Source: Gemmatimonadaceae bacterium (lineage in GTDB: Bacteria; Gemmatimonadota; Gemmatimonadetes; Gemmatimonadales; Gemmatimonadaceae). From it: a stretch of DNA of 64,000 nt. The notes under the pieces were generated by a model that had not been told where the DNA came from, did not search any database, and saw nothing but the letters and a program-made list of their open reading frames with translations. The stretch lies in NCBI GenBank assembly GCA_019637355.1, contig JAHBVT010000001.1, forward strand, positions 2,201,192 through 2,265,191, given 5' to 3'. Below are positions 1 to 64,000 of the stretch, in pieces (position 1 is the stretch's first letter; every line of letters begins with the position of its first letter). Made by a program: the position numbers and the translations under genes.

Positions 1-42
1 CTCTTGCCGGAAACCAAGGACGTCGACCTCGAGGACGCCTGA
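1..42 (+). CDS. C-terminal end of an unidentified protein (partial)
   Basis: Frame 1 stays open from the window edge to a TGA at 40-42 and encodes 13 residues ending KDVDLEDA. The gene begins before the window. The next gene lies on the other strand and ends 13 bases later, so the two are convergent. The acidic tail is too short to name a family. Confidence 0.45.
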   Translation, partial: LLPETKDVDLEDA

Positions 43-55
43 GCCGGCGACTGCG

Positions 56-1843
56 CTAGAACCACTCCGTGCGCATCTCGAATGCCGCCGGGTCGTTCCG
101 GAGCAGCAAGGCGGCGTCGGCCTCGTGCTTCGGCAGTTCGAAGCCGAAGTAGAACTTGGCCGCCTGCAGCTTGCCCTCGTAGAACGCGACGTCCGATAGT
201 CCGGCGCCGGACGCCAGCGCCCGCTCGGCGACCGTCGCCTGCTCCAGCCACAGCCCAGCGTACACCACCCGCGACACCAGTTCGAGATACGCGGTGGCGT
301 TGGCAAGGCCGCGCGCAGGCTCCGACTGTATTGCGCGTACGAGGCTCTGCGTGACTGACGTCATCCGCTTTGCCGCCTCCTGCAGCTGTGCCGCCAGCGG
401 CGCGAGCGCAGCTGACGTCGCACCAGAGGCCATCCGCTGCAGGTCCTCAAGCAGCGCGTGGAAGCACGCGCCCTGATCCTGCGTCACCTTCCGCCCGAGC
501 AGGTCCAGCGCCTGGATGCCGTTGGTGCCCTCGTGGATCTGGTTCAGGCGGTTGTCGCGGTACAGCTGCTCCACGTCGTACTCGCGCGCATAGCCGTAGC
601 CGCCCATCACCTGCACCGCCGCGCTGATGCCCTCCTGGCAATAGACGCTGGGCCAGGTCTTGGCGATCGGGGTGAGCGCTTCGAGCAGGCGCGTGGCGCG
701 CGTACGCGCCGCGTCATCGGCGACCGTCTGCTGCTCGTCCACCAGTCGCGCGCAATACAGCACGAGGTGCAGCGAGCCCTCGGCGGCCGTCTTGGCGACC
801 AGCAACATTCGCCGCACGTCCGCGTGCTCGATGATCGCCACCGGCGGCTTCGACGGGTCCTTCTCGCCGGGCACGCGGCCCTGGCGCCGCTGCTGTGCGT
901 AGTCAAGCGCCGAGCGGAAGGCGGCATAGCCCATCGCCGTCGCGGCGCGCCCGACGCCGATGCGCGCCTCGTTCATCATATGGAACATATAGGCGAGGCC
1001 GTGGTGCGGCTTCCCGAGTAGTTCGCCGACGCAGGCACCGCGCTCACCGAAGTTCAGCAGCGTGGACGTCGTGCCGCGCCAGCCCATCTTGTGGATGAGC
1101 CCGCCGAGCGTGACGTGGTTGTCCGCGCCGGCGCTCCCGTCAGGGCCCACGAGCTTTCGCGGCACGATGAATAGGGAGATGCCCTTCGTGCCCGCCGGCG
1201 CGCCTTCGATCCGCGCCAGCACGAGGTGCACGATGTTCTCGGTGAGCTCGTGCTCGCCGCCGGAAATCCAGATCTTCGTGCCCTCGATGCGATAGCTGCC
1301 ATCAGGCTGCGGGATGGCCTTCGTTCGCAGGTCCGCCAGCGACGAGCCGGCATCGGGCTCGGTCAGCGCCATCGTGCCGGAGAACCGACCCGTGAGCAAC
1401 GGTGGCAACCAGCGGGCCAATTGCTCCTCGCTCACGAACGCCGCCAAGAGGTTCGAGGCGCCGGCCGTGAGCATCGGGTAGCTGGCCGTTCCGATATTTG
1501 CGGCCTCGAGATGCGCGATGGCCGCCGAAGCGATGACGTGCGGGAGCTGCAGCCCGCCGCGCGACTCGTCGTGTGTGGCGGCGATGATCCCCGCGTCCGC
1601 CGTGGCGTTCCAGGCGGGCTTCACCCCGGGTTGCAGCACGACCTTGCCGTCGCGGATCTCCGGCTCCTGCTGGTCGTTGGCCTTGCGGTTGGGCGCGTAG
1701 TACTCGCGCGCGACGCCCTCGGCGGTATCGAGCACCGCATCGTATATCTCGCGCCCCTGCCCCTCGTGCCTCGGCCGCGTGGCCAGTGCATCGGCGCCGA
1801 GAAGTTCGTAGAGCAGGAAGTCGAGGTCGCGGCGCGGCAGCAT
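56..1843 (-). CDS. Acyl-CoA dehydrogenase, long DmdC/FadE-like form
   Basis: A 595-residue flavin-dependent acyl-CoA dehydrogenase that would introduce the alpha-beta double bond in an acyl-CoA thioester. It shows the family's middle-domain motif MALTEPDAGSSLADLRT followed by KIWISGGEH, and the C-terminal helical motif QVMGGYGYAREYDVEQLYRD. The extra N-terminal portion and C-terminal extension match the roughly 600-residue subfamily that includes 3-methylmercaptopropionyl-CoA dehydrogenase (DmdC), but substrate cannot be read from sequence. The frame stays open far upstream; I place the start at ATG 1843, giving MLPRRDLDFLLYELLGAD, where family-like sequence begins. It is divergent from the gene at 1937 across 93 bases. 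Confidence 0.9.
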   Translation of the reverse strand: MLPRRDLDFLLYELLGADALATRPRHEGQGREIYDAVLDTAEGVAREYYAPNRKANDQQEPEIRDGKVVLQPGVKPAWNATADAGIIAATHDESRGGLQLPHVIASAAIAHLEAANIGTASYPMLTAGASNLLAAFVSEEQLARWLPPLLTGRFSGTMALTEPDAGSSLADLRTKAIPQPDGSYRIEGTKIWISGGEHELTENIVHLVLARIEGAPAGTKGISLFIVPRKLVGPDGSAGADNHVTLGGLIHKMGWRGTTSTLLNFGERGACVGELLGKPHHGLAYMFHMMNEARIGVGRAATAMGYAAFRSALDYAQQRRQGRVPGEKDPSKPPVAIIEHADVRRMLLVAKTAAEGSLHLVLYCARLVDEQQTVADDAARTRATRLLEALTPIAKTWPSVYCQEGISAAVQVMGGYGYAREYDVEQLYRDNRLNQIHEGTNGIQALDLLGRKVTQDQGACFHALLEDLQRMASGATSAALAPLAAQLQEAAKRMTSVTQSLVRAIQSEPARGLANATAYLELVSRVVYAGLWLEQATVAERALASGAGLSDVAFYEGKLQAAKFYFGFELPKHEADAALLLRNDPAAFEMRTEWF

Positions 1844-1936
1844 CGGAGAGCCCAAGCGAAGGTGATTGTTGAAGCTACCGAGGGCGCATTCGGCGGTCCA
1901 CGTGCGCCCCGCGGCCTGCCGACACACATTTCTCCG

Positions 1937-3028
1937 ATGCGCCGACGCCTTCAGATCGCTGCCGCCGTCTTTGGCGTGCTGGCTGTGCTCCATATGTTCT
2001 TCGCGCCGGTGCCGATCAAGCCGGTGGCCTGGGAAGCCCCGAGCAACCCGGGCTACACCGGAGTCTTCGAAGCCAACACCCGTCTCTCGGCGATGCAGCT
2101 CGTGGAGATCGGAGAGGACGCCGGACCGGAAGCCATCGCCCGAGACGCAGAGGGCCGCTTGTACCTCGCGACGTACGGCGGCTGGATCGTCCGGCTCGAC
2201 TCCGCTGGCGGCAACCCACAGCGCTGGGCCAACACCGAGGGCCGTCCGCTGGGAATGGCCTTCGATCACGACGGCACGCTCTGGGTCGCCGACGCGCACC
2301 GGGGACTGCTCTCCGTCTCGCCGAGCGGCGCCGTGCTGCTGATGGCCACGGCGGCGGGCGGATCCCCCATCCGCCTCGCGGACGACCTCGACGTCGCGCC
2401 CGACGGCCGCGTGTACTTCACCGACGCCTCGACCAAGTTCTTCTGGCCCAAGTACAACGCGCTGGACGCGAGTATCTACGAGGTGGTCGAGCACCGCGGC
2501 ACCGGCCGTGTGATCGAGTACGACCCCAGCACCGGGCAGACGAGCGTGCTCGCCGCCGGGCTGGTCTTCCCCAACGGGATTGCGGTGACGCACGACGGCA
2601 GCGGGCTGCTCGTAAACGAGATGGGCAACTACCGCGTGCTGCGCATCGAGCGCGAAGGCGTGGCTCGCGGCGCGATGCAGGCGGTGGTCACCGACCTGCC
2701 GGGCTTCCCGGACAACATCACGCGCGGCCTCGATGGCCGGTACTGGATCGCGCTGGTCTCGCCGCGGAACCGTCTGGCCGACTGGATGTCCGACAAGCCG
2801 ATGTTCCGCTCGATGCTCCTGCGCCTGCCGCGCTTCGTGCGGCCGGGTCCGGTCAACTACGGGCACGTCATCGCCATCGATTCCAGCTGGCGCGTCGTCG
2901 CGGACCTGCAGGATCCATCCGGCAAGCTCCCGGCACTCACCTCGGTGCTGGAGTCGCCGGGTACGCTGTGGCTCGGCAGCCTCAGCGCCCCGACGGCGGC
3001 GCGGCTCAACTGGCCGGCGGCGCCTTGA
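1937..3028 (+). CDS. SMP-30/strictosidine-synthase-like beta-propeller protein
   Basis: 363 residues. The start at ATG 1937 gives MRRRLQIAAAVFGVLAVLHM, a basic N-terminus and one hydrophobic segment, so the protein is probably membrane-anchored or exported. The rest is a six-bladed propeller of the SMP-30/gluconolactonase/strictosidine synthase superfamily, with the blade motifs GPEAIARDAEGRLYLATYGG, NGIAVTHDGSGLLVNEMGNY and GFPDNITRGLDGRYWIAL. Members are lactonases or metal-dependent esterases; the bacterial membrane-anchored group is poorly characterised and I assign no substrate. The 3' end overlaps the convergent antiporter gene by 23 bases. Confidence 0.8.
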   Translation: MRRRLQIAAAVFGVLAVLHMFFAPVPIKPVAWEAPSNPGYTGVFEANTRLSAMQLVEIGEDAGPEAIARDAEGRLYLATYGGWIVRLDSAGGNPQRWANTEGRPLGMAFDHDGTLWVADAHRGLLSVSPSGAVLLMATAAGGSPIRLADDLDVAPDGRVYFTDASTKFFWPKYNALDASIYEVVEHRGTGRVIEYDPSTGQTSVLAAGLVFPNGIAVTHDGSGLLVNEMGNYRVLRIEREGVARGAMQAVVTDLPGFPDNITRGLDGRYWIALVSPRNRLADWMSDKPMFRSMLLRLPRFVRPGPVNYGHVIAIDSSWRVVADLQDPSGKLPALTSVLESPGTLWLGSLSAPTAARLNWPAAP

Positions 3029-4262
3029 GTCCCTCGGGGCCGATCAAGCTCTGCGCCACACGCTCCATCGTCAGGCCCTGCACGAGCACCGAGAAGCAGA
3101 CAATCACATAGGCGACAGTCAGCAGCGTGCTGCGGATGGGCCCCGCCGGCAACGCCAAGGCCAGCGCGATGCTGATTCCTCCGCGGACGCCCGCCCAGGT
3201 GAGCAGACGGAATCCGCCGACAGGCCAGCCGAGGCGCGATTGCAACGGAATGAGCGGCAGCGCAACGGCCGCAAAGCGCGCCAGCAGACCGATTGGAATG
3301 AGCGCCGCACCCAGCATCAGCGCGCGGGGGTCCATATCGAGCACCAGTACCTCGACGCCGATCAGCACGAACAGCGCGGCGTTCAGGAACTCGTCCACCA
3401 ACTCCCAGAACTCATCGAGTCGCCGCTGCGTGCGCTCCGAGAGTGCCAGCGAGCGACCCTGCTGCCCGAGCATCAGGCCGGCGATCACCATCCCGAGCAC
3501 GCCCGAGACGTGCAGCATCCGCGCTAAGAGATAGCCGCCGAAGACCAACGCCAGCGTGAAGAGGATCTCCACCTGGTAGTTGTCTACGTGACGCAGCGCC
3601 GCGACCGCCAGCGCACCGAGCGCGAAGCCCAGCAACAGGCCGCCGGCCACCTCGAACACCAGCAGGTGCCCCACCTCGCCGAGGCTCGGCGGCGCACCCT
3701 TGAGGATAGCCGCCGACACGCCGAGGAAGAGCACCACACCGAAGCCGTCGTTGAACAGCGACTCGCCGGTGATGGCCATCTGCAACTCCTTCGGCACGCC
3801 GGCCTTCTTGAGCAGCGCCCCGACCGCGATCGGGTCCGTCGGCGCAATCAGCGCGCCAAAGGCGAGGGCCCAGAGGAACGGCACCTCGAAGCCCAGCAGC
3901 GCGCCTACGCCCATCAAGGCGGCCGTCAGCATCCCGGCGGCGAGCACGAGTCCCACGCTCGCGAGCGTGAGCACCGGCACGGCCTGCGAACGCAGCGCGT
4001 TCCAGTCCACGTGCAGTGCCGCGGCAAAGAGCAGCGGCGCCAGCATCACGTCCAGCAGCGTGTCGCGGAAATCGATCTCCTCGATGGCGCGCACGACGGG
4101 GGCGAGATCCACCAGTCCGAAGAGAGCCGCGACCTTGAGGAGCAGGGCGCTCACCAGTGCGGTGGCGAGCAGGCCGATGGCCGGCGGCAGCTTGATCCAG
4201 CGTACGTTGACGTACGCGAGGGCCGCCGTGAGCACGAGGAGGGTCGTGATGAGTTCGAGCAT
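3006..4262 (-). CDS. CPA1-type cation:proton antiporter (NhaP-like)
   Basis: 418 residues, almost entirely hydrophobic segments (about 12 membrane helices), with no cytoplasmic RCK/TrkA domain. The family signatures ALIAPTDPIAVGALLKKAGV and ESLFNDGFGVVLF are intact; the latter carries the Asn-Asp pair that binds the transported cation in CPA1 exchangers. A function in Na+/H+ or K+/H+ exchange at the inner membrane follows from the family; ion choice is not determinable. It is divergent from the DsrE-like gene at 4356 and overlaps the preceding convergent gene at its 3' end. Confidence 0.88.
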   Translation of the reverse strand: MLELITTLLVLTAALAYVNVRWIKLPPAIGLLATALVSALLLKVAALFGLVDLAPVVRAIEEIDFRDTLLDVMLAPLLFAAALHVDWNALRSQAVPVLTLASVGLVLAAGMLTAALMGVGALLGFEVPFLWALAFGALIAPTDPIAVGALLKKAGVPKELQMAITGESLFNDGFGVVLFLGVSAAILKGAPPSLGEVGHLLVFEVAGGLLLGFALGALAVAALRHVDNYQVEILFTLALVFGGYLLARMLHVSGVLGMVIAGLMLGQQGRSLALSERTQRRLDEFWELVDEFLNAALFVLIGVEVLVLDMDPRALMLGAALIPIGLLARFAAVALPLIPLQSRLGWPVGGFRLLTWAGVRGGISIALALALPAGPIRSTLLTVAYVIVCFSVLVQGLTMERVAQSLIGPEGLKAPPAS

Positions 4263-4355
4263 CGGGGAACGCTAGCGCGGCTGGCGCTCCGGCGCGAGCG
4301 GCCGGGCCCGCGGAGGCGTAGCTTTCGTCAGACCCTCTCCACAGGAACTCCAGCA

Positions 4356-4901
4356 ATGCGCTTGTTCGTCCGCCTCGCGTTCGCCGCGATCGTCGTCGCC
4401 TCGCCCATCGCCCTCGCCGCGCAGACCGGCGAAGCCCTCATCCGCCAGATCGGTGGCACGCCCGCGGTGACCGACCCCGACTTCCGCGCCCCGGCCGACC
4501 TCACCTACCGCCGCGCCTGGCACGTGACCGTCGGGCCGGAAGCGGCCGGCGGCATCGCCCCTGGGTTTCGCTGGCCGGCGCAGTTCCTGCGCCTCATCGA
4601 GTCCAACGGCGTGCCGCGCAGCAACATCAAGCTGGCCATCATCGTGCACGGCACCGCCACGCAATCGCTGCTCAACAACGCCACATATCGGGCGCGGACC
4701 GGTGCCGATAACGGCAGCATCGCGCTGCTCACGGCCCTCCACGAGGCCGGCGTGCAGATCATCGTCTGCGGGGAGGCGCTCATCAGCCGCGACGTCCCAC
4801 GCGGCCAGCTGCTGCCCTTCGTGAAGGTCGCGACCACGGCCACCAGCGCCAACGCCATCCTCAGCGCCCAGGGCTACCAGGTCATTCCCCCGGCGCCGTA
4901 G
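4356..4901 (+). CDS. Secreted DsrE-family protein
   Basis: 181 residues. ATG 4356 gives MRLFVRLAFAAIVVASPIALAAQ, a clear Sec signal peptide with cleavage probably after Ala-Ala, so the mature protein is periplasmic. The C-terminal 100 residues (LAIIVHGTATQSLL, then ALHEAGVQIIVCGEAL and GQLLPFVKVATTATSANAIL) fit the DsrE/DsrF fold, including a Cys in the position often used by sulfur-relay members. Whether this Cys carries sulfur here is unknown. The upstream sequence ACAGGAACTCCAGCA offers a ribosome-binding site. Confidence 0.72.
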   Translation: MRLFVRLAFAAIVVASPIALAAQTGEALIRQIGGTPAVTDPDFRAPADLTYRRAWHVTVGPEAAGGIAPGFRWPAQFLRLIESNGVPRSNIKLAIIVHGTATQSLLNNATYRARTGADNGSIALLTALHEAGVQIIVCGEALISRDVPRGQLLPFVKVATTATSANAILSAQGYQVIPPAP

Positions 4902-4918
4902 CGCCGGGCGCCGCCGGC

Positions 4919-6217
4919 TCAGGCCGGCGGCCTGCCCCAGTCGCGCCGCTCGTCCGTCACCGGCGCGATGATCCAGCGCGCAATGAAGATGAAGCTGAGC
5001 AGCACCAACACGCCCACCCCTTGCCCTTTGGCAGGGGACATCCCGAGCTGACCGATGCAGACCCAGGCCACGGCCGCCCAGATCACCGGGCCGGTGATGG
5101 CGCTGAAGCGCCCGACCATCCCATACAGGCCGTAGAACTCGCCGATGCGGTGCGGCGGCGTCAGGCGCAGCATATACGGCCGGTCGGCGCTCCAGATACC
5201 GCCGAGGGCCACCCCGGCCATCGACGCCACCAGGAACAGCATCTTCCAGTCCAGCCCCAGTAGGCCCACCGCCGCCGCCAGCGTGAACGTCGCCACCCAC
5301 AGCCAGAGCACGTAGTCCAGCGTGCGCTTTGGGCCGACCCGGTCCACTAGATACCCCCACATAAAGCCGCCGAGCACGGCGAACGAGATGGCCGAGAGCA
5401 TAATGAGGCGCGCCTTGCCCTCGCCCTCCGGCGTGCTCAGGCCCGACGCCACGGCCACGTTCACCGTGTACAGCGTCATAATGCTGATCACGGTGTTGAT
5501 GGCATCCGTGTAGAACACGCGGCCCACGAGAAATCGGATCAGCCCCGGATACTCCTGCCCGCTGCGCAGCGTGCGGATCGTCTCGCGCGTGGACTCGGCG
5601 ATCATCGCCAGGCTGAACACCGGCCGTGGGTTCGGGTTGCCGCGCTCCTTCACGAACACGAAGCAGGGAATGCTGAGCACGAGGAAGGCCACGGCGATGG
5701 CCGTGAACAGGAACGGCTTGTCCGCCGACTGCGGCAGGAAGCCGATGCCCACCGCGAAGTACGAGCCCAAGTAGCCCACACCCACGCCGATGCCGGAGAT
5801 GCGCCCGCGGTTCTCCTCCGTGGTCACCTCGGGGAGCAGCGCGTCGTAGAACTGCAGGCCGGCTTGGTACGCCGCATTGGCCAGGACGAACGCCAGCATC
5901 GTCACCCAGTAGCCGCTGCGGGCGATGAGCGCCGTGAGGCCCACGCAGATCAGCGTGCTGACGATCAAGAACGGCATCCGGCGGGCCGCGCGGTCGGTCA
6001 TCGAACCGAGCAGCGGCGACAGCACGAAGATGATGCCCATCGAGATGGCCGTGATGATGCCGTACACGGTGTCGGCCCGCTCGGCGCCGACCTGGTCACG
6101 CACCCAGAGCGAGAAGTACAGCGAAACCACGCCCATCGAGAAGATGGTGTTGGCGAGGTCGTAGGTGATCCAGGACCAGACGGCGCGCTTCGGGATGACT
6201 CGCGGTGGGTTCGTCAT
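4919..6217 (-). CDS. MFS transporter, UMF1/Atg22-like
   Basis: 432 residues with about 12 membrane segments. The N-terminus RAVWSWITYDLANTIFSMGV is characteristic of the UMF1 (unknown major facilitator 1) group, related to the yeast vacuolar effluxer Atg22. MFS loop features follow, for example GSMTDRAARRMPFL after helix 2. Substrates of bacterial UMF1 proteins are not established. It is divergent from the histidine kinase gene across 73 bases, which must hold both promoters. Confidence 0.88.
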   Translation of the reverse strand: MTNPPRVIPKRAVWSWITYDLANTIFSMGVVSLYFSLWVRDQVGAERADTVYGIITAISMGIIFVLSPLLGSMTDRAARRMPFLIVSTLICVGLTALIARSGYWVTMLAFVLANAAYQAGLQFYDALLPEVTTEENRGRISGIGVGVGYLGSYFAVGIGFLPQSADKPFLFTAIAVAFLVLSIPCFVFVKERGNPNPRPVFSLAMIAESTRETIRTLRSGQEYPGLIRFLVGRVFYTDAINTVISIMTLYTVNVAVASGLSTPEGEGKARLIMLSAISFAVLGGFMWGYLVDRVGPKRTLDYVLWLWVATFTLAAAVGLLGLDWKMLFLVASMAGVALGGIWSADRPYMLRLTPPHRIGEFYGLYGMVGRFSAITGPVIWAAVAWVCIGQLGMSPAKGQGVGVLVLLSFIFIARWIIAPVTDERRDWGRPPA

Positions 6218-6290
6218 CCGGAGAATGTGGGGGGGCGGCCGTGGCGTGCGCCAGCGGTCGCCCTATCGCGGAGTAGGGAACGGGGCGATA

Positions 6291-9200
6291 ATGGCCGATA
6301 CTCCCTTGATGCGACAGGAGCCACCGCTGAGCACCGCCGCGCCCCCCGCCCCGGAGTCCGCCACGACGACCCAGGTCGAACGTGGGCTGAGGAGGCACGC
6401 GCGCGTCCTTGCGATCGGGACGGCGCTCGCCTCCACCGCAGCCGTGCTGGCCTGGCCCGCCGGCCTCGGCGAGTTGCTCACCTTCGGCGCGAGCCAGGTA
6501 CCGACGGCACCGGGTACCGGCGTAATTGGCCTCCTGCTCTCCGTAGCCCTGCTGATCCGTGCAGGCCGAGCAGTCGACGACAGAGACAGCGCCGGATACG
6601 GTGCGTTGGTCGGCGGGGCGCTCGCATTTGCCATTGCCTGCGTCTGGGCGCAGCTCAACGGCTACGATCTCGCGCTCGAGAGCTGGCTTGCCGGCACCAC
6701 CGAAGTACGCGACGGCATCGCGATTGGCCGCGTCTCACGCTACACGGCTGGGCTGTACGTCCTTCTCGCCGGCACCCTCCTGATGCGGCGCAGCCCCGGG
6801 CGCCGGCAAGCCGAAGCCATCGCGCTGACGCTCGTGGTGGGGGCCTGCGTGCTTCTGATCCAAGGCTATCTCTTGGGCGCACCGCTGATGTACGGTGGCT
6901 ATGGCATTATCCCGGTCGCCGCGCCGACCGCGCTGCTGATCTTCGCCATCGCCATCGCAGCGCTGTTGCTCACCGGCCCCGACATCTGGCCGATCCGCCT
7001 GTTCCTGCCAGCCAAGCAGCTCGGCGTCTTGCCGACCCGCGGCGGCTTTGCGTGGCTGGCGCTACTGCTCAGCGCCCTCGTCGTCAGTTCCGGCTTCTTC
7101 TGGTACTCGGGCGAACGTCGCCGGTCGGAAGAACGCACAGCCGCGACGCTGGAGGCCATCGGCGACCTCAAGGCCCGCGAGCTCACCCACTGGTATGCCT
7201 CGCACCGCACCACCGCCACAGCGCTCAGCCGCGCACCCCTGCGCACCGCCGAACTGCTGCAGGATGCCTCGCCCGCCGCGTCACCAGGTCGCCGCGAGGC
7301 CGTGCGTCGATGGCTCACGCACATCCTCGAGGACAACGACTACGAGTCAGTGACGCTGTTCGCTGCGGATGGACGGGAGGTGCTGCGCGTCGCGGTCGAT
7401 GGGAATCGCGGTGGTTCCGCAGCCCTCGGACGGCGGGTGCGCGCCCTGCCGGCCACCGACACGTTGATCATCGATGGCCTGCAGAACCTGGATGGCCTGC
7501 CGCAGATGACGATATGGGCGCCCATCGCACAGGACGCACGGGCGGGCCTCCGGGCACCGGGCGCCTGGCTGGCGCTCCTGATCCACGCCGATGATGGGCT
7601 CGACCAGATTGTCACCGAACCGCCGGCACACTACCGCACCGGGGAGTTCCTCCTCTGGCGCCAGGACGGCGACTCGCTGCGCATCGTGTCGAAGCCGCGA
7701 AGCGATCCCGGCGCACGGTTCCGGGCCGTACACATCGACACCGATACCAGCCTCGTCGTCTCCGCAACCCTGCGCGCGGGACCCGGCATTTTCGCCGGGA
7801 ATGACTACCGCGGTGTCCCCGTCCGGGCCAATGTCCGCCGAGTGGCAGGGACGCCGTGGATCCTGTCGTCCAAGGTGGATGCCAGCGAAATCCGCGTCCC
7901 CGTTCTCACCGCCGCCCTGCGCGCGACCTCCTTCACACTCATCTTCCTGCTCGGCACCGCAGCCGTCGTGTACGCGATGTGGTACCGCCGAGACCTTGTC
8001 CGCAGCAACCTCGAGCTCGATCTCATCGCAGCCCGTGAGGCCTCGATGGCCGACGTCCGGTCCAGCGAGGAGCGCTACGCCCGCGCGATGCGCGGCACCA
8101 CCGACGGCCTCTGGGAGCTCGACCTCGTCACCGGGCTCGCGTACGTCTCCGACCGCTGGCGGGCAATCGTCGGAATCGGGCCCGAGGTCCCCGTCAACAC
8201 CGAAGATGAGTTCCTCGAACTCATCCATCCCGACGACGTGCCACGCCAGCGCGAGGCCGTGCGCAACAACATCGACGCGGGCATCCCCTACGACATCGAG
8301 TTGCGTCTCCGCGACGAGTCCCAGGGGCCACGTTGGATCCGCACCCGCGCCGACATCCAGCGCGACGCCGACGGGCGTCCACTGCGGATGACTGGTGCCA
8401 TCACCGACATCACACGCTCGGTGCTGGCCGAGCAGGCCCTGCACCGCGCTGACCGCGTGCTGCGGGTCCGCAGCGCCATCAATCAAGCCATCGTCCGCGC
8501 CGAACAGGAACCCGAGTTGCTCGAGGTCGCCTGCGAGAGCCTCGTGCGCGAGGGAGGCTACCGGATGGCGTGGATCGGCGAGCGGCCGCGCGACACCGCC
8601 GGCGGTGGCCGGCAAATGGCGACGGCCGGCGACGAGCGCGGCTCCCAGAGCTCCGTCTCCATCCCGCTCCAGGTCGGCAACGATGTCATCGGCGCCCTGA
8701 CCATCTACGCTGGCGAGCCCGACGCCTTTGATGCCGAAGAACTCACCCTGCTCGAAGCGTTGGCCCGCGACCTCTCCTTCGGTATTGCCGTGCTGCGCAA
8801 TCGCGCCACGATGGCCCGGCAGCGAGAGCAGCTCCTGCTCTTCCGCCAGACCATCGAACGCCACTCCGACGCCATCTTCATCGCCGACCTCGCGACCGGC
8901 CGCTTCGTGGACTTCAACGAGGCGGCGTTGCAACAGCTGGGCTACACCGCCGACGAGATGCGGAAGATCGGTCCCTCGGACGTGGTCGTCGACTTCGGCA
9001 GCCGCGGCGGCTTCCGCGCCGTCGCGACGAACATCAAGGCCGCCGGTGGCATCGTTCGCAATACCCTGCACCGTCGCAAGGACGGCTCCGAGATCCCCGT
9101 CGAGGTCGCGCTGTCACTCATCGAGAGCGGCGGGCGGCAGTTGGTCCTCGGCATCGCCCGCGACGTCTCCGATCGACTCCGCTTCGACTCCGAACGAGAG

Positions 9201-10349
9201 GACCTGCAGCAGCAACTCACCCGCGCCCAGAAGATGGAATCCGTCGGACGCCTCGCCGGCGGCGTGGCCCACGACTTCAACAACCTGCTCACGGTCATCA
9301 CCGCCACCACCGACCTCGCGCTCGCCGAGACGGCCGACGACACGGCCCAGCGGCACGACCTCCTCGAGATCCGCTCCGCCGCCGAGCGCGCCGCCGCGCT
9401 CACCCGGCAGCTTCTCGCCTTCAGCCGCCAGCAGGTGCTCAAGCGCGAGGTTCTCGACCTCAATGATGTCGTCTCGACGTTCCTCAAGATGCTCAGTCGC
9501 GTCATCGGTGAGGACGTTCGCGTGGAGCTCAAGCTCGGTCGCGACGTGCCATCCATCATCGCCGATGCCGGCCAGCTCGAGCAGGTGTTGATGAACCTCT
9601 GCGTCAACGCTCGCGACGCGATGCCCGCCGGCGGGACGCTCATCATTGGCACCGGCATCGCCGACGTGGACGGCGAACACGCCGCGCGCCGAGAGGGAAT
9701 GTCGAAGGGGACCTACGCCGTGCTGAGCGTCTCCGATACCGGCGTCGGGATGGACAAGGCCACCCAGGCCAAGATCTTCGACCCCTTCTTCACCACAAAG
9801 GCGGTGGGCCGCGGCACGGGACTCGGCCTCTCGACCGTCTACGGGATCGTCAAACAGTCTGGCGGCAGCGTGTGGGTGTACTCCGAACCGGGGCACGGGA
9901 CCACCTTCAGGATCTACCTCCCGATCACGGCGGAAGCGCCGCCCGAGGTGACCAGTGCTTCGTCAGGGCGCGCCCGGCGCGGCGAGGAAACCATCCTCGT
10001 CGTCGAGGACGAGGAGTCGATCCGTCTCGTCGCCCGTCGCGTGCTTGAGCGCGAAGGCTACACCGTGCTGGAAGCCGCCTCCGGACCGGATGCCCTGTCC
10101 CTGCTGGAGCGGCACACGGGGCCGCTGCACCTCGTGATGACCGACCTCGTGATGCCGGGAATGACTGGCATCGAGCTCGCGCAACGGCTCGCGGCGACGC
10201 ACCCGGCCCTCAAGATGTTGTTCACGTCCGGATACTCGGCGGACGTGGTCTCGGACCGCTTCCGTCCGCAAGACGACTGGAACTTCATCGCCAAGCCCTA
10301 CGGCGTCCGCGAGCTCGCCGCCGAGGTGCGGCGCGTGCTCGATGTCTAG
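6291..10349 (+). CDS. Membrane hybrid sensor histidine kinase (PAS-GAF-PAS-HisKA-HATPase-REC)
   Basis: 1352 residues from ATG 6291; the frame is open further upstream but that part has low-complexity, non-family sequence. Order: a block of hydrophobic helices (about residues 38-270), an extracytoplasmic sensor region (about 275-535), one helix (about 535-565), PAS (about 595-710), GAF (about 717-840), PAS (about 847-963), HisKA with the phospho-acceptor His994 in VAHDFNNLL, HATPase_c with N box NLCVNARDAM and G boxes SDTGVGMD and GTGLGLSTV, and a C-terminal receiver with Asp1285 in MTDLVMPGMTG. The His-box type HDFNN and the fused receiver are typical of non-specific hybrid kinases that signal through a phosphorelay. 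No separate output regulator is next to it. The signal is unknown. Confidence 0.93.
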   Translation: MADTPLMRQEPPLSTAAPPAPESATTTQVERGLRRHARVLAIGTALASTAAVLAWPAGLGELLTFGASQVPTAPGTGVIGLLLSVALLIRAGRAVDDRDSAGYGALVGGALAFAIACVWAQLNGYDLALESWLAGTTEVRDGIAIGRVSRYTAGLYVLLAGTLLMRRSPGRRQAEAIALTLVVGACVLLIQGYLLGAPLMYGGYGIIPVAAPTALLIFAIAIAALLLTGPDIWPIRLFLPAKQLGVLPTRGGFAWLALLLSALVVSSGFFWYSGERRRSEERTAATLEAIGDLKARELTHWYASHRTTATALSRAPLRTAELLQDASPAASPGRREAVRRWLTHILEDNDYESVTLFAADGREVLRVAVDGNRGGSAALGRRVRALPATDTLIIDGLQNLDGLPQMTIWAPIAQDARAGLRAPGAWLALLIHADDGLDQIVTEPPAHYRTGEFLLWRQDGDSLRIVSKPRSDPGARFRAVHIDTDTSLVVSATLRAGPGIFAGNDYRGVPVRANVRRVAGTPWILSSKVDASEIRVPVLTAALRATSFTLIFLLGTAAVVYAMWYRRDLVRSNLELDLIAAREASMADVRSSEERYARAMRGTTDGLWELDLVTGLAYVSDRWRAIVGIGPEVPVNTEDEFLELIHPDDVPRQREAVRNNIDAGIPYDIELRLRDESQGPRWIRTRADIQRDADGRPLRMTGAITDITRSVLAEQALHRADRVLRVRSAINQAIVRAEQEPELLEVACESLVREGGYRMAWIGERPRDTAGGGRQMATAGDERGSQSSVSIPLQVGNDVIGALTIYAGEPDAFDAEELTLLEALARDLSFGIAVLRNRATMARQREQLLLFRQTIERHSDAIFIADLATGRFVDFNEAALQQLGYTADEMRKIGPSDVVVDFGSRGGFRAVATNIKAAGGIVRNTLHRRKDGSEIPVEVALSLIESGGRQLVLGIARDVSDRLRFDSEREDLQQQLTRAQKMESVGRLAGGVAHDFNNLLTVITATTDLALAETADDTAQRHDLLEIRSAAERAAALTRQLLAFSRQQVLKREVLDLNDVVSTFLKMLSRVIGEDVRVELKLGRDVPSIIADAGQLEQVLMNLCVNARDAMPAGGTLIIGTGIADVDGEHAARREGMSKGTYAVLSVSDTGVGMDKATQAKIFDPFFTTKAVGRGTGLGLSTVYGIVKQSGGSVWVYSEPGHGTTFRIYLPITAEAPPEVTSASSGRARRGEETILVVEDEESIRLVARRVLEREGYTVLEAASGPDALSLLERHTGPLHLVMTDLVMPGMTGIELAQRLAATHPALKMLFTSGYSADVVSDRFRPQDDWNFIAKPYGVRELAAEVRRVLDV

Positions 10350-10387
10350 TCCTTGAGTTCGCGCACCCTCCAACCACACCCTCGGGG

Positions 10388-11077
10388 TCAGCGCGGTCCC
10401 TGAAGCATCCGGTGCTCGACCTTGTGCATCGCCACGTCCGCCACGGTCTTGAGCGCCCCGAACAGCAGCACCCCCGCCATCCCGCCGCCCAGCACCGCCC
10501 CGATGATGATCGTGATGTGCATCGGGATCACCCGCAGGTAGGGCAGGAACATCAGCGTCCCGATGTTGGGGGCGTTGCGCAGGTCCGCCTCCACGTGCTC
10601 CCGGTGCGAGGCCCCGTGGCTGACCATAAAGCCGACAAACGCCGCGACGAACCAAATGCTGTCTAGAGGCCGCACCCGCCCCACCGCCATCAGCATCACC
10701 GCGCCCGTCTCGGTGTTCGTGATGGGCACGGTCCCGTCCATCATCCCCGATGATGAGAACGCCATCAGGAACACGAAGTACCCGAGGTGGAAGAAACCGT
10801 AGTGGGCCGTGAAGAACACCCACATCTGCTGGCGCGTGCCCGGCGTCGGCTGCACGGGCGACCCGTTGAACTCCACGCCGTCGGTGAGGAACACCTGCAG
10901 CTTCTGCATCCGGCGTACGTTGTAGTAGCCGATGACCACGCTTTGAATCCAGTACGGCCACATCAGGAGGAGTAGCCCCTCCCCGCTCAACACCGCCCAT
11001 CCCACGATGGCGGCGTTCATCGCGACAATGCCGCGGGCGGAGCTGTCGCGCGGACGTTCGCCGAGGTAGATGGCCAT
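10388..11077 (-). CDS. DUF6498-like integral membrane protein
   Basis: 229 residues, five to six hydrophobic segments, with MWPYWIQSVVIGYYNVRRM near the N-terminus, a pattern I associate with the DUF6498 family of unknown function. The frame continues upstream through repetitive intergenic DNA, which would give an arginine/glycine-rich nonsense extension; I start at ATG 11077 (MAIYLGERPRDSSARGI). It lies downstream of rpoC on the same strand but separated by a 225-base repeat-rich gap, so co-transcription is uncertain. Confidence 0.65.
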   Translation of the reverse strand: MAIYLGERPRDSSARGIVAMNAAIVGWAVLSGEGLLLLMWPYWIQSVVIGYYNVRRMQKLQVFLTDGVEFNGSPVQPTPGTRQQMWVFFTAHYGFFHLGYFVFLMAFSSSGMMDGTVPITNTETGAVMLMAVGRVRPLDSIWFVAAFVGFMVSHGASHREHVEADLRNAPNIGTLMFLPYLRVIPMHITIIIGAVLGGGMAGVLLFGALKTVADVAMHKVEHRMLQGPR

Positions 11078-11101
11078 AGGTGGGCGAAAGTAGCCTGCCT
11101 C

Positions 11102-11300
11102 GCGGCCGGGCGGGAGAGGGGAGGCGGGAGGAGGGTGAAGGCAGAAAGACGGGGAACGGGAGAAGACAGAAAGAGGGGAGATGGCGGGAAACGTCTCCCG
11201 GCCTTCTCCCCTCTCCCAACCATCTCCCGTCTCCCACCTACCTGCCGTCACCCACCTACCTGCCGTCACCCACCTCCCACCTCCCATCTCCCGGCTCCCA
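11102..11300. repeat. Purine/pyrimidine heptad-like repeat block with inverted repeats
   Basis: The first half (to about 11190) is purine-rich and the second half is pyrimidine-rich on the plus strand. GGGAGAGGGGAG at 11112-11123 is the exact reverse complement of 11206-11217, and GGGAGATGG at 11176-11184 pairs with 11220-11228, so several alternative hairpins are possible. The right half contains a perfect 18-bp tandem duplication (11235-11252 and 11253-11270) plus heptads of the form CCNNCTC. It fills the gap between rpoC and the next minus-strand gene and may end or attenuate the rpoBC transcript. Confidence 0.8.
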
Positions 11301-11302
11301 GC

Positions 11303-14300
11303 CTACTCCTCGTCGGGAATCGGAGCCAACAGCGATGCATCCGCCTCGGCAGGCGCCGCGAGGAACTCCTCCGGCAACGCCCCGAAGCCACCGAATTCCG
11401 GCGCCGGCATCGGCGGCGGCTCGATGTCCATATCCACGTCCGAGTACCGGTACATCCCGGTGCCGGCGGGGATCAGGTGGCCGATGATGATGTTCTCCTT
11501 GAGGCCGAGGAGGTTGTCCTTGGCGCCCCGGATGGCGGCATCGGTCAGCACGCGCGTCGTCTCCTGGAAGCTCGCCGCCGAGATGAACGACTGCGTGGTG
11601 AGCGACGCCTTGGTGATGCCGAGGAGCAAGGGCTCCGACGAGGCCGGCCGCTGCTTCTTCTTCTTGGCCTTGTCGTTGGCTTCCCGGAACGCCGCCTTGT
11701 CCACGTGCTCGCCCTCGAGGAACTCGGTGTCCCCCGACTCGGCGATGCGCACCTTCTGCAGCATCTGGCGCACGATCACGCCGATGTGCTTGTCGTTGAT
11801 CTTCACGCCCTGCAGGCGATACACCTCCTGCACTTCGTTCAGGAGGTACTCCTGCACCGCGCGCGGGCCCTTGATCCGCAGGATGTCGTGCGGGTTCACC
11901 GGGCCCTCGGAGAGGCGGTCGCCGGCGCGCACGCGGTCGCCCTCGTGCACGCGCAGGTGCTTGCCCGACGCCACTTCGTACAGCTGCGGCTGCTGCGTCT
12001 CGTCCAGCGAACCGCTGGAGTCGATCGGCTGCACGAAAATCTCGCGCTTGCCGCGCTTGATGTCGCCGAAGCGCACGACGCCGTCGATCTCGGAGATCGT
12101 CGCCGGGTCCTTCGGCTTGCGGGCTTCGAAGAGCTCCGCCACGCGCGGCAGGCCGCCCGTGATGTCGCGGGTCTTGTAGGCCTCGCGGGAGATCTTGGCG
12201 ATCGTCTGGCCGGCCGCCACGTCGGCGCCGTCCTCGATGATCAGCTGTGCGCCCACCGGGATCACGAAGTCGCGGACCTTCTTCTCCTTGCCGCCCTTCG
12301 TCTGCCAGATCTCGATGTGCGGGTGCAGCTTCTTCTCGCGGTCTTCGATGACCACGCGCTGGCGCAGGCCGGTGAGCTCGTCGAGCTCCTCCGACACCGT
12401 CTCCTCCTCCACGAGGTCGACGAACTTCACCGTGCCGGACACGTCCGCGATGATCGGGTTCGTGTACGGGTCCCAGGTGAAGATCGTGTCTTCCTTCTTC
12501 ACGTCCTGCCCGTCGGTGACGGTCAGGATGGCGCCCAGCGGCACCTGCAAGCGGGCCATCACCGGCGCGTTCTTGTCCCGCGTCGCGCGGATGAACAGCT
12601 CGCCCTCGTACGACGTCACGATCTCCTGGCCCTCGGGATTCGTCACGTGCACGAGCCGCTCGCCGAACACCACCACGCCCGCCACCTTCGACTTGCGCGC
12701 CGTCTGCTCCGCGATGCGGGCCGCCGTACCGCCGATGTGGAACGTGCGCAGCGTCAGCTGCGTGCCCGGCTCGCCGATGGACTGCGCCGAAATGATGCCC
12801 ACGGCCTCGCCCAGGTCCACCATCTGCATCGTGGCCAGGTTGCGGCCGTAGCACATCCGGCAGAGGCCGCGCTTGGCCTCGCAGGTGAGCACCGAGCGGA
12901 TCTTCACCGTCTCGATGCCCGCCTCCTCGATCTGCTGCGCGACTTCCTCGAGGATCATATGGCCGGCCTCGACCAGCAGCTGCGGGCGCCCCGCCTCGTC
13001 CAGCAGCTGCGGATCGACGATGTCGTCCGCCGCCACCGTCCCGACGATGCGCTCCGCCAACGGCTCGATGATGTCCTCGCCTTCCTTCAGCGCGCCGATC
13101 TCCAGCCCCATCACCGTGCCGCAATCCTCCTCGGTCACCACCACGTCCTGGGCCACGTCGCAGAGACGACGCGTCAGGTAGCCGGCGTCGGCCGTCTTGA
13201 GCGCCGTGTCGGCCAGGCCCTTGCGGGCGCCGTGCGTGGACGAGAAGTACTCGAGCACCGAGAGGCCTTCACGGAAGTTCGACTTGATCGGGTTCTCGAT
13301 GATCTCGCCGATGCCGCCGGTGAGCTTCTTCTGCGGCTTCGCCATCAGGCCGCGCATACCCGCCAGCTGGCGGATCTGGTCGCGGCTACCACGCGAGCCG
13401 GAGTCGAACATCATGAACACCGGGTTGAACCCGCCCTGCGACTCGCGCATCCGCTTGACCATCGCGTCGGCGATGTCGTTGTTGGCGTGCGTCCAGGTGT
13501 CGATGACCTTGTTGTAGCGTTCGCCGTTCGTGATGTTGCCCGTCTGGTAGGCCTTCTGGAACCGCGTCACGCGCGCCGCGGCCTCCTCGAGCAGCGTCTC
13601 CTTCTCCGCCGGGATCTCGAGGTCCTCGATCGCGATCGACACGCCGCCACGGGTCGCGTTCCGGAAGCCGAACTCCTTCAGGCGGTCCAGGAACTGCACC
13701 GTCTCGGAGAGCCCTGCCTTGCGGTACGACTCGAAGACCAGCTCGCCGAGCTTCTTCTTCTTCATATCGTGGTTCTGGAACGGCAGCGCCGACGGCACGA
13801 TCCCGTCGAAGAGCACGCGGCCGGCCGTCGTGGTCACCCACGCCGTCCCGCCCTCGGCGCTGCGCGCCAGGTACCGCACCGGCGACTGCACGTGGATCTG
13901 GTGCAGGGCCAGCGCCATCTCGACCTCGGCCGACGAACCGAACGAACGCAGCTTCTGCTGCGCCTTCTCGTCCTTGAGCAGTGCGTCGAACCCGGCCGGC
14001 GCCTTCGTCGCGAAGTAGCAGCCCAGCACGATGTCCTGCGACGGCTCCGCCACCGGACGACCGTCCGACGGCTTGAGGATGTTGTTGCTCGACAGCATCA
14101 GCACGCGCGCTTCCAGCTGCGCCTCGTACGAGAGCGGCACGTGCACAGCCATCTGGTCACCGTCGAAGTCGGCGTTGAACGCCGCGCAGACGAGCGGGTG
14201 GATGCGGATGGCCTTGCCTTCCACCAGCACCGGCTCGAAGGCCTGGATGCCGAGGCGGTGCAGCGTCGGTGCGCGGTTGAGCAGCACCGGATGGTCGCGG

Positions 14301-15625
14301 ATAATCTCTTCGAGGATCTCGAACACCTCGGAGGACTCGCGCTCCACGATCTTCTTGGCGCGCTTCACCGTCTCCGCGATGCCCTTCTCCACCAGCTTGT
14401 GGATGATGAACGGCTTGAACAGCTCCAGCGCCATCGCCTTGGGCAGGCCGCACTGGTGCAGCTTGAGCTCCGGACCCACCACGATCACCGAGCGGCCCGA
14501 GTAGTCCACGCGCTTGCCGAGCAGGTTCTGGCGGAACCGGCCCTGCTTGCCCTTGAGCATATCCGACAGCGACTTCAGCGGACGCTTGCCGCGGCCGCGG
14601 ATCGCCTTGGAGCGGCGCCCGTTGTCGAACAGCGCGTCCACCGCCTCCTGCAGCATTCGCTTCTCGTTGCGCAGGATGACTTCCGGCGCCCGGTGCGAGA
14701 TGAGCTTAGTGAGACGGTTGTTGCGGTTGATGACGCGACGGTACAGGTCGTTGAGGTCCGACGTGGCGAAGCGCCCGCCGTCCAGCGGCACCAGCGGCCG
14801 CAGGTCGGGCGGGATCACCGGCACGACGTCCATAATCATCCACTCCGGCTTGTTGCGCAGGCCCGAGTGGTCACCGGAGTTCCGGAACGCGTCGACGATC
14901 TTCAGGCGCTTGAGCTGCGCCTTCTTCTTGTGCTGCGAGGTCTCCACCACCACCTGGGCGCGGAGTTCCTCGGCCACCTTGTCCACGTCGAGGCGCTGCA
15001 GGAGCTCGCGCACCGCCGGCGCGCCGATGTCGGCCTTGAAGGCGCTGTCGCCCTCTTCCTTGGCCTTCATCCGCAACTGGAGGTACTGCTCCTCGTCCAG
15101 GAGGTCGTTCATCTTGACCTCCTGCGCCCCCGGGTCGATCACCACGTAGTTGCTGTAGTAGATCACCTTCTCGAGCTCACGCAGCGTGAGGTCGAGCAGG
15201 TTGCCCATCGGGCTCGGCAGGGTCTTGAAGAACCAGATGTGCGCCACCGGCACGGCCAGCTCGATGTGGCCCATCCGGTCGCGACGCACCTTGCTCAGCG
15301 TCACTTCCACGCCGCAACGGTCGCAGATCACGCCGCGATAGCGGATCCGCTTGTACTTGCCGCAGTGGCACTCCCAGTCCTTCACCGGGCCGAAGATCTT
15401 CTCGCAGAACAGGCCATCCTTCTCCGGCTTGAACGAGCGATAGTTGATCGTCTCGGGCTTGGTCACCTCACCCCACGACCACCACGACCGCAGGCCGGCC
15501 ATCTCCAGCCGCTCGCGCTCCTTGGGGTCCCGGGGGCCGCGGATCTCCTCGGGCGAGGCGATGCGGACCTGGATATAGTCGAACGCCGACGCGCTCTTCT
15601 CGCGGACGCTACGGAAATCAATCAT
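11303..15625 (-). CDS. rpoC: DNA-directed RNA polymerase subunit beta'
   Basis: 1440 residues, close to the usual 1400. The N-terminal zinc-binding element is present ([19 protein letters not shown]), as is the catalytic Mg-binding motif [12 protein letters not shown] and the second zinc cluster [11 protein letters not shown]. The start ATG 15625 gives [20 protein letters not shown]. It begins 3 bases after the rpoB stop, so the two are translationally coupled. It is the last gene of the rpmG-to-rpoC operon. The C-terminus ends in an acidic tail after a short Glu/Pro/Met-rich stretch. Confidence 0.99.
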
Positions 15626-15628
15626 CGG

Positions 15629-20197
<4,569 letters not shown>

Positions 20198-20346
20198 ATC
20201 GACCCGGGCTGTGCCCGTGAACAGGCGAAAACCGCCTCGCCCCCACCCGGCGGCGCCGAGGGGAGGGAGGCGAAAGGAGCTTCAGATGTGGAGCGGGGAC
20301 TTCGTGGGGTGCATCGCAAGGCCGAGTAAGAGGGAGTGAGTTGCGA

Positions 20347-20373
20347 CCGGGAGCACGGTGACCCGTGCCCCGG
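20347..20373 (-). terminator. Hairpin between rplL and rpoB (attenuator candidate)
   Basis: An 11-bp stem with one bulged base and a four-base loop lies in the 193-base gap between rplL and rpoB (arms 20347-20358 and 20363-20373). No T-tract follows on the minus strand. In many bacteria partial termination here sets the ratio of ribosomal protein to polymerase transcripts; that role is inferred from position only. Confidence 0.45.
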
Positions 20374-20390
20374 CCGGTAACCCATCCGCC

Positions 20391-20780
20391 TTACTTGACC
20401 TCGACGACCGCGCCCTCGGCCTCGAGCTTGGCCTTGACCGCGGCCGCCTCGTCCTTCGAGACGCCGGCCTTCAGGGTCTGCGGCGCGCCGTCCACCATAT
20501 CCTTGGCCTCCTTGAGGCCGAGGCCGGTGAGCTCGCGCACCACCTTGATGACCTGGATCTTCTTGCCACCGGCATCCTTGAGGACGACGTCGAACTCCGT
20601 CTTCTCCTCGGCGGCGGCGGCGCCACCACCCGCGCCACCCGCCGGCGCGCCAGCGGCGACGGCAGCGATGGTCACGTTGAACTTGGTCTTGAACGCCTCG
20701 ATCAGGTCGGTGAGCTCGATGACCGACATATTGCCGATCGCCTCGAGGATCTCGTCCTTGGAAAGGGTCGCGTTAGCCAT
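20391..20780 (-). CDS. rplL: 50S ribosomal protein L7/L12
   Basis: 129 residues: N-terminal dimerisation helices ([20 protein letters not shown]), a Gly/Ala-rich hinge and the conserved C-terminal factor-binding domain with [15 protein letters not shown]. Two ATGs are in frame, at 20789 and 20780. The GGAG just upstream is only a base or two from the first but about ten bases from the second, so I take 20780 ([10 protein letters not shown]). It forms the L12 stalk with L10 and lies directly downstream of rplJ. Confidence 0.97.
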
Positions 20781-20802
20781 TTGAGTCATTCTCCAAAAGT
20801 GT

Positions 20803-20849
20803 CCCCCAGGGAATCCTGGGGCGTGTGTGATCAGGCAGACGCCTGGGGG
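20803..20849 (-). promoter_or_regulatory. Alternative hairpins in the rplJ-rplL spacer
   Basis: The 70-base spacer holds CCCCCAGG (20803-20810), which can pair either with CCTGGGG at 20815-20821 (four-base loop) or with CCTGGGGG at 20842-20849, immediately after the rplJ stop. The two folds exclude each other. They could act on rplL translation or on mRNA processing; this is inference from structure. Confidence 0.5.
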
Positions 20850-20850
20850 A

Positions 20851-21336
20851 TTAGTTCGAACCTTCGAGCTGCGTCTTCTTCGCCTCGAGGGCGAGGGCGA
20901 ACATCGAGAGCACGCTGTTGAACGTGCCAACGAGGATCGACAGCGCCTCTTCGCGGGTCGGCATCGAGGCGAGCTTCTTCACCGTCGCCTCGTCTACGGC
21001 CTTGCCGTCCCAGAGCCCGCCCTTGATGGACGGCTTCGAGTCGTTTTCCTTCGCGAAGTCGGCGAGGAGCTTGGCCGCGGCGATGGCATCCTTCGCCACC
21101 ACGACGCCCGTGGGCCCCTTGAGCGTCTGGCCGGTGAGGCCAGCCTCGTTCACCGCGCGCAGCGCGAGGGTGTTCTTGATGACCACGTACTCCACGCCGG
21201 CCTTGCGGAAGCGGCGGCGGAGGGTCGTCATCGACTTCACGTTGAGACCGGTGAAGTCCGTGTAATAGACCGCAGCGGCGCCCTCGAGCTTGCCCTTCAG
21301 CTCGGCGACGAGCTGGTCCTTGTCGGATCGCTTCAT
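20851..21336 (-). CDS. rplJ: 50S ribosomal protein L10
   Basis: 161 residues, normal length. The N-terminal RNA-binding domain ([20 protein letters not shown], then [17 protein letters not shown]) and the C-terminal helix that anchors L12 dimers are both present. It starts six bases after rplA stops, within the rplKAJL block. In other bacteria L10 or the L10-L12 complex represses its own mRNA; I do not see a convincing L10 leader in the six-base gap. Confidence 0.98.
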
Positions 21337-21342
21337 CGTGGG

Positions 21343-22032
21343 TTACCGGTACGGGGTGGTGTCGATTCGCAGGCCGGGCCCCATCGTGGAGCTCACGGCG
21401 ACGGTCTTGACGTACACGCCCTTCGACGCGGCGGGCTTGGACCGGATGATCTGGTCCATAAACGCGCCGAAGTTCTGCTCGAGGGCCTCGAGCCCGAACG
21501 AGACCTTGCCGATCGCGGCCTGGACATTGCCAGCCTTGTCGACGCGGAACTCGATCTTGCCCGCCTTCGTCTCCTTGACTGCCTGGGCCACATTGAACGT
21601 GACCGTGCCCGCCTTCGGGTTCGGCATCAGGCCGCGGGGACCGAGCACGCGACCCAGCTGGCCGACCTGGCCCATCTGGTCCGGCGTGGCGATCATCACG
21701 TCGAAGTCCGTCCAGCCATCCTTGATCTTCTGGATGAACTCCGTGCCGACGAAGTCGGCGCCGGCGGCCTCGGCTTCCTTCGCCTTGTCGCCGACGGCGA
21801 TGACGAGGACGCGGACCGACTTACCCGTGCCGGCGGGGAGCACCACCGTGCCACGGACCACCTGGTCCGCGTGGCGGGGATCCACACCGAGGCGCACCGC
21901 GATCTCGACCGTCTCGTCGAACTTGGCGAACGCCGCGTTCTTGACGGCCTCGAGGGCGGCCTTCGGGGTGTGCAGCGTGCCGGCGGCGATCTTCTCGGCC
22001 GCGGCGCGGTACTTCTTGCCGTGCGTCTTCAT
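21343..22032 (-). CDS. rplA: 50S ribosomal protein L1
   Basis: 229 residues. The rRNA-binding signature [19 protein letters not shown] is complete. ATG 22032 overlaps the rplK stop by four bases (ATGA), so the start is set by coupling; the longer frame upstream is simply rplK in another frame. L1 binds the L1 stalk of 23S rRNA and in many bacteria represses the rplK-rplA mRNA. Confidence 0.98.
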
Positions 22033-22451
22033 CCCTTCACCTCCACGCCCATCGACCGCGCGGCGCCGGCGATCATCGCCATCGCGCCCTCGAGCGAATC
22101 GGTGTTGAGGTCGGGCATCTTGAGTTCGGCGATCTTCCGGACCTGCGCCTGCGTGATCGCGCCGACCTTGTTGCGGTTCGGCTGACCCGAGCCCTTCTCG
22201 ATACCAGCTTCCTTCTTCACGAGGAACGCCGCGGGCGGCGTCTTCAGGATGAAGGTGAAGGACTTGTCGGCATAGATGGTGATCTCGACCGGCAGGATCG
22301 CATCCTGGCCCTGCGTCTTGGAGTTGAACTCCTTGCAGAATGCCATGATGTTGATGCCCTGCGGACCGAGAGCCGTACCGACCGGCGGGGCCGGATTCGC
22401 CTTGCCTGCAGGGATCTGCAGTTTGACGAAACCGGTGACCTTCTTGGCCAT
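22029..22451 (-). CDS. rplK: 50S ribosomal protein L11
   Basis: 140 residues with the N-terminal signature [20 protein letters not shown] and the C-terminal 23S rRNA-binding domain. It starts at ATG 22451 and is separated from nusG by a 244-base gap that holds a strong hairpin. One of the four CATG sites in the window lies here (22344-22347), in a conserved Ile-Met. Confidence 0.98.
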
Positions 22452-22628
22452 CTCTCCCTCTGGGAAAACGTGAAGCGTGCCCGGGCGCCGTCCTCACGGG
22501 ACGGGCTGGCGATGCACGCTGACTCCCACGTTGTTGTTTAGAGACGGTGTGGTGATCCGTCTGTGCGCTCCTCGATGGCGACTGTGACCTCAGCCATCTG
22601 CCCCGCGCAGGGGCATCTACAAGACTTC

Positions 22629-22691
22629 GGACGGATGACGGAGGACGGATGCACACGGAGCGGTATAGCCTCCGTCATCCGTCATCCGTCC
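22629..22691 (-). repeat. Heptamer-repeat hairpin after nusG
   Basis: The right arm, 22669-22691, is built of TCCGTCA/TCCGTCC heptamers; the left arm, 22629-22651, is its reverse complement with two mismatches, including a perfect outer 14-bp stem. The loop is 17 bases. On the minus strand it begins five bases after the nusG stop, in the nusG-rplK gap, so it could act as a terminator, attenuator or 3'-end stabiliser. No T-tract is seen. Confidence 0.8.
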
Positions 22692-22695
22692 CGAC

Positions 22696-23241
22696 TCAGT
22701 GTCCCTTCAGCTGCAAATAGTCGAGCTCCACCGAAGTGGGCCGCCCGAACAAACTCACGCTGACCCTGACCTTCCCCTTATCCGCCATCACGTCCTCGAC
22801 CGTTCCGTTGAAATCCGTGAACGGGCCGTCCGTGATCGCCACCGCCTGGCCGACGAGGAACGGAATCTCCTCCTTCGGAGCGGCCACTTCCTCTTCCACC
22901 GCGATGCCCAGCAGGCGCTTCACTTCGTCGTCCCGCAGCGCCTGCGGTTCGCGGTCCTTGGAGCCGACGAACTTGATCACGCCCTGGATGGCGTTGATCG
23001 TGTGCAGCGTCTCCTCGCTGATCGCCATCTCCACGAGCACGTAGCCCGGGTAGACCTTGCGATCGACCGTCACCTTCTTGCCGTTCTTGATCTCGACCAC
23101 CTGCTCGGTCGGGACCAGCGCCTGCCGGATGCGCCGTTCGTCGGGCGCCGCCGGATCCGCGTCGATCTTCCGCTGGATCAGCGTGCGCACCTTGTTCTCG
23201 TGGCCAGAGGTCGTCTGGACGGCGTACCAGCGATGGGTCAC
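22696..23241 (-). CDS. nusG: Transcription termination/antitermination factor NusG
   Basis: 181 residues. NGN domain first ([19 protein letters not shown] and [10 protein letters not shown]), then a KOW domain ([20 protein letters not shown]). The start is GTG 23241, set by GGAG eight bases upstream; a TTG two codons earlier is too close to that site. It begins two bases after the secE stop. NusG binds the RNA polymerase clamp and links it to Rho or the ribosome. Confidence 0.98.
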
Positions 23242-23243
23242 GG

Positions 23244-23477
23244 TCAAGCTCCGAAGAGTGCCGGAATCCCGCGCACCAGCACCGCCTGCAGCACGAGGTC
23301 GAGCAGCCAGATCACCGCGCCGATGAACAGCGAGAGCCCGATCACGCCGATCGAGAGCTGCTGCACCTGCGGGCGCTCCGGCCACGTGACCTTGCGCATC
23401 TCCGTCACCACTTCGTTCCAGAAGTTGGCGACGCGCGCCGGCAGCGACGGCTGGGCCTGCACGACCTCGCCGGCCAC
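23244..23477 (-). CDS. secE: Preprotein translocase subunit SecE
   Basis: 77 residues, single membrane segment form. The conserved cytoplasmic amphipathic helix FWNEVVTEMRKVTWPERPQV precedes a hydrophobic helix from about residue 42 on. The start codon is GTG at 23477, abutting the rpmG stop with no gap. It forms the SecYEG channel. Confidence 0.97.
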   Translation of the reverse strand: MAGEVVQAQPSLPARVANFWNEVVTEMRKVTWPERPQVQQLSIGVIGLSLFIGAVIWLLDLVLQAVLVRGIPALFGA

Positions 23478-23630
23478 TTACTTCGTCTCCTTGTGGAGCA
23501 TGTGCTTGTTGCAGCGCGGGCAGTACTTCTTCCACTCGACGCGCTCCGGGTGCAGGCGCTTGTTCTTCGTGGTGAAGTAGTTGCGGTTCTTGCACTCACT
23601 GCACGCGAGGATGATCTTGTCGCGCGGCAT
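23478..23630 (-). CDS. rpmG: 50S ribosomal protein L33
   Basis: A 50-residue protein beginning [19 protein letters not shown] and ending in a Cys-Pro-Arg-Cys pair, giving the four-cysteine zinc-ribbon (C+) version of L33. It is the first gene of the operon leading to rpoC; rpmG-secE-nusG is a widely conserved order. CATG at 23499-23502 falls in its conserved His-Met. Confidence 0.97.
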
Positions 23631-23724
23631 AAGTCACTCACTGGTCAGGCGTTCACCGGCGCCCCCGCAGGGACGCGACAGGCCACCCAACGCCCGGACT
23701 TGGGCGCTTGGCGGCGAGCCTTGA

Positions 23725-23753
23725 AACGTAGACGGGATAGCGAATCGTTGCAA
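23725..23753 (-). promoter_or_regulatory. Candidate promoter of the rpmG-rpoC operon
   Basis: On the minus strand TTGCAA (23753-23748) and TACGTT (23730-23725) are separated by 17 bases and lie about 95 bases upstream of rpmG. Spacing and the TTG fit a housekeeping sigma promoter; the -10 element is only a fair match. Confidence 0.4.
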
Positions 23754-23808
23754 GTCCCGCCTCCGGGCCAGTTTGCGCGCCCGCCAAAGCCCTGCCCCGC
23801 AAACCCTC

Positions 23809-23855
23809 TTGCGCTCCGGCCTGTCAAACCTATACATAGTTCTGACTAGTATAGG
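23809..23855 (+). promoter_or_regulatory. Candidate promoter and PadR-type operator upstream of padR-like gene
   Basis: TTGCGC (23809-23814) and TATACA (23831-23836) lie 16 bases apart. The -10 element is embedded in an inverted repeat, CCTATAC (23829-23835) and GTATAGG (23849-23855), ending eight bases before the ATG at 23863. PadR-family regulators usually bind such palindromes and repress their own operon, so autoregulation is a reasonable inference. Confidence 0.5.
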
Positions 23856-23862
23856 AGCCCCT

Positions 23863-24201
23863 ATGACCGACCTGACCGCCGGACTGCTCGCGGGCACGCT
23901 GGACCTGCTCATCCTCAAGACCCTCTCCTTCGGCGCACTGCACGGCTACGGGATCGCCCAGAACATCAGGCGCTTCTCCGGCGACGCCCTGCGCGTCGAG
24001 GAGGGCTCGCTGTACCCGGCGCTCCAGCGGATGCAGGTCAAGGGCTGGGTGCGCTCCCAACTGCAACGCACCCCGACCGGACGCACGGGCCGCTACTACG
24101 AGCTCACCGACGACGGCCGCACACAGCTCGGCCACGAGTCCGAGAGCTTCCTGCGCTCGGCTGCGGCCACGACGCGCGTGCTGCGGAGCACGGCAGGATG
24201 A
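23863..24201 (+). CDS. PadR-family transcriptional regulator
   Basis: 112 residues of winged-helix PadR type: LAGTLDLLILKTLSFGALHG followed by GYGIAQNIRR and EEGSLYPALQRMQVKGW are the family hallmarks. GGAG precedes the ATG at 23863. The stop overlaps the next start by four bases (ATGA), so it is coupled to the permease. PadR plus ADOP permease pairs are very common in Acidobacteriota and Gemmatimonadota; the effector is unknown. Confidence 0.93.
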   Translation: MTDLTAGLLAGTLDLLILKTLSFGALHGYGIAQNIRRFSGDALRVEEGSLYPALQRMQVKGWVRSQLQRTPTGRTGRYYELTDDGRTQLGHESESFLRSAAATTRVLRSTAG

Positions 24202-26912
24202 CCCTGCGCGAACTCATAGGCAGGCTCGCGGCCTGGCGACGCCGTGAGGAACTCGACCGCGAGCTGACGGACGAGCTGCAGGAGCACCTCACGCTACTCG
24301 AGGAGGAGTATGAGCGCGAAGGGCTCTCCCCCGCCGAGGCCCGCGCGGCCGCGCACCGACGCCTCGGCCACCTCGCCAGCACCCGCGCCGAGAGCCGTGA
24401 CGCCTGGGGCTTTCCGGCTCTGGAGCGTCGGCTGCAGGACTTACGCTACGCCCTGCGCGGGCTGCGCCGCAGCCCCGGCTTCACCGTGGCGGCCATCCTC
24501 ACGCTGGCACTCGGCATCGGGGCCAACGCCGCGATGTTCGCCGTGCTGGACCGCGTGATGTTCCGGCCGTATCCGCTGCTGCGCGACCCCTCCACGGTGA
24601 ACCGCGTCTACCTACAGACGACCTTCCAGGGACGCCGCAGCACCAACACGGTGTTCCCGTATACGCGCTTCGCCGACCTGCAGCGTGAGACGCAGTCGTT
24701 CTCGCACTACGCCGCCGTCTCCGAATGGCGCTTCGCCGTCGGCCGGGGCGACGACACCCGCGTGCGCAAGGTCGCCGGCGTCAGTGCCGCGTTCTTCGGC
24801 TTCTTCGACGCGGCACCCGTGCACGGCCGCTACTTCACCGCCAGCGAAGACGCCCTCCCGCTTGGCACCACCGTCGCGGTGATCAGCGCCGCATTCTGGC
24901 GCCGCGAATTCGGCGGCGACGACGTCGTCGGTCGCCAGCTCAAGGTCGGCTCCCTCGACTACCGCATCGTCGGCGTGGCGCCGGCGGACTTCGTCGGAAC
25001 CGTCAGTGGCGAACCGCCGGAGGTGTTCGTCCCCATCACCACGATCGCGGCGAACCTCGGCCCCTACTCGCGCGACACCTATTGGCTGGACTACCGATGG
25101 GACTGGGTGGAGATGCTCGTGCGCCGCAAGCCCGGCGTCAGCGTCGAAGCCGCCAACGCCGACCTCACGCAGGCCTACGTGCGCAGCCGCGCCCAGGCGC
25201 GCGAGCTGAACCCGCGCGTGATGGCCGACTCCCTGGTGCAGCCGCGTGGACTGGCGGGGCCGGTCAAGACGGCGGCCGGACCCGAACGGGGCGACGACGC
25301 CACCGTGTTGCTCTGGGTCTCTGGAGTGGCCATCGTCGTGCTGCTCATCGCCTGCGCCAGCGTCGCAAATCTGATGGTCGCGCGGCTGCTGCAGCGGCGG
25401 CGCGAGGTCAGCATCCGACTCGCCCTGGGCGTCTCTCGCCGACGGCTGCTGGCGCAGTTCATTGCTGAGAGCCTGCTGCTCTCCGCGTTGGGTTTGGCTG
25501 CCGGGCTGGTCTTCGCGCAGTGGAGTGGCACGCTCATCCGGGCGCTGCTGCTGCCGGAGGGCTCGGCGTTCAACCTCGCGCAGGACGCACGCACCTTCGC
25601 GGTGGGCATCGCGCTGGTGCTGCTCACCACGCTGCTGACAGCGCTTGGGCCGATGGTCATCGCCGGCCGCGGCGAACTGGGCGCGATGCTCCGAGGCGGT
25701 GGCCGCGACGGGGCGGCGCGGCGCTCGCGCGTGCGCAGCGCCTTGCTGGTCTTCCAGGTGGCGCTCTCGGTGGTGCTGCTCATCGGGGCGGGGTTGTTCG
25801 TGCGCAGTTTCGGCGCGGCACGCGCACTGCCCTTGGGCTACGATGCCGGGCCGGTGGTGGAGGCCGTGCTCGATGCGCGCGGCGAATCGCTGGGCGACGA
25901 GCAGCAGGCCCAGCTCCAGCGCCAGATGCTCGAGGCGGCGGAGGCGATCCCCGGCGTGGAAGCCGCCACGACGATGAACACCCGCCTCTTCCGCAGCAAC
26001 ACTGCGGACCTCTGGGTACCCGGCGTGGACTCGGTGGCCAGCCTCGGCCGCTTCAACTTCCAGCTCGGGTCACCGTCGTACTTCCAGGTGATGCGGATCG
26101 CCATCATCCGCGGACGCGGCTTCGACGCGTCGGACCGCCAAGGGTCCGTGCGAGTCGCGATCGTCAGCGAAGCGATGGCCGAGCGGCTCTGGCCCGACCG
26201 CGAGGCGCTGGGCCAGTGCCTCCACGTGAGCCTCGGCGACGGCGGCCCGGCCATCGGCGCGCCCTGCACCACCGTCGTAGGGATCGCAGGCAACACGCGG
26301 CAGCAGGCGCTGGTCGACGACGATCCGATGCTGACGTACTACCTGGTGGCCGAGCAGTTCGCGCCGGGGGCGTTGCTACCGATCGCCCTCAGGCTGCGGA
26401 CATCGGACCCCACCGCACACGTCGAGCGCATCCGGGCCGCGCTCACCCGCGCGATGCCTGGCGACGGACTCGCGGTCGTGCGCCCGATGCAGGAGATGGT
26501 GGACAACCAGAGTTCGGCCTGGCGGCTCGGGGCCACGCTGTTCACGATGTTCGGCGGCCTCGCGCTGCTGGTAGCGTCGGTGGGCCTCTACGGCGTAATC
26601 AGCTACGACGTCACCACCCGCGCACACGAGCTTGGCCTGCGCCGTGCACTCGGCGCGCAGGCCGGCGACGTGCTGCGCCTGGTGGTGGGGCAAGGACTGC
26701 GGGTGACGGCGCTCGGCGTCATCGTCGGGGCACTGCTGGCGCTGGGCGCCTCGCGCTGGGTGGAGCCGCTGCTGTTCCGGGTGCGGGCCACCGACCCCGT
26801 CACCTATGCGGCCGTACTCGGCACGATGTTGGCGGTGGCGCTCGTCGCGAGCCTCGTGCCCGCCCGCCGCGCGCTGGGCGCCGACCCGATGCAGGCCCTG
26901 CGCGGCGAATGA
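24198..26912 (+). CDS. ADOP-type duplicated ABC permease (MacB/FtsX-like)
   Basis: 904 residues. The first 60 residues form the charged prefix domain typical of acidobacterial duplicated orphan permeases (ELTDELQEHLTLLEEEYEREGL, shortened here to ELTDELQEHLTLLEEEYE). Then come two MacB-PCD/FtsX units: a helix near residue 95 (FTVAAILTLALGIGANAAMF), a periplasmic core, three helices around residues 370-500, a second helix/periplasmic core, and three C-terminal helices. No ATPase is encoded beside it, as is usual for this orphan family. It sits between the tRNA cluster and rpmG, on the opposite strand, exactly where tuf is expected. Confidence 0.92.
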   Translation: MTLRELIGRLAAWRRREELDRELTDELQEHLTLLEEEYEREGLSPAEARAAAHRRLGHLASTRAESRDAWGFPALERRLQDLRYALRGLRRSPGFTVAAILTLALGIGANAAMFAVLDRVMFRPYPLLRDPSTVNRVYLQTTFQGRRSTNTVFPYTRFADLQRETQSFSHYAAVSEWRFAVGRGDDTRVRKVAGVSAAFFGFFDAAPVHGRYFTASEDALPLGTTVAVISAAFWRREFGGDDVVGRQLKVGSLDYRIVGVAPADFVGTVSGEPPEVFVPITTIAANLGPYSRDTYWLDYRWDWVEMLVRRKPGVSVEAANADLTQAYVRSRAQARELNPRVMADSLVQPRGLAGPVKTAAGPERGDDATVLLWVSGVAIVVLLIACASVANLMVARLLQRRREVSIRLALGVSRRRLLAQFIAESLLLSALGLAAGLVFAQWSGTLIRALLLPEGSAFNLAQDARTFAVGIALVLLTTLLTALGPMVIAGRGELGAMLRGGGRDGAARRSRVRSALLVFQVALSVVLLIGAGLFVRSFGAARALPLGYDAGPVVEAVLDARGESLGDEQQAQLQRQMLEAAEAIPGVEAATTMNTRLFRSNTADLWVPGVDSVASLGRFNFQLGSPSYFQVMRIAIIRGRGFDASDRQGSVRVAIVSEAMAERLWPDREALGQCLHVSLGDGGPAIGAPCTTVVGIAGNTRQQALVDDDPMLTYYLVAEQFAPGALLPIALRLRTSDPTAHVERIRAALTRAMPGDGLAVVRPMQEMVDNQSSAWRLGATLFTMFGGLALLVASVGLYGVISYDVTTRAHELGLRRALGAQAGDVLRLVVGQGLRVTALGVIVGALLALGASRWVEPLLFRVRATDPVTYAAVLGTMLAVALVASLVPARRALGADPMQALRGE

Positions 26913-26933
26913 CCTCGCCGGTGTTGCCCCGCA

Positions 26934-27006
26934 AGCACGCGACCGGGATTGAACCGGTGACCTCATCCTTACCAAGGATGTGCTCTACCAACTGAGCTAC
27001 GCGTGC
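26934..27006 (-). tRNA. tRNA-Thr(GGU)
   Basis: 73 bases. Acceptor GCACGCG pairs with CGCGTGC, the D arm GCTC/GAGC is regular, the anticodon loop is TTGGTAA (anticodon GGT) and the T loop is TTCAATC. CCA is not encoded. It is the last of four tRNAs on this strand, and 21 bases separate it from the convergent permease gene. Confidence 0.95.
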
Positions 27007-27043
27007 GACCTTTTCCTCTTCCGTCTTTGCTTCTCCAACACAG

Positions 27044-27116
27044 AGCGGGAGACGGGGCTCGAACCCGCGACATCAAGCTTGGAAGGCTTGCGCTCTACCA
27101 GCTGAGCTACTCCCGC
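27044..27116 (-). tRNA. tRNA-Gly(UCC)
   Basis: 73 bases. Acceptor GCGGGAG pairs with CTCCCGC, the anticodon loop is CTTCCAA (anticodon TCC) and the T loop is TTCGAGC. CCA is not encoded. It is third in the tRNA operon. Confidence 0.96.
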
Positions 27117-27156
27117 ATCTCTACTCTTCCGTCTTCCGTCTTTGCTGCTCGAAATA

Positions 27157-27239
27157 TGGTGGGAGAAGGATTCGAACCTTCGAAGGCATAAGCCGGCAGA
27201 TTTACAGTCTGCTCCCGTTGGCCACTTGGGTATCCCACC
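27157..27239 (-). tRNA. tRNA-Tyr(GUA)
   Basis: 83 bases with the long variable arm of bacterial tRNA-Tyr. Acceptor GGTGGGA pairs with TCCCACC, the anticodon is GTA and the T loop is TTCGAAT. It is second in the tRNA operon. The spacers on both sides of the tRNA-Gly gene carry short TTCCGTC-type repeats. Confidence 0.96.
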
Positions 27240-27272
27240 TCGATTCCGCGGCGCCACCGAAAGCCCTGCCAG

Positions 27273-27345
27273 AGCTGACGGCGAGGATCGAACTCGCGAC
27301 CGCCCGATTACAAATCGGGTGCTCTACCAGCTGAGCTACGTCAGC
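27273..27345 (-). tRNA. tRNA-Thr(UGU)
   Basis: 73 bases. Acceptor GCTGACG pairs with CGTCAGC, the anticodon loop is TTTGTAA (anticodon TGT) and the T loop is TTCGATC. It is first of the four tRNAs, about 100 bases downstream of cysS on the same strand. The order Thr-Tyr-Gly-Thr equals the E. coli thrU-tyrU-glyT-thrT unit. Confidence 0.96.
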
Positions 27346-27448
27346 GAACCCTGCATCCAGAGCGCAGAACTGAAGGATAAGGACGGAAGCCCCAAGACGG
27401 AAGGCACGACTCGCCTCACCATTTCCGACCTCCGGCCGGCATCGTTGG

Positions 27449-28861
27449 TCACGTGAGGAGCTTCCACCGCGTCCCCTGCGGTCCGTCCTCGATCACGATG
27501 CCCTTGGCCTCGAGCGCCTCGCGGATGGCGTCCGCCGCGGCGAAGTCCCGGCGACCGCGCGCTTCCTTCCGCGCCTGCAACTGCCGCTCCACCCACTCCG
27601 CCAGCTCGGCGTCGGCCGCCGCCGCCTCCGGCACCAGGTCGAGGACGCGGTCCACCATCGCGAACACGTCGCGCGCGCGGCGCAGCGCCGCCACGTCGCT
27701 GCCGCCGGCGTCGAGCTCCTTGTTGGCCGCACGGATGAACTCGAACAGCGCCGCCATCGCCTCGGGCGCGTTGAGGTCCTCGAACAGCGCCGTGCGCACC
27801 GCCGTCTCGAGACGGTCGGCCGCGTCCTCCAGCCCGCGCGTGCCGCCCTTGGCCCGCTGCAGGCGCTCGGCGAAGTCGCCGATGCGGCGCACGGCTTCCA
27901 TCGAGCCCTCCAGCGCCTCGCCGCTCAGGTTGAGCTGCTTGCGGTAGTGCGTGCTGAACACGAAGTGGCGCACCGCCGCCCCGCCGATGCCCGCCTCGCG
28001 CAGGCCCTCGACGTTCTGCACGTTGCCCACCCGCTTGGCCATCTTCGCGCCCTCGGTGAGCAGGAACTCGCCGTGGCACCAGCAGCGTGCGAACTCCTTG
28101 CCCGTCGCCGCCTCGCTCTGCGCGATCTCGTCCTCGTGATGCGGGAACACGAGGTCGATGCCGCCGCAGTGCAGGTCCAGCGTGTCGCCAAGGATGCTCA
28201 TCGCCATCGCCGAGCACTCGAGGTGCCAGCCCGGACGCCCGCGGCCCCAAGGCGAATCCCAGGCCGCGGCGCAGGCTTCGTCCTCCGGCTTGGCGGCCTT
28301 CCACAGCGCGAAGTCCTGCGCGTTCTCCTTGGAGTAGTCGTCCTGCGCCACGCGCGCGCCGGTCTGGATCTCGCGAGTGTCCAGCCGCGAGAGCCGCCCG
28401 TAGCCCGGGAACTTCGCGATCGCGAAGTACACCGACTTGTCCTCGGCCACGTAGGCGACGCCGTTGGCGATCAGGCGCTCCACCAAGGCGATCATCTGCG
28501 GGATGTAGGCCGTCGCCCGCGGATAGTGCTCGGCGTCCTCGATGCGCAGGTACTTCCGGTCCTCGTGGAAGATCGCGACGATTGGGTCCGTCACCTCGCC
28601 GATCGTCTTTCCCTGCTCCGACGCGCGCACGATGATCTTGTCGTCCACGTCGGTCAGGTTCATCACCTGCTCCACCTTCCAGCCGCGCAGGCGGATCGTG
28701 CGCCGCAACAGGTCCTCGAAGAGGAAGGTGCGGAAGTTGCCGAGGTGCGCCGGGTTGTAGACCGTCGGACCGCAGGTATAGAGGCGCACGGTCTCGCCAT
28801 CCGCCGGAGCGAAAGCTTCGACCGCGCGGGTCATCGTATTGAAGAGACGGAACTCCGGCAT
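27449..28861 (-). CDS. cysS: Cysteinyl-tRNA synthetase
   Basis: 470 residues, normal length. The class I HIGH element reads HLGN within YTCGPTVYNPAHLGN, and the zinc ligands are all visible (Cys in TCGPTVYN, Cys in WHLECSAMAM, His and Glu in FPHHEDEIAQSE). The KMSKS loop is replaced by KMAKR (AKMAKRVGN), which changes both serines while keeping the two lysines' region. The C-terminal helical anticodon-binding domain is complete. The start is ATG 28861. Confidence 0.97.
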   Translation of the reverse strand: MPEFRLFNTMTRAVEAFAPADGETVRLYTCGPTVYNPAHLGNFRTFLFEDLLRRTIRLRGWKVEQVMNLTDVDDKIIVRASEQGKTIGEVTDPIVAIFHEDRKYLRIEDAEHYPRATAYIPQMIALVERLIANGVAYVAEDKSVYFAIAKFPGYGRLSRLDTREIQTGARVAQDDYSKENAQDFALWKAAKPEDEACAAAWDSPWGRGRPGWHLECSAMAMSILGDTLDLHCGGIDLVFPHHEDEIAQSEAATGKEFARCWCHGEFLLTEGAKMAKRVGNVQNVEGLREAGIGGAAVRHFVFSTHYRKQLNLSGEALEGSMEAVRRIGDFAERLQRAKGGTRGLEDAADRLETAVRTALFEDLNAPEAMAALFEFIRAANKELDAGGSDVAALRRARDVFAMVDRVLDLVPEAAAADAELAEWVERQLQARKEARGRRDFAAADAIREALEAKGIVIEDGPQGTRWKLLT

Positions 28862-28870
28862 CCGCGAAAG

Positions 28871-29812
28871 CTACCGGGACGTGTCGGGGGGCGGCAACGG
28901 CGCAGCCTCCCGCAGCGCGTCGCGCGGCAGTGCCTCCTCCGCCACGCGCGACGCCCGCACCGCGACGCCGGCATCCCGGCACAGCGCGAGCACCGACTCC
29001 GGCGACGTGCCTGGCACCAGCGGCACGCGCAGCCGCCGGCCGCGCCGAGCCACGCTCGGCAGCCGCGGCAAGAGGCGCCACATCGCGTCGTCCGGACTCG
29101 GTACGAGCAGTTCCAGCACGTTGCGCCGAGGACGCGCCAAGCCATCCGCGCGGCCCTGCACCAAGCGCAGCACCTTGTCGGCCGTGCCCTGCCCGCCGCA
29201 GGCCTCGCCGTCGCGACCGGCGATGATCACCGCCACGCCGCCCGCGGCGATGGATTGCAGCAGCGCGATGCCCACCGCGCGATCCGCCGGCCCGAGAAAG
29301 GCGAAGGGCTCATCGCAGCAGATCAGCTGCGGCCGCGCAAGCAGCGCCTGCGCGACCACCACGCGCAGTTGATCCAGCGCGCCGAGTGATCCCAGGCGCA
29401 CGCGCGACATTCCCACGAGCCCCACGCGATGCATCAGCGGCAGGAACCGCGTCGGCGCCGGAATCGGATCCTCGCCAAGTGCGAGCACGTCGGCGTGAAA
29501 GGCCAGCGCCTGCCGCACCGTGAGGAAGTGGTACTCCCAGGGCCGTGCGCGCACGATCTGCGGACGCAGCGGGCGATGGTCCAGTTCGCCCTGCCATCGC
29601 ACCGTGCCGCCAGTAGGGCGCGCCACGCCCGCGGCGAGCATCAGCAGCGTGCTCTTGCCGGCGCCGCCGGCGCCGGTCACGGCCATCAGTTGGCCGGCGT
29701 GCAGGCGTAGCGAAACCTGCGAGAGCGCGAGGACATCGGTGGTGGTGCCGAGCACGCCCGCGCGCCAGCGGCGCGTGACGTGGCGAAACTCGAGGAGTGG
29801 TGTCGGTCGCAT
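28871..29812 (-). CDS. ABC-type ATPase with degenerate signature motif
   Basis: 313 residues from ATG 29812. Walker A is intact (GAGGAGKST) and Walker B reads LICCDEP. The ABC signature, expected as LSGGQ, is GSLGALDQLRV, and the switch His after Walker B is not present (AVIIAGRD). The last 100 residues are Arg/Pro-rich and unlike a transporter ATPase. No permease lies beside it, and it starts ten bases upstream of cysS. It could bind ATP but its hydrolysis cycle is questionable. Confidence 0.7.
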   Translation of the reverse strand: MRPTPLLEFRHVTRRWRAGVLGTTTDVLALSQVSLRLHAGQLMAVTGAGGAGKSTLLMLAAGVARPTGGTVRWQGELDHRPLRPQIVRARPWEYHFLTVRQALAFHADVLALGEDPIPAPTRFLPLMHRVGLVGMSRVRLGSLGALDQLRVVVAQALLARPQLICCDEPFAFLGPADRAVGIALLQSIAAGGVAVIIAGRDGEACGGQGTADKVLRLVQGRADGLARPRRNVLELLVPSPDDAMWRLLPRLPSVARRGRRLRVPLVPGTSPESVLALCRDAGVAVRASRVAEEALPRDALREAAPLPPPDTSR

Positions 29813-29891
29813 AGGCGGCACGGTAGCGCGCGTTGCGCGATGCGCCGCCATCCTCGTCGCGCCGACTGCGGCAATTGCCTGCGCCGACGCA

Positions 29892-29926
29892 ACGACGCCC
29901 GTCGCGGCCAGCGCGACGGGCGTCGT
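29892..29926 (-). terminator. Perfect 14-bp hairpin downstream of pspA
   Basis: ACGACGCCCGTCGC (29892-29905) and its exact complement (29913-29926) enclose a seven-base loop, 20 bases past the pspA stop on the minus strand. Only a weak T-rich sequence follows, so it is a terminator-like hairpin rather than a textbook one. Confidence 0.65.
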
Positions 29927-29945
29927 AGTTCTTCGTGAGCCTCGC

Positions 29946-30704
29946 CTACTTCTTCTCGTCGATCTCGGCGTCCACCGTCTCGCCGGCGCCGATCCGCTTG
30001 GCCGGCGCGCTGGAGCCAGGCGGCAACAGCCCCATCTTCTGCTTGAGCGCCAGCAACTGCTGGTCCGCGCTGGCCGAGCCGGCCTGCTTCTCCAGCCGCT
30101 TGAAGTCGCCAGCGAGGCGGTCGCCGCTGAACTCCTCCTCGATCTCGGTACTGGCCTTCAACATCCGCTCGTTCTGGCCGATCTTCTCTTCCATCCGCGC
30201 GAAGGCCTCGAAGGCGCTCTTCTCGGACATCGACGACATCGTCTCCGAGATCTTCTGCTGCGCCTGCGCCCGGCGCTGCCGCGCGAGCAGGAGGTTCTTC
30301 TTGCGCTTGGCTTCCTGGATCTTGTCGTTCAGGTCGCGCAGTGAGTTCTTGAGCTTCTCCGTCTCCATCACGTGCGCCTGCCAGGTGGCCTCGAGCGTGG
30401 CGGCGTGCTCGTAGTGCTCCTGCTGGCGCATCAGGGCCTGCTTCGCGAGGTCGTCGCGGCCCTCCTTGACGGCCAGCATCGCCTTGGCTTCCCAGTCCTG
30501 GCTCTGCTTGTACTCGGCCTCGAACTGGTCCTTGAGGCGCTTCTCGTCGGCGATGGCGGCGGCCACCTGCTGCTTGGCGCGGGCCAGCTGGTTCTGCATA
30601 TCCACGACGATCTGGTCGAGCATCTTCTCCGGATTCTCGGCGCGCGAGATCAGGTCGTTGATGTTCGACTTCAGGAGCGTGGCGAGTCGGTCGAAGAGTC
30701 CCAT
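29946..30704 (-). CDS. pspA: PspA/IM30-family membrane stress protein
   Basis: 252 residues, mostly a long alpha-helical coiled coil. The N-terminus MGLFDRLATLLKSNINDLIS is the amphipathic membrane-binding helix and NPEKMLDQIVVDMQNQLARA follows it, both typical of PspA/Vipp1. The family forms ESCRT-III-like assemblies on the inner membrane under envelope stress. No pspB, pspC or pspF is nearby. It starts two bases after the YbjN-like gene ends, so the two form an operon. Confidence 0.95.
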   Translation of the reverse strand: MGLFDRLATLLKSNINDLISRAENPEKMLDQIVVDMQNQLARAKQQVAAAIADEKRLKDQFEAEYKQSQDWEAKAMLAVKEGRDDLAKQALMRQQEHYEHAATLEATWQAHVMETEKLKNSLRDLNDKIQEAKRKKNLLLARQRRAQAQQKISETMSSMSEKSAFEAFARMEEKIGQNERMLKASTEIEEEFSGDRLAGDFKRLEKQAGSASADQQLLALKQKMGLLPPGSSAPAKRIGAGETVDAEIDEKK

Positions 30705-30706
30705 CG

Positions 30707-31108
30707 TCAGCGGGCCTCGCGGTAGGTGGCGAGCTCGCGGAGATGGCCGGCGAGCGACAGCGTGATGCTCTCGTACGAGGCGAGGAACTCCTCGTAGTCG
30801 AGGTGGGCGAGTTCGAGGGCCTCGGTCAGCACGACCTCGTTGCCCTGGATGCCGTAGGAGCCGTGGAGCAGGTCGGTGGCGTTGAGCTCGAGGAGCCGGC
30901 GGCAGAGCTTGTCCGCCTGCCCGTTCTTCGGGAGCTCCATCACCTTCACCCGCAGCACGACGACCGGCGGCGAGTGATGGACGACCACGGTAAGGTCGAG
31001 GGCACCGCCCGGGTGGACCTTCCAGAGACCGGGTTCGATCTCTTCGTAAGAGGCGCCCTCGCCGGCAAGGCGGCCGAGGAAGCCGTCGATCTGTTCGGGC
31101 GTGACCAT
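30707..31108 (-). CDS. YbjN-domain protein
   Basis: 133 residues with no signal or membrane segment. The arrangement of a short beta-rich domain (LDLTVVVHHSPPVVVLRVKV) followed by LCRRLLELNATDLLHGSYGI resembles the YbjN/type III chaperone-like fold. It precedes pspA by two bases; pairing of YbjN-like and PspA genes suggests a link to envelope stress, but this is inferred from context. Confidence 0.65.
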   Translation of the reverse strand: MVTPEQIDGFLGRLAGEGASYEEIEPGLWKVHPGGALDLTVVVHHSPPVVVLRVKVMELPKNGQADKLCRRLLELNATDLLHGSYGIQGNEVVLTEALELAHLDYEEFLASYESITLSLAGHLRELATYREAR

Positions 31109-31323
31109 TCAGGGTCCCCAGGGTAGCGGTTCACCCCCGGTACGCGCGGGGTGTGTCGGAAAGTTTCACCCTTTATCGCGAGTTCGGTAGGGTGGTGTCT
31201 CGCGTTTCGTCTCCCGGCGGGGGCACGGGGCGATGGAGTGAGGAAGATTCGGAACACTGGGGAAAGCGGGGAACGGCTTGGGAGACGATCGTGACGCCGC
31301 CCGTACCACTGCCTCCCAGTCGT

Positions 31324-32637
31324 TCAGTACAGCCAGACCACCAGTGCACCGCAGCCGTCAAAGTCCGTAAACTGCGGCGGCGCCAACGTCGCCCGGTACA
31401 TCTCGAGGCGCACTGCCATCTGCACCAGCCCGCGCACCTCGTCCGACGTCGTGGTGTTGCCCCAGTCGCGACCGTTCACGAAAAGCCGCGGCCTGCAGAA
31501 GCCGAAGGGGCCTCGGAAGAAGAGGTCGCCCCAGTTGCCCGGTGAAGGCTGTGTGGCGCGGACCCAGCCCGGCGAGAGCGAGGCGATGGCATTCGGTGTG
31601 ACTTGCGGGAACTTCCGCAGGTCGGCCTCCCCAATGAAGACGCCGCTCTGCGTGCTGCGCCGATACTCGTATTCCAGTTCCTCGCGCGTCAGTGCGTTGG
31701 CGCGCACCACGACGGTGTCGAGCACAGTGGGCACGGGCTGGAGGACGATGTCGCCAATGTCCGTGCGTGATTCGGTGGCGCGGACTTCGTGCAGTGCGGG
31801 GAGAAAGCCGAGCACGCGCACGGCGAGCTGTCGGCTTCCGCGTTCAATCTCCAATTCGAAGCGCCCCGCCGAGTCAGTCCGGACGGTGCCGGACGTCGCG
31901 GCCGAGGCGATGACCTCCGCACGCGGCACCGGTGCACCGCTTCCGTTGACGATGCGCCCGACGAGCCGCACGCTTTGGGCGGGATCACTCAGCATCAGGT
32001 CGTACGCGTAGACGGCGGGATCCACCGCCAGGAGGATCGCTCCACTGCGGCGGCCATCGGGATGTCGGCCGTGGACCACGACCTCGGCGCCCGCGAGCAT
32101 TCCGCAGAGCGCGAATCGACCGTCCGACCCCACGGTGTCCGCCGAGATGTACTCCTCCGCCTGCACCGGTCCGCCACCGACGACGGTCTCCGACCAGCGT
32201 GCCACGACGATGGCACCGGCAAGCGATTGCCCGCGCGCATCGCGCACCTCGCCGACGACGAGGCCGCGGTCGGCATCCATCTCACCACCGCAGCGCGTGC
32301 GAGCGAGCGCGACGCGCGAGCCGGTGACGAGGGCAATATCGGTCGTGCGACCGCTGCGAACGTCGACGGCGACCGTGGGCGGCGCGACACCCACGGAGTC
32401 GAGCCAGAGCGCGGGGTAGCTGACGCGGTAAGTGCCCTCTGGCACGCCCGAGAAGACAAAGCGACCACGCTGGTCCGTGGTCGCACGACGATTGCCGGGA
32501 CTCAGCACGACTTCGGCACCCTCGAGCGGTCCGAAGCTGCGCAGGGAATCTCGGAGGATACCGCGAACGGTGCCTTGGGCGTGAGCCTCGCTCGCCAAGA
32601 GTAGCGCGAGGGACGCTGCGAGAACTCGACCGGTCAT
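31324..32637 (-). CDS. Secreted carboxypeptidase-regulatory/plug-like protein (copy 1)
   Basis: 437 residues. MTGRVLAASLALLLASEAHAQ is a signal peptide. Three Ig-like carboxypeptidase-regulatory repeats follow (GTVRGILRDS, LVVGEVRDARGQSLAGAIV, RLVGRIVNGSGAPVPRAEV). The last 130 residues resemble a TonB receptor plug (VVVRANALTREELEYEYRR, then FCRPRLFVNGRDW) but the protein stops at CGALVVWLY without any beta-barrel. The neighbour at 32771 is a paralogue with the same architecture, separated by 133 bases. Function unknown; an outer-membrane or periplasmic location is likely. Confidence 0.75.
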   Translation of the reverse strand: MTGRVLAASLALLLASEAHAQGTVRGILRDSLRSFGPLEGAEVVLSPGNRRATTDQRGRFVFSGVPEGTYRVSYPALWLDSVGVAPPTVAVDVRSGRTTDIALVTGSRVALARTRCGGEMDADRGLVVGEVRDARGQSLAGAIVVARWSETVVGGGPVQAEEYISADTVGSDGRFALCGMLAGAEVVVHGRHPDGRRSGAILLAVDPAVYAYDLMLSDPAQSVRLVGRIVNGSGAPVPRAEVIASAATSGTVRTDSAGRFELEIERGSRQLAVRVLGFLPALHEVRATESRTDIGDIVLQPVPTVLDTVVVRANALTREELEYEYRRSTQSGVFIGEADLRKFPQVTPNAIASLSPGWVRATQPSPGNWGDLFFRGPFGFCRPRLFVNGRDWGNTTTSDEVRGLVQMAVRLEMYRATLAPPQFTDFDGCGALVVWLY

Positions 32638-32770
32638 AGTGGCGATGGAGTGATGTGAGTGCCGGGAAGACGGAAGCGGGTTGGGGGACGACCCTCGACG
32701 TCGACCCCACGGTCTCGCGTGTCCGTCAAGACTTCTACCAGCGTCCGCCGGTACACCAATCTCCCGTTGT

Positions 32771-34081
32771 TCAGAACGTCCAGATCACGACCGACCCGCA
32801 GCCGGCGAAGTCGTTGAACTCCGGCGGCGCATTGTTGGCGGTGTAGAACTCCACCCGCTTGGCGACGCGCAGGAAGTTGTTCTCCTCGTCCACCGCGATG
32901 TCGCGGAAGTTGGCGCCATCAATGAAGAACTGCGGACGGCAGAACTCCGAACCGCGGCGCATCAGCAGGGTCGGCCCTTGGCGCGTCTGCTGCACCGCCA
33001 CGCGCGGGTTGTAGGTCGCGATGGTCTGCGCGCTCACGAGGCCGAGCCGCCTGAGCTGTTCGTCGTCGACGAACACGCCAAGCCCCCGCTCCTTGCGCGC
33101 CTCGAACTGCAGTTGCGAGGCGGTCATCGCTTGGCCGGTCACGGTCACGGTGGCAAGCTCGCGCGGCGCGTCCTGCAGCGTCACGACGTCGAGGTCCAAC
33201 TGGGTTTCGAGCGGGTCGACGGCGCGGAGCATCGGCGTGTAGCCGAGCGCACGTACCATCAGCTGGCTCGAGCGTCGCGGCAGGGCGGGCAGCACGAAGC
33301 GGCCGGACTCGTCGCTGCGCACGCTTTGTGCCGTATCGCCGATGATGAGCACGGCCGCGCCGCTGATGGGCGCGCCGGCGGCATTGAGCACGCGGCCGGT
33401 CACGCTCGCGGTGATTCCGGCGGGCGCCACGACGATGTCGCGTCGGTGCAGCGGCGACTCGGCCTCCACGAGCAACTCGCCGCTCGAGCCGCCGGCTCCG
33501 ATGGCGCGCAATGTGAACTCGGACCCCACCGGGACACCGCAGAGCGCGTACGAGCCCGACGCCGAGGCACTGTCCGCCGCCGCCATCGTGCCCTGCGCCA
33601 CTTCCCTGCCCTGCACGATGGTCTCGACCCAACGCGCGAAGACGCCGGTCCCGACGGCAGGCATCCCGTCGGGGTCGCGAATCTCACCGATCAGGATGCC
33701 CTGCTCGGCGCCGAGCACATCGCCACAGACGGCGCGCTGAATGGTGGCGTTGGAAGGCGTCGCCAGCACCACGGTCTCGGTGCGGCGGCCGCGCACGGTG
33801 ACCTGGCGCTGGATGGCCGGGAGGCCAAGCGAGTCCAGCCACGGCGCCCAATAGGCGACCACATAGTCGCCGGCCGGAACGTCCGTAAACTCAAACGCAC
33901 CCCCGCGCGCCGTCACGGCCTTCTTGCTGGCTCCCATCAACACGACGTCCGCTCCCACGACCGGGCCACCGGTGCGAAGCGAGTCGACCAGTGTGCCGCG
34001 GATGCTGCCCTGCGCGACGAGCGGCGCGGTGGACACGAGGAGTGCTGCGAGGACGGCGGCGGTGCGTCGAATCAAGCGCAT
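32771..34081 (-). CDS. Secreted carboxypeptidase-regulatory/plug-like protein (copy 2)
   Basis: 436 residues with a signal peptide (MRLIRRTAAVLAALLVSTAP, cleavage after VAQ). It has the same order as the downstream gene: regulatory-like repeats (GSIRGTLVDSLRTGGPVVGA, ASVTGRVLNAAGAPISGAAV) and a barrel-less plug-like end with FCRPQFFIDGANF and a final CGSVVIWTF. Both copies keep a Cys-Gly near the C-terminus and another before GEVRD/GEIRD, which may form a disulfide. I read this as a tandem duplication that has diverged widely. Confidence 0.75.
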   Translation of the reverse strand: MRLIRRTAAVLAALLVSTAPLVAQGSIRGTLVDSLRTGGPVVGADVVLMGASKKAVTARGGAFEFTDVPAGDYVVAYWAPWLDSLGLPAIQRQVTVRGRRTETVVLATPSNATIQRAVCGDVLGAEQGILIGEIRDPDGMPAVGTGVFARWVETIVQGREVAQGTMAAADSASASGSYALCGVPVGSEFTLRAIGAGGSSGELLVEAESPLHRRDIVVAPAGITASVTGRVLNAAGAPISGAAVLIIGDTAQSVRSDESGRFVLPALPRRSSQLMVRALGYTPMLRAVDPLETQLDLDVVTLQDAPRELATVTVTGQAMTASQLQFEARKERGLGVFVDDEQLRRLGLVSAQTIATYNPRVAVQQTRQGPTLLMRRGSEFCRPQFFIDGANFRDIAVDEENNFLRVAKRVEFYTANNAPPEFNDFAGCGSVVIWTF

Positions 34082-34195
34082 CGTGGCTCCAGTGGCGGGG
34101 CGCGAAGCTTCTGCGGACGGGGCTCGGTGTAAGACACCAGTCCGTGGCAGAACGTTTCCAATCTGCGCCGAGTGCCAGCGGGCCGCGGGAATGAC

Positions 34196-35074
34196 CTAAG
34201 CCCGCTTGATCTGGGTGAGCCGTTCCTTGGCGAGCCGGCGCCCGGTGGGTGTGGCGGCCAGACCGCCGCCGGCAGTCTCGCGGTACCGCACGTCCATCTC
34301 GCGCCCAATCTCGCCCATCGTATCTATGACCTCGTCGGCGGGGATGGCGAACTCGATGCCCGCGAGCGCCATCTCGATGGCCGCCAACGCGATAGCGGAG
34401 CCGGTCGCGTTGCGGAACACACAGGGCAGTTCGACCAAGCCGCCGAGCGGATCACAGACGAGCCCCAGAGTGCCCTGCTGCGCGAGCGCGACCGCACTGC
34501 CGACTTGCCGCGGCGAGCCGCCGAGCATCTCGGTGGCAGCTCCGGCAGCCATCCCCGCTGCCGCGCCAGTCTCCGCCTGGCAGCCGCCCTCGGCCCCGGA
34601 CAGCGAAGCCCGGTGCGCCACGACGGCGCCGATCAGCCCGGCCGTCGCGAGCGCATCCACCAACTGCGCGTCGCTGATGCCGTGCTTGTCCGCGAGCCCG
34701 AGGAGCACGCCCGGAAGCACGCCAGCTCCGCCGGCCGTCGGCGCGGCGACGATGACGCCCATCGCCGCGTTGACCTCCTGCACCGCCAGCGCGCGCATCA
34801 GCACGTCGCGGAATACCGTACCGGCCAGCGGCCCCGCTGGTCCGTTGCGGAGCTTGGCGGCATCCCCGCCGACAAGTCCGCTGGCCGAGCGCATATCGCC
34901 GGTGAGTCCTTGCTCGACGGCGTGGCGCATCACGGCGAGTGCGCGACCCAGCGCCTCGCGGATGTCCTCCACGCTGCGGCCTTGGTCGCGGGCTTCGATC
35001 TCGAGCGCGCAGCGGGCGAGCGAGCGCCCCTGCCGTTCGGCGTCGGCAATGGCGTCGGCGAGCGAGGTGTACAT
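34196..35074 (-). CDS. sdaAA: L-serine dehydratase, iron-sulfur type, alpha subunit
   Basis: 292 residues. The cysteines for the [4Fe-4S] cluster are visible in GAEGGCQAETG and GLVCDPLGGLVELPC. This two-subunit enzyme converts L-serine to pyruvate and ammonia and uses no PLP. The start ATG 35074 overlaps the beta-subunit stop by one base, so the two are coupled. Confidence 0.95.
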   Translation of the reverse strand: MYTSLADAIADAERQGRSLARCALEIEARDQGRSVEDIREALGRALAVMRHAVEQGLTGDMRSASGLVGGDAAKLRNGPAGPLAGTVFRDVLMRALAVQEVNAAMGVIVAAPTAGGAGVLPGVLLGLADKHGISDAQLVDALATAGLIGAVVAHRASLSGAEGGCQAETGAAAGMAAGAATEMLGGSPRQVGSAVALAQQGTLGLVCDPLGGLVELPCVFRNATGSAIALAAIEMALAGIEFAIPADEVIDTMGEIGREMDVRYRETAGGGLAATPTGRRLAKERLTQIKRA

Positions 35075-35748
35075 CAGCCGCCGACCTTGTCGATGCGGTG
35101 CGTCCAGCGCACCCAGGGCAGCGCCTTGATGGCTGCACCGACGGGATCGTCCGGGCGCTCGTCGAGCTCGATCACCATAAACGCGTCGCCGCCGCGATGC
35201 TTTCGCGAGAGGCGCAGCGTGGCGATGTTCACGCCGGCGTCGCTGAGCAGCGAGGCGATGCGCGCGATGCTGCCCTTCACGTCCTCGGCGACAAGCACGA
35301 TCGTGTGGTGCGAGCCGTCGACTTCCACCGGATAGCCGTCGATCTGCGAGACGCGGATGCGGCCGGCGCCGAGCGAAGCACCGAGCATCACGTGATGGCG
35401 GTGTTCGCGCGTGACCGTGATGCGCACGGTGTTGGGGTGCACCTCGGGTTCATCGCCAAGCGTGGTCTTCTCGAAGCGCCAGTCGAGGCCTTCCTTCTCC
35501 ATAATGGAAAGCGCGTCGCGGAGGCGTTCGTCGTCGGGGCGGAAGCCGAGCAATCCGCCGACGATGGCTTTGTCGGTGCCGTGGCCTTCACCGGTGCGGG
35601 CGAAGGAGCCGTGGAGCTCAATGAGCGCCTTGGTCGGCGTGCCGGCGACGAGATCGCGGGCCACGAGGCCGAGCCGGCAGGCGCCGGCCGTGTGGCTGGA
35701 ACTGGGGCCGACCATCACGGGGCCGATGATGTCGAGGATGGAAACCAT
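35074..35748 (-). CDS. sdaAB: L-serine dehydratase, iron-sulfur type, beta subunit
   Basis: 224 residues. The N-terminal domain begins SILDIIGPVMVGPSSSHTAG, the family signature. The C-terminal 75 residues form an ACT domain (HTIVLVAEDVKGSIARIASL), the usual site for serine or other amino acid binding. It precedes sdaAA and starts at ATG 35748. Confidence 0.95.
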   Translation of the reverse strand: MVSILDIIGPVMVGPSSSHTAGACRLGLVARDLVAGTPTKALIELHGSFARTGEGHGTDKAIVGGLLGFRPDDERLRDALSIMEKEGLDWRFEKTTLGDEPEVHPNTVRITVTREHRHHVMLGASLGAGRIRVSQIDGYPVEVDGSHHTIVLVAEDVKGSIARIASLLSDAGVNIATLRLSRKHRGGDAFMVIELDERPDDPVGAAIKALPWVRWTHRIDKVGG

Positions 35749-35787
35749 AACCGAAAGCTAGTGCCGGCGACGCGCGATGCGCCGTAG

Positions 35788-36120
35788 CTAGAGCGCGATC
35801 GGGTGCTGCGCCGCGCACGCTTCCCGGTCGTGCACGCTCAGTACTCCCGCTCGCCGCAGCACCAACGAAGCATCCAGCGTGAAGAGCTTCCAGCGCACGG
35901 TGGACGGCGCCGGCAGGCCGGTGGCACCAAGGTCGCGGATCGCGACATCGCCGGGCCACTTGGCGTGCGCCGAGGTCGTAATCATCGCGAGCACGAGGTG
36001 CCGTGTGGCGCCGTTGTAGCTATCTGACGAGCAGACCAGCGCCGGGCGTCGCTTGGACGCCAGGCGCTCGGTGAACGGGAACGGCACGACGACGACGTCG
36101 CCTGGCTTATAGGCCGGCAT
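35788..36120 (-). CDS. MazF/PemK-family toxin (endoribonuclease)
   Basis: 110 residues. The N-terminal beta-strand motif KPGDVVVVPFPFTERLASKR and RPALVCSS are typical of PemK/MazF. The start is ATG 36120; the open frame upstream is antitoxin DNA read in another frame. It overlaps the antitoxin gene by 14 bases. The family cleaves mRNA; target sequence is unknown. Confidence 0.85.
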   Translation of the reverse strand: MPAYKPGDVVVVPFPFTERLASKRRPALVCSSDSYNGATRHLVLAMITTSAHAKWPGDVAIRDLGATGLPAPSTVRWKLFTLDASLVLRRAGVLSVHDREACAAQHPIAL

Positions 36121-36334
36121 ACGCCGCCTCGTCGTCGGGAGAGTCCCACTCCGGGGCGAGCGTCGCCTCGATGTCCCGTAGCTCGGCGAGATCCGGAAGC
36201 GCCTTGCGCAGCCGCACCTCACCCGACGGCTCGACGAGGAACTCGACGCGATCGCCGGCGGCGAGCGCGAGCGTCTCCCGCACGACCTTCGGGATGGTGG
36301 CCTGATACTTCACCGTCAGGGTCGACACCGGCAT
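36107..36334 (-). CDS. AbrB/MazE-like antitoxin
   Basis: 75 residues. The N-terminal 45 residues are an AbrB-type swapped-hairpin DNA-binding domain (STLTVKYQATIPKVVRETL, GDRVEFLVEPSGEV), and the acidic tail (APEWDSPDDEAAYAGL) is the likely toxin-binding segment. The upstream perfect palindrome at 36342 is a natural operator candidate for autorepression. Confidence 0.85.
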   Translation of the reverse strand: MPVSTLTVKYQATIPKVVRETLALAAGDRVEFLVEPSGEVRLRKALPDLAELRDIEATLAPEWDSPDDEAAYAGL

Positions 36335-36341
36335 TTATCCT

Positions 36342-36373
36342 CCGTAATGCGTAATGGGTATTACGCATTACGG
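36342..36373. repeat. Perfect 14-bp inverted repeat upstream of the antitoxin
   Basis: CCGTAATGCGTAAT (36342-36355), loop GGGT, and its exact complement (36360-36373). It begins seven bases upstream of the antitoxin ATG on the minus strand. The arm is two near-copies of CGTAATG, so it resembles the heptamer hairpins elsewhere in the window. It may be the operator of the toxin-antitoxin pair. The 258 bases from 36374 to the next gene hold only a small hairpin (36592-36598 with 36609-36615). Confidence 0.85.
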
Positions 36374-36631
36374 TAATGGTTTTGTGGGACAGAGTCAAGT
36401 GGGGTGGGCTCTGCGCGGGCACGATAGGCGGAGCGAGGCCGGAGGCGGCATCATTCCCTCGCGGCTTCAACACCGGCAATGCCCCCGCGCGTACACTTTA
36501 ATGATGTGCCTCCCGGCTCCTGCGGCGCGTGCACAGCGTCGCGTATCCGAGAGTGCTAGCCGAGCAGGTGTTCGCAGTCCTTCCCGTTCCCGACCGCCGC
36601 GAACCCCGGGCGGTCACCACCGGAGTACGAC

Positions 36632-39625
36632 GTGAAAGTGATTCGCTCCCTCGTTGGTGTTGGCCTGCTGATGGCAGGCGCACTCCACGCTCAGCAGACC
36701 TCGCGCACCGAGCCGGTCACGGCGCTGCGCGACAACAGTTCCGGCTTCCACGCTCTCGTCGGCGCACGCGTCGTCACCGCCCCGGGGCAGGTGCTGCAGA
36801 ACGCGACAATCGTCATCCGCAACGGGCTGATCGTCTCGGTCGGGGCGAACGCGCAGGCGCCCGCGGGCGCCCGGGTCTGGGACCTGAAGGGTCAGACGGT
36901 CTATCCTGGCTTCATCGATGCCCACGCTGACCTTGGCGTCGGCGAAGTGCCTGAGGGCGGCGACGTGGGCCCGACGCACTGGAACCCGCAGGTGCGCGCC
37001 TGGTACAGCACCGCCTCCACCTTCCGCGATGACAGCACCCGCCGGCGCAGCCTGCGGTCGTTGGGCTTCGGGACGGCGCTGGCGGTGCCCAAGCAGGGCA
37101 TCTTCCGCGGCAAGGCGTCGGTGGTGAACCTCAGCGACGCGGGCGTCCGCGAGCGCGTGCTGCGCGCGGACCTGGTGCAGTCGGTCGGCTTCCAGCGCTC
37201 CTTCACGCTCGGCGGCAGCTATCCGAACTCCGCGATGGGCACCATCGCGCTGATGAAGCAGACCTGGATGGATGCGGAGTGGTACATCCGCGCCTGGGCG
37301 GCCTACGAGCGCAGCGGGCGGGCGATCCTGCCGCCGGAGACCAGCGAAGCGCTCGCCGCGCTGCGCGGCAGCGTGCAAGGCCAGCAGCCCGTGCTGTTCC
37401 AGACGGGAAGCGAGGAGGAATACCTCCGCGCCCAGGCCATTGCGACCGAGTTCAAGCTCGTGCCGTGGTACCGCGGCAGCGGTGAGGAGTACCGACTCCT
37501 CGACGTGCTGCGCGGCCGCAGCCAACCGCTGATCATCCCGCTCAACTTCCCGGACGCGCCTGAGGTGGGCAGCCCGGAGTCGGCGCTGAACGTGTCGCTC
37601 GGCCAGCTGCGGCACTGGTATCTCGCGCCGACCAACGCGGCGCAGCTCGCCAGCGCCGGCGTGCCGTTCGCCATCACCACCGATGGTCTCTCGTCGCTCA
37701 ACCAGTTCCTGCCGAACCTGCGCATCGCCGTCGCGCGCGGGCTCACGCCGGACCGGGCCTTGGCCGCGCTGACGACCGTGCCGGCCGGCTGGCTCGGCAT
37801 CGAGCGCACGCACGGCACGATTACCGCCGGCAAGGTGGCGAACCTCGTCGTCACCGACGGCGACCTGTTCACTGAGGAGTCCAGCATTCGCGACGTGTGG
37901 GTGCAGGGCACGCGCTACGGCGTGACGCGCGCACCGCAGATCGACCCGCGCGGCACCTGGAACATCGTCACCGACGACGCGGCAGGATTCCCCGCGACGC
38001 TGCGCCTCGAGGGCCCGCTGAACCGCGTGCGCGGGAACATCGAGCTGCCCAACCGCCGCCCGATCAATCTCACCGCCGCGCGCATCATCGCGGAGACGGG
38101 CCGCATCGAAGCGACCTTCGACGGCGAGCCGCTCGGCTACCAAGGCACCATCCTCCTCACCGGCTCCGTGCGCGGTGAGGAGTTCTTCGGCTGGATGTCC
38201 CTGCCCAACGGCGCCGACCCGGCGTACCGCGGCACGCGGACCGAGACGGTAGAGGATGCCGCTCGCGGCACCGTCGCCTCCCGCGTCCCGCAACTGGAAC
38301 TGCCTTGGCTGCGTCCGTCGATGGAGTACGGCCGCGCCACGCCGCCGGAGCAGCCGGCGAACCTGATCATCCGCAACGCCACCATCTGGACCCAGGGCCC
38401 GCAGGGGCGGCTCGAGAATGCCGACCTGCTCGTGCGCGCCGGCAAGGTCGTGCAGGTGGGCCAGCGCCTGACGGCGCCGCGCGGCGCCGTGGAGATCGAC
38501 GCCACCGGCAAGCACGTGACGCCGGGCCTGATCGACCCGCACACGCACACCGGCGTCAGCTCCGTGAACGAGAGCGGCTTCGCGATCGTCCCGGAAGTCG
38601 ATATGGGCGACGTACTGACGCACAACAACGTCTGGATGTACCGCCAGCTCGCCGGCGGCCTCACCACGCAGATGGTGAAGCACGGCTCGGCGAACCCGAT
38701 CGGCGGCGAAAACGTGTTCGTGAAGAACCGCTGGGGCTCGCTGCCCGACCAGCTGCGCTTCGAGAACGCGCCGCGCACCGTGAAGTTCGCGCTCGGTGAG
38801 AACCCGAAGCGCAGCCCCAACCGCTACCCGAACACGCGGATGGGCGTGCAGGAGATCATCCGCGACCACTTCCTCGCTGCGCGAGACTACAAGGCGGAGT
38901 GGGATCGCTGGAACGCGGACCGCACCAAGGCCGGCATTCCGCCGCGCCGCGACCTGCGGATGGAGGCGCTGGTGGACATCCTCGAACAGCGCTTGCTGGT
39001 GTCTTCGCACGGCTACCGCGCCGACGAGTTCCTGGCGCTGGTGCGCCTGGCCGAGGAGTTCGGCTTCCGCGTGCAGACGCTGCAGCACGGCGTCGAGGCG
39101 TACAAGATCGCCACCGAGCTGCGGAACTCGAACGTCGCGGCCGTGGTGTGGAGCGACTGGGGCGCGTTCAAGCTCGAGTCGTATGATGCCACGAACTACA
39201 ACGCGCGCCTGCTGATGGAAGCCGGCGTCGTGACGTCGCTGCACTCGGACGACGCCGAGATCTCCACGCGAATGAACTGGGAGGCCGGCAAGCTGCTGCG
39301 CTCGGGCGTGGACGAGGTCCAGGCGATGTCCACGGTCACGAACCAGGCGGCGCGTGCCATCGCCATCCAGGACCGCGTCGGCTCGCTGGAGGCCGGCAAG
39401 GACGCCGACTTCGTGATCTGGAACGGCAACCCGCTCTCGCAGTTCACGCGCGCGGAGCAGACCTGGGTGGACGGCCGCCGCTACTTCTCGCTCGAGGAAG
39501 ACGCCCAGTTGCGGGCGGAAGTCGACCGCCAACGCAATTCGCTGATCCAGGCGGTCATCGCCGCCAGCTCGGAAGGCAACACCCCCAATCGTCCGGCGCG
39601 TGCGTCCGGTCAGGAGCGCCAGTAA
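36632..39625 (+). CDS. Secreted tandem amidohydrolase-domain protein
   Basis: 997 residues from GTG 36632 (GGAG seven bases upstream). MKVIRSLVGVGLLMAGALHAQ is a signal peptide. Two amidohydrolase units are fused. The first carries GFIDAHADLG, where the metal-binding His-x-His is reduced to His98-x-Asp100. The second has an intact GLIDPHTHTG (His637, His639), later LHSDDAEISTRMN and QAARAIAIQDRVGSLEAGKD. So the C-terminal unit is the likely metal-dependent hydrolase and the first may be structural. The gene is followed after one base by a second amidohydrolase gene. Substrate unknown; imidazolonepropionase-like hydrolases are the nearest family. Confidence 0.85.
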   Translation: MKVIRSLVGVGLLMAGALHAQQTSRTEPVTALRDNSSGFHALVGARVVTAPGQVLQNATIVIRNGLIVSVGANAQAPAGARVWDLKGQTVYPGFIDAHADLGVGEVPEGGDVGPTHWNPQVRAWYSTASTFRDDSTRRRSLRSLGFGTALAVPKQGIFRGKASVVNLSDAGVRERVLRADLVQSVGFQRSFTLGGSYPNSAMGTIALMKQTWMDAEWYIRAWAAYERSGRAILPPETSEALAALRGSVQGQQPVLFQTGSEEEYLRAQAIATEFKLVPWYRGSGEEYRLLDVLRGRSQPLIIPLNFPDAPEVGSPESALNVSLGQLRHWYLAPTNAAQLASAGVPFAITTDGLSSLNQFLPNLRIAVARGLTPDRALAALTTVPAGWLGIERTHGTITAGKVANLVVTDGDLFTEESSIRDVWVQGTRYGVTRAPQIDPRGTWNIVTDDAAGFPATLRLEGPLNRVRGNIELPNRRPINLTAARIIAETGRIEATFDGEPLGYQGTILLTGSVRGEEFFGWMSLPNGADPAYRGTRTETVEDAARGTVASRVPQLELPWLRPSMEYGRATPPEQPANLIIRNATIWTQGPQGRLENADLLVRAGKVVQVGQRLTAPRGAVEIDATGKHVTPGLIDPHTHTGVSSVNESGFAIVPEVDMGDVLTHNNVWMYRQLAGGLTTQMVKHGSANPIGGENVFVKNRWGSLPDQLRFENAPRTVKFALGENPKRSPNRYPNTRMGVQEIIRDHFLAARDYKAEWDRWNADRTKAGIPPRRDLRMEALVDILEQRLLVSSHGYRADEFLALVRLAEEFGFRVQTLQHGVEAYKIATELRNSNVAAVVWSDWGAFKLESYDATNYNARLLMEAGVVTSLHSDDAEISTRMNWEAGKLLRSGVDEVQAMSTVTNQAARAIAIQDRVGSLEAGKDADFVIWNGNPLSQFTRAEQTWVDGRRYFSLEEDAQLRAEVDRQRNSLIQAVIAASSEGNTPNRPARASGQERQ

Positions 39626-39626
39626 G

Positions 39627-40970
39627 ATGAATCCGATGCATCGTAGCATCCTCGGTGCCGTCGCCCTGCTTGCGGCGAGCGCCTCCGTGGCCGCGGCGCA
39701 GGTGCGGATGACGGTCCCGCCGCAGTCGCAGCCGGTCGTGCTGCGCGGGGCGACGATCCACACCGTGTCCAACGGCACGATCGAGAACGGCAGCATCGTC
39801 CTCGACCGCGGCGTCATCGTCGCCATCGGCCAGACCGTCGAGGTGCCCCGCGGCGCCCGCGTCGTGGACGTCACGGGCAAGCACATCTACCCCGGCCTCA
39901 TCGATGCCTACAGCACCGTCGGCATCACGGAAATCGGCGCGGTGGACGTGTCGAACGACATCAACGAGATCGGCGACTTCAACCCGAACGTGCGCGCCGA
40001 GGTGGCGGTGAACGCGGAGAGCCGGCACATCGGCACGACGCGCTCGGCCGGCGTGCTCGTCGCAGTCACGACGCCCGGCGGCGGCGTGATCTCGGGTCTC
40101 TCCTCGGCGATGTCGCTCGAGGGCTGGACTTGGGAGGAGATGTCGCTGGAAGGCGCGGCCGCGCTGAACGTGAACTGGCCCGACCCGATCGCCCGTCCGC
40201 GTCGGTTCTTCGGCGGCCCCGGCGGCCCGAACGCCGGCGCCCGCCCGGCGCCGAAGACCTACGCCGAGCAGGTGCAGGAGATCCGCGACTTCTTCGCCGA
40301 GGCGCGTGCCTACCGCGACGCCAAGGCGGCCAACCAGCAGATGCGCACGGACTCGCGCTACGCGGCGATGATCCCGGCGCTCGACGGCAAGATTCCTGTC
40401 GTCATCTCGGCCGACGGCGTGGCGCAGATCAACGATGCCATCACGTGGGGCAAGCAGGAAGGCCTGCGCATCGTCATCCGTGGCGGGCGCGACGCCATCC
40501 ACGTGGCCGACCGCCTGAAGGCGGAGAACGTGCCGGTGATCCTGACGTCTACGATGGCGGCCCCGAACCGTGACTACGAGGGCTACGACGGCGCGTACAG
40601 CACGCCGGCCCGCCTGCACGCGGCGGGTGTGAAGTTCGCCATCGCCGGCGGTGCCGGCGGCCTCTACAGCAACCGCCTGCCTTGGGAAGCCGGGGTCGCG
40701 GTGGCCTTCGGCCTGCCGGAGGAGGAGGCGCTGAAGTCGGTGACGATCAACGCCGCCGAGATGCTTGGCGTGAGCGATCGCGTGGGCTCGCTGGAAGTGG
40801 GCAAGCAGGCGACGCTGCTGATCACGACGGGTACGCCGCTGGATATGACGTCGAACATCGAGCAGGCGTACATCCAGGGTCGTGAGATCGATATGAACGA
40901 CATCCAGAAGCACTTCTTCCAGAAGTACCTGGAGAAGATCAAGCAGCAGCAGGGGAACGTGGCGATGTAG
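39627..40970 (+). CDS. Secreted amidohydrolase-like protein lacking the His-x-His motif
   Basis: 447 residues from ATG 39627. A signal peptide is present (HRSILGAVALLAASASVAAA). The position of the metal-binding motif reads GLIDAYSTVG, so both histidines are absent, whereas the C-terminal part keeps the family pattern NAAEMLGVSDRVGSLEVGKQ. A Gly/Pro-rich stretch (FFGGPGGPNAGARPAP) is inserted in the middle. It starts one base after the upstream tandem amidohydrolase stops, so they are coupled and may form one complex. Enzymatic activity is doubtful. Confidence 0.8.
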   Translation: MNPMHRSILGAVALLAASASVAAAQVRMTVPPQSQPVVLRGATIHTVSNGTIENGSIVLDRGVIVAIGQTVEVPRGARVVDVTGKHIYPGLIDAYSTVGITEIGAVDVSNDINEIGDFNPNVRAEVAVNAESRHIGTTRSAGVLVAVTTPGGGVISGLSSAMSLEGWTWEEMSLEGAAALNVNWPDPIARPRRFFGGPGGPNAGARPAPKTYAEQVQEIRDFFAEARAYRDAKAANQQMRTDSRYAAMIPALDGKIPVVISADGVAQINDAITWGKQEGLRIVIRGGRDAIHVADRLKAENVPVILTSTMAAPNRDYEGYDGAYSTPARLHAAGVKFAIAGGAGGLYSNRLPWEAGVAVAFGLPEEEALKSVTINAAEMLGVSDRVGSLEVGKQATLLITTGTPLDMTSNIEQAYIQGREIDMNDIQKHFFQKYLEKIKQQQGNVAM

Positions 40971-41003
40971 TCGCTGTTTGGCCTTTACGGCCTGGTGGCA
41001 TCA

Positions 41004-41039
41004 CGAAGGCACGGCGGCCGACTGGCTGTCGTGCCTTCG
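41004..41039. repeat. 10-bp inverted repeat downstream of amidohydrolase pair
   Basis: CGAAGGCACG (41004-41013) and CGTGCCTTCG (41030-41039) form a perfect stem with a 16-base loop, about 35 bases past the stop at 40970. With the larger hairpin that follows, it may end the transcript. Confidence 0.6.
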
Positions 41040-41073
41040 GTGCTTCTGGCTCCTGCGCTTGCGGAGAGTTGCG

Positions 41074-41147
41074 GGGCGGAGGTTCGCACGCCCTACGGGG
41101 CCTGACCTCTGCGCGCACGGCCCCTTCGGGCGTGCGAACCTCCGCCC
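41074..41147. repeat. Perfect 20-bp inverted repeat with nested 6-bp stem
   Basis: 41074-41093 is the exact reverse complement of 41128-41147, and GGGGCC (41097-41102) pairs with GGCCCC (41119-41124) inside it, leaving a 16-base loop. It lies in the only gene-free gap here longer than 300 bases (40971-41291). Besides the two hairpins the gap holds a short direct repeat, CCGTGTTGG twice at about 41150-41168, and the leader of the next gene. I see no small gene in it. Confidence 0.8.
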
Positions 41148-41291
41148 GGCCGTGTTGGCCGTGTTGGCTGACAGCCCAACTCGAGCGGCGGCTCCGCAGC
41201 GCGCAGTAGGGTCGCGCCGCTCCTCGTGCCTCCATACTTTCCGTCGTGGGCTGCGTGGTGCGCGGCTCTTTCCTTCAACGCGAGACCGGTG

Positions 41292-44200
41292 ATGACGGGC
41301 AGAACTCTCTCCGCTGTGATGGCCTTGGTGCTTTGCGCCGCCACGACGCTCCCCGCTCAGCGTGCCGCGACGCCGGCAGCAGCTCCGCGCCCGGCCGTGG
41401 ATCCCGCCACGTTCGCCGGAATGGCGTTCCGCTACGCCGGGCACTCGGTGGGCGGCCGCGTCAACACCGTCGCCGGCGTGCCGTCGCAGCCGCGCACCTT
41501 CTATATGGGTGTGGCCAGCGGCGGCGTCTTTCGCAGCACCGACGGCGGCGAGAGCTGGCAGCCCATCTCGGACGGCAAGATTCCCGTCGCGTCGATCGGC
41601 TCGATCGCCGTGGCTGACAGCGATCCCAACGTGATCTGGGTCGGCACCGGCTCCGACGGTGCCCGCAGCAACGTCTCCACGGGCCGCGGCGTGTACCGCA
41701 GCACCGATGGCGGCGAGACGTGGAACTTCGCCGGGCTCTACAACGCGGGACAGATCGGCGCGTTGCGGGTGCATCCCACCGACCCGAACACCGCCTGGGT
41801 CTCGGCCACTGGCGACTTGTTCAAGCGCAACACCGAGCGCGGCATCTTCCGCACGACGGACGGCGGCCGCACCTGGCGCCGGACGCTCTTCCTGAACGAC
41901 AGCACGGGCGCCGCCGACGTCGAACTCAAGCCGGGCGACCCGAACACGGTGTACGCGTGGATGGCCCGCATCGAGCGCAAGCCGTGGACGATCATCTCGG
42001 GTTCGCGCGAGGGCGGCTTCTACAAGAGCACCGATGGTGGCGTGACCTTCCGCAAGACGGGACGCGGCCTCCCCAACGGGCTCATCGGCAAGGGCAACCT
42101 CGCCGTGAGCGCGGCCAACCCCGAGCGGCTCTACCTTCTCGTGGAGGCGCAGCCGGGCGGTGGCCTGTATCGCTCCGATGATGCCGGCGCCAACTGGGAA
42201 CTCGTGAACACCACGCCCGGCCTCATCACGCGGCCCTTCTATTACACGACGATCGGCGCCGACCCGACCAACGCCGACGTGGTGTACGCGGGCGCCGAGA
42301 ACTTCTACAAGAGCACCGACGGCGGCCGCACGCTCGCGCTGTTCCCGACGCCGCACGTGGACAACCACGACATCTGGATCAATCCGAACGACGGCCAGAC
42401 GATGGTGCAGGCCAACGACGGCGGCGCCAACGTGTCGTTCGACGGCGGTCGCACCTGGTCAACGCAGCTGAACCAGCCGACGGCCGAGTTCTACGGCGTG
42501 GTGCCGGACAACCGCTTCCCGTACAACCTCTACTCGGCCCAGCAGGACAACAATACGTGGGTCTGGTCGAGCGTCGCGAATCCCTTCGACGCCGATGCGC
42601 TGCAGACCGGCCCCGGCTGCGAGACGGGCCCGATCATGCCGCACCCGACGGAGCCGAACATCATCTACGGCTCCTGCAAGGGGCAGTTCGCGGTGATGAA
42701 CACCGACTCGCGCCAGACGCGCAACTACTGGATCGGCGGCCAATCGCTCTACGGCAACGCCGGCCAGGACCTGATCTACCGCATCCAGCGCACGGTGCCG
42801 ATGGCGTACTCGCCGCACGATCCCTCGGTGCTCTACTACGGCACGCAGTACGTGCATCGCACGCGCGACAAGGGAGTGACGTGGGAGCGCATCTCGCCCG
42901 ACCTCACCTGGTATCCGCAGGACCACCGCCAGGGCGCGAGCGGCGAGCCCATCACGCGCGACGTGACGGGCGAGGAGTTCTACAGCACGCTGTACGCCAT
43001 CACGGAGTCGCCACACGAGCCGGGCGTCATCTGGACCGGCGCCAACGATGGGCCGTTCCACATCACGCGCGATGGCGGCGCGACCTGGACCAACATCACG
43101 CCGAAGGACCTCGAGCTGGGAGGCCGCGTGGCGTGGATCGAGGCCTCGCCGCATCGTCCGGGATCGGCCTACTACGCGACGTACCGCTACCTGCTCGGCG
43201 ACTACAGGCCGTACATCTACCGCACCGATGACTACGGCGCGACGTGGACCAAGCTCACGCCGGGCACCAACGGCATCGCCGCCGACGTGCCGACGCGCGT
43301 GGTGCGCGAGGATCCCGACCGCGAAGGCCTGCTCTACGCCGGCACGGAGTTCGGGATCTACATCTCGTTCAACAACGGGGCGAGCTGGCAGCCGTTCAAC
43401 CTGAATATGCCGCAGCTGCCGATCAACCAGATCCTCGTGCACAAGAAGGATCTCATCGTCGCCACGCAGGGTCGCGGCAACTGGATCTTCCACAACGTCA
43501 CCGCGCTGCACGGGCTCACGCCGACCACGCACGGTGAAGCGTTGCACGTCTACGCGCCGCGCGCCGGCGTGCGTACCATCGGCGCGGCCGCGCAGTACTT
43601 CGGCCCGCAGGTGGACTACCACCTCGCGCAGGCGCCCAGTGATACGGTGCGCATCGAGATCCGCGATGCGCGCGGGGCGCTGGTCAACAGCTACAAGAGC
43701 GGCGTGATCCCGACGGCACCGGCGCGGCGCCGCCCGCCGGGCGCGGAGGAAGCGGCCGATGCGGTGATGATGGCCGGTCGTGGCGGGCCAGAGGTCGTCA
43801 CGCCGGTCCTCAACCTCGTGACCGCGAAGCAGGGCTTCAACCGCTTCACCTGGGGCGTGCAGCACCAGAACGGGCTCGGCGCGCCGCCGGGGCAGTATTC
43901 CGTCACCGTCTCGGTTGGGGAGCAGTCGCAGACCGTACCGCTGACTGTCGAGATCGATCCGCGCCTCGCCGCCGAAGGCTACACCGCGGCTGACCTGCAG
44001 GAGCAATTCGCGCACAACCTGCGGATGCGCGCGATGGTCGCGGAAGTGAACGCATTGATCGCCCGCGCACGCGCAGCCGAGACCCGTCTCGCCGCCGCCG
44101 GTGCCTCAGCGGCCGACACGCTCGCCGCCGTGCGCCGCGTGCTGCACGAGCAGTTGCTCACGCAGCCGGTGCGCTACGGCAAGCCGGGCCTGCAGGCGCA

Positions 44201-44348
44201 CATCCAGTATCTCTCCGGGATGACCACGCGCGTGGACCAGAAGGTGGGCCGCGACGCACTGGAGCGGGCGGACGTGCTGCGAGGCGAGCTCGATGCCGCG
44301 ACGGCGGCGCTCAACCGGGCGATCGGGCCGGCGATGCGGATGGAGTGA
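41292..44348 (+). CDS. Secreted BNR/sortilin-like (VPS10-type) beta-propeller protein
   Basis: 1018 residues. ATG 41292 gives MTGRTLSAVMALVLCAATTL, a signal peptide ending before AQRA. At least nine Asp-box motifs of the type STDGGESW, STDGGETW, TTDGGRTW or TRDGGATW mark a large multi-bladed propeller over residues 50-760. A C-terminal region (about 800-1018) with a beta domain and helices follows. Such proteins are annotated as glycosyl hydrolase-like or VPS10 proteins, but the sialidase Arg triad is not evident, so I assign no enzyme activity. It is convergent with the next gene, 13 bases away. Confidence 0.85.
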   Translation: MTGRTLSAVMALVLCAATTLPAQRAATPAAAPRPAVDPATFAGMAFRYAGHSVGGRVNTVAGVPSQPRTFYMGVASGGVFRSTDGGESWQPISDGKIPVASIGSIAVADSDPNVIWVGTGSDGARSNVSTGRGVYRSTDGGETWNFAGLYNAGQIGALRVHPTDPNTAWVSATGDLFKRNTERGIFRTTDGGRTWRRTLFLNDSTGAADVELKPGDPNTVYAWMARIERKPWTIISGSREGGFYKSTDGGVTFRKTGRGLPNGLIGKGNLAVSAANPERLYLLVEAQPGGGLYRSDDAGANWELVNTTPGLITRPFYYTTIGADPTNADVVYAGAENFYKSTDGGRTLALFPTPHVDNHDIWINPNDGQTMVQANDGGANVSFDGGRTWSTQLNQPTAEFYGVVPDNRFPYNLYSAQQDNNTWVWSSVANPFDADALQTGPGCETGPIMPHPTEPNIIYGSCKGQFAVMNTDSRQTRNYWIGGQSLYGNAGQDLIYRIQRTVPMAYSPHDPSVLYYGTQYVHRTRDKGVTWERISPDLTWYPQDHRQGASGEPITRDVTGEEFYSTLYAITESPHEPGVIWTGANDGPFHITRDGGATWTNITPKDLELGGRVAWIEASPHRPGSAYYATYRYLLGDYRPYIYRTDDYGATWTKLTPGTNGIAADVPTRVVREDPDREGLLYAGTEFGIYISFNNGASWQPFNLNMPQLPINQILVHKKDLIVATQGRGNWIFHNVTALHGLTPTTHGEALHVYAPRAGVRTIGAAAQYFGPQVDYHLAQAPSDTVRIEIRDARGALVNSYKSGVIPTAPARRRPPGAEEAADAVMMAGRGGPEVVTPVLNLVTAKQGFNRFTWGVQHQNGLGAPPGQYSVTVSVGEQSQTVPLTVEIDPRLAAEGYTAADLQEQFAHNLRMRAMVAEVNALIARARAAETRLAAAGASAADTLAAVRRVLHEQLLTQPVRYGKPGLQAHIQYLSGMTTRVDQKVGRDALERADVLRGELDAATAALNRAIGPAMRME

Positions 44349-44361
44349 CGCGGTTACGCGT

Positions 44362-45702
44362 TCATCCGCGCGCGGCCAGCGCCCGGAGCGCGGTCACCAG
44401 CTTGGCCGTGTCCGCCGGCGTGCTGTACAGCGCCGGCGTCACGCGTACGCAGTCGCCCTTGGCCAGCCCCGACCGCGCGACCGTGAAGATCCCGAACTCG
44501 TCGAGCAGCCGCCGCGCCAGGGCAGCGTTGAACGCCGCGTCGCCGTTCCCGCGCACGCGGAAGCTCGCAATCGCGCCCGAGAGCGCGGGATCGTCCGGGG
44601 TGATGACATCAACGCCGGGAATCTCCCGCGCGGGCCCTACCCACGCGTCGCGCAGATACCGCAGTCGCGCCGCCTTGCGCGGGATCCCGATGCGCTCCTG
44701 GAAGTCCAGCGCGTCGGTGACGGTCATCATCGCGGCGAAGTTCGCAGTGCCGGTGTGGATGCGGCTGTCGATGTGCTCGAGCGGCCCGTCGTCACCGTGC
44801 GCGCGGTCAATGCGGCCGAGCGCGTCTGCGCGGATGTACAGGACGGCGACGCCGATCGGCGCGCCGACCCACTTGTGCAGGTTGGCGCCGGCGAACGTGA
44901 CCCCGGTGTCGGGCAGCGCCAGCGGCACCTGCCCGAAGGCGTGCGCGGCGTCGAGCACGGTGTCCACGCCGCGCGCACGGGCGAGGTCGGTGAGCTCGCG
45001 CAACGGCAGCATCAGCCCGTTCTTGTTGCTCGGGTGCGTGAGCAGCAACAGTCGCGTGCGCGGATGCGCGTCGAGCGCGCGCGTGTACGCGGCGATAAGC
45101 GCCTCGCGCGTGGCGGGCTCAGGCAGGTCGAGAGTAGCCACCGTCGCGCCGCGACGTTCGGCGAGCGCGTTCATCGCCATCTGCATCGCGGGGTAGTCGA
45201 GGTCGGCGTAGAGCACGGTATCGCCCGGCTGCAGGCGATTGTATTGGCCGATGATGGACTGCAGCGCCTCGGTGGCATTGCGTGCGAAAGCAATCTCACC
45301 GGGGCTCACGCCGAGCGCGGCAGCCACCTTGCGGCGCACCTCGCCGGCGATCGCCGGATACTCACGCCGCGCAAAGTACGAACTCTCGCGGTTGACGCGG
45401 TCCACGTTACGATGGTAGGCGGCGAGCACGGGCGCGGCCATCATCCCCCAGTAGCCGGCCTCGAGGTTCGTCGTGGCGTCGGTGACGGCGTACTGCGCGG
45501 CGACCTCCCGCCAGTAGGCCTCGTCCTGCGCCCCCTGCTGCGGCGTACCCGCAGGGGGCGTCGGAAGCGGGCGTCCGGCGCGCGCGGCGGCGATCGCGAG
45601 CACCTCGCGCGAGGGCGCGGCGGCGGCGATGCCGACAGGAAGTACGACGGACGCGGCCGAGGCGACGGCGGCGTGGCGCAGGAAGTTGCGGCGGGAAGTC
45701 AT
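44362..45702 (-). CDS. Tat-exported class V aminotransferase-fold protein
   Basis: 446 residues. ATG 45702 gives MTSRRNFLRHAAVASAASVV, a twin-arginine signal peptide (SRRNFL). The PLP-binding Lys is Lys277 in GANLHKWVGAP, and the cofactor Asp lies in LDAAHAFGQVPLALP. The family includes isopenicillin N epimerase-like and cysteine-desulfurase-like enzymes. A Tat signal fits export of the folded, cofactor-loaded protein. Substrate unknown. It is divergent from the iadA operon. Confidence 0.85.
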   Translation of the reverse strand: MTSRRNFLRHAAVASAASVVLPVGIAAAAPSREVLAIAAARAGRPLPTPPAGTPQQGAQDEAYWREVAAQYAVTDATTNLEAGYWGMMAAPVLAAYHRNVDRVNRESSYFARREYPAIAGEVRRKVAAALGVSPGEIAFARNATEALQSIIGQYNRLQPGDTVLYADLDYPAMQMAMNALAERRGATVATLDLPEPATREALIAAYTRALDAHPRTRLLLLTHPSNKNGLMLPLRELTDLARARGVDTVLDAAHAFGQVPLALPDTGVTFAGANLHKWVGAPIGVAVLYIRADALGRIDRAHGDDGPLEHIDSRIHTGTANFAAMMTVTDALDFQERIGIPRKAARLRYLRDAWVGPAREIPGVDVITPDDPALSGAIASFRVRGNGDAAFNAALARRLLDEFGIFTVARSGLAKGDCVRVTPALYSTPADTAKLVTALRALAARG

Positions 45703-45710
45703 CCCCAAAC

Positions 45711-45866
45711 CTACCGCGCGCCAGTCTCCGTGACGACCGGGAGCACGGCAGTGCGTCCATCGGACGGGAACGCCACCTCGTCGATTCCGCGCTCGTGCTC
45801 GATTCGCCAGCGGCACCCCGCGTCTGTGCGCCGCGGCCCACCGGCCCGGTTGTAGCAGGCGTCCAC
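45711..45866 (-). CDS. Possible small protein upstream of the Tat aminotransferase gene
   Basis: A 51-codon frame from GTG 45866 ends nine bases before the aminotransferase ATG. Its product (ending EVAFPSDGRTAVLPVVTETG-Ala-Arg) reads like a protein rather than random GC-rich translation, but it has no ribosome-binding site I can defend, and the region also has to hold the iadA promoter. Treat as a weak call. Confidence 0.22.
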   Translation of the reverse strand: MDACYNRAGGPRRTDAGCRWRIEHERGIDEVAFPSDGRTAVLPVVTETGAR

Positions 45867-45892
45867 CAGGCAGCCGCTCGCTACATTTCGGT

Positions 45893-47071
45893 GTGCTCCG
45901 TCTCCTCCGCAACGCCGACGTCTACGCCCCCGAACCACGCGGCCTCTGCCACCTCCTCGTGGCGGGCCCTCGCATTGCCTGGATCGGCCGCGACCGCCCC
46001 GCATTGGACGCCTCGCTCGGCGCGGAGATCGTCGACCTCGAAGGCCAGCGCATCATCCCGGGGTTGATTGACCCGCACGTGCACCTGACCGGCGGCGGGG
46101 GCGAGGCTGGCGCGCACACCAAAGTCCCGCCGCTCTCCCTCTCGCAGTTCACCCGCGGCGGCATCACCACCATCGTCGCCCTGCTCGGCACCGACGATGC
46201 CACACGCCACCCGCGCGAACTCGTCGCCGCCGTCCACGGCATCCGCACCGAAGGCCTCTCGGCCTGGAACTGGACCGCCGGCTACCACGTCCCGCCGGTG
46301 ACCATCACCGGTAGCGTCCGCAGCGACATCGCGATGGTGGACTGCATCATCGGCGCCAAGACCGCCATCAGCGACCACCGCTCCAGCCAACCGACGCGCG
46401 ATGAACTGCTCCGCCTCGCCAGCGAAGCCCACGTCGGCGGCCTGATGACCGGCAAGGCCGGACTCGTGCACCTGCACGTCGGCGACGGCCCACGCGGGCT
46501 CGATCCGATCCGCGACGCACTGGCCCACTCGGAACTGCCGCCGCGCGTATTCAATCCCACGCACGTGAACCGCAAGCGCGCCCTCTTCGACGAAGCCATC
46601 GCCATCGCCCGCACGGGCGTGCACGTGGACGTCACGGCCTTCCCGGTGGCCGACGGCGAGGACGCCTGGAGCGCCGAGGATGCCTTGGTGAAGTACTTCG
46701 ACGCCGGTGCGCCGAGTGAGCGCATCACCATCAGCTCCGACGGCGGAGGCTGCCTGCCGACCTTCGACGCCGATGGCCGCGTGACTGCTATGGATGTGGG
46801 CTCGCCGGGAGCGCTGGCCTACACCCTGCGCCGGCTGCTCGCCACCGGCGTCCCGCTCGAGCGCGCGCTGCCGGTTTTCACCAGCAACGCGGCCGCGCTG
46901 CTGCGCCTGCCGCGGAAGGGACAGCTCACGGTCGGCGCCGATGCCGACCTCGTGACCCTCGACTCCGACGGAGGAATCCGCGACGTGATGGCGATGGGAG
47001 AATGGATGGTCCGTGACGGCGCGCCCACGGCGCGCGGCAGCTTCGAGCCTCGCGCGGCGGTGCACGCGTGA
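45893..47071 (+). CDS. iadA: Isoaspartyl dipeptidase (beta-aspartyl peptidase)
   Basis: 392 residues from GTG 45893. It is an amidohydrolase with metal ligands in DPHVHLTGGGGEAG, the carboxylated-Lys segment GAKTAISDHRSSQP, HLHVGDG, FNPTHVNR and the catalytic Asp in ISSDGGG. IadA cleaves beta-Asp-Xaa dipeptides, which is the last step in recycling cyanophycin (beta-Asp-Arg to Asp plus Arg). The stop overlaps the cyanophycinase start (GTGA), and the operon context supports that role. Confidence 0.93.
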   Translation: MLRLLRNADVYAPEPRGLCHLLVAGPRIAWIGRDRPALDASLGAEIVDLEGQRIIPGLIDPHVHLTGGGGEAGAHTKVPPLSLSQFTRGGITTIVALLGTDDATRHPRELVAAVHGIRTEGLSAWNWTAGYHVPPVTITGSVRSDIAMVDCIIGAKTAISDHRSSQPTRDELLRLASEAHVGGLMTGKAGLVHLHVGDGPRGLDPIRDALAHSELPPRVFNPTHVNRKRALFDEAIAIARTGVHVDVTAFPVADGEDAWSAEDALVKYFDAGAPSERITISSDGGGCLPTFDADGRVTAMDVGSPGALAYTLRRLLATGVPLERALPVFTSNAAALLRLPRKGQLTVGADADLVTLDSDGGIRDVMAMGEWMVRDGAPTARGSFEPRAAVHA

Positions 47072-47910
47072 CCCCTTCACCAACCCCCAACGGCGCCACG
47101 CGCGGCTGGATCATCCCGATCGGCGGCGGCGAGGAAAAGGAGAACAACCCGCTGATCCTCGAGCGCTTCGTGCAGCTCTGCGGCGGGCGGGATGCCAGGA
47201 TCGTCGTCATCCCGACGGCGTCCAAGCTGGCCGACACCGGCGCACGCTACGACCGCATCTTTCGCGACCTCGGGGCCGCCGAGGTGGAGGTAATGGACTT
47301 CGACACGCGGCGGGACGGCAACGAACAAGGCCGCGTCGCCGCCATCAAGGCCTGTGACGGCGTGTTCCTCACCGGCGGCAACCAAATGCGGCTCGCCACG
47401 ACCATCGGCGGCACGGCCGTGGCCAAGGCCCTGCGCGAGCACAACGCCAACGGCGGGCACGTGGCCGGCACCAGCGCCGGCGCCAGCTTCCTGAGCGAGC
47501 ATATGATTGCCTTCGGTGACGACGGCCGCACGCCACACGCCGGCTCCGTGACGCTCGCCCCGGGCCTGGGTCTCACCAACCGGGTCATCATCGACCAGCA
47601 CTTCACCCAGCGCGGGCGGCTGGGCCGGCTGATCACCGCACTGGCCTTCAATCCCTTCCTCATCGGAATGGGGATCGACGAGGACACCGCTGCCTTCATC
47701 GGCCCTGACCAGACCGTGGAGGTCGAAGGCAGCGGTACGATTACCATCGTGGACTCGTCCAAGCTCAGCTTCTCGTCGATGGACCGTGCCGGCGCCGACG
47801 ACTCGGTGGCGATGCTGGGCCTGACGATGCACGTCCTCGTCCGCGGCACCACGTTCAACCTGCATACCCGCGTCGCCTCGGCCGGGACCCTCGCGGGGAG
47901 CAAGACTTAG
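47068..47910 (+). CDS. cphB: Cyanophycinase
   Basis: 280 residues from GTG 47068, no signal peptide, so intracellular. It is a serine exopeptidase of the S51-like class I glutaminase fold with the nucleophile elbow AGTSAGAS (Ser136) and the family motif FLTGGNQMRL. It releases beta-Asp-Arg dipeptides from cyanophycin. It overlaps iadA by four bases and precedes cphA by 15 bases. Confidence 0.95.
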   Translation: MTPSPTPNGATRGWIIPIGGGEEKENNPLILERFVQLCGGRDARIVVIPTASKLADTGARYDRIFRDLGAAEVEVMDFDTRRDGNEQGRVAAIKACDGVFLTGGNQMRLATTIGGTAVAKALREHNANGGHVAGTSAGASFLSEHMIAFGDDGRTPHAGSVTLAPGLGLTNRVIIDQHFTQRGRLGRLITALAFNPFLIGMGIDEDTAAFIGPDQTVEVEGSGTITIVDSSKLSFSSMDRAGADDSVAMLGLTMHVLVRGTTFNLHTRVASAGTLAGSKT

Positions 47911-47925
47911 CGCGAAGTTTGCCCG

Positions 47926-50715
47926 ATGCGAATCCTCGAACGCTCGGTCTATGTGGGCCCGTCGCTGTACGCGCACTTCCCGGTCATCCGGCTCACGCTC
48001 GACCTCGGCGCGCTCGAGGCCTGGCCCACCAGCCGACTCGGCGCGACGTTCATCGCGGGACTGGTCGACGCCCTCCCCGGCCTACGCGAGCACGGCTGCT
48101 CCTATGGCGAGGTCGGCGGCTTCATCCGCCGAATGACCGAGGACGAGGGCACCTGGCTCGGACACGTCCTCGAGCACGTCGCCATCGAACTGCAGAATGC
48201 CGCCGGCATCCCCGTGACCTTCGGCAAGACCCGTGGCACCGGCGTCGACGGGCAGTACCACGTGGTGTACGAGTACGAACAGCGCGACGAGGGCCTCGAG
48301 GCCGGCGAGCTCGCGATGCGGCTCCTGGGCTCGTTGCTCCCCGAGGCGATCCGTCCCAACGGTCTTGTCCCCACGGATTGGGACTGGGCGAGAGAGCGCG
48401 ACGCGTTCATCCGCTTTGCGCAGCGACGCGCGCTCGGACCCAGCACGGCCTCGTTGGTGCACGCGGCCCACGAACGCGGCATCCCGTTTATGCGACTGAA
48501 CAACCAGTCGCTGGTCCAGTTGGGACACGGCAAGTACCAGCAGCGCATCCAGGCCACCGTCACCGGACGCACGCCGCATATCGCCGTCGAACTGGCGGGA
48601 GACAAAGAGGAAACGAACAAGATCCTCGGGCAGCTCGGGCTGCCTGTTCCCAAGCAGGAGTTGGTGCAGAGCGAGGAGGCGGCCCTACGCGCGGCGCGGC
48701 GCATCGGGTTTCCCGTCGTGGTAAAGCCGTACAACGGCAATCACGGGCGCGCCGTCGCCATCCATCTCACCACCGACGAGCAGGTGCGCGACGCCTTCCG
48801 CGCGGCGCAGGAGATCTCACGCTCCGTCATCGTCGAGAGCTTCCAAGTCGGCGACGACCATCGTTTGTTGGTCGTGAACGGCATCCTCGTCGCTGCGACG
48901 CGGCGCACCCCGGGGCACGTGGTGGGCGACGGGCAGCACAGCATCGCCCAATTGGTGGAGATCGTGAACCAGGACCCGCGGCGCGGCGTGGGCCACGAGA
49001 AGGTCCTGACGCGCCTCGCGCTCGACGACCAGGCGCAGCGCCTGCTCGCCAAGAAGGGGTACAGTGCGGAGACGGTGCCGCCAGCCGGCGAGATCGTCTC
49101 CCTGCGGTCCACCGCCAACCTGTCCACCGGCGGCACTGCCACGGACGTCACCGATATCATCCATCCCGACAACCGCGAGATGGCCGAGCGCGCGATCAAG
49201 GCGATCGGATTGGACGTGGGCGGCGTGGATTTCCTGACGCCGGACATCACCGAGTCGTACCGCAAACACGGCGGCGCCATCTGCGAGGTGAACGCCGCGC
49301 CGGGCTTCCGGATGCACAGCGCCCCCAGCGAAGGGAAGCCGCGCGATGTCGCCGGCCCGGTGATCGATATGCTCTTCCCGCCGGGCACGGCGGCCAGCGT
49401 GCCGATCGCCGCCGTCACCGGCACCAACGGCAAGACAACGACCGCACGGATGCTCGCGCACATCTGCAAGATGGCGGGTTTCACGCCCGGGCTCACGACC
49501 ACCGACGGCGTGTACATCGACGGCCAGCGCACGGTGGAGGGCGATATGACCGGCCCCGTCGCCACGCAGCTGGTGCTCGCCGACCCCACCATCGACGTGG
49601 CGGTGCTCGAGGTCGCCCGCGGCGGCCTCCTCCGCGCCGGAATGGGCACGCCCTACGTGGACGTCGGCGCCGTGCTCAACGTGCGCTCCGACCACCTCGG
49701 AATGAAGGGCATCGACTCGCTGGAGGCGCTCGCCGAGGTCAAGCGCATCATCGTCGAGGTCGCGCGCGACACCGCCGTGCTCAATGCTGACGACCCGCTG
49801 GTGCTCAAGATGGCGGCCTACACCGAGGCCAAGCATCTCTGCTACGTGACCACCAACCCCGGCCACGCGCTGGTGCGCGAGCACATCCGCGCCGGCGGCC
49901 GCGCCGCTTCGCTCGAGAGCGGCGTGAACGGACAGATGATCACCCTCTACGACAAGGGCGCGCACATCCCCCTGCTCTGGACGCACTTGATCCCGGCCAC
50001 GATGGAAGGCCGAGCGATGCACAACGTGCAGAACGCGATGGTCGCTGCGGCGATGGCCTTCTCGATGGGCCTGAAGCTCGAGACCATCCGCCAGGGCCTG
50101 CGCACCTTCGACACGACCTTCTTTCAGGCCCCGGGCCGCGCGAACGTCTTCAACGAGCATCCGTTCAAGGTCATCCTCGACTACGGGCACAACGCCCACG
50201 CCGTGGAGGCGATGTGCCAGCTGGCGCAGCGGCTTGACGTCACGGGCCGTCGCATCGTCGTGCTCGCCGGCCCCGGCGACCGCCGCGACGAGGACCTCAT
50301 CGAGATCGCCCGCACCGCGGCCGGCAAGTTCGATCACTACATCTGCCGGCGCGACGACGGCCTGCGTGGCCGGGAGCCCGACGAGGTCCCGCGCATCATC
50401 GTGCAGGCGCTGCGCGATGCTGGCGTACCAGAGGCACAGATCCAGATGATTCCGGACGAACAGGAAGCCGTGGACCGCGCGCTGCGGATGGCCCGCGCCG
50501 GCGACCTCCTGCTGGTCTTCGGCGACGAAATCACGCGCAGTTGGAAGCAGATCATCCACTTCCGCCCGGACGGCACGCAACGTCCCGTGACCGCCGAGCA
50601 CGCCATCCCGCGCGTAACCGAACCCGCACCGGCGCCTGCCGCCCTGCTCGGCGATCTCTCGTCGCTGGTGCGCGATGAGCGCGGCGTGCGCCTCGCACGC
50701 GAGAGCGACGACTGA
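47926..50715 (+). CDS. cphA: Cyanophycin synthetase
   Basis: 929 residues. The N-domain includes GHVLEHVAIELQ; some CphA1 enzymes use a cryptic metallopeptidase site in this domain to make primers, and the His/Glu residues here could serve that, though I cannot confirm it. A central ATP-grasp domain follows (KEETNKILGQLGLPVPKQEL, VVKPYNGNHGRAV), adding Asp to the backbone, then a Mur-ligase domain with the P-loop GTNGKT (499-504), AVLEVARGGLLRAG and LDYGHNAHA, adding Arg to the Asp side chain. Both active sites look complete, so this is a full CphA1-type enzyme. Confidence 0.97.
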   Translation: MRILERSVYVGPSLYAHFPVIRLTLDLGALEAWPTSRLGATFIAGLVDALPGLREHGCSYGEVGGFIRRMTEDEGTWLGHVLEHVAIELQNAAGIPVTFGKTRGTGVDGQYHVVYEYEQRDEGLEAGELAMRLLGSLLPEAIRPNGLVPTDWDWARERDAFIRFAQRRALGPSTASLVHAAHERGIPFMRLNNQSLVQLGHGKYQQRIQATVTGRTPHIAVELAGDKEETNKILGQLGLPVPKQELVQSEEAALRAARRIGFPVVVKPYNGNHGRAVAIHLTTDEQVRDAFRAAQEISRSVIVESFQVGDDHRLLVVNGILVAATRRTPGHVVGDGQHSIAQLVEIVNQDPRRGVGHEKVLTRLALDDQAQRLLAKKGYSAETVPPAGEIVSLRSTANLSTGGTATDVTDIIHPDNREMAERAIKAIGLDVGGVDFLTPDITESYRKHGGAICEVNAAPGFRMHSAPSEGKPRDVAGPVIDMLFPPGTAASVPIAAVTGTNGKTTTARMLAHICKMAGFTPGLTTTDGVYIDGQRTVEGDMTGPVATQLVLADPTIDVAVLEVARGGLLRAGMGTPYVDVGAVLNVRSDHLGMKGIDSLEALAEVKRIIVEVARDTAVLNADDPLVLKMAAYTEAKHLCYVTTNPGHALVREHIRAGGRAASLESGVNGQMITLYDKGAHIPLLWTHLIPATMEGRAMHNVQNAMVAAAMAFSMGLKLETIRQGLRTFDTTFFQAPGRANVFNEHPFKVILDYGHNAHAVEAMCQLAQRLDVTGRRIVVLAGPGDRRDEDLIEIARTAAGKFDHYICRRDDGLRGREPDEVPRIIVQALRDAGVPEAQIQMIPDEQEAVDRALRMARAGDLLLVFGDEITRSWKQIIHFRPDGTQRPVTAEHAIPRVTEPAPAPAALLGDLSSLVRDERGVRLARESDD

Positions 50716-52253
50716 GCGCTCCCGCGCCGGGCCTCCCGGCCCTTTTCACCGATTCCCGACGCCTGCTCGGCCCCAGCCTCTGGCTCGACGCAGCGGGCGT
50801 CGTGCTCGAGGCGCCGCGTCCCCACGGCGTGGACCCTGCCCTGCTCCGTGCCTGGGGCGGCCACGTCGCGTGGATGTGCGCGGCCGTCGGCTGGATCGAC
50901 ACGTCGCTGACCGTCCGCACGCACGCCGCCGGCAGCAGTCTCGCCTTCACGGCGCCGCCGGCGGCGTTGCTGAGCGCCACCAGTCTCAACGAGTGGGCGT
51001 TGGAGCGTGCGGCAGCAGAGTGCGGCGGCGCCTACGACCCTGCCTCGCTGGAGGACGAGCGTCTCCCGCAGGAGCAGACAGCGGCGCTGGCGCGCTTGCG
51101 TGAGTTGCTCGCCGCTGAGCGTGCGTCGCCGCCGCCGGACGGTACACCGCTGCCCCTGCGCGACATCCCCATCGCGCTGGTCACCGGCTCCAACGGCAAG
51201 ACCACCACCACGCGGCTGCTCGCGGCGATGCTGCGCGCCCACGGGCACAGGGTCGGCTTCACCTGCACCGATGGTGTCTTCATCGCCGGAGAAGCCGTGG
51301 AGCGCGGCGATTGGAGCGGCCCCGGCGGCGCGAGGCGCGTGCTCGAGGACAGCCGCGTCACGGCGGCGGTGCTGGAAACGGCACGTGGCGGGCTGCTGCG
51401 GCGCGGCCTGGTCGTGCCGCGCGCGGATGTCGCCGTCATCACCAACGTCGCCGCCGATCACTTCGGCGAGTATGGCATCGACTCGCTGGCCGACATCGCC
51501 GCCGCCAAGGGCGTGGTCGCGCGTGCGCTCTCGACGCGCGGCACCCTGGTCCTCAGCGCCGAGGATCCGACGCTTGTCGCGCATCCGCCACGGACGGACG
51601 CGCAGCTACGATGGTTCGGGAGCGGCGCAAACACCTCCGGGCTCCTGCCGCCGGCGCAGGAGATGCCGATCGCGATGGCCGGCCTCGCGGCGTACAACAT
51701 CGCGAACGCCGAGGCCGCGGCCTGCGCGGCGCGCGCCCTGGGCGTGCCCGATCCCCTCATCACACAGACGCTCCGGACCTTCGGACGCGACAACGCCGAC
51801 AACCCCGGGCGGCTGGAGCGCTTCGACCACCAAGGCCGCCGCATCTGGCTCGACTACGCGCACAACCCGCACGGACTCGGCGCCTTGCTCGCGCTCGCCG
51901 CCGCCGCGCGAGGGAGCGGTCGGCTCGGACTCATCCTCGGTCAGGCCGGAGACCGGCCCGATGAATCCCTGCGTGCCTTGGCGCGAGCGGCCTGGGACGT
52001 CACGCCAGACTGCGTCGTGCTGCAGGAGATGACCCACTATTTGCGCGGGCGTGCTCCCGGCGAGGTACCGGCCGTCCTGCGGGACGAGCTGCTGCGCCGT
52101 GGCGCGCGAGCCGATCAGGTCGTGCTCACCACGAGTGAAGCGGAGGCGGTGGATGCCCTGCTCGCCTGGAGTGCGCCTGGCGACCTGCTCGTGATGCCCG
52201 TGCACGCCCTGGAAGAGCGAGACCGGCTCCGCGCGCGACTGCAGTCCGTCTAG
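50712..52253 (+). CDS. CphA-like Mur ligase lacking the ATP-grasp domain
   Basis: 513 residues if it starts at CTG 50712, overlapping the cphA stop. The first ATG or GTG in frame is GTG 50802, but the 30 residues before it (for example PALFTDSRRLLGPSLWLDAA) resemble a CphA N-terminus, and the frame is closed by a stop at 50676, so CTG is the best start. After a 150-residue N-terminal region comes a Mur-ligase domain with the P-loop GSNGKT (159-164), AVLETARGGLLRRG and LDYAHNPHG, closely parallel to the CphA Mur domain. No ATP-grasp domain is present. By context it may act on cyanophycin or its dipeptides. It is convergent with uvrA, four bases away. Confidence 0.88.
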   Translation: MSAPAPGLPALFTDSRRLLGPSLWLDAAGVVLEAPRPHGVDPALLRAWGGHVAWMCAAVGWIDTSLTVRTHAAGSSLAFTAPPAALLSATSLNEWALERAAAECGGAYDPASLEDERLPQEQTAALARLRELLAAERASPPPDGTPLPLRDIPIALVTGSNGKTTTTRLLAAMLRAHGHRVGFTCTDGVFIAGEAVERGDWSGPGGARRVLEDSRVTAAVLETARGGLLRRGLVVPRADVAVITNVAADHFGEYGIDSLADIAAAKGVVARALSTRGTLVLSAEDPTLVAHPPRTDAQLRWFGSGANTSGLLPPAQEMPIAMAGLAAYNIANAEAAACAARALGVPDPLITQTLRTFGRDNADNPGRLERFDHQGRRIWLDYAHNPHGLGALLALAAAARGSGRLGLILGQAGDRPDESLRALARAAWDVTPDCVVLQEMTHYLRGRAPGEVPAVLRDELLRRGARADQVVLTTSEAEAVDALLAWSAPGDLLVMPVHALEERDRLRARLQSV

Positions 52254-52257
52254 CGCC

Positions 52258-55062
<2,805 letters not shown>

Positions 55063-55113
55063 AGTTACACAAGTTCGCCTACGGCAGGGATTTATGGAAG
55101 CGAGGCGACTGGA

Positions 55114-55134
55114 ACGGAAGACGGAGGACGGAAG
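55114..55134 (+). repeat. Three-copy heptamer repeat in the uvrA-TPR gap
   Basis: ACGGAAG, ACGGAGG and ACGGAAG run in tandem in the divergent 124-base gap. This belongs to the same heptamer type as the arrays at 22629 and 63914, here as a single purine-rich arm without an obvious partner. Confidence 0.6.
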
Positions 55135-55186
55135 GCGAGAGGCGGACACCTCCTGCCGGGGGCCAGTGGCGCGACGGAACTCGCCA

Positions 55187-56191
55187 ATGGCGCTCGTCTT
55201 GACCCGTGACGAACCAGTAGATTCCCTCCGGGGTTCATTCGCGAGTGGCCCCACGGCCTCCCCACCCACGCCTCCCACCCAATTGGACCGCGAACCCTCC
55301 TCGGCTCCCGACCCCTACCAGCTCCCGCTCGGCGTCCTCGGCGGGGAGTCGTTGGCGCCTGCCGCGGACGCTCCGGAAGGGGAAATGCTGGTTGTCCCCC
55401 TCCGCGAACCGCCCGTGTGCGGCGAGTGGTCGTATGACGACAGCGAGCTCGAAGAGCCGCGCTTCGTGGCGCGCCGCATTGATGGCGTGAGCGCCCCCAC
55501 GAGCAAGGCGACGCCGATCCAGCCGATTCGGGTCGTGGTCGACTCCCGGGCGATGGCGGCGCGGGCCGCCGCCGCGGCGGGGCCGACGCCCGCCGCGCCG
55601 CGCCCGATGGGCGAGCCGATGCGCGCCCCCCGGCCGACACTCGAAGCCCTGCGACTGGCCTTTGATCAGACACCCGGCGACACCACCCGCGCCCTGGCGT
55701 ATGTGCACGCCCTGGAGCGATCCAGCGACGCCGCCGGGGCGCTGAAGGCCATAGAGCGCGCCGAGTCCGCGGGGGCCGATACCTTCGCGATGCTCTGCGC
55801 CCGGGCCGGTGCGCTCGGCGCCTCGCTCAAGTACGACGACGCCGCCAAGGCGCTCAAGCAGGCCGCCAAGCTCAAGCCCGATCACCCCGATGTCCTCGTG
55901 CAGCAGGGCGTCCTCGCCTGCCGCCGTGGGCGCTGGAAGGACGCCATCGACCCGCTGCAGCGCGGCGTGGCCGCAGACCCGCAGCACGCGCTCGGCCATT
56001 ACTACGTCGGCGAGGCACTCAACCACGCCGACCGACTGGACGAGGCCCGCGCCGCCTACGAACGCGCCGCCGAGCTGGACCCCGAGAACTGGCGCGCGCT
56101 CAAGGGGGTCGGCGTGGTGCTCGACCGCCTCGGCCGCTCGCCCGAAGCCGCCGACTGGTACCGCCGCGCCCGCGAGGCCCAACGCGCGTGA
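55187..56191 (+). CDS. TPR-repeat protein
   Basis: 334 residues from ATG 55187 ([16 protein letters not shown]), no signal peptide. The first 150 residues are low-complexity, Pro/Ala-rich and probably disordered. Residues about 165-330 form four or five tetratricopeptide repeats (for example [20 protein letters not shown] and [20 protein letters not shown]), a protein-binding scaffold. It heads a tightly overlapping operon; the next start overlaps its stop by four bases. Confidence 0.82.
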
Positions 56192-57773
56192 GCGACCGCC
56201 AACAACGCGCCGCCAACCGACGCCGCAGCCGGACCATCGCCGCCGCGGTCATCCTCGTCGCCTGGCTCGGCGGCCTCGGCGCGCTGGCCGCCCGCGAGTT
56301 CTTCCGCGATCGCTCGGTCATCATCGCCGAAGCGGCGATGCGGCTCGGGCCCAGCGCGACGTACTTCGTGGTCGAACAGGGCGGACGGCAGATTGGCTTC
56401 GCGTCCACGACGATCGACACCACCGGCACGACCTTCGACGTCATCGACTATTTCATCGCTGACCTGCCGATCGCCGGGCGCAGCTTCCGCGCCAGCGCCC
56501 GGAGCGTGATCACGATGTCGCGCGCGCTCGCGCTACGCCGCTTCGACGTGCAGGTCGACATCCCTGAGGCGCCGATGAGCGCCGTCGGCACGGTGGAAGG
56601 CGACAGCGCGGTGCGCTTCGTGCTGCGGATGCCCGGCCAACCCAGCGACACGCAGCGGGTGGCCGTCCGCGGCCCGATCCTCGTCCCGACGATGCTGCCG
56701 GCGACCGCGATGCTGATCGGCACGCCGTCGGTCGGCAAGTCGGTGACGCTGCCGAGCTTCGATCCGCGCACGATGGCCGCCAGCGACGTCACGTTCCGCA
56801 TCGCCGCCGAGTCACTGTTCACCGTCACCGACTCAGCGCGCTTCGATGCGGCGAGCAACCTCTTCGTGAGCGCCCACGACACAACGGTCGTCGCCTGGAA
56901 GCTCGAACCCACCGATGGCAGCGGTTTCAGCGGTTGGGTGGACGCGCAGGGCAACGTCGTGCTGGCGCAGCAGCCCGGCGGCATCGTGCTGCGGCGGATG
57001 GCGTACGAGATCGCCTTCGAGAACTGGCGGCGTACGCGCGGCGAGGACGGTGCCGCGACCGGCGGCTCGGCCCTCGGCGACCTCCTCGAGGGCACCGCCA
57101 TTGCCGCCGACGCCCTGCCGGGCAACCGCGTGCTCTCGGCTCTGCGGGTGCGGCTCACCGGCACGTCGCTGGCGGGCTTCGATCTCGCCGGGGGCCGTCA
57201 GCGCCTGCGCGGCGACACGCTCGAGGTCAGCGCGGAGCCGGCGAGCGCCTTGGCGGCCGACTGGTCGCTGGCCACACGCGATCGTGCCTTCCGCGAACGC
57301 TATCGCGCCTACCTGCAGGAAGAGCCGCTGCTGCAGGTGAACAACCGCGAGATCGTGAACCTGGCTGTGCGCATCGCCGGCAACGAGCGCGATCCGCGCG
57401 TCGTGGCCGAGCGCATCAACAGGTGGGTGCACGATTCGCTCGCCAAGGAGATTACGCTCACCGTGCCCAGCGCCTTGCAGGTCCTGCGCGCGCGGCGCGG
57501 CGATTGCAACGAGCACACGCAGCTCTACGTGGCGTTGGCGCGGGCGGCCGGGATTCCGGCGCGCATCGCCACCGGCCTCGCGTACGTGAACGGCAAGTTC
57601 TACTACCACGCCTGGCCGGAGATCCGGCTGGGAGACTGGGTCGCGGTGGATCCCACGTTCGGGCAGTTCCCCGCCGACGCCGCGCACCTGCGCTTCGTCA
57701 GCGGCGGACTCACCCGTCAGGGCGAACTGCTGCGACTGGTCGGCACCCTTCAGGTCGAGGTCCTCGACGCCCG

Positions 57774-57777
<4 letters not shown>
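56188..57777 (+). CDS. Membrane-anchored transglutaminase-like protein
   Basis: 529 residues from GTG 56188. One N-terminal helix ([20 protein letters not shown]) anchors a large periplasmic region. The C-terminal transglutaminase/protease-like core has a complete triad: Cys440 in [10 protein letters not shown], His474 in YYHAWPEI and Asp488 in [10 protein letters not shown]. Bacterial members act as proteases or cross-linking enzymes; substrate is unknown. It is coupled to the ABC transporter genes that follow (ATGA overlap). Confidence 0.85.
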
Positions 57778-58524
<747 letters not shown>

Positions 58525-58532
<8 letters not shown>

Positions 58533-60231
58533 CAACGACGCGCCGCTCCCCGATCCGCCGCTACTGCACCTGCTGCTGCCCAAGTGGCTGACGGCCCGGG
58601 CGCGCACGGTACAGGGCGAGAAGGGCCGAGGCGCGCGCTTCGCCATCCTCGGCTTCGTCGGCGTGATGTTCTGGGCCTTCGTCTTCGGCGTGCTCTACCG
58701 TCTGCTGACGTACTTCCGCGGCGTCGAGGAAATCGGTGCGCTGCTAGCCGGCAAGCTGCTCGGGCTCATCCTGCTGGGTTTCACCAGCATCCTGTTGCTC
58801 TCCAATGTCATCACCGCGCTGTCGAGCTTCTTCCTCGCGAAGGATCTCGATATGCTCGTCTCCGCGCCGGTGGACTGGCTGCGGCTCTACGGCGCCAAGC
58901 TGCTGGAGACGGTGATTGCCTCGAGCTGGATGGTGGCGCTGGTGGCGATCCCGATGTTCTCGGCGTATGGCATCGCCTACCGTGGGGGCTGGCTGTTCCC
59001 GCTCGTGGCCGTCGCCGTGATGCTCCCGATGTTCATCATCCCGGCGGTGATCGGCAGCGCGCTGACGCTGATCCTCGTGAACGTGTTTCCGGCGCGGCGC
59101 ACGCGCGACATCCTCAGCGTGATCGCGGTGCTGGCGGCCGGCGGCCTGGTGCTGGTCTTCCGTCTCATCCGCCCCGAGCAACTGGCGCGGCCGGAAGGCT
59201 TCGCCAACCTGATGGAGTTCATCGCCGTCCTGCGTACGCCGACCTCGCCACTGCTGCCGAGCGAATGGGTGGCCAAGGCGACGATGGGTTGGCTGTCCGG
59301 CCGGCCGGACTGGCTCTCGATGTATATGCTGTGGAGCACCGCCGCCGCCGTGGTGGTGATGGGTGCCCTGCTGCACCGCTGGCTCTACACCACGGGCTTT
59401 TCGAAGGCGCAGGAGAGCGCCCAGCGCTGGGTGAAGCAGGGCGGCCTGCTGACGCGGCTCGGAAACACGCTGCTGCGGCCGTTCGGCACGCTGCGGCGTG
59501 AGCTCGTCCTCAAGGAACTGCGGCTGTTCTTCCGCGACACCACCCAGTGGTCGCAGCTCATCCTGCTCGGCGTGCTGGTGATCGTGTACGTGTACAACAT
59601 CAAGTTCCTGCCCCTGCGTGGCGAGGGCATCACGTTCTTCCTCGTGAACGTCGTGCCTTTCCTGAACCTCGTGCTGGCCGGCTTCGTGCTGGCCTCCATC
59701 GCCGCGCGCTTCGTGTTTCCGGGCGTGTCGCTGGAGGGCCGCACGCTGTGGCTGCTGCGCTCGAGCCCGATGGCCGTGCGCGACCTGCTCTGGGCCAAGT
59801 TCTGGGTGGGCACGCTGCCGCTGCTCATCCTGGCGGTGGCCATCGTTGGCGTCACGGACTTTATGCTCCAAGTCAGCGACTTTATGTTCTACGTGTCGCT
59901 GGGCAGCATCACGCTGATGACCTTCGCACTGAGCGGAATGGCCATCGGGTTTGGCACGCTGTTCCCGCAGTTCGAGACCGAGAACGCCGCGCAGATTCCG
60001 ACGAGCTTCGGCGGACTCCTGTATATGATGGCGTCGGTAGGCCTCATCGGCGGCGTAGTCATTCTCGAGGCGCGTCCGGTGTACAGCTACCTCGCCGCCC
60101 GCGCCTTCCGCCAGCCGATCGAACCGACCGAGATGCTGATCGGCTTCGGCGCGGCGGCCGTGCTCTGCATTGCCGCCACGCTCATCCCCATCCGCGTGGC
60201 GCTCAGCCGCCTTGAGGCAGTCGAACGATGA
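58525..60231 (+). CDS. ABC-2-type transporter permease
   Basis: 568 residues with about 12 hydrophobic segments, twice the usual ABC-2 count, consistent with two fused six-helix halves. It overlaps the ATPase by eight bases and the next gene by four. No substrate is readable; with the transglutaminase and TPR genes it may export or modify an envelope component, which is inference from context only. Confidence 0.85.
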
Positions 60232-60731
60232 ACCCGCGCATCGGCCCCGCCCACGAGACGGACGTCGCCCAACTGCTCTCGCTCAACAACCGCTACGCGT
60301 CGTCGGGCCTGACGCTGGCGCGCACGCCGGACTTTGCGGCCAACCACCTGCCTGACTACCGCGTGCTGCGTGATGCCCAAGGCGGCATCCTCGGCTGTGT
60401 CGCGCTGGACGAGTACTCCCCGAGCGTCGCCGAGGTGATCTCGCTCGCCGTGGACGAGGACGCGCACGGCAACGGCTACGGCCGCCAGCTCATCGCCGCG
60501 GCCATCGAGCTGGCCACGGCCCGTGGCTATTCGGACCTCTTCGCCGTCTCGTACTCCGACGAACTGTTCCTCAGCTGCGGATTCGAGCGCGTGCCGCTCG
60601 ACACCTATCCTGAGAAGATCGCGCGCTACGCAAAGAACAAGTCGGAGATCGAGGTCGGCGAGAAGCACTGCTTCGCGATTCGCCTTGCGCCGGCCAAACC
60701 CGCTCCGCGCAGCAAGCGCGCCAAGCGGTGA
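60228..60731 (+). CDS. GNAT acetyltransferase, ArgA-like
   Basis: 167 residues. The acetyl-CoA loop is visible as DAHGNGYGRQLI after SLAVDE. The C-terminal block LSCGFERVPLDTYPEKIARY resembles the end of N-acetylglutamate synthase (ArgA), with an added Lys/Arg tail. If it acetylates glutamate it would complement argJ at 62688. The start ATG 60228 overlaps the permease stop. Confidence 0.72.
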   Translation: MNPRIGPAHETDVAQLLSLNNRYASSGLTLARTPDFAANHLPDYRVLRDAQGGILGCVALDEYSPSVAEVISLAVDEDAHGNGYGRQLIAAAIELATARGYSDLFAVSYSDELFLSCGFERVPLDTYPEKIARYAKNKSEIEVGEKHCFAIRLAPAKPAPRSKRAKR

Positions 60732-61144
60732 CATTCTTCTACGTGGACCTGATGTTCGCGCTGCTGCTGCTCGGCGTGGCGCTGTTCACCGGCTGCTGCC
60801 TGGTGTTCAATCCGGTCCTGAAGAGCGTGCGCGTGATGGGCATCGGCAGCGCGTACGCGATTGCGCTGTGGATGGCGATCGCCCTGCCGTGGAAGATCGC
60901 GCTGGCGACCTGGTGCCTCTTCGCGGCGTTCGGCGGTGCGGTAGCGATGGCCTACGAGCTCTGGGCCCGGTGGCGCTACCGCGGCACCGGGCGCGCTCCT
61001 CGACCGCTGGTGCTCCTCGAAGGCTTCCTGCTGTGGCCGACGATGGTGCCCGAGGCGGTCGAGGGTGCGCTCATCGATGCAGGCGTCCTCGAACCGAGCT
61101 GGCGCCCGTCACTTCCCGCTGGCGAGCTGCATCAGCGCCGGTAG
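60728..61144 (+). CDS. Small integral membrane protein, unknown function
   Basis: 138 residues from GTG 60728, overlapping the GNAT stop (GTGA). Three hydrophobic segments are seen (YVDLMFALLLLGVALFTGCC, then GIGSAYAIALWMAIALPW and KIALATWCLFAAFGGAVAMA). No family is recognised. Its last 36 bases overlap the convergent YIP1-family gene. Confidence 0.6.
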   Translation: MTFFYVDLMFALLLLGVALFTGCCLVFNPVLKSVRVMGIGSAYAIALWMAIALPWKIALATWCLFAAFGGAVAMAYELWARWRYRGTGRAPRPLVLLEGFLLWPTMVPEAVEGALIDAGVLEPSWRPSLPAGELHQRR

Positions 61145-61840
61145 CGCACCCAGCGTCCAGAGGATTGCGCCGGCAGCGTAGGCCTTGGAGCGCGGGACCT
61201 TGGCCACCTGGATGAGGCCGATCACGCACAGTGCGGTCACCCAGAGCGTGAACACGTCGAGCCGCCCGAGGAAGTTGACCATCCCCTGCGCGCCGGTGGG
61301 ATCGAGGAAGCGCCCCACGCCCCAAGAGAACTGGTAGCGACCGGTCCACCCGGTGGTATCGAACACGAAACCTTGGACAATGACCAAGAGGAGTTCGAGC
61401 GTCTTCGGCAAGTACGCGAACGACGCGATCATCACGCCCGCACCGAAGCTGGCGCTACCACCGAGCACCTTTGCCAGCAGCCAGACCAAGACGCCAATCA
61501 GCAGGAGCACGACCGGAATGAACACGAGGCCGCCGTACGCGACTGCCTTCTCCGTGACCTTGCGCATCGTCTCCAGCTGCTCGCCATCGAGCGCTGGATT
61601 GCTCGCTTGCGCCTCCGCCACCGCGCGGGCCACCTCGGCGTCAATCACGCCGGGCATCGAACCGAGCGCCGCGAAGTACAGGGCAACCATCAGCACTGCG
61701 GTCACGAGGAACGGCCCCCACGCGCCACCTTGCGCGCGGCGCGCGAACACCGTGGACGGCGCGAACCAGATGTCGATGAGATCCTCGGCGAGGGACGCTT
61801 GCGGCGGAGTGGAAACGGACGAGCCGTCTGGAGCGGTCAT
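61109..61840 (-). CDS. YIP1-family membrane protein
   Basis: 243 residues. A short cytoplasmic N-terminus with DLIDIWFAPSTVFARRAQGG leads into five hydrophobic segments, the usual bacterial Yip1-domain layout. Function in bacteria is unknown. Its end overlaps the convergent small membrane protein gene. Confidence 0.78.
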   Translation of the reverse strand: MTAPDGSSVSTPPQASLAEDLIDIWFAPSTVFARRAQGGAWGPFLVTAVLMVALYFAALGSMPGVIDAEVARAVAEAQASNPALDGEQLETMRKVTEKAVAYGGLVFIPVVLLLIGVLVWLLAKVLGGSASFGAGVMIASFAYLPKTLELLLVIVQGFVFDTTGWTGRYQFSWGVGRFLDPTGAQGMVNFLGRLDVFTLWVTALCVIGLIQVAKVPRSKAYAAGAILWTLGALPALMQLASGK

Positions 61841-61871
61841 CAGGGGCCTCGGGGGAAGCGGGGAAATGCGT

Positions 61872-61906
61872 CCGGGGGGAACGCACTCAAGGTGCGTTCC
61901 CCCCGG
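61872..61906 (-). terminator. Perfect 15-bp GC-rich hairpin
   Basis: CCGGGGGGAACGCAC (61872-61886) and its exact complement (61892-61906) enclose a five-base loop. On the minus strand it lies 25 bases past the Spy-like gene and 31 bases before the YIP1-family start, the right place for a terminator between them. No T-tract follows. Confidence 0.7.
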
Positions 61907-61931
61907 GTCCAGCGCAACGCGCCTGGCGGGT

Positions 61932-62597
61932 CTACCGACCTTCAGGCCGGCGATCTGGGACCGGGCGGCGCATCATCTCCTGCGGCGGACGCCCTGGTTG
62001 CCCACGCATTCCCTGCGGTGCGCGACCCGGCTGCCCGCGCATCCCTTGCGGGGGACGACCCGGCCGCCCGCGCATTCCCGGCGCGCCGCGACCGGCCTGC
62101 ACCCCGCGGGCGAACCCGCGACGCTCGGCCTGCAGTTCGCGCCACTTGCCGCGCTGGGCGTCGGTCAGCAGGCGCTCAGCGGCCACTGCCGCAGCGGAAT
62201 CACGCGTGCGCAGCTGCTCCATCTGCGGGCGGAGCGCCGTGCGGCGCTGCTCCATCTGCGCGCGCATCGCGGCGCGCTGCGCCGAGTCGCGCGGGACGCC
62301 CTGGCCGCGCATCCGCTGGCGCATCGAGTCCATCGCGGGCGCCATCTGATCGGCGAGGCGCTTGCGCTCGGCGTGCCGTACGCGCTCGATGGAATCGAGC
62401 TGGGCCACCTGGCGCGGCGTCAGGTCCAGCTCGCGGCGGGCGTTGAGGATGGCGGTCACCTCGCCGCCGCGGCGCATCACCATCGCGCGGGCCGGTGCCT
62501 GGGGCGCCACCCCGCGGCGCGGGGCCTGCGCGGTGGCGGTGCTGCCGAGGCCGACCACGAGGCCGGCGAGCGCGAGGACCTGCAAGGTGGTACGCAT
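61932..62597 (-). CDS. Spy/CpxP-like periplasmic protein with Arg/Pro-rich tail
   Basis: 221 residues. MRTTLQVLALAGLVVGLGST is a signal peptide. Two LTxxQ-type elements (LDLTPRQVAQL and LLTDAQRGKW) mark the Spy/CpxP fold, used by periplasmic chaperones. The last 50 residues are three near-copies of GMRGQPGRPPQ and are probably disordered and very basic. It is divergent from argJ across 90 bases. Confidence 0.78.
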   Translation of the reverse strand: MRTTLQVLALAGLVVGLGSTATAQAPRRGVAPQAPARAMVMRRGGEVTAILNARRELDLTPRQVAQLDSIERVRHAERKRLADQMAPAMDSMRQRMRGQGVPRDSAQRAAMRAQMEQRRTALRPQMEQLRTRDSAAAVAAERLLTDAQRGKWRELQAERRGFARGVQAGRGAPGMRGRPGRPPQGMRGQPGRAPQGMRGQPGRPPQEMMRRPVPDRRPEGR

Positions 62598-62687
62598 TTG
62601 ATCGCTCCTGACGGATCGGGGACGGTGGGGACACCGTGGTCACAGGGTCAGACGCCCGCTTCCGGGAGGCGTTAAGATTCCTCGCCT

Positions 62688-63857
62688 ATGCCCGCCTTCC
62701 ACGACACCCCGCGCTTCCCGCGCGGGTTCCGCTGCGCCTCCCGCAACGTCGGTCTCAAGCCGGACGCCAAGGACCTCACGCTCTTCGCCAGCGAGGTCGA
62801 AGCCACCGCGGCGGCGGTCTTCACGCGCAATCACTTCCCCGGCGCGCCCATCGTGCTCGGCCGCGAGACGCTCAAGGCCGGACGGCTGATGGGCATCATC
62901 GCGAACAGCAAGGTGAGCAACGTCGCGACCGGTGCCGAGGGCGTGGCGAACGCGCGTCGGATGGCGGCGGCCGCCGCGGCGGAGCTCGGCACCACGCCGG
63001 ACCGAATCCTCGTGAGCTCCACCGGCGTGATCGGAGTGCCGCTGCCGATCGAGAAGATCGAGCGCGGTGTGGTCGGGATGCGCGCTGAGCTGCAGGACAA
63101 CCCGCTGGTCGGCGCCGAAGGCATTATGACCACCGACACCTTCCCCAAGGCGTTCTCGCTGTCGGTCGGCGAGGCGACGATTACGTGGGTGGCGAAGGGT
63201 TCGGGGATGATCGAGCCGAATATGGCGACGATGTTAGCCTACATCTTCACCGACGCCGCGCTCGACGCCGCAACGTTGGACCGCCTGTTGCGCGAGGCGG
63301 TCGAACGATCCTTCAATATGTTGAGCGTGGACACGGACACGTCCACCAGCGATACCTGCGCGATCCTCGCCAACGGGCTGGCAGGTGCGGTGGACGAGCA
63401 GGCGTTCCGCGAGGCGCTCATCGCCGGCTGCATCCGGATGACCGAGACGCTCGGGCGCGACGGCGAAGGCGCGGAGCACCTCCTGCGCGTGACCGTGCGA
63501 GGCGCACTGAACGACGCCGAGGCGCGCCGCGTCGCCAAGAGCGTCCTCAACTCGCCGCTGGTGAAGACGATGGTCCACGGCGCCGACCCGAACGTCGGGC
63601 GCCTGCTGATGGCGGTGGGCAAGTGCTTCGAGTGCCGCATCCAGCCGTCCACGACCGATGCGTGGATCAATGGCTTCCAGGTGGTGCGCGGCGGCGCGCG
63701 GCTGCCCTTTGACGATGCCGTCGTGCGCGAGGCGCTGACGGCCGAGGTCGTGGACCTCGAACTCGCACTCGGCGTCGGCGAGGCGCGGGCGGTGGCCTAC
63801 GGCTGCGACCTCAGCAAGGGCTACGTGGAGGAGAACGCGGCGTACTACTCGAGCTGA
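62688..63857 (+). CDS. argJ: Bifunctional glutamate N-acetyltransferase/amino-acid acetyltransferase
   Basis: 389 residues. The self-cleavage site is KGSGMIEPNMATML, with the nucleophile Thr181 at the new beta-chain N-terminus. ArgJ transfers acetyl from N-acetylornithine to glutamate in arginine synthesis and, in bifunctional forms, also uses acetyl-CoA. Other arg genes are not in this window. Arginine is half of the cyanophycin monomer, so a link to the cphA operon 10 kb away is metabolic, not genetic. Confidence 0.97.
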   Translation: MPAFHDTPRFPRGFRCASRNVGLKPDAKDLTLFASEVEATAAAVFTRNHFPGAPIVLGRETLKAGRLMGIIANSKVSNVATGAEGVANARRMAAAAAAELGTTPDRILVSSTGVIGVPLPIEKIERGVVGMRAELQDNPLVGAEGIMTTDTFPKAFSLSVGEATITWVAKGSGMIEPNMATMLAYIFTDAALDAATLDRLLREAVERSFNMLSVDTDTSTSDTCAILANGLAGAVDEQAFREALIAGCIRMTETLGRDGEGAEHLLRVTVRGALNDAEARRVAKSVLNSPLVKTMVHGADPNVGRLLMAVGKCFECRIQPSTTDAWINGFQVVRGGARLPFDDAVVREALTAEVVDLELALGVGEARAVAYGCDLSKGYVEENAAYYSS

Positions 63858-63867
63858 GTGAATGACG

Positions 63868-63962
63868 GAGGACTGAAGACGGGGGATGGAAGAGTGAAGA
63901 GCACCGCGCAGCTTCCGTCATCCGTCATCCGTCGTCCGTCATCCGTCATCCGTCATCCGTCG
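63868..63962. repeat. Heptamer array folded against a purine-rich arm
   Basis: Seven tandem copies of TCCGTCA or TCCGTCG run from 63914 to 63962. The preceding 40 bases (about 63861-63897) are a degenerate purine-rich complement (ATGACGGAGGACTGAAGACG), so the block can fold into an imperfect hairpin. It follows argJ by about ten bases and sits between argJ and a possible convergent gene. Confidence 0.85.
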
Positions 63963-63968
63963 TAGGCC

Positions 63969-64000
63969 TTACCTTGGCAGCGCCTGCTGCTGCTTCTCCC
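63969..64000 (-). CDS. Possible C-terminal end of a minus-strand protein (partial)
   Basis: A TAA read on the minus strand at 63971-63969 closes a frame that ends EKQQQALPR and runs off the window. It is plausible as a gene end because the heptamer array would then separate two convergent genes, but ten codons cannot prove it. Confidence 0.35.
   Translation of the reverse strand, partial: EKQQQALPR

Follow-up and report, generated by a model that had tools for sequence, protein, structure and literature searches.

Cyanobacterial STRR heptanucleotide repeats are tandem repeats of 7 nt, a trait shared with the family described here. The closest known kind, however, is that of the Xanthomonas and Nostoc heptamers, GGGAATC and GGGGA(C/T)T, which Rehm et al. 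(2015) describe as intergenic and of unknown function, counting 70 convergent inverted cases in one Xanthomonas genome and 75 in another (PMC4692102). Both families, as far as that account describes them, consist of tandem, heterogeneous 7-nt units that are intergenic and scarce between divergent genes; in both the G-rich strand is sense after stops and antisense before starts, stop codons are overlapped, inverted convergent pairs are numerous, and the sequences vary between close species (PMC4692102). They differ in that the Xanthomonas and Nostoc units have quadruplex-capable runs of three or more Gs, whereas the GACGGAT unit here has no GGG; in that the word here changes within one genus, with several words and unit lengths of 7, 8, 9 and 11 nt among the genomes sampled; and in that the arms here are matched per genome across a conserved terminator, so that, set against what is described there, it is the dialects and the coordinated rewriting of arms that are new (PMC4692102). 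GACGGAA units, like those of GACGGAT, contain only GG, while GGG is present in some other dialects; lacking a run of three Gs, GACGGAT offers no obvious quadruplex. No description of such repeats in Gemmatimonadota was found among the literature titles and abstract openings that were covered.

The TAACTGA repeats of Beggiatoaceae are also 7-nt intergenic direct repeats, and their forward word supplies stops in all three frames, as do the GACGGAT repeats here; unlike ours, they are described as one fixed word lying mostly just before start codons, in 169 direct sets and a single inverted one rather than in paired arms (PMC4679880). Selection of the word as an all-frame stop was rejected as a general rule, because the TGA present in GACGGAT repeats is missing from repeats of GACGGAA, GACGGAG and the GATGGCA type (L040). 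DNA uptake sequences (DUS) are 10–12 nt long. Those of Neisseriaceae share with our family the occurrence of species dialects and of inverted pairs at gene ends, which are there linked with terminators, but they are described as single words that are frequent inside genes too, unlike the tandem arrays here (PMC3630211). REP, BIME and REPIN sequences are likewise small, many-copy intergenic palindromes, but the stems here are made of tandem units and have no shared loop among the matches listed (PMC3733652).

The hairpin in the nusG-rplK gap

The window is the whole 64,000-nt stretch of DNA that was analysed, and the genome carrying it is 3.15 Mb; the features discussed are collected in Table 1. 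A preliminary description had pointed to a hairpin in the nusG-rplK gap that is built of TCCGTCA, the unit of a distant array in the window, and that starts right after the nusG stop, and both observations are confirmed: four bases (22695-22692) lie between the stop and arm 1, and the stem begins on the fifth. The 21-nt arms have one mismatch in 21 pairs. The hairpin has a predicted minimum free energy of −48.5 kcal/mol, whereas shuffled versions average −26.8 (z −6.6) and none of 200 is as stable, in agreement with the earlier suggestion that a stem-loop can form.

Table 1. Coordinates of the features discussed; positions without an L handle are those of the window.
Feature	Position	Strand	Remarks
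nusG	22696-23241	−	181 aa; stop TGA 22698-22696; name from Pfam
Hairpin arm 1	22671-22691	−	Purine-rich, first in transcript: GGACGGATGACGGATGACGGA
Hairpin loop	22650-22670	−	21 nt; by eye, without counterpart at the other family sites listed
Hairpin arm 2	22629-22649	−	Pyrimidine-rich: TCCGTCCTCCGTCATCCGTCC
rplK leader	22452-22617	−	Conserved and structured, downstream of hairpin
rplK (L11)	22029-22451	−	Name from Pfam
argJ	62688-63857	+	Stop precedes the TCCGTCA array element; name from Pfam
Arm of argJ element	63862-63892	+	Degenerate, purine-rich
TCCGTCA array	63914-63961	+	6.9 copies; pyrimidine-rich arm of argJ element
Element of equal build, other words	11111-11293	.	GGGAGA / CATCTCC types
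Genes ending inside GACGGATGA repeat	L143:5331-6029; L147:12102-15299; L157:14748-16031		L143 gene is queC, name from Pfam
Terminator and CATATT box	L268-L281, from sigma factor stop to next gene		Box −10-like
Elements with CACAGAGG or CACGAAGG units	L149:8492-8788; L150:1203-1325; L157:12043-12176; L180:6310-6371		
GCGGTTGTGGGGC-type palindrome arrays	L156:7994-19971; L160:14521-17301; L169:6748-12935		

This stable fold, and the GC-rich stem soon after a stop that is characteristic of intrinsic terminators, are what would be expected if the repeats were selected as transcription terminators that dispense with a U-tract, or as stabilizers of mRNA 3′ ends, which would here separate secE-nusG from the L11 unit. 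The GC-rich stem would form as RNA polymerase leaves the gene, and being a palindrome it would work both ways; the RNA-DNA hybrid of a pyrimidine-rich 3′ arm is weak. We regard this explanation as rather unlikely, and we note that there is no U-tract directly 3′ of the nusG-rplK stem. An Rfam search of positions 21000-24000 returned 11 matches, all below gathering scores and mostly to microRNA precursor models lying on the stem.

Alignment of this gap in relatives, as proposed in the preliminary description, gives a divided result. The nusG locus was absent from the results for three of 17 genus genomes (G002, G006 and G016), and among the remaining 14 the insert is present in eight, with 81–140 nt from the nusG stop to the rplK leader, and absent from six, with 13–20 nt, while the leader is found in all 14. 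Genomes with the short gap are all 2.3 Mb or smaller and those with the long gap all 3.0 Mb or larger, as judged from assemblies of which some are incomplete, and the six small ones may form one clade; size is not the whole explanation, since the sigma locus of G004 (1.9 Mb) carries paired arms. Six of the eight long gaps fold with z of −4.2 or below (100 mononucleotide shuffles each), and the other two, in G005 (z −1.3) and G003 (z −1.1), do not reach that value. With the insert missing from six genus members that all keep the leader, the element is evidently dispensable after nusG, which counts against a selected terminator or stabilizer. It also leaves unsupported, in the form in which it was stated, the earlier proposal that the hairpin tunes read-through into the ribosomal protein genes; furthermore, a consensus scan of 22400-22760 found neither terminator-like nor promoter-like sites, and the near-stop start is typical of the whole family (24 of 29 same-strand cases) rather than specific to this operon. 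The nusG-rplK stem may have a mild effect on read-through or on 3′-end stability.

The rplK leader has 67 invariant columns among 169, and 13 of its 34 predicted pairs show changes on both sides; because the structure and the pair counts come from one alignment, the covariation leans towards that structure. It has no Rfam matches at E of 10 or below (22452-22617), and it contains the motifs UACCAC and GUGGGAG, which may correspond to those of L1-binding sites; it is possibly an autogenous L1/L11 leader. Since the leader is kept in 14/14 genus members and the element in 8/14, control of rplK more likely resides in the leader.

A wider set of 54 nusG loci, from which L095 was left out as it has no rplK, comprises 45 distinct gaps after removal of nine duplicates. 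A gapless inverted repeat starts within 60 nt of the nusG stop in 20 of these, and in L048 and L051, two of the other 25, heptamer arms are nevertheless visible that the gapless search did not pick up. The words following nusG vary, and include GACGGAA, GATGTGA/GATGGGA, GATGAAG, GATGGTA, GTTGGAA and GTGGGGA, among others.

A genome-wide family and its dialects

The nusG hairpin belongs to a family of inverted tandem repeats spread through the genome and is not specific to its operon. The TCCGTCA array is the same kind of element, as is evident from its position after the argJ stop and from the degenerate arm that opposes it. The single TCCGTCA heptamer is weakly enriched in the window (19 versus 10.8 expected; 2 of 100 shuffles reach 19), and across the genome the tandem form greatly exceeds chance: a 20-mer of three units has 164 forward and 187 reverse matches at up to three mismatches, versus 1 and 1 for a reversed control. 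A strict hairpin pattern, with the purine arm first and a spacer of 6–36 nt, gives 59 overlapping matches at no fewer than 30 separate sites, and the same pattern with its arms in the opposite order gives none genome-wide. Long inverted repeats (score of at least 17) occur in a 464-kb sample at 0.43 per kb of intergenic and 0.005 per kb of coding DNA, and lag-7 identity is the highest of lags 2–14 after the nusG, sigma and ndk stops. The same build is seen at many gene ends genome-wide, and the earlier view that an amplifying repeat is tolerated after nusG thus holds.

So many similar hairpins in one genome, in a wording that is absent from 56 of 61 genomes, recall mobile palindromes of the REP, REPIN or MITE type that a transposase copies. 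Such an origin seems most improbable, however, because the spacers differ from site to site among the matches listed (by eye), the nusG and sigma sites bear other words in other species, and the genome (96.5% complete) has no match to the REP-associated tyrosine transposase (Y1_Tnp, RAYT-type), a profile for which the control was positive in 5 of 14 genomes. As for the REP tags, GTAG is absent from the unit, and CGTC lies inside each unit of the GACGGA dialect and is absent in other dialects.

The strict GACGGA hairpin occurs in five of the 61 genomes, with the 59 matches in the genome carrying the window, 21 in G007, and then two, one and one; the units in G007 are mostly GACGGAA with GG..CC beside the loop, and those in the genome carrying the window mostly GACGGAT with GC..GC. 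To compare words more generally we took the 60 nt that follow the stop at each of three loci, keeping 25 of 42 sites and dropping 17 with a lag-7 score below 0.52. Likeness of the R-arm words averages 15.97 between different loci within one genome (n=16, range 4–30.5) and 7.78 between genomes (n=183), the within-genome value being higher (permutation p 0.0005) in a set in which most genomes are probably MAGs and the species are not phylogenetically independent; the same locus compared between genomes gives 11.94, a value raised artificially by the terminator that is conserved at the sigma locus. By this measure the words are genome-specific and alike across the loci of one genome, with the exception of G015, in which the sigma and nusG words differ.

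This likeness across loci, together with the dialects and gene-end inverted pairs also known for DUS, could point to a sequence-specific DNA signal of that type, in which a protein prefers the word, uptake or binding spreads it, and inverted pairs settle at gene ends (PMC3630211). We give little credence to this idea. Several unrelated words stand side by side within one genome, and over-representation that extends into genes, as in DUS, is not clearly seen in the coding DNA of the 464-kb sample, where GACGGAT is present 67 times, compared with 47 ± 45 among 420 composition-matched seven-mers.

At other orthologous gene ends the element is sporadic. Within the genus, ndk is followed by a repeat hairpin in G000, G007 and G009 (3 of 14) and argJ in G000 and in G015, where the units are CACAGAG (2 of 16); the partial matches L250 (ndk) and L267 (argJ) are excluded, and the remaining ends have a simple hairpin or none. 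Gain and loss are thus frequent, and because most relatives lack the element at these loci, the sigma and nusG loci are the main basis for cross-species arm matching.

Several other repeats were observed. Gene-end inverted repeats with 8–9 nt units, CACAGAGG or CACGAAGG, are a second build beside the 7-nt one in the same genus. In G032 (L201-L220), inverted repeats at gene ends are numerous and fall into six or more unit types, with periods of 7, 8, 9 and 11; the CTCCACG type there breaks the usual polarity, being pyrimidine-first in three of the four cases seen. AACTGC / AACTGCAGTT recurs in loops or at repeat borders in G007 and G011. There are also arrays of 17–19 nt palindromes of the GCGGTTGTGGGGC type with loops of 19–27 nt, four of these palindromes in L156 being at an exact spacing of 376 nt; the arrays are possibly attC-like sites belonging to a chromosomal integron.

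Placement at gene ends and terminator-like features

Genes were called with a hexamer model built for this analysis rather than taken from published annotation, and some starts are wrong, giving distances such as −80. We collected 65 unit clusters, 37 of them with both arms; 12 of the 37 come from an even sample that includes the window, and the rest from loci chosen by repeat pattern. These 37 are distributed among same-strand gaps (18 + 11), convergent gaps (5), divergent gaps (1) and locus edges (2), and the even-sample elements alone number 9, 2, 0 and 1 over the gap classes. When the two elements at locus edges are left out, one of 35 lies in a divergent gap, versus 50 of the 151 gaps of 60–1500 nt (p 9e-5), and divergent gaps are therefore avoided. 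The 29 same-strand cases have a median distance to the stop of 5 nt; 24 start within −20 to +10 nt of it, and 24 are nearer to the stop than to the next start (p 0.0005). The purine-rich strand is sense close to stops and antisense before starts, and a replication-bias reading of strand orientation was dropped, as the palindrome is identical on both strands. The heptamer GACGGATGA overlaps three gene ends, to which it supplies the last codons 'DG' and the TGA stop.

A separate census of convergent, tandem and divergent gaps is in agreement, with repeat hairpins in 3/17, 15/91 and 0/50 respectively for G000, in 3/15, 9/69 and 1/44 for G011, and in 16/32, 27/130 and 5/49 for G032, and in 0/162 gaps of G038. 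Purine-first polarity was seen in 17/18, 13/13 and 42/49 of the census repeat hairpins; simple hairpins lean this way less, with 49 purine-first, 19 pyrimidine-first and 12 equal (n=80, four genomes).

The position close to stops, the scarcity between divergent genes and the rate in G032, highest in convergent gaps, are all as expected of a selected terminator or 3′-end stabilizer. We also considered runaway transcription (PMC13323073) as a conceivable reason for stop-proximal stems. In the same G032 gaps, repeat hairpins (16/32) and simple hairpins (5/32) never occur together (p 0.04, in one of the three genomes tested); in G011, by contrast, two of the 15 convergent gaps contain both kinds. 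The T-tails are no more consistent: in the genome carrying the window, T follows 21 repeat hairpins at 0.14–0.38 per position, with no clear U-tract, and 10 simple ones at up to 0.5, whereas in G011 the DNA after nine repeat hairpins is T-rich (0.22–0.67), above that after 18 simple ones (0.11–0.39). As these two genomes point in opposite directions, the comparison is mixed. Selection on the sense transcript should also leave more G-U than A-C among imperfect pairs, and the 83 repeat hairpins, with 63 G-U and 54 A-C, have no clear excess (p 0.46); the positive control of 25 simple hairpins gives 22 and 12 (p 0.12) and is hence a weak one, and RNA-level selection gains no support from this test. 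We retain the terminator explanation because of the exclusion in G032, the T-rich flank in G011 and the position at 3′ ends.

We also considered the loop as a general holder of terminators. An inner simple hairpin is present in at least 7 of 27 loops of 25 nt or more, versus 22 of 615 random 80-nt segments, and the former is a lower bound, since the terminator at the sigma locus of the genome carrying the window was missed by the search. There is thus some excess of inner hairpins, which falls short of a rule, and the idea was rejected as a general one.

Complementary arms at the sigma-factor locus and their origin

The sigma-factor gene encodes sigma-70 regions 1.2 to 4, and on its 3′ side a terminator (identified by eye) and a CATATT box (identified by script) are present in 12 of 14 genus members. 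In nine genomes gapless paired heptamer arms, 79–106 nt apart, enclose the terminator and the box, and the pyrimidine-rich arm adjoins the start of the next gene. We scored the first arm region against the reverse complement of the second in 11 genomes, three of the 14 being excluded (G001 and G013 for short gaps, and G010 because its next start was unmatched by the pattern). The mean score is 18.3 for an arm with its own partner and 7.9 with those of other genomes (permutation p 5e-5), and the own partner is the best match in 10 of the 11; the exception is G009, in which the first arm is a better fit to G016 and G011. That a canonical terminator already lies between these arms speaks against the arms themselves being terminators. 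To judge from this terminator and the promoter-like box, the two arms should lie in different transcripts; folding of a single RNA would then not maintain their complementarity, which argues for a process at the DNA level.

The family, its position and polarity, its genome-specific words and the matching of arms at one well-sampled locus are the observations to be accounted for, and we favor, with a little more than even confidence, a DNA-level repeat that is kept by slippage and template switching and is tolerated at gene ends, its RNA possibly forming a stem with a mild role. The layout is one of purine-rich 7-nt units, a site-specific spacer and complementary units, mostly directly after stops. 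Replication slippage in 7-nt steps would create and alter the repeats, and short template switches between the inverted repeats would copy one arm onto the other; both processes are inferred for this family, and template switching is described in the literature as both generating and maintaining hairpins (PMC8794818). Homogenization of units between loci could give each genome its own words. Selection probably excludes the repeats from coding and promoter DNA, so that they would persist at the 3′ ends of genes. If a single transcript includes both arms, which is probably the case after nusG, its RNA could form a strong stem that has no U-tract and that may shield the 3′ end of the mRNA or give slight help to termination, as a by-product or mild benefit and not as an essential switch.

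Two points weigh against this DNA-level origin: template switching alone leaves the strict purine-first polarity unexplained, a lean that simple, terminator-like hairpins have as well, and the mutual exclusion of repeat and simple hairpins in G032 favors a terminator-like role. Alternatively, an active process might place short tandem units at either end of intergenic segments, always with the purine strand inward, and keep the word uniform throughout the genome, although we think it quite unlikely that such a process is at work. If it is, many gene ends would switch dialect together and leave the intervening terminators and promoters where they are.

A stem that is kept at a site while its sequence is species-specific is usually taken as proof of selection for RNA structure. 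To judge from the sigma locus, DNA-level mutation can yield an equal, covariation-like pattern, which matters for covariation-based RNA discovery. The dialects also make bacterial heptamer repeats testable, since arm conversion and exchange between loci are measurable in closely related strains.
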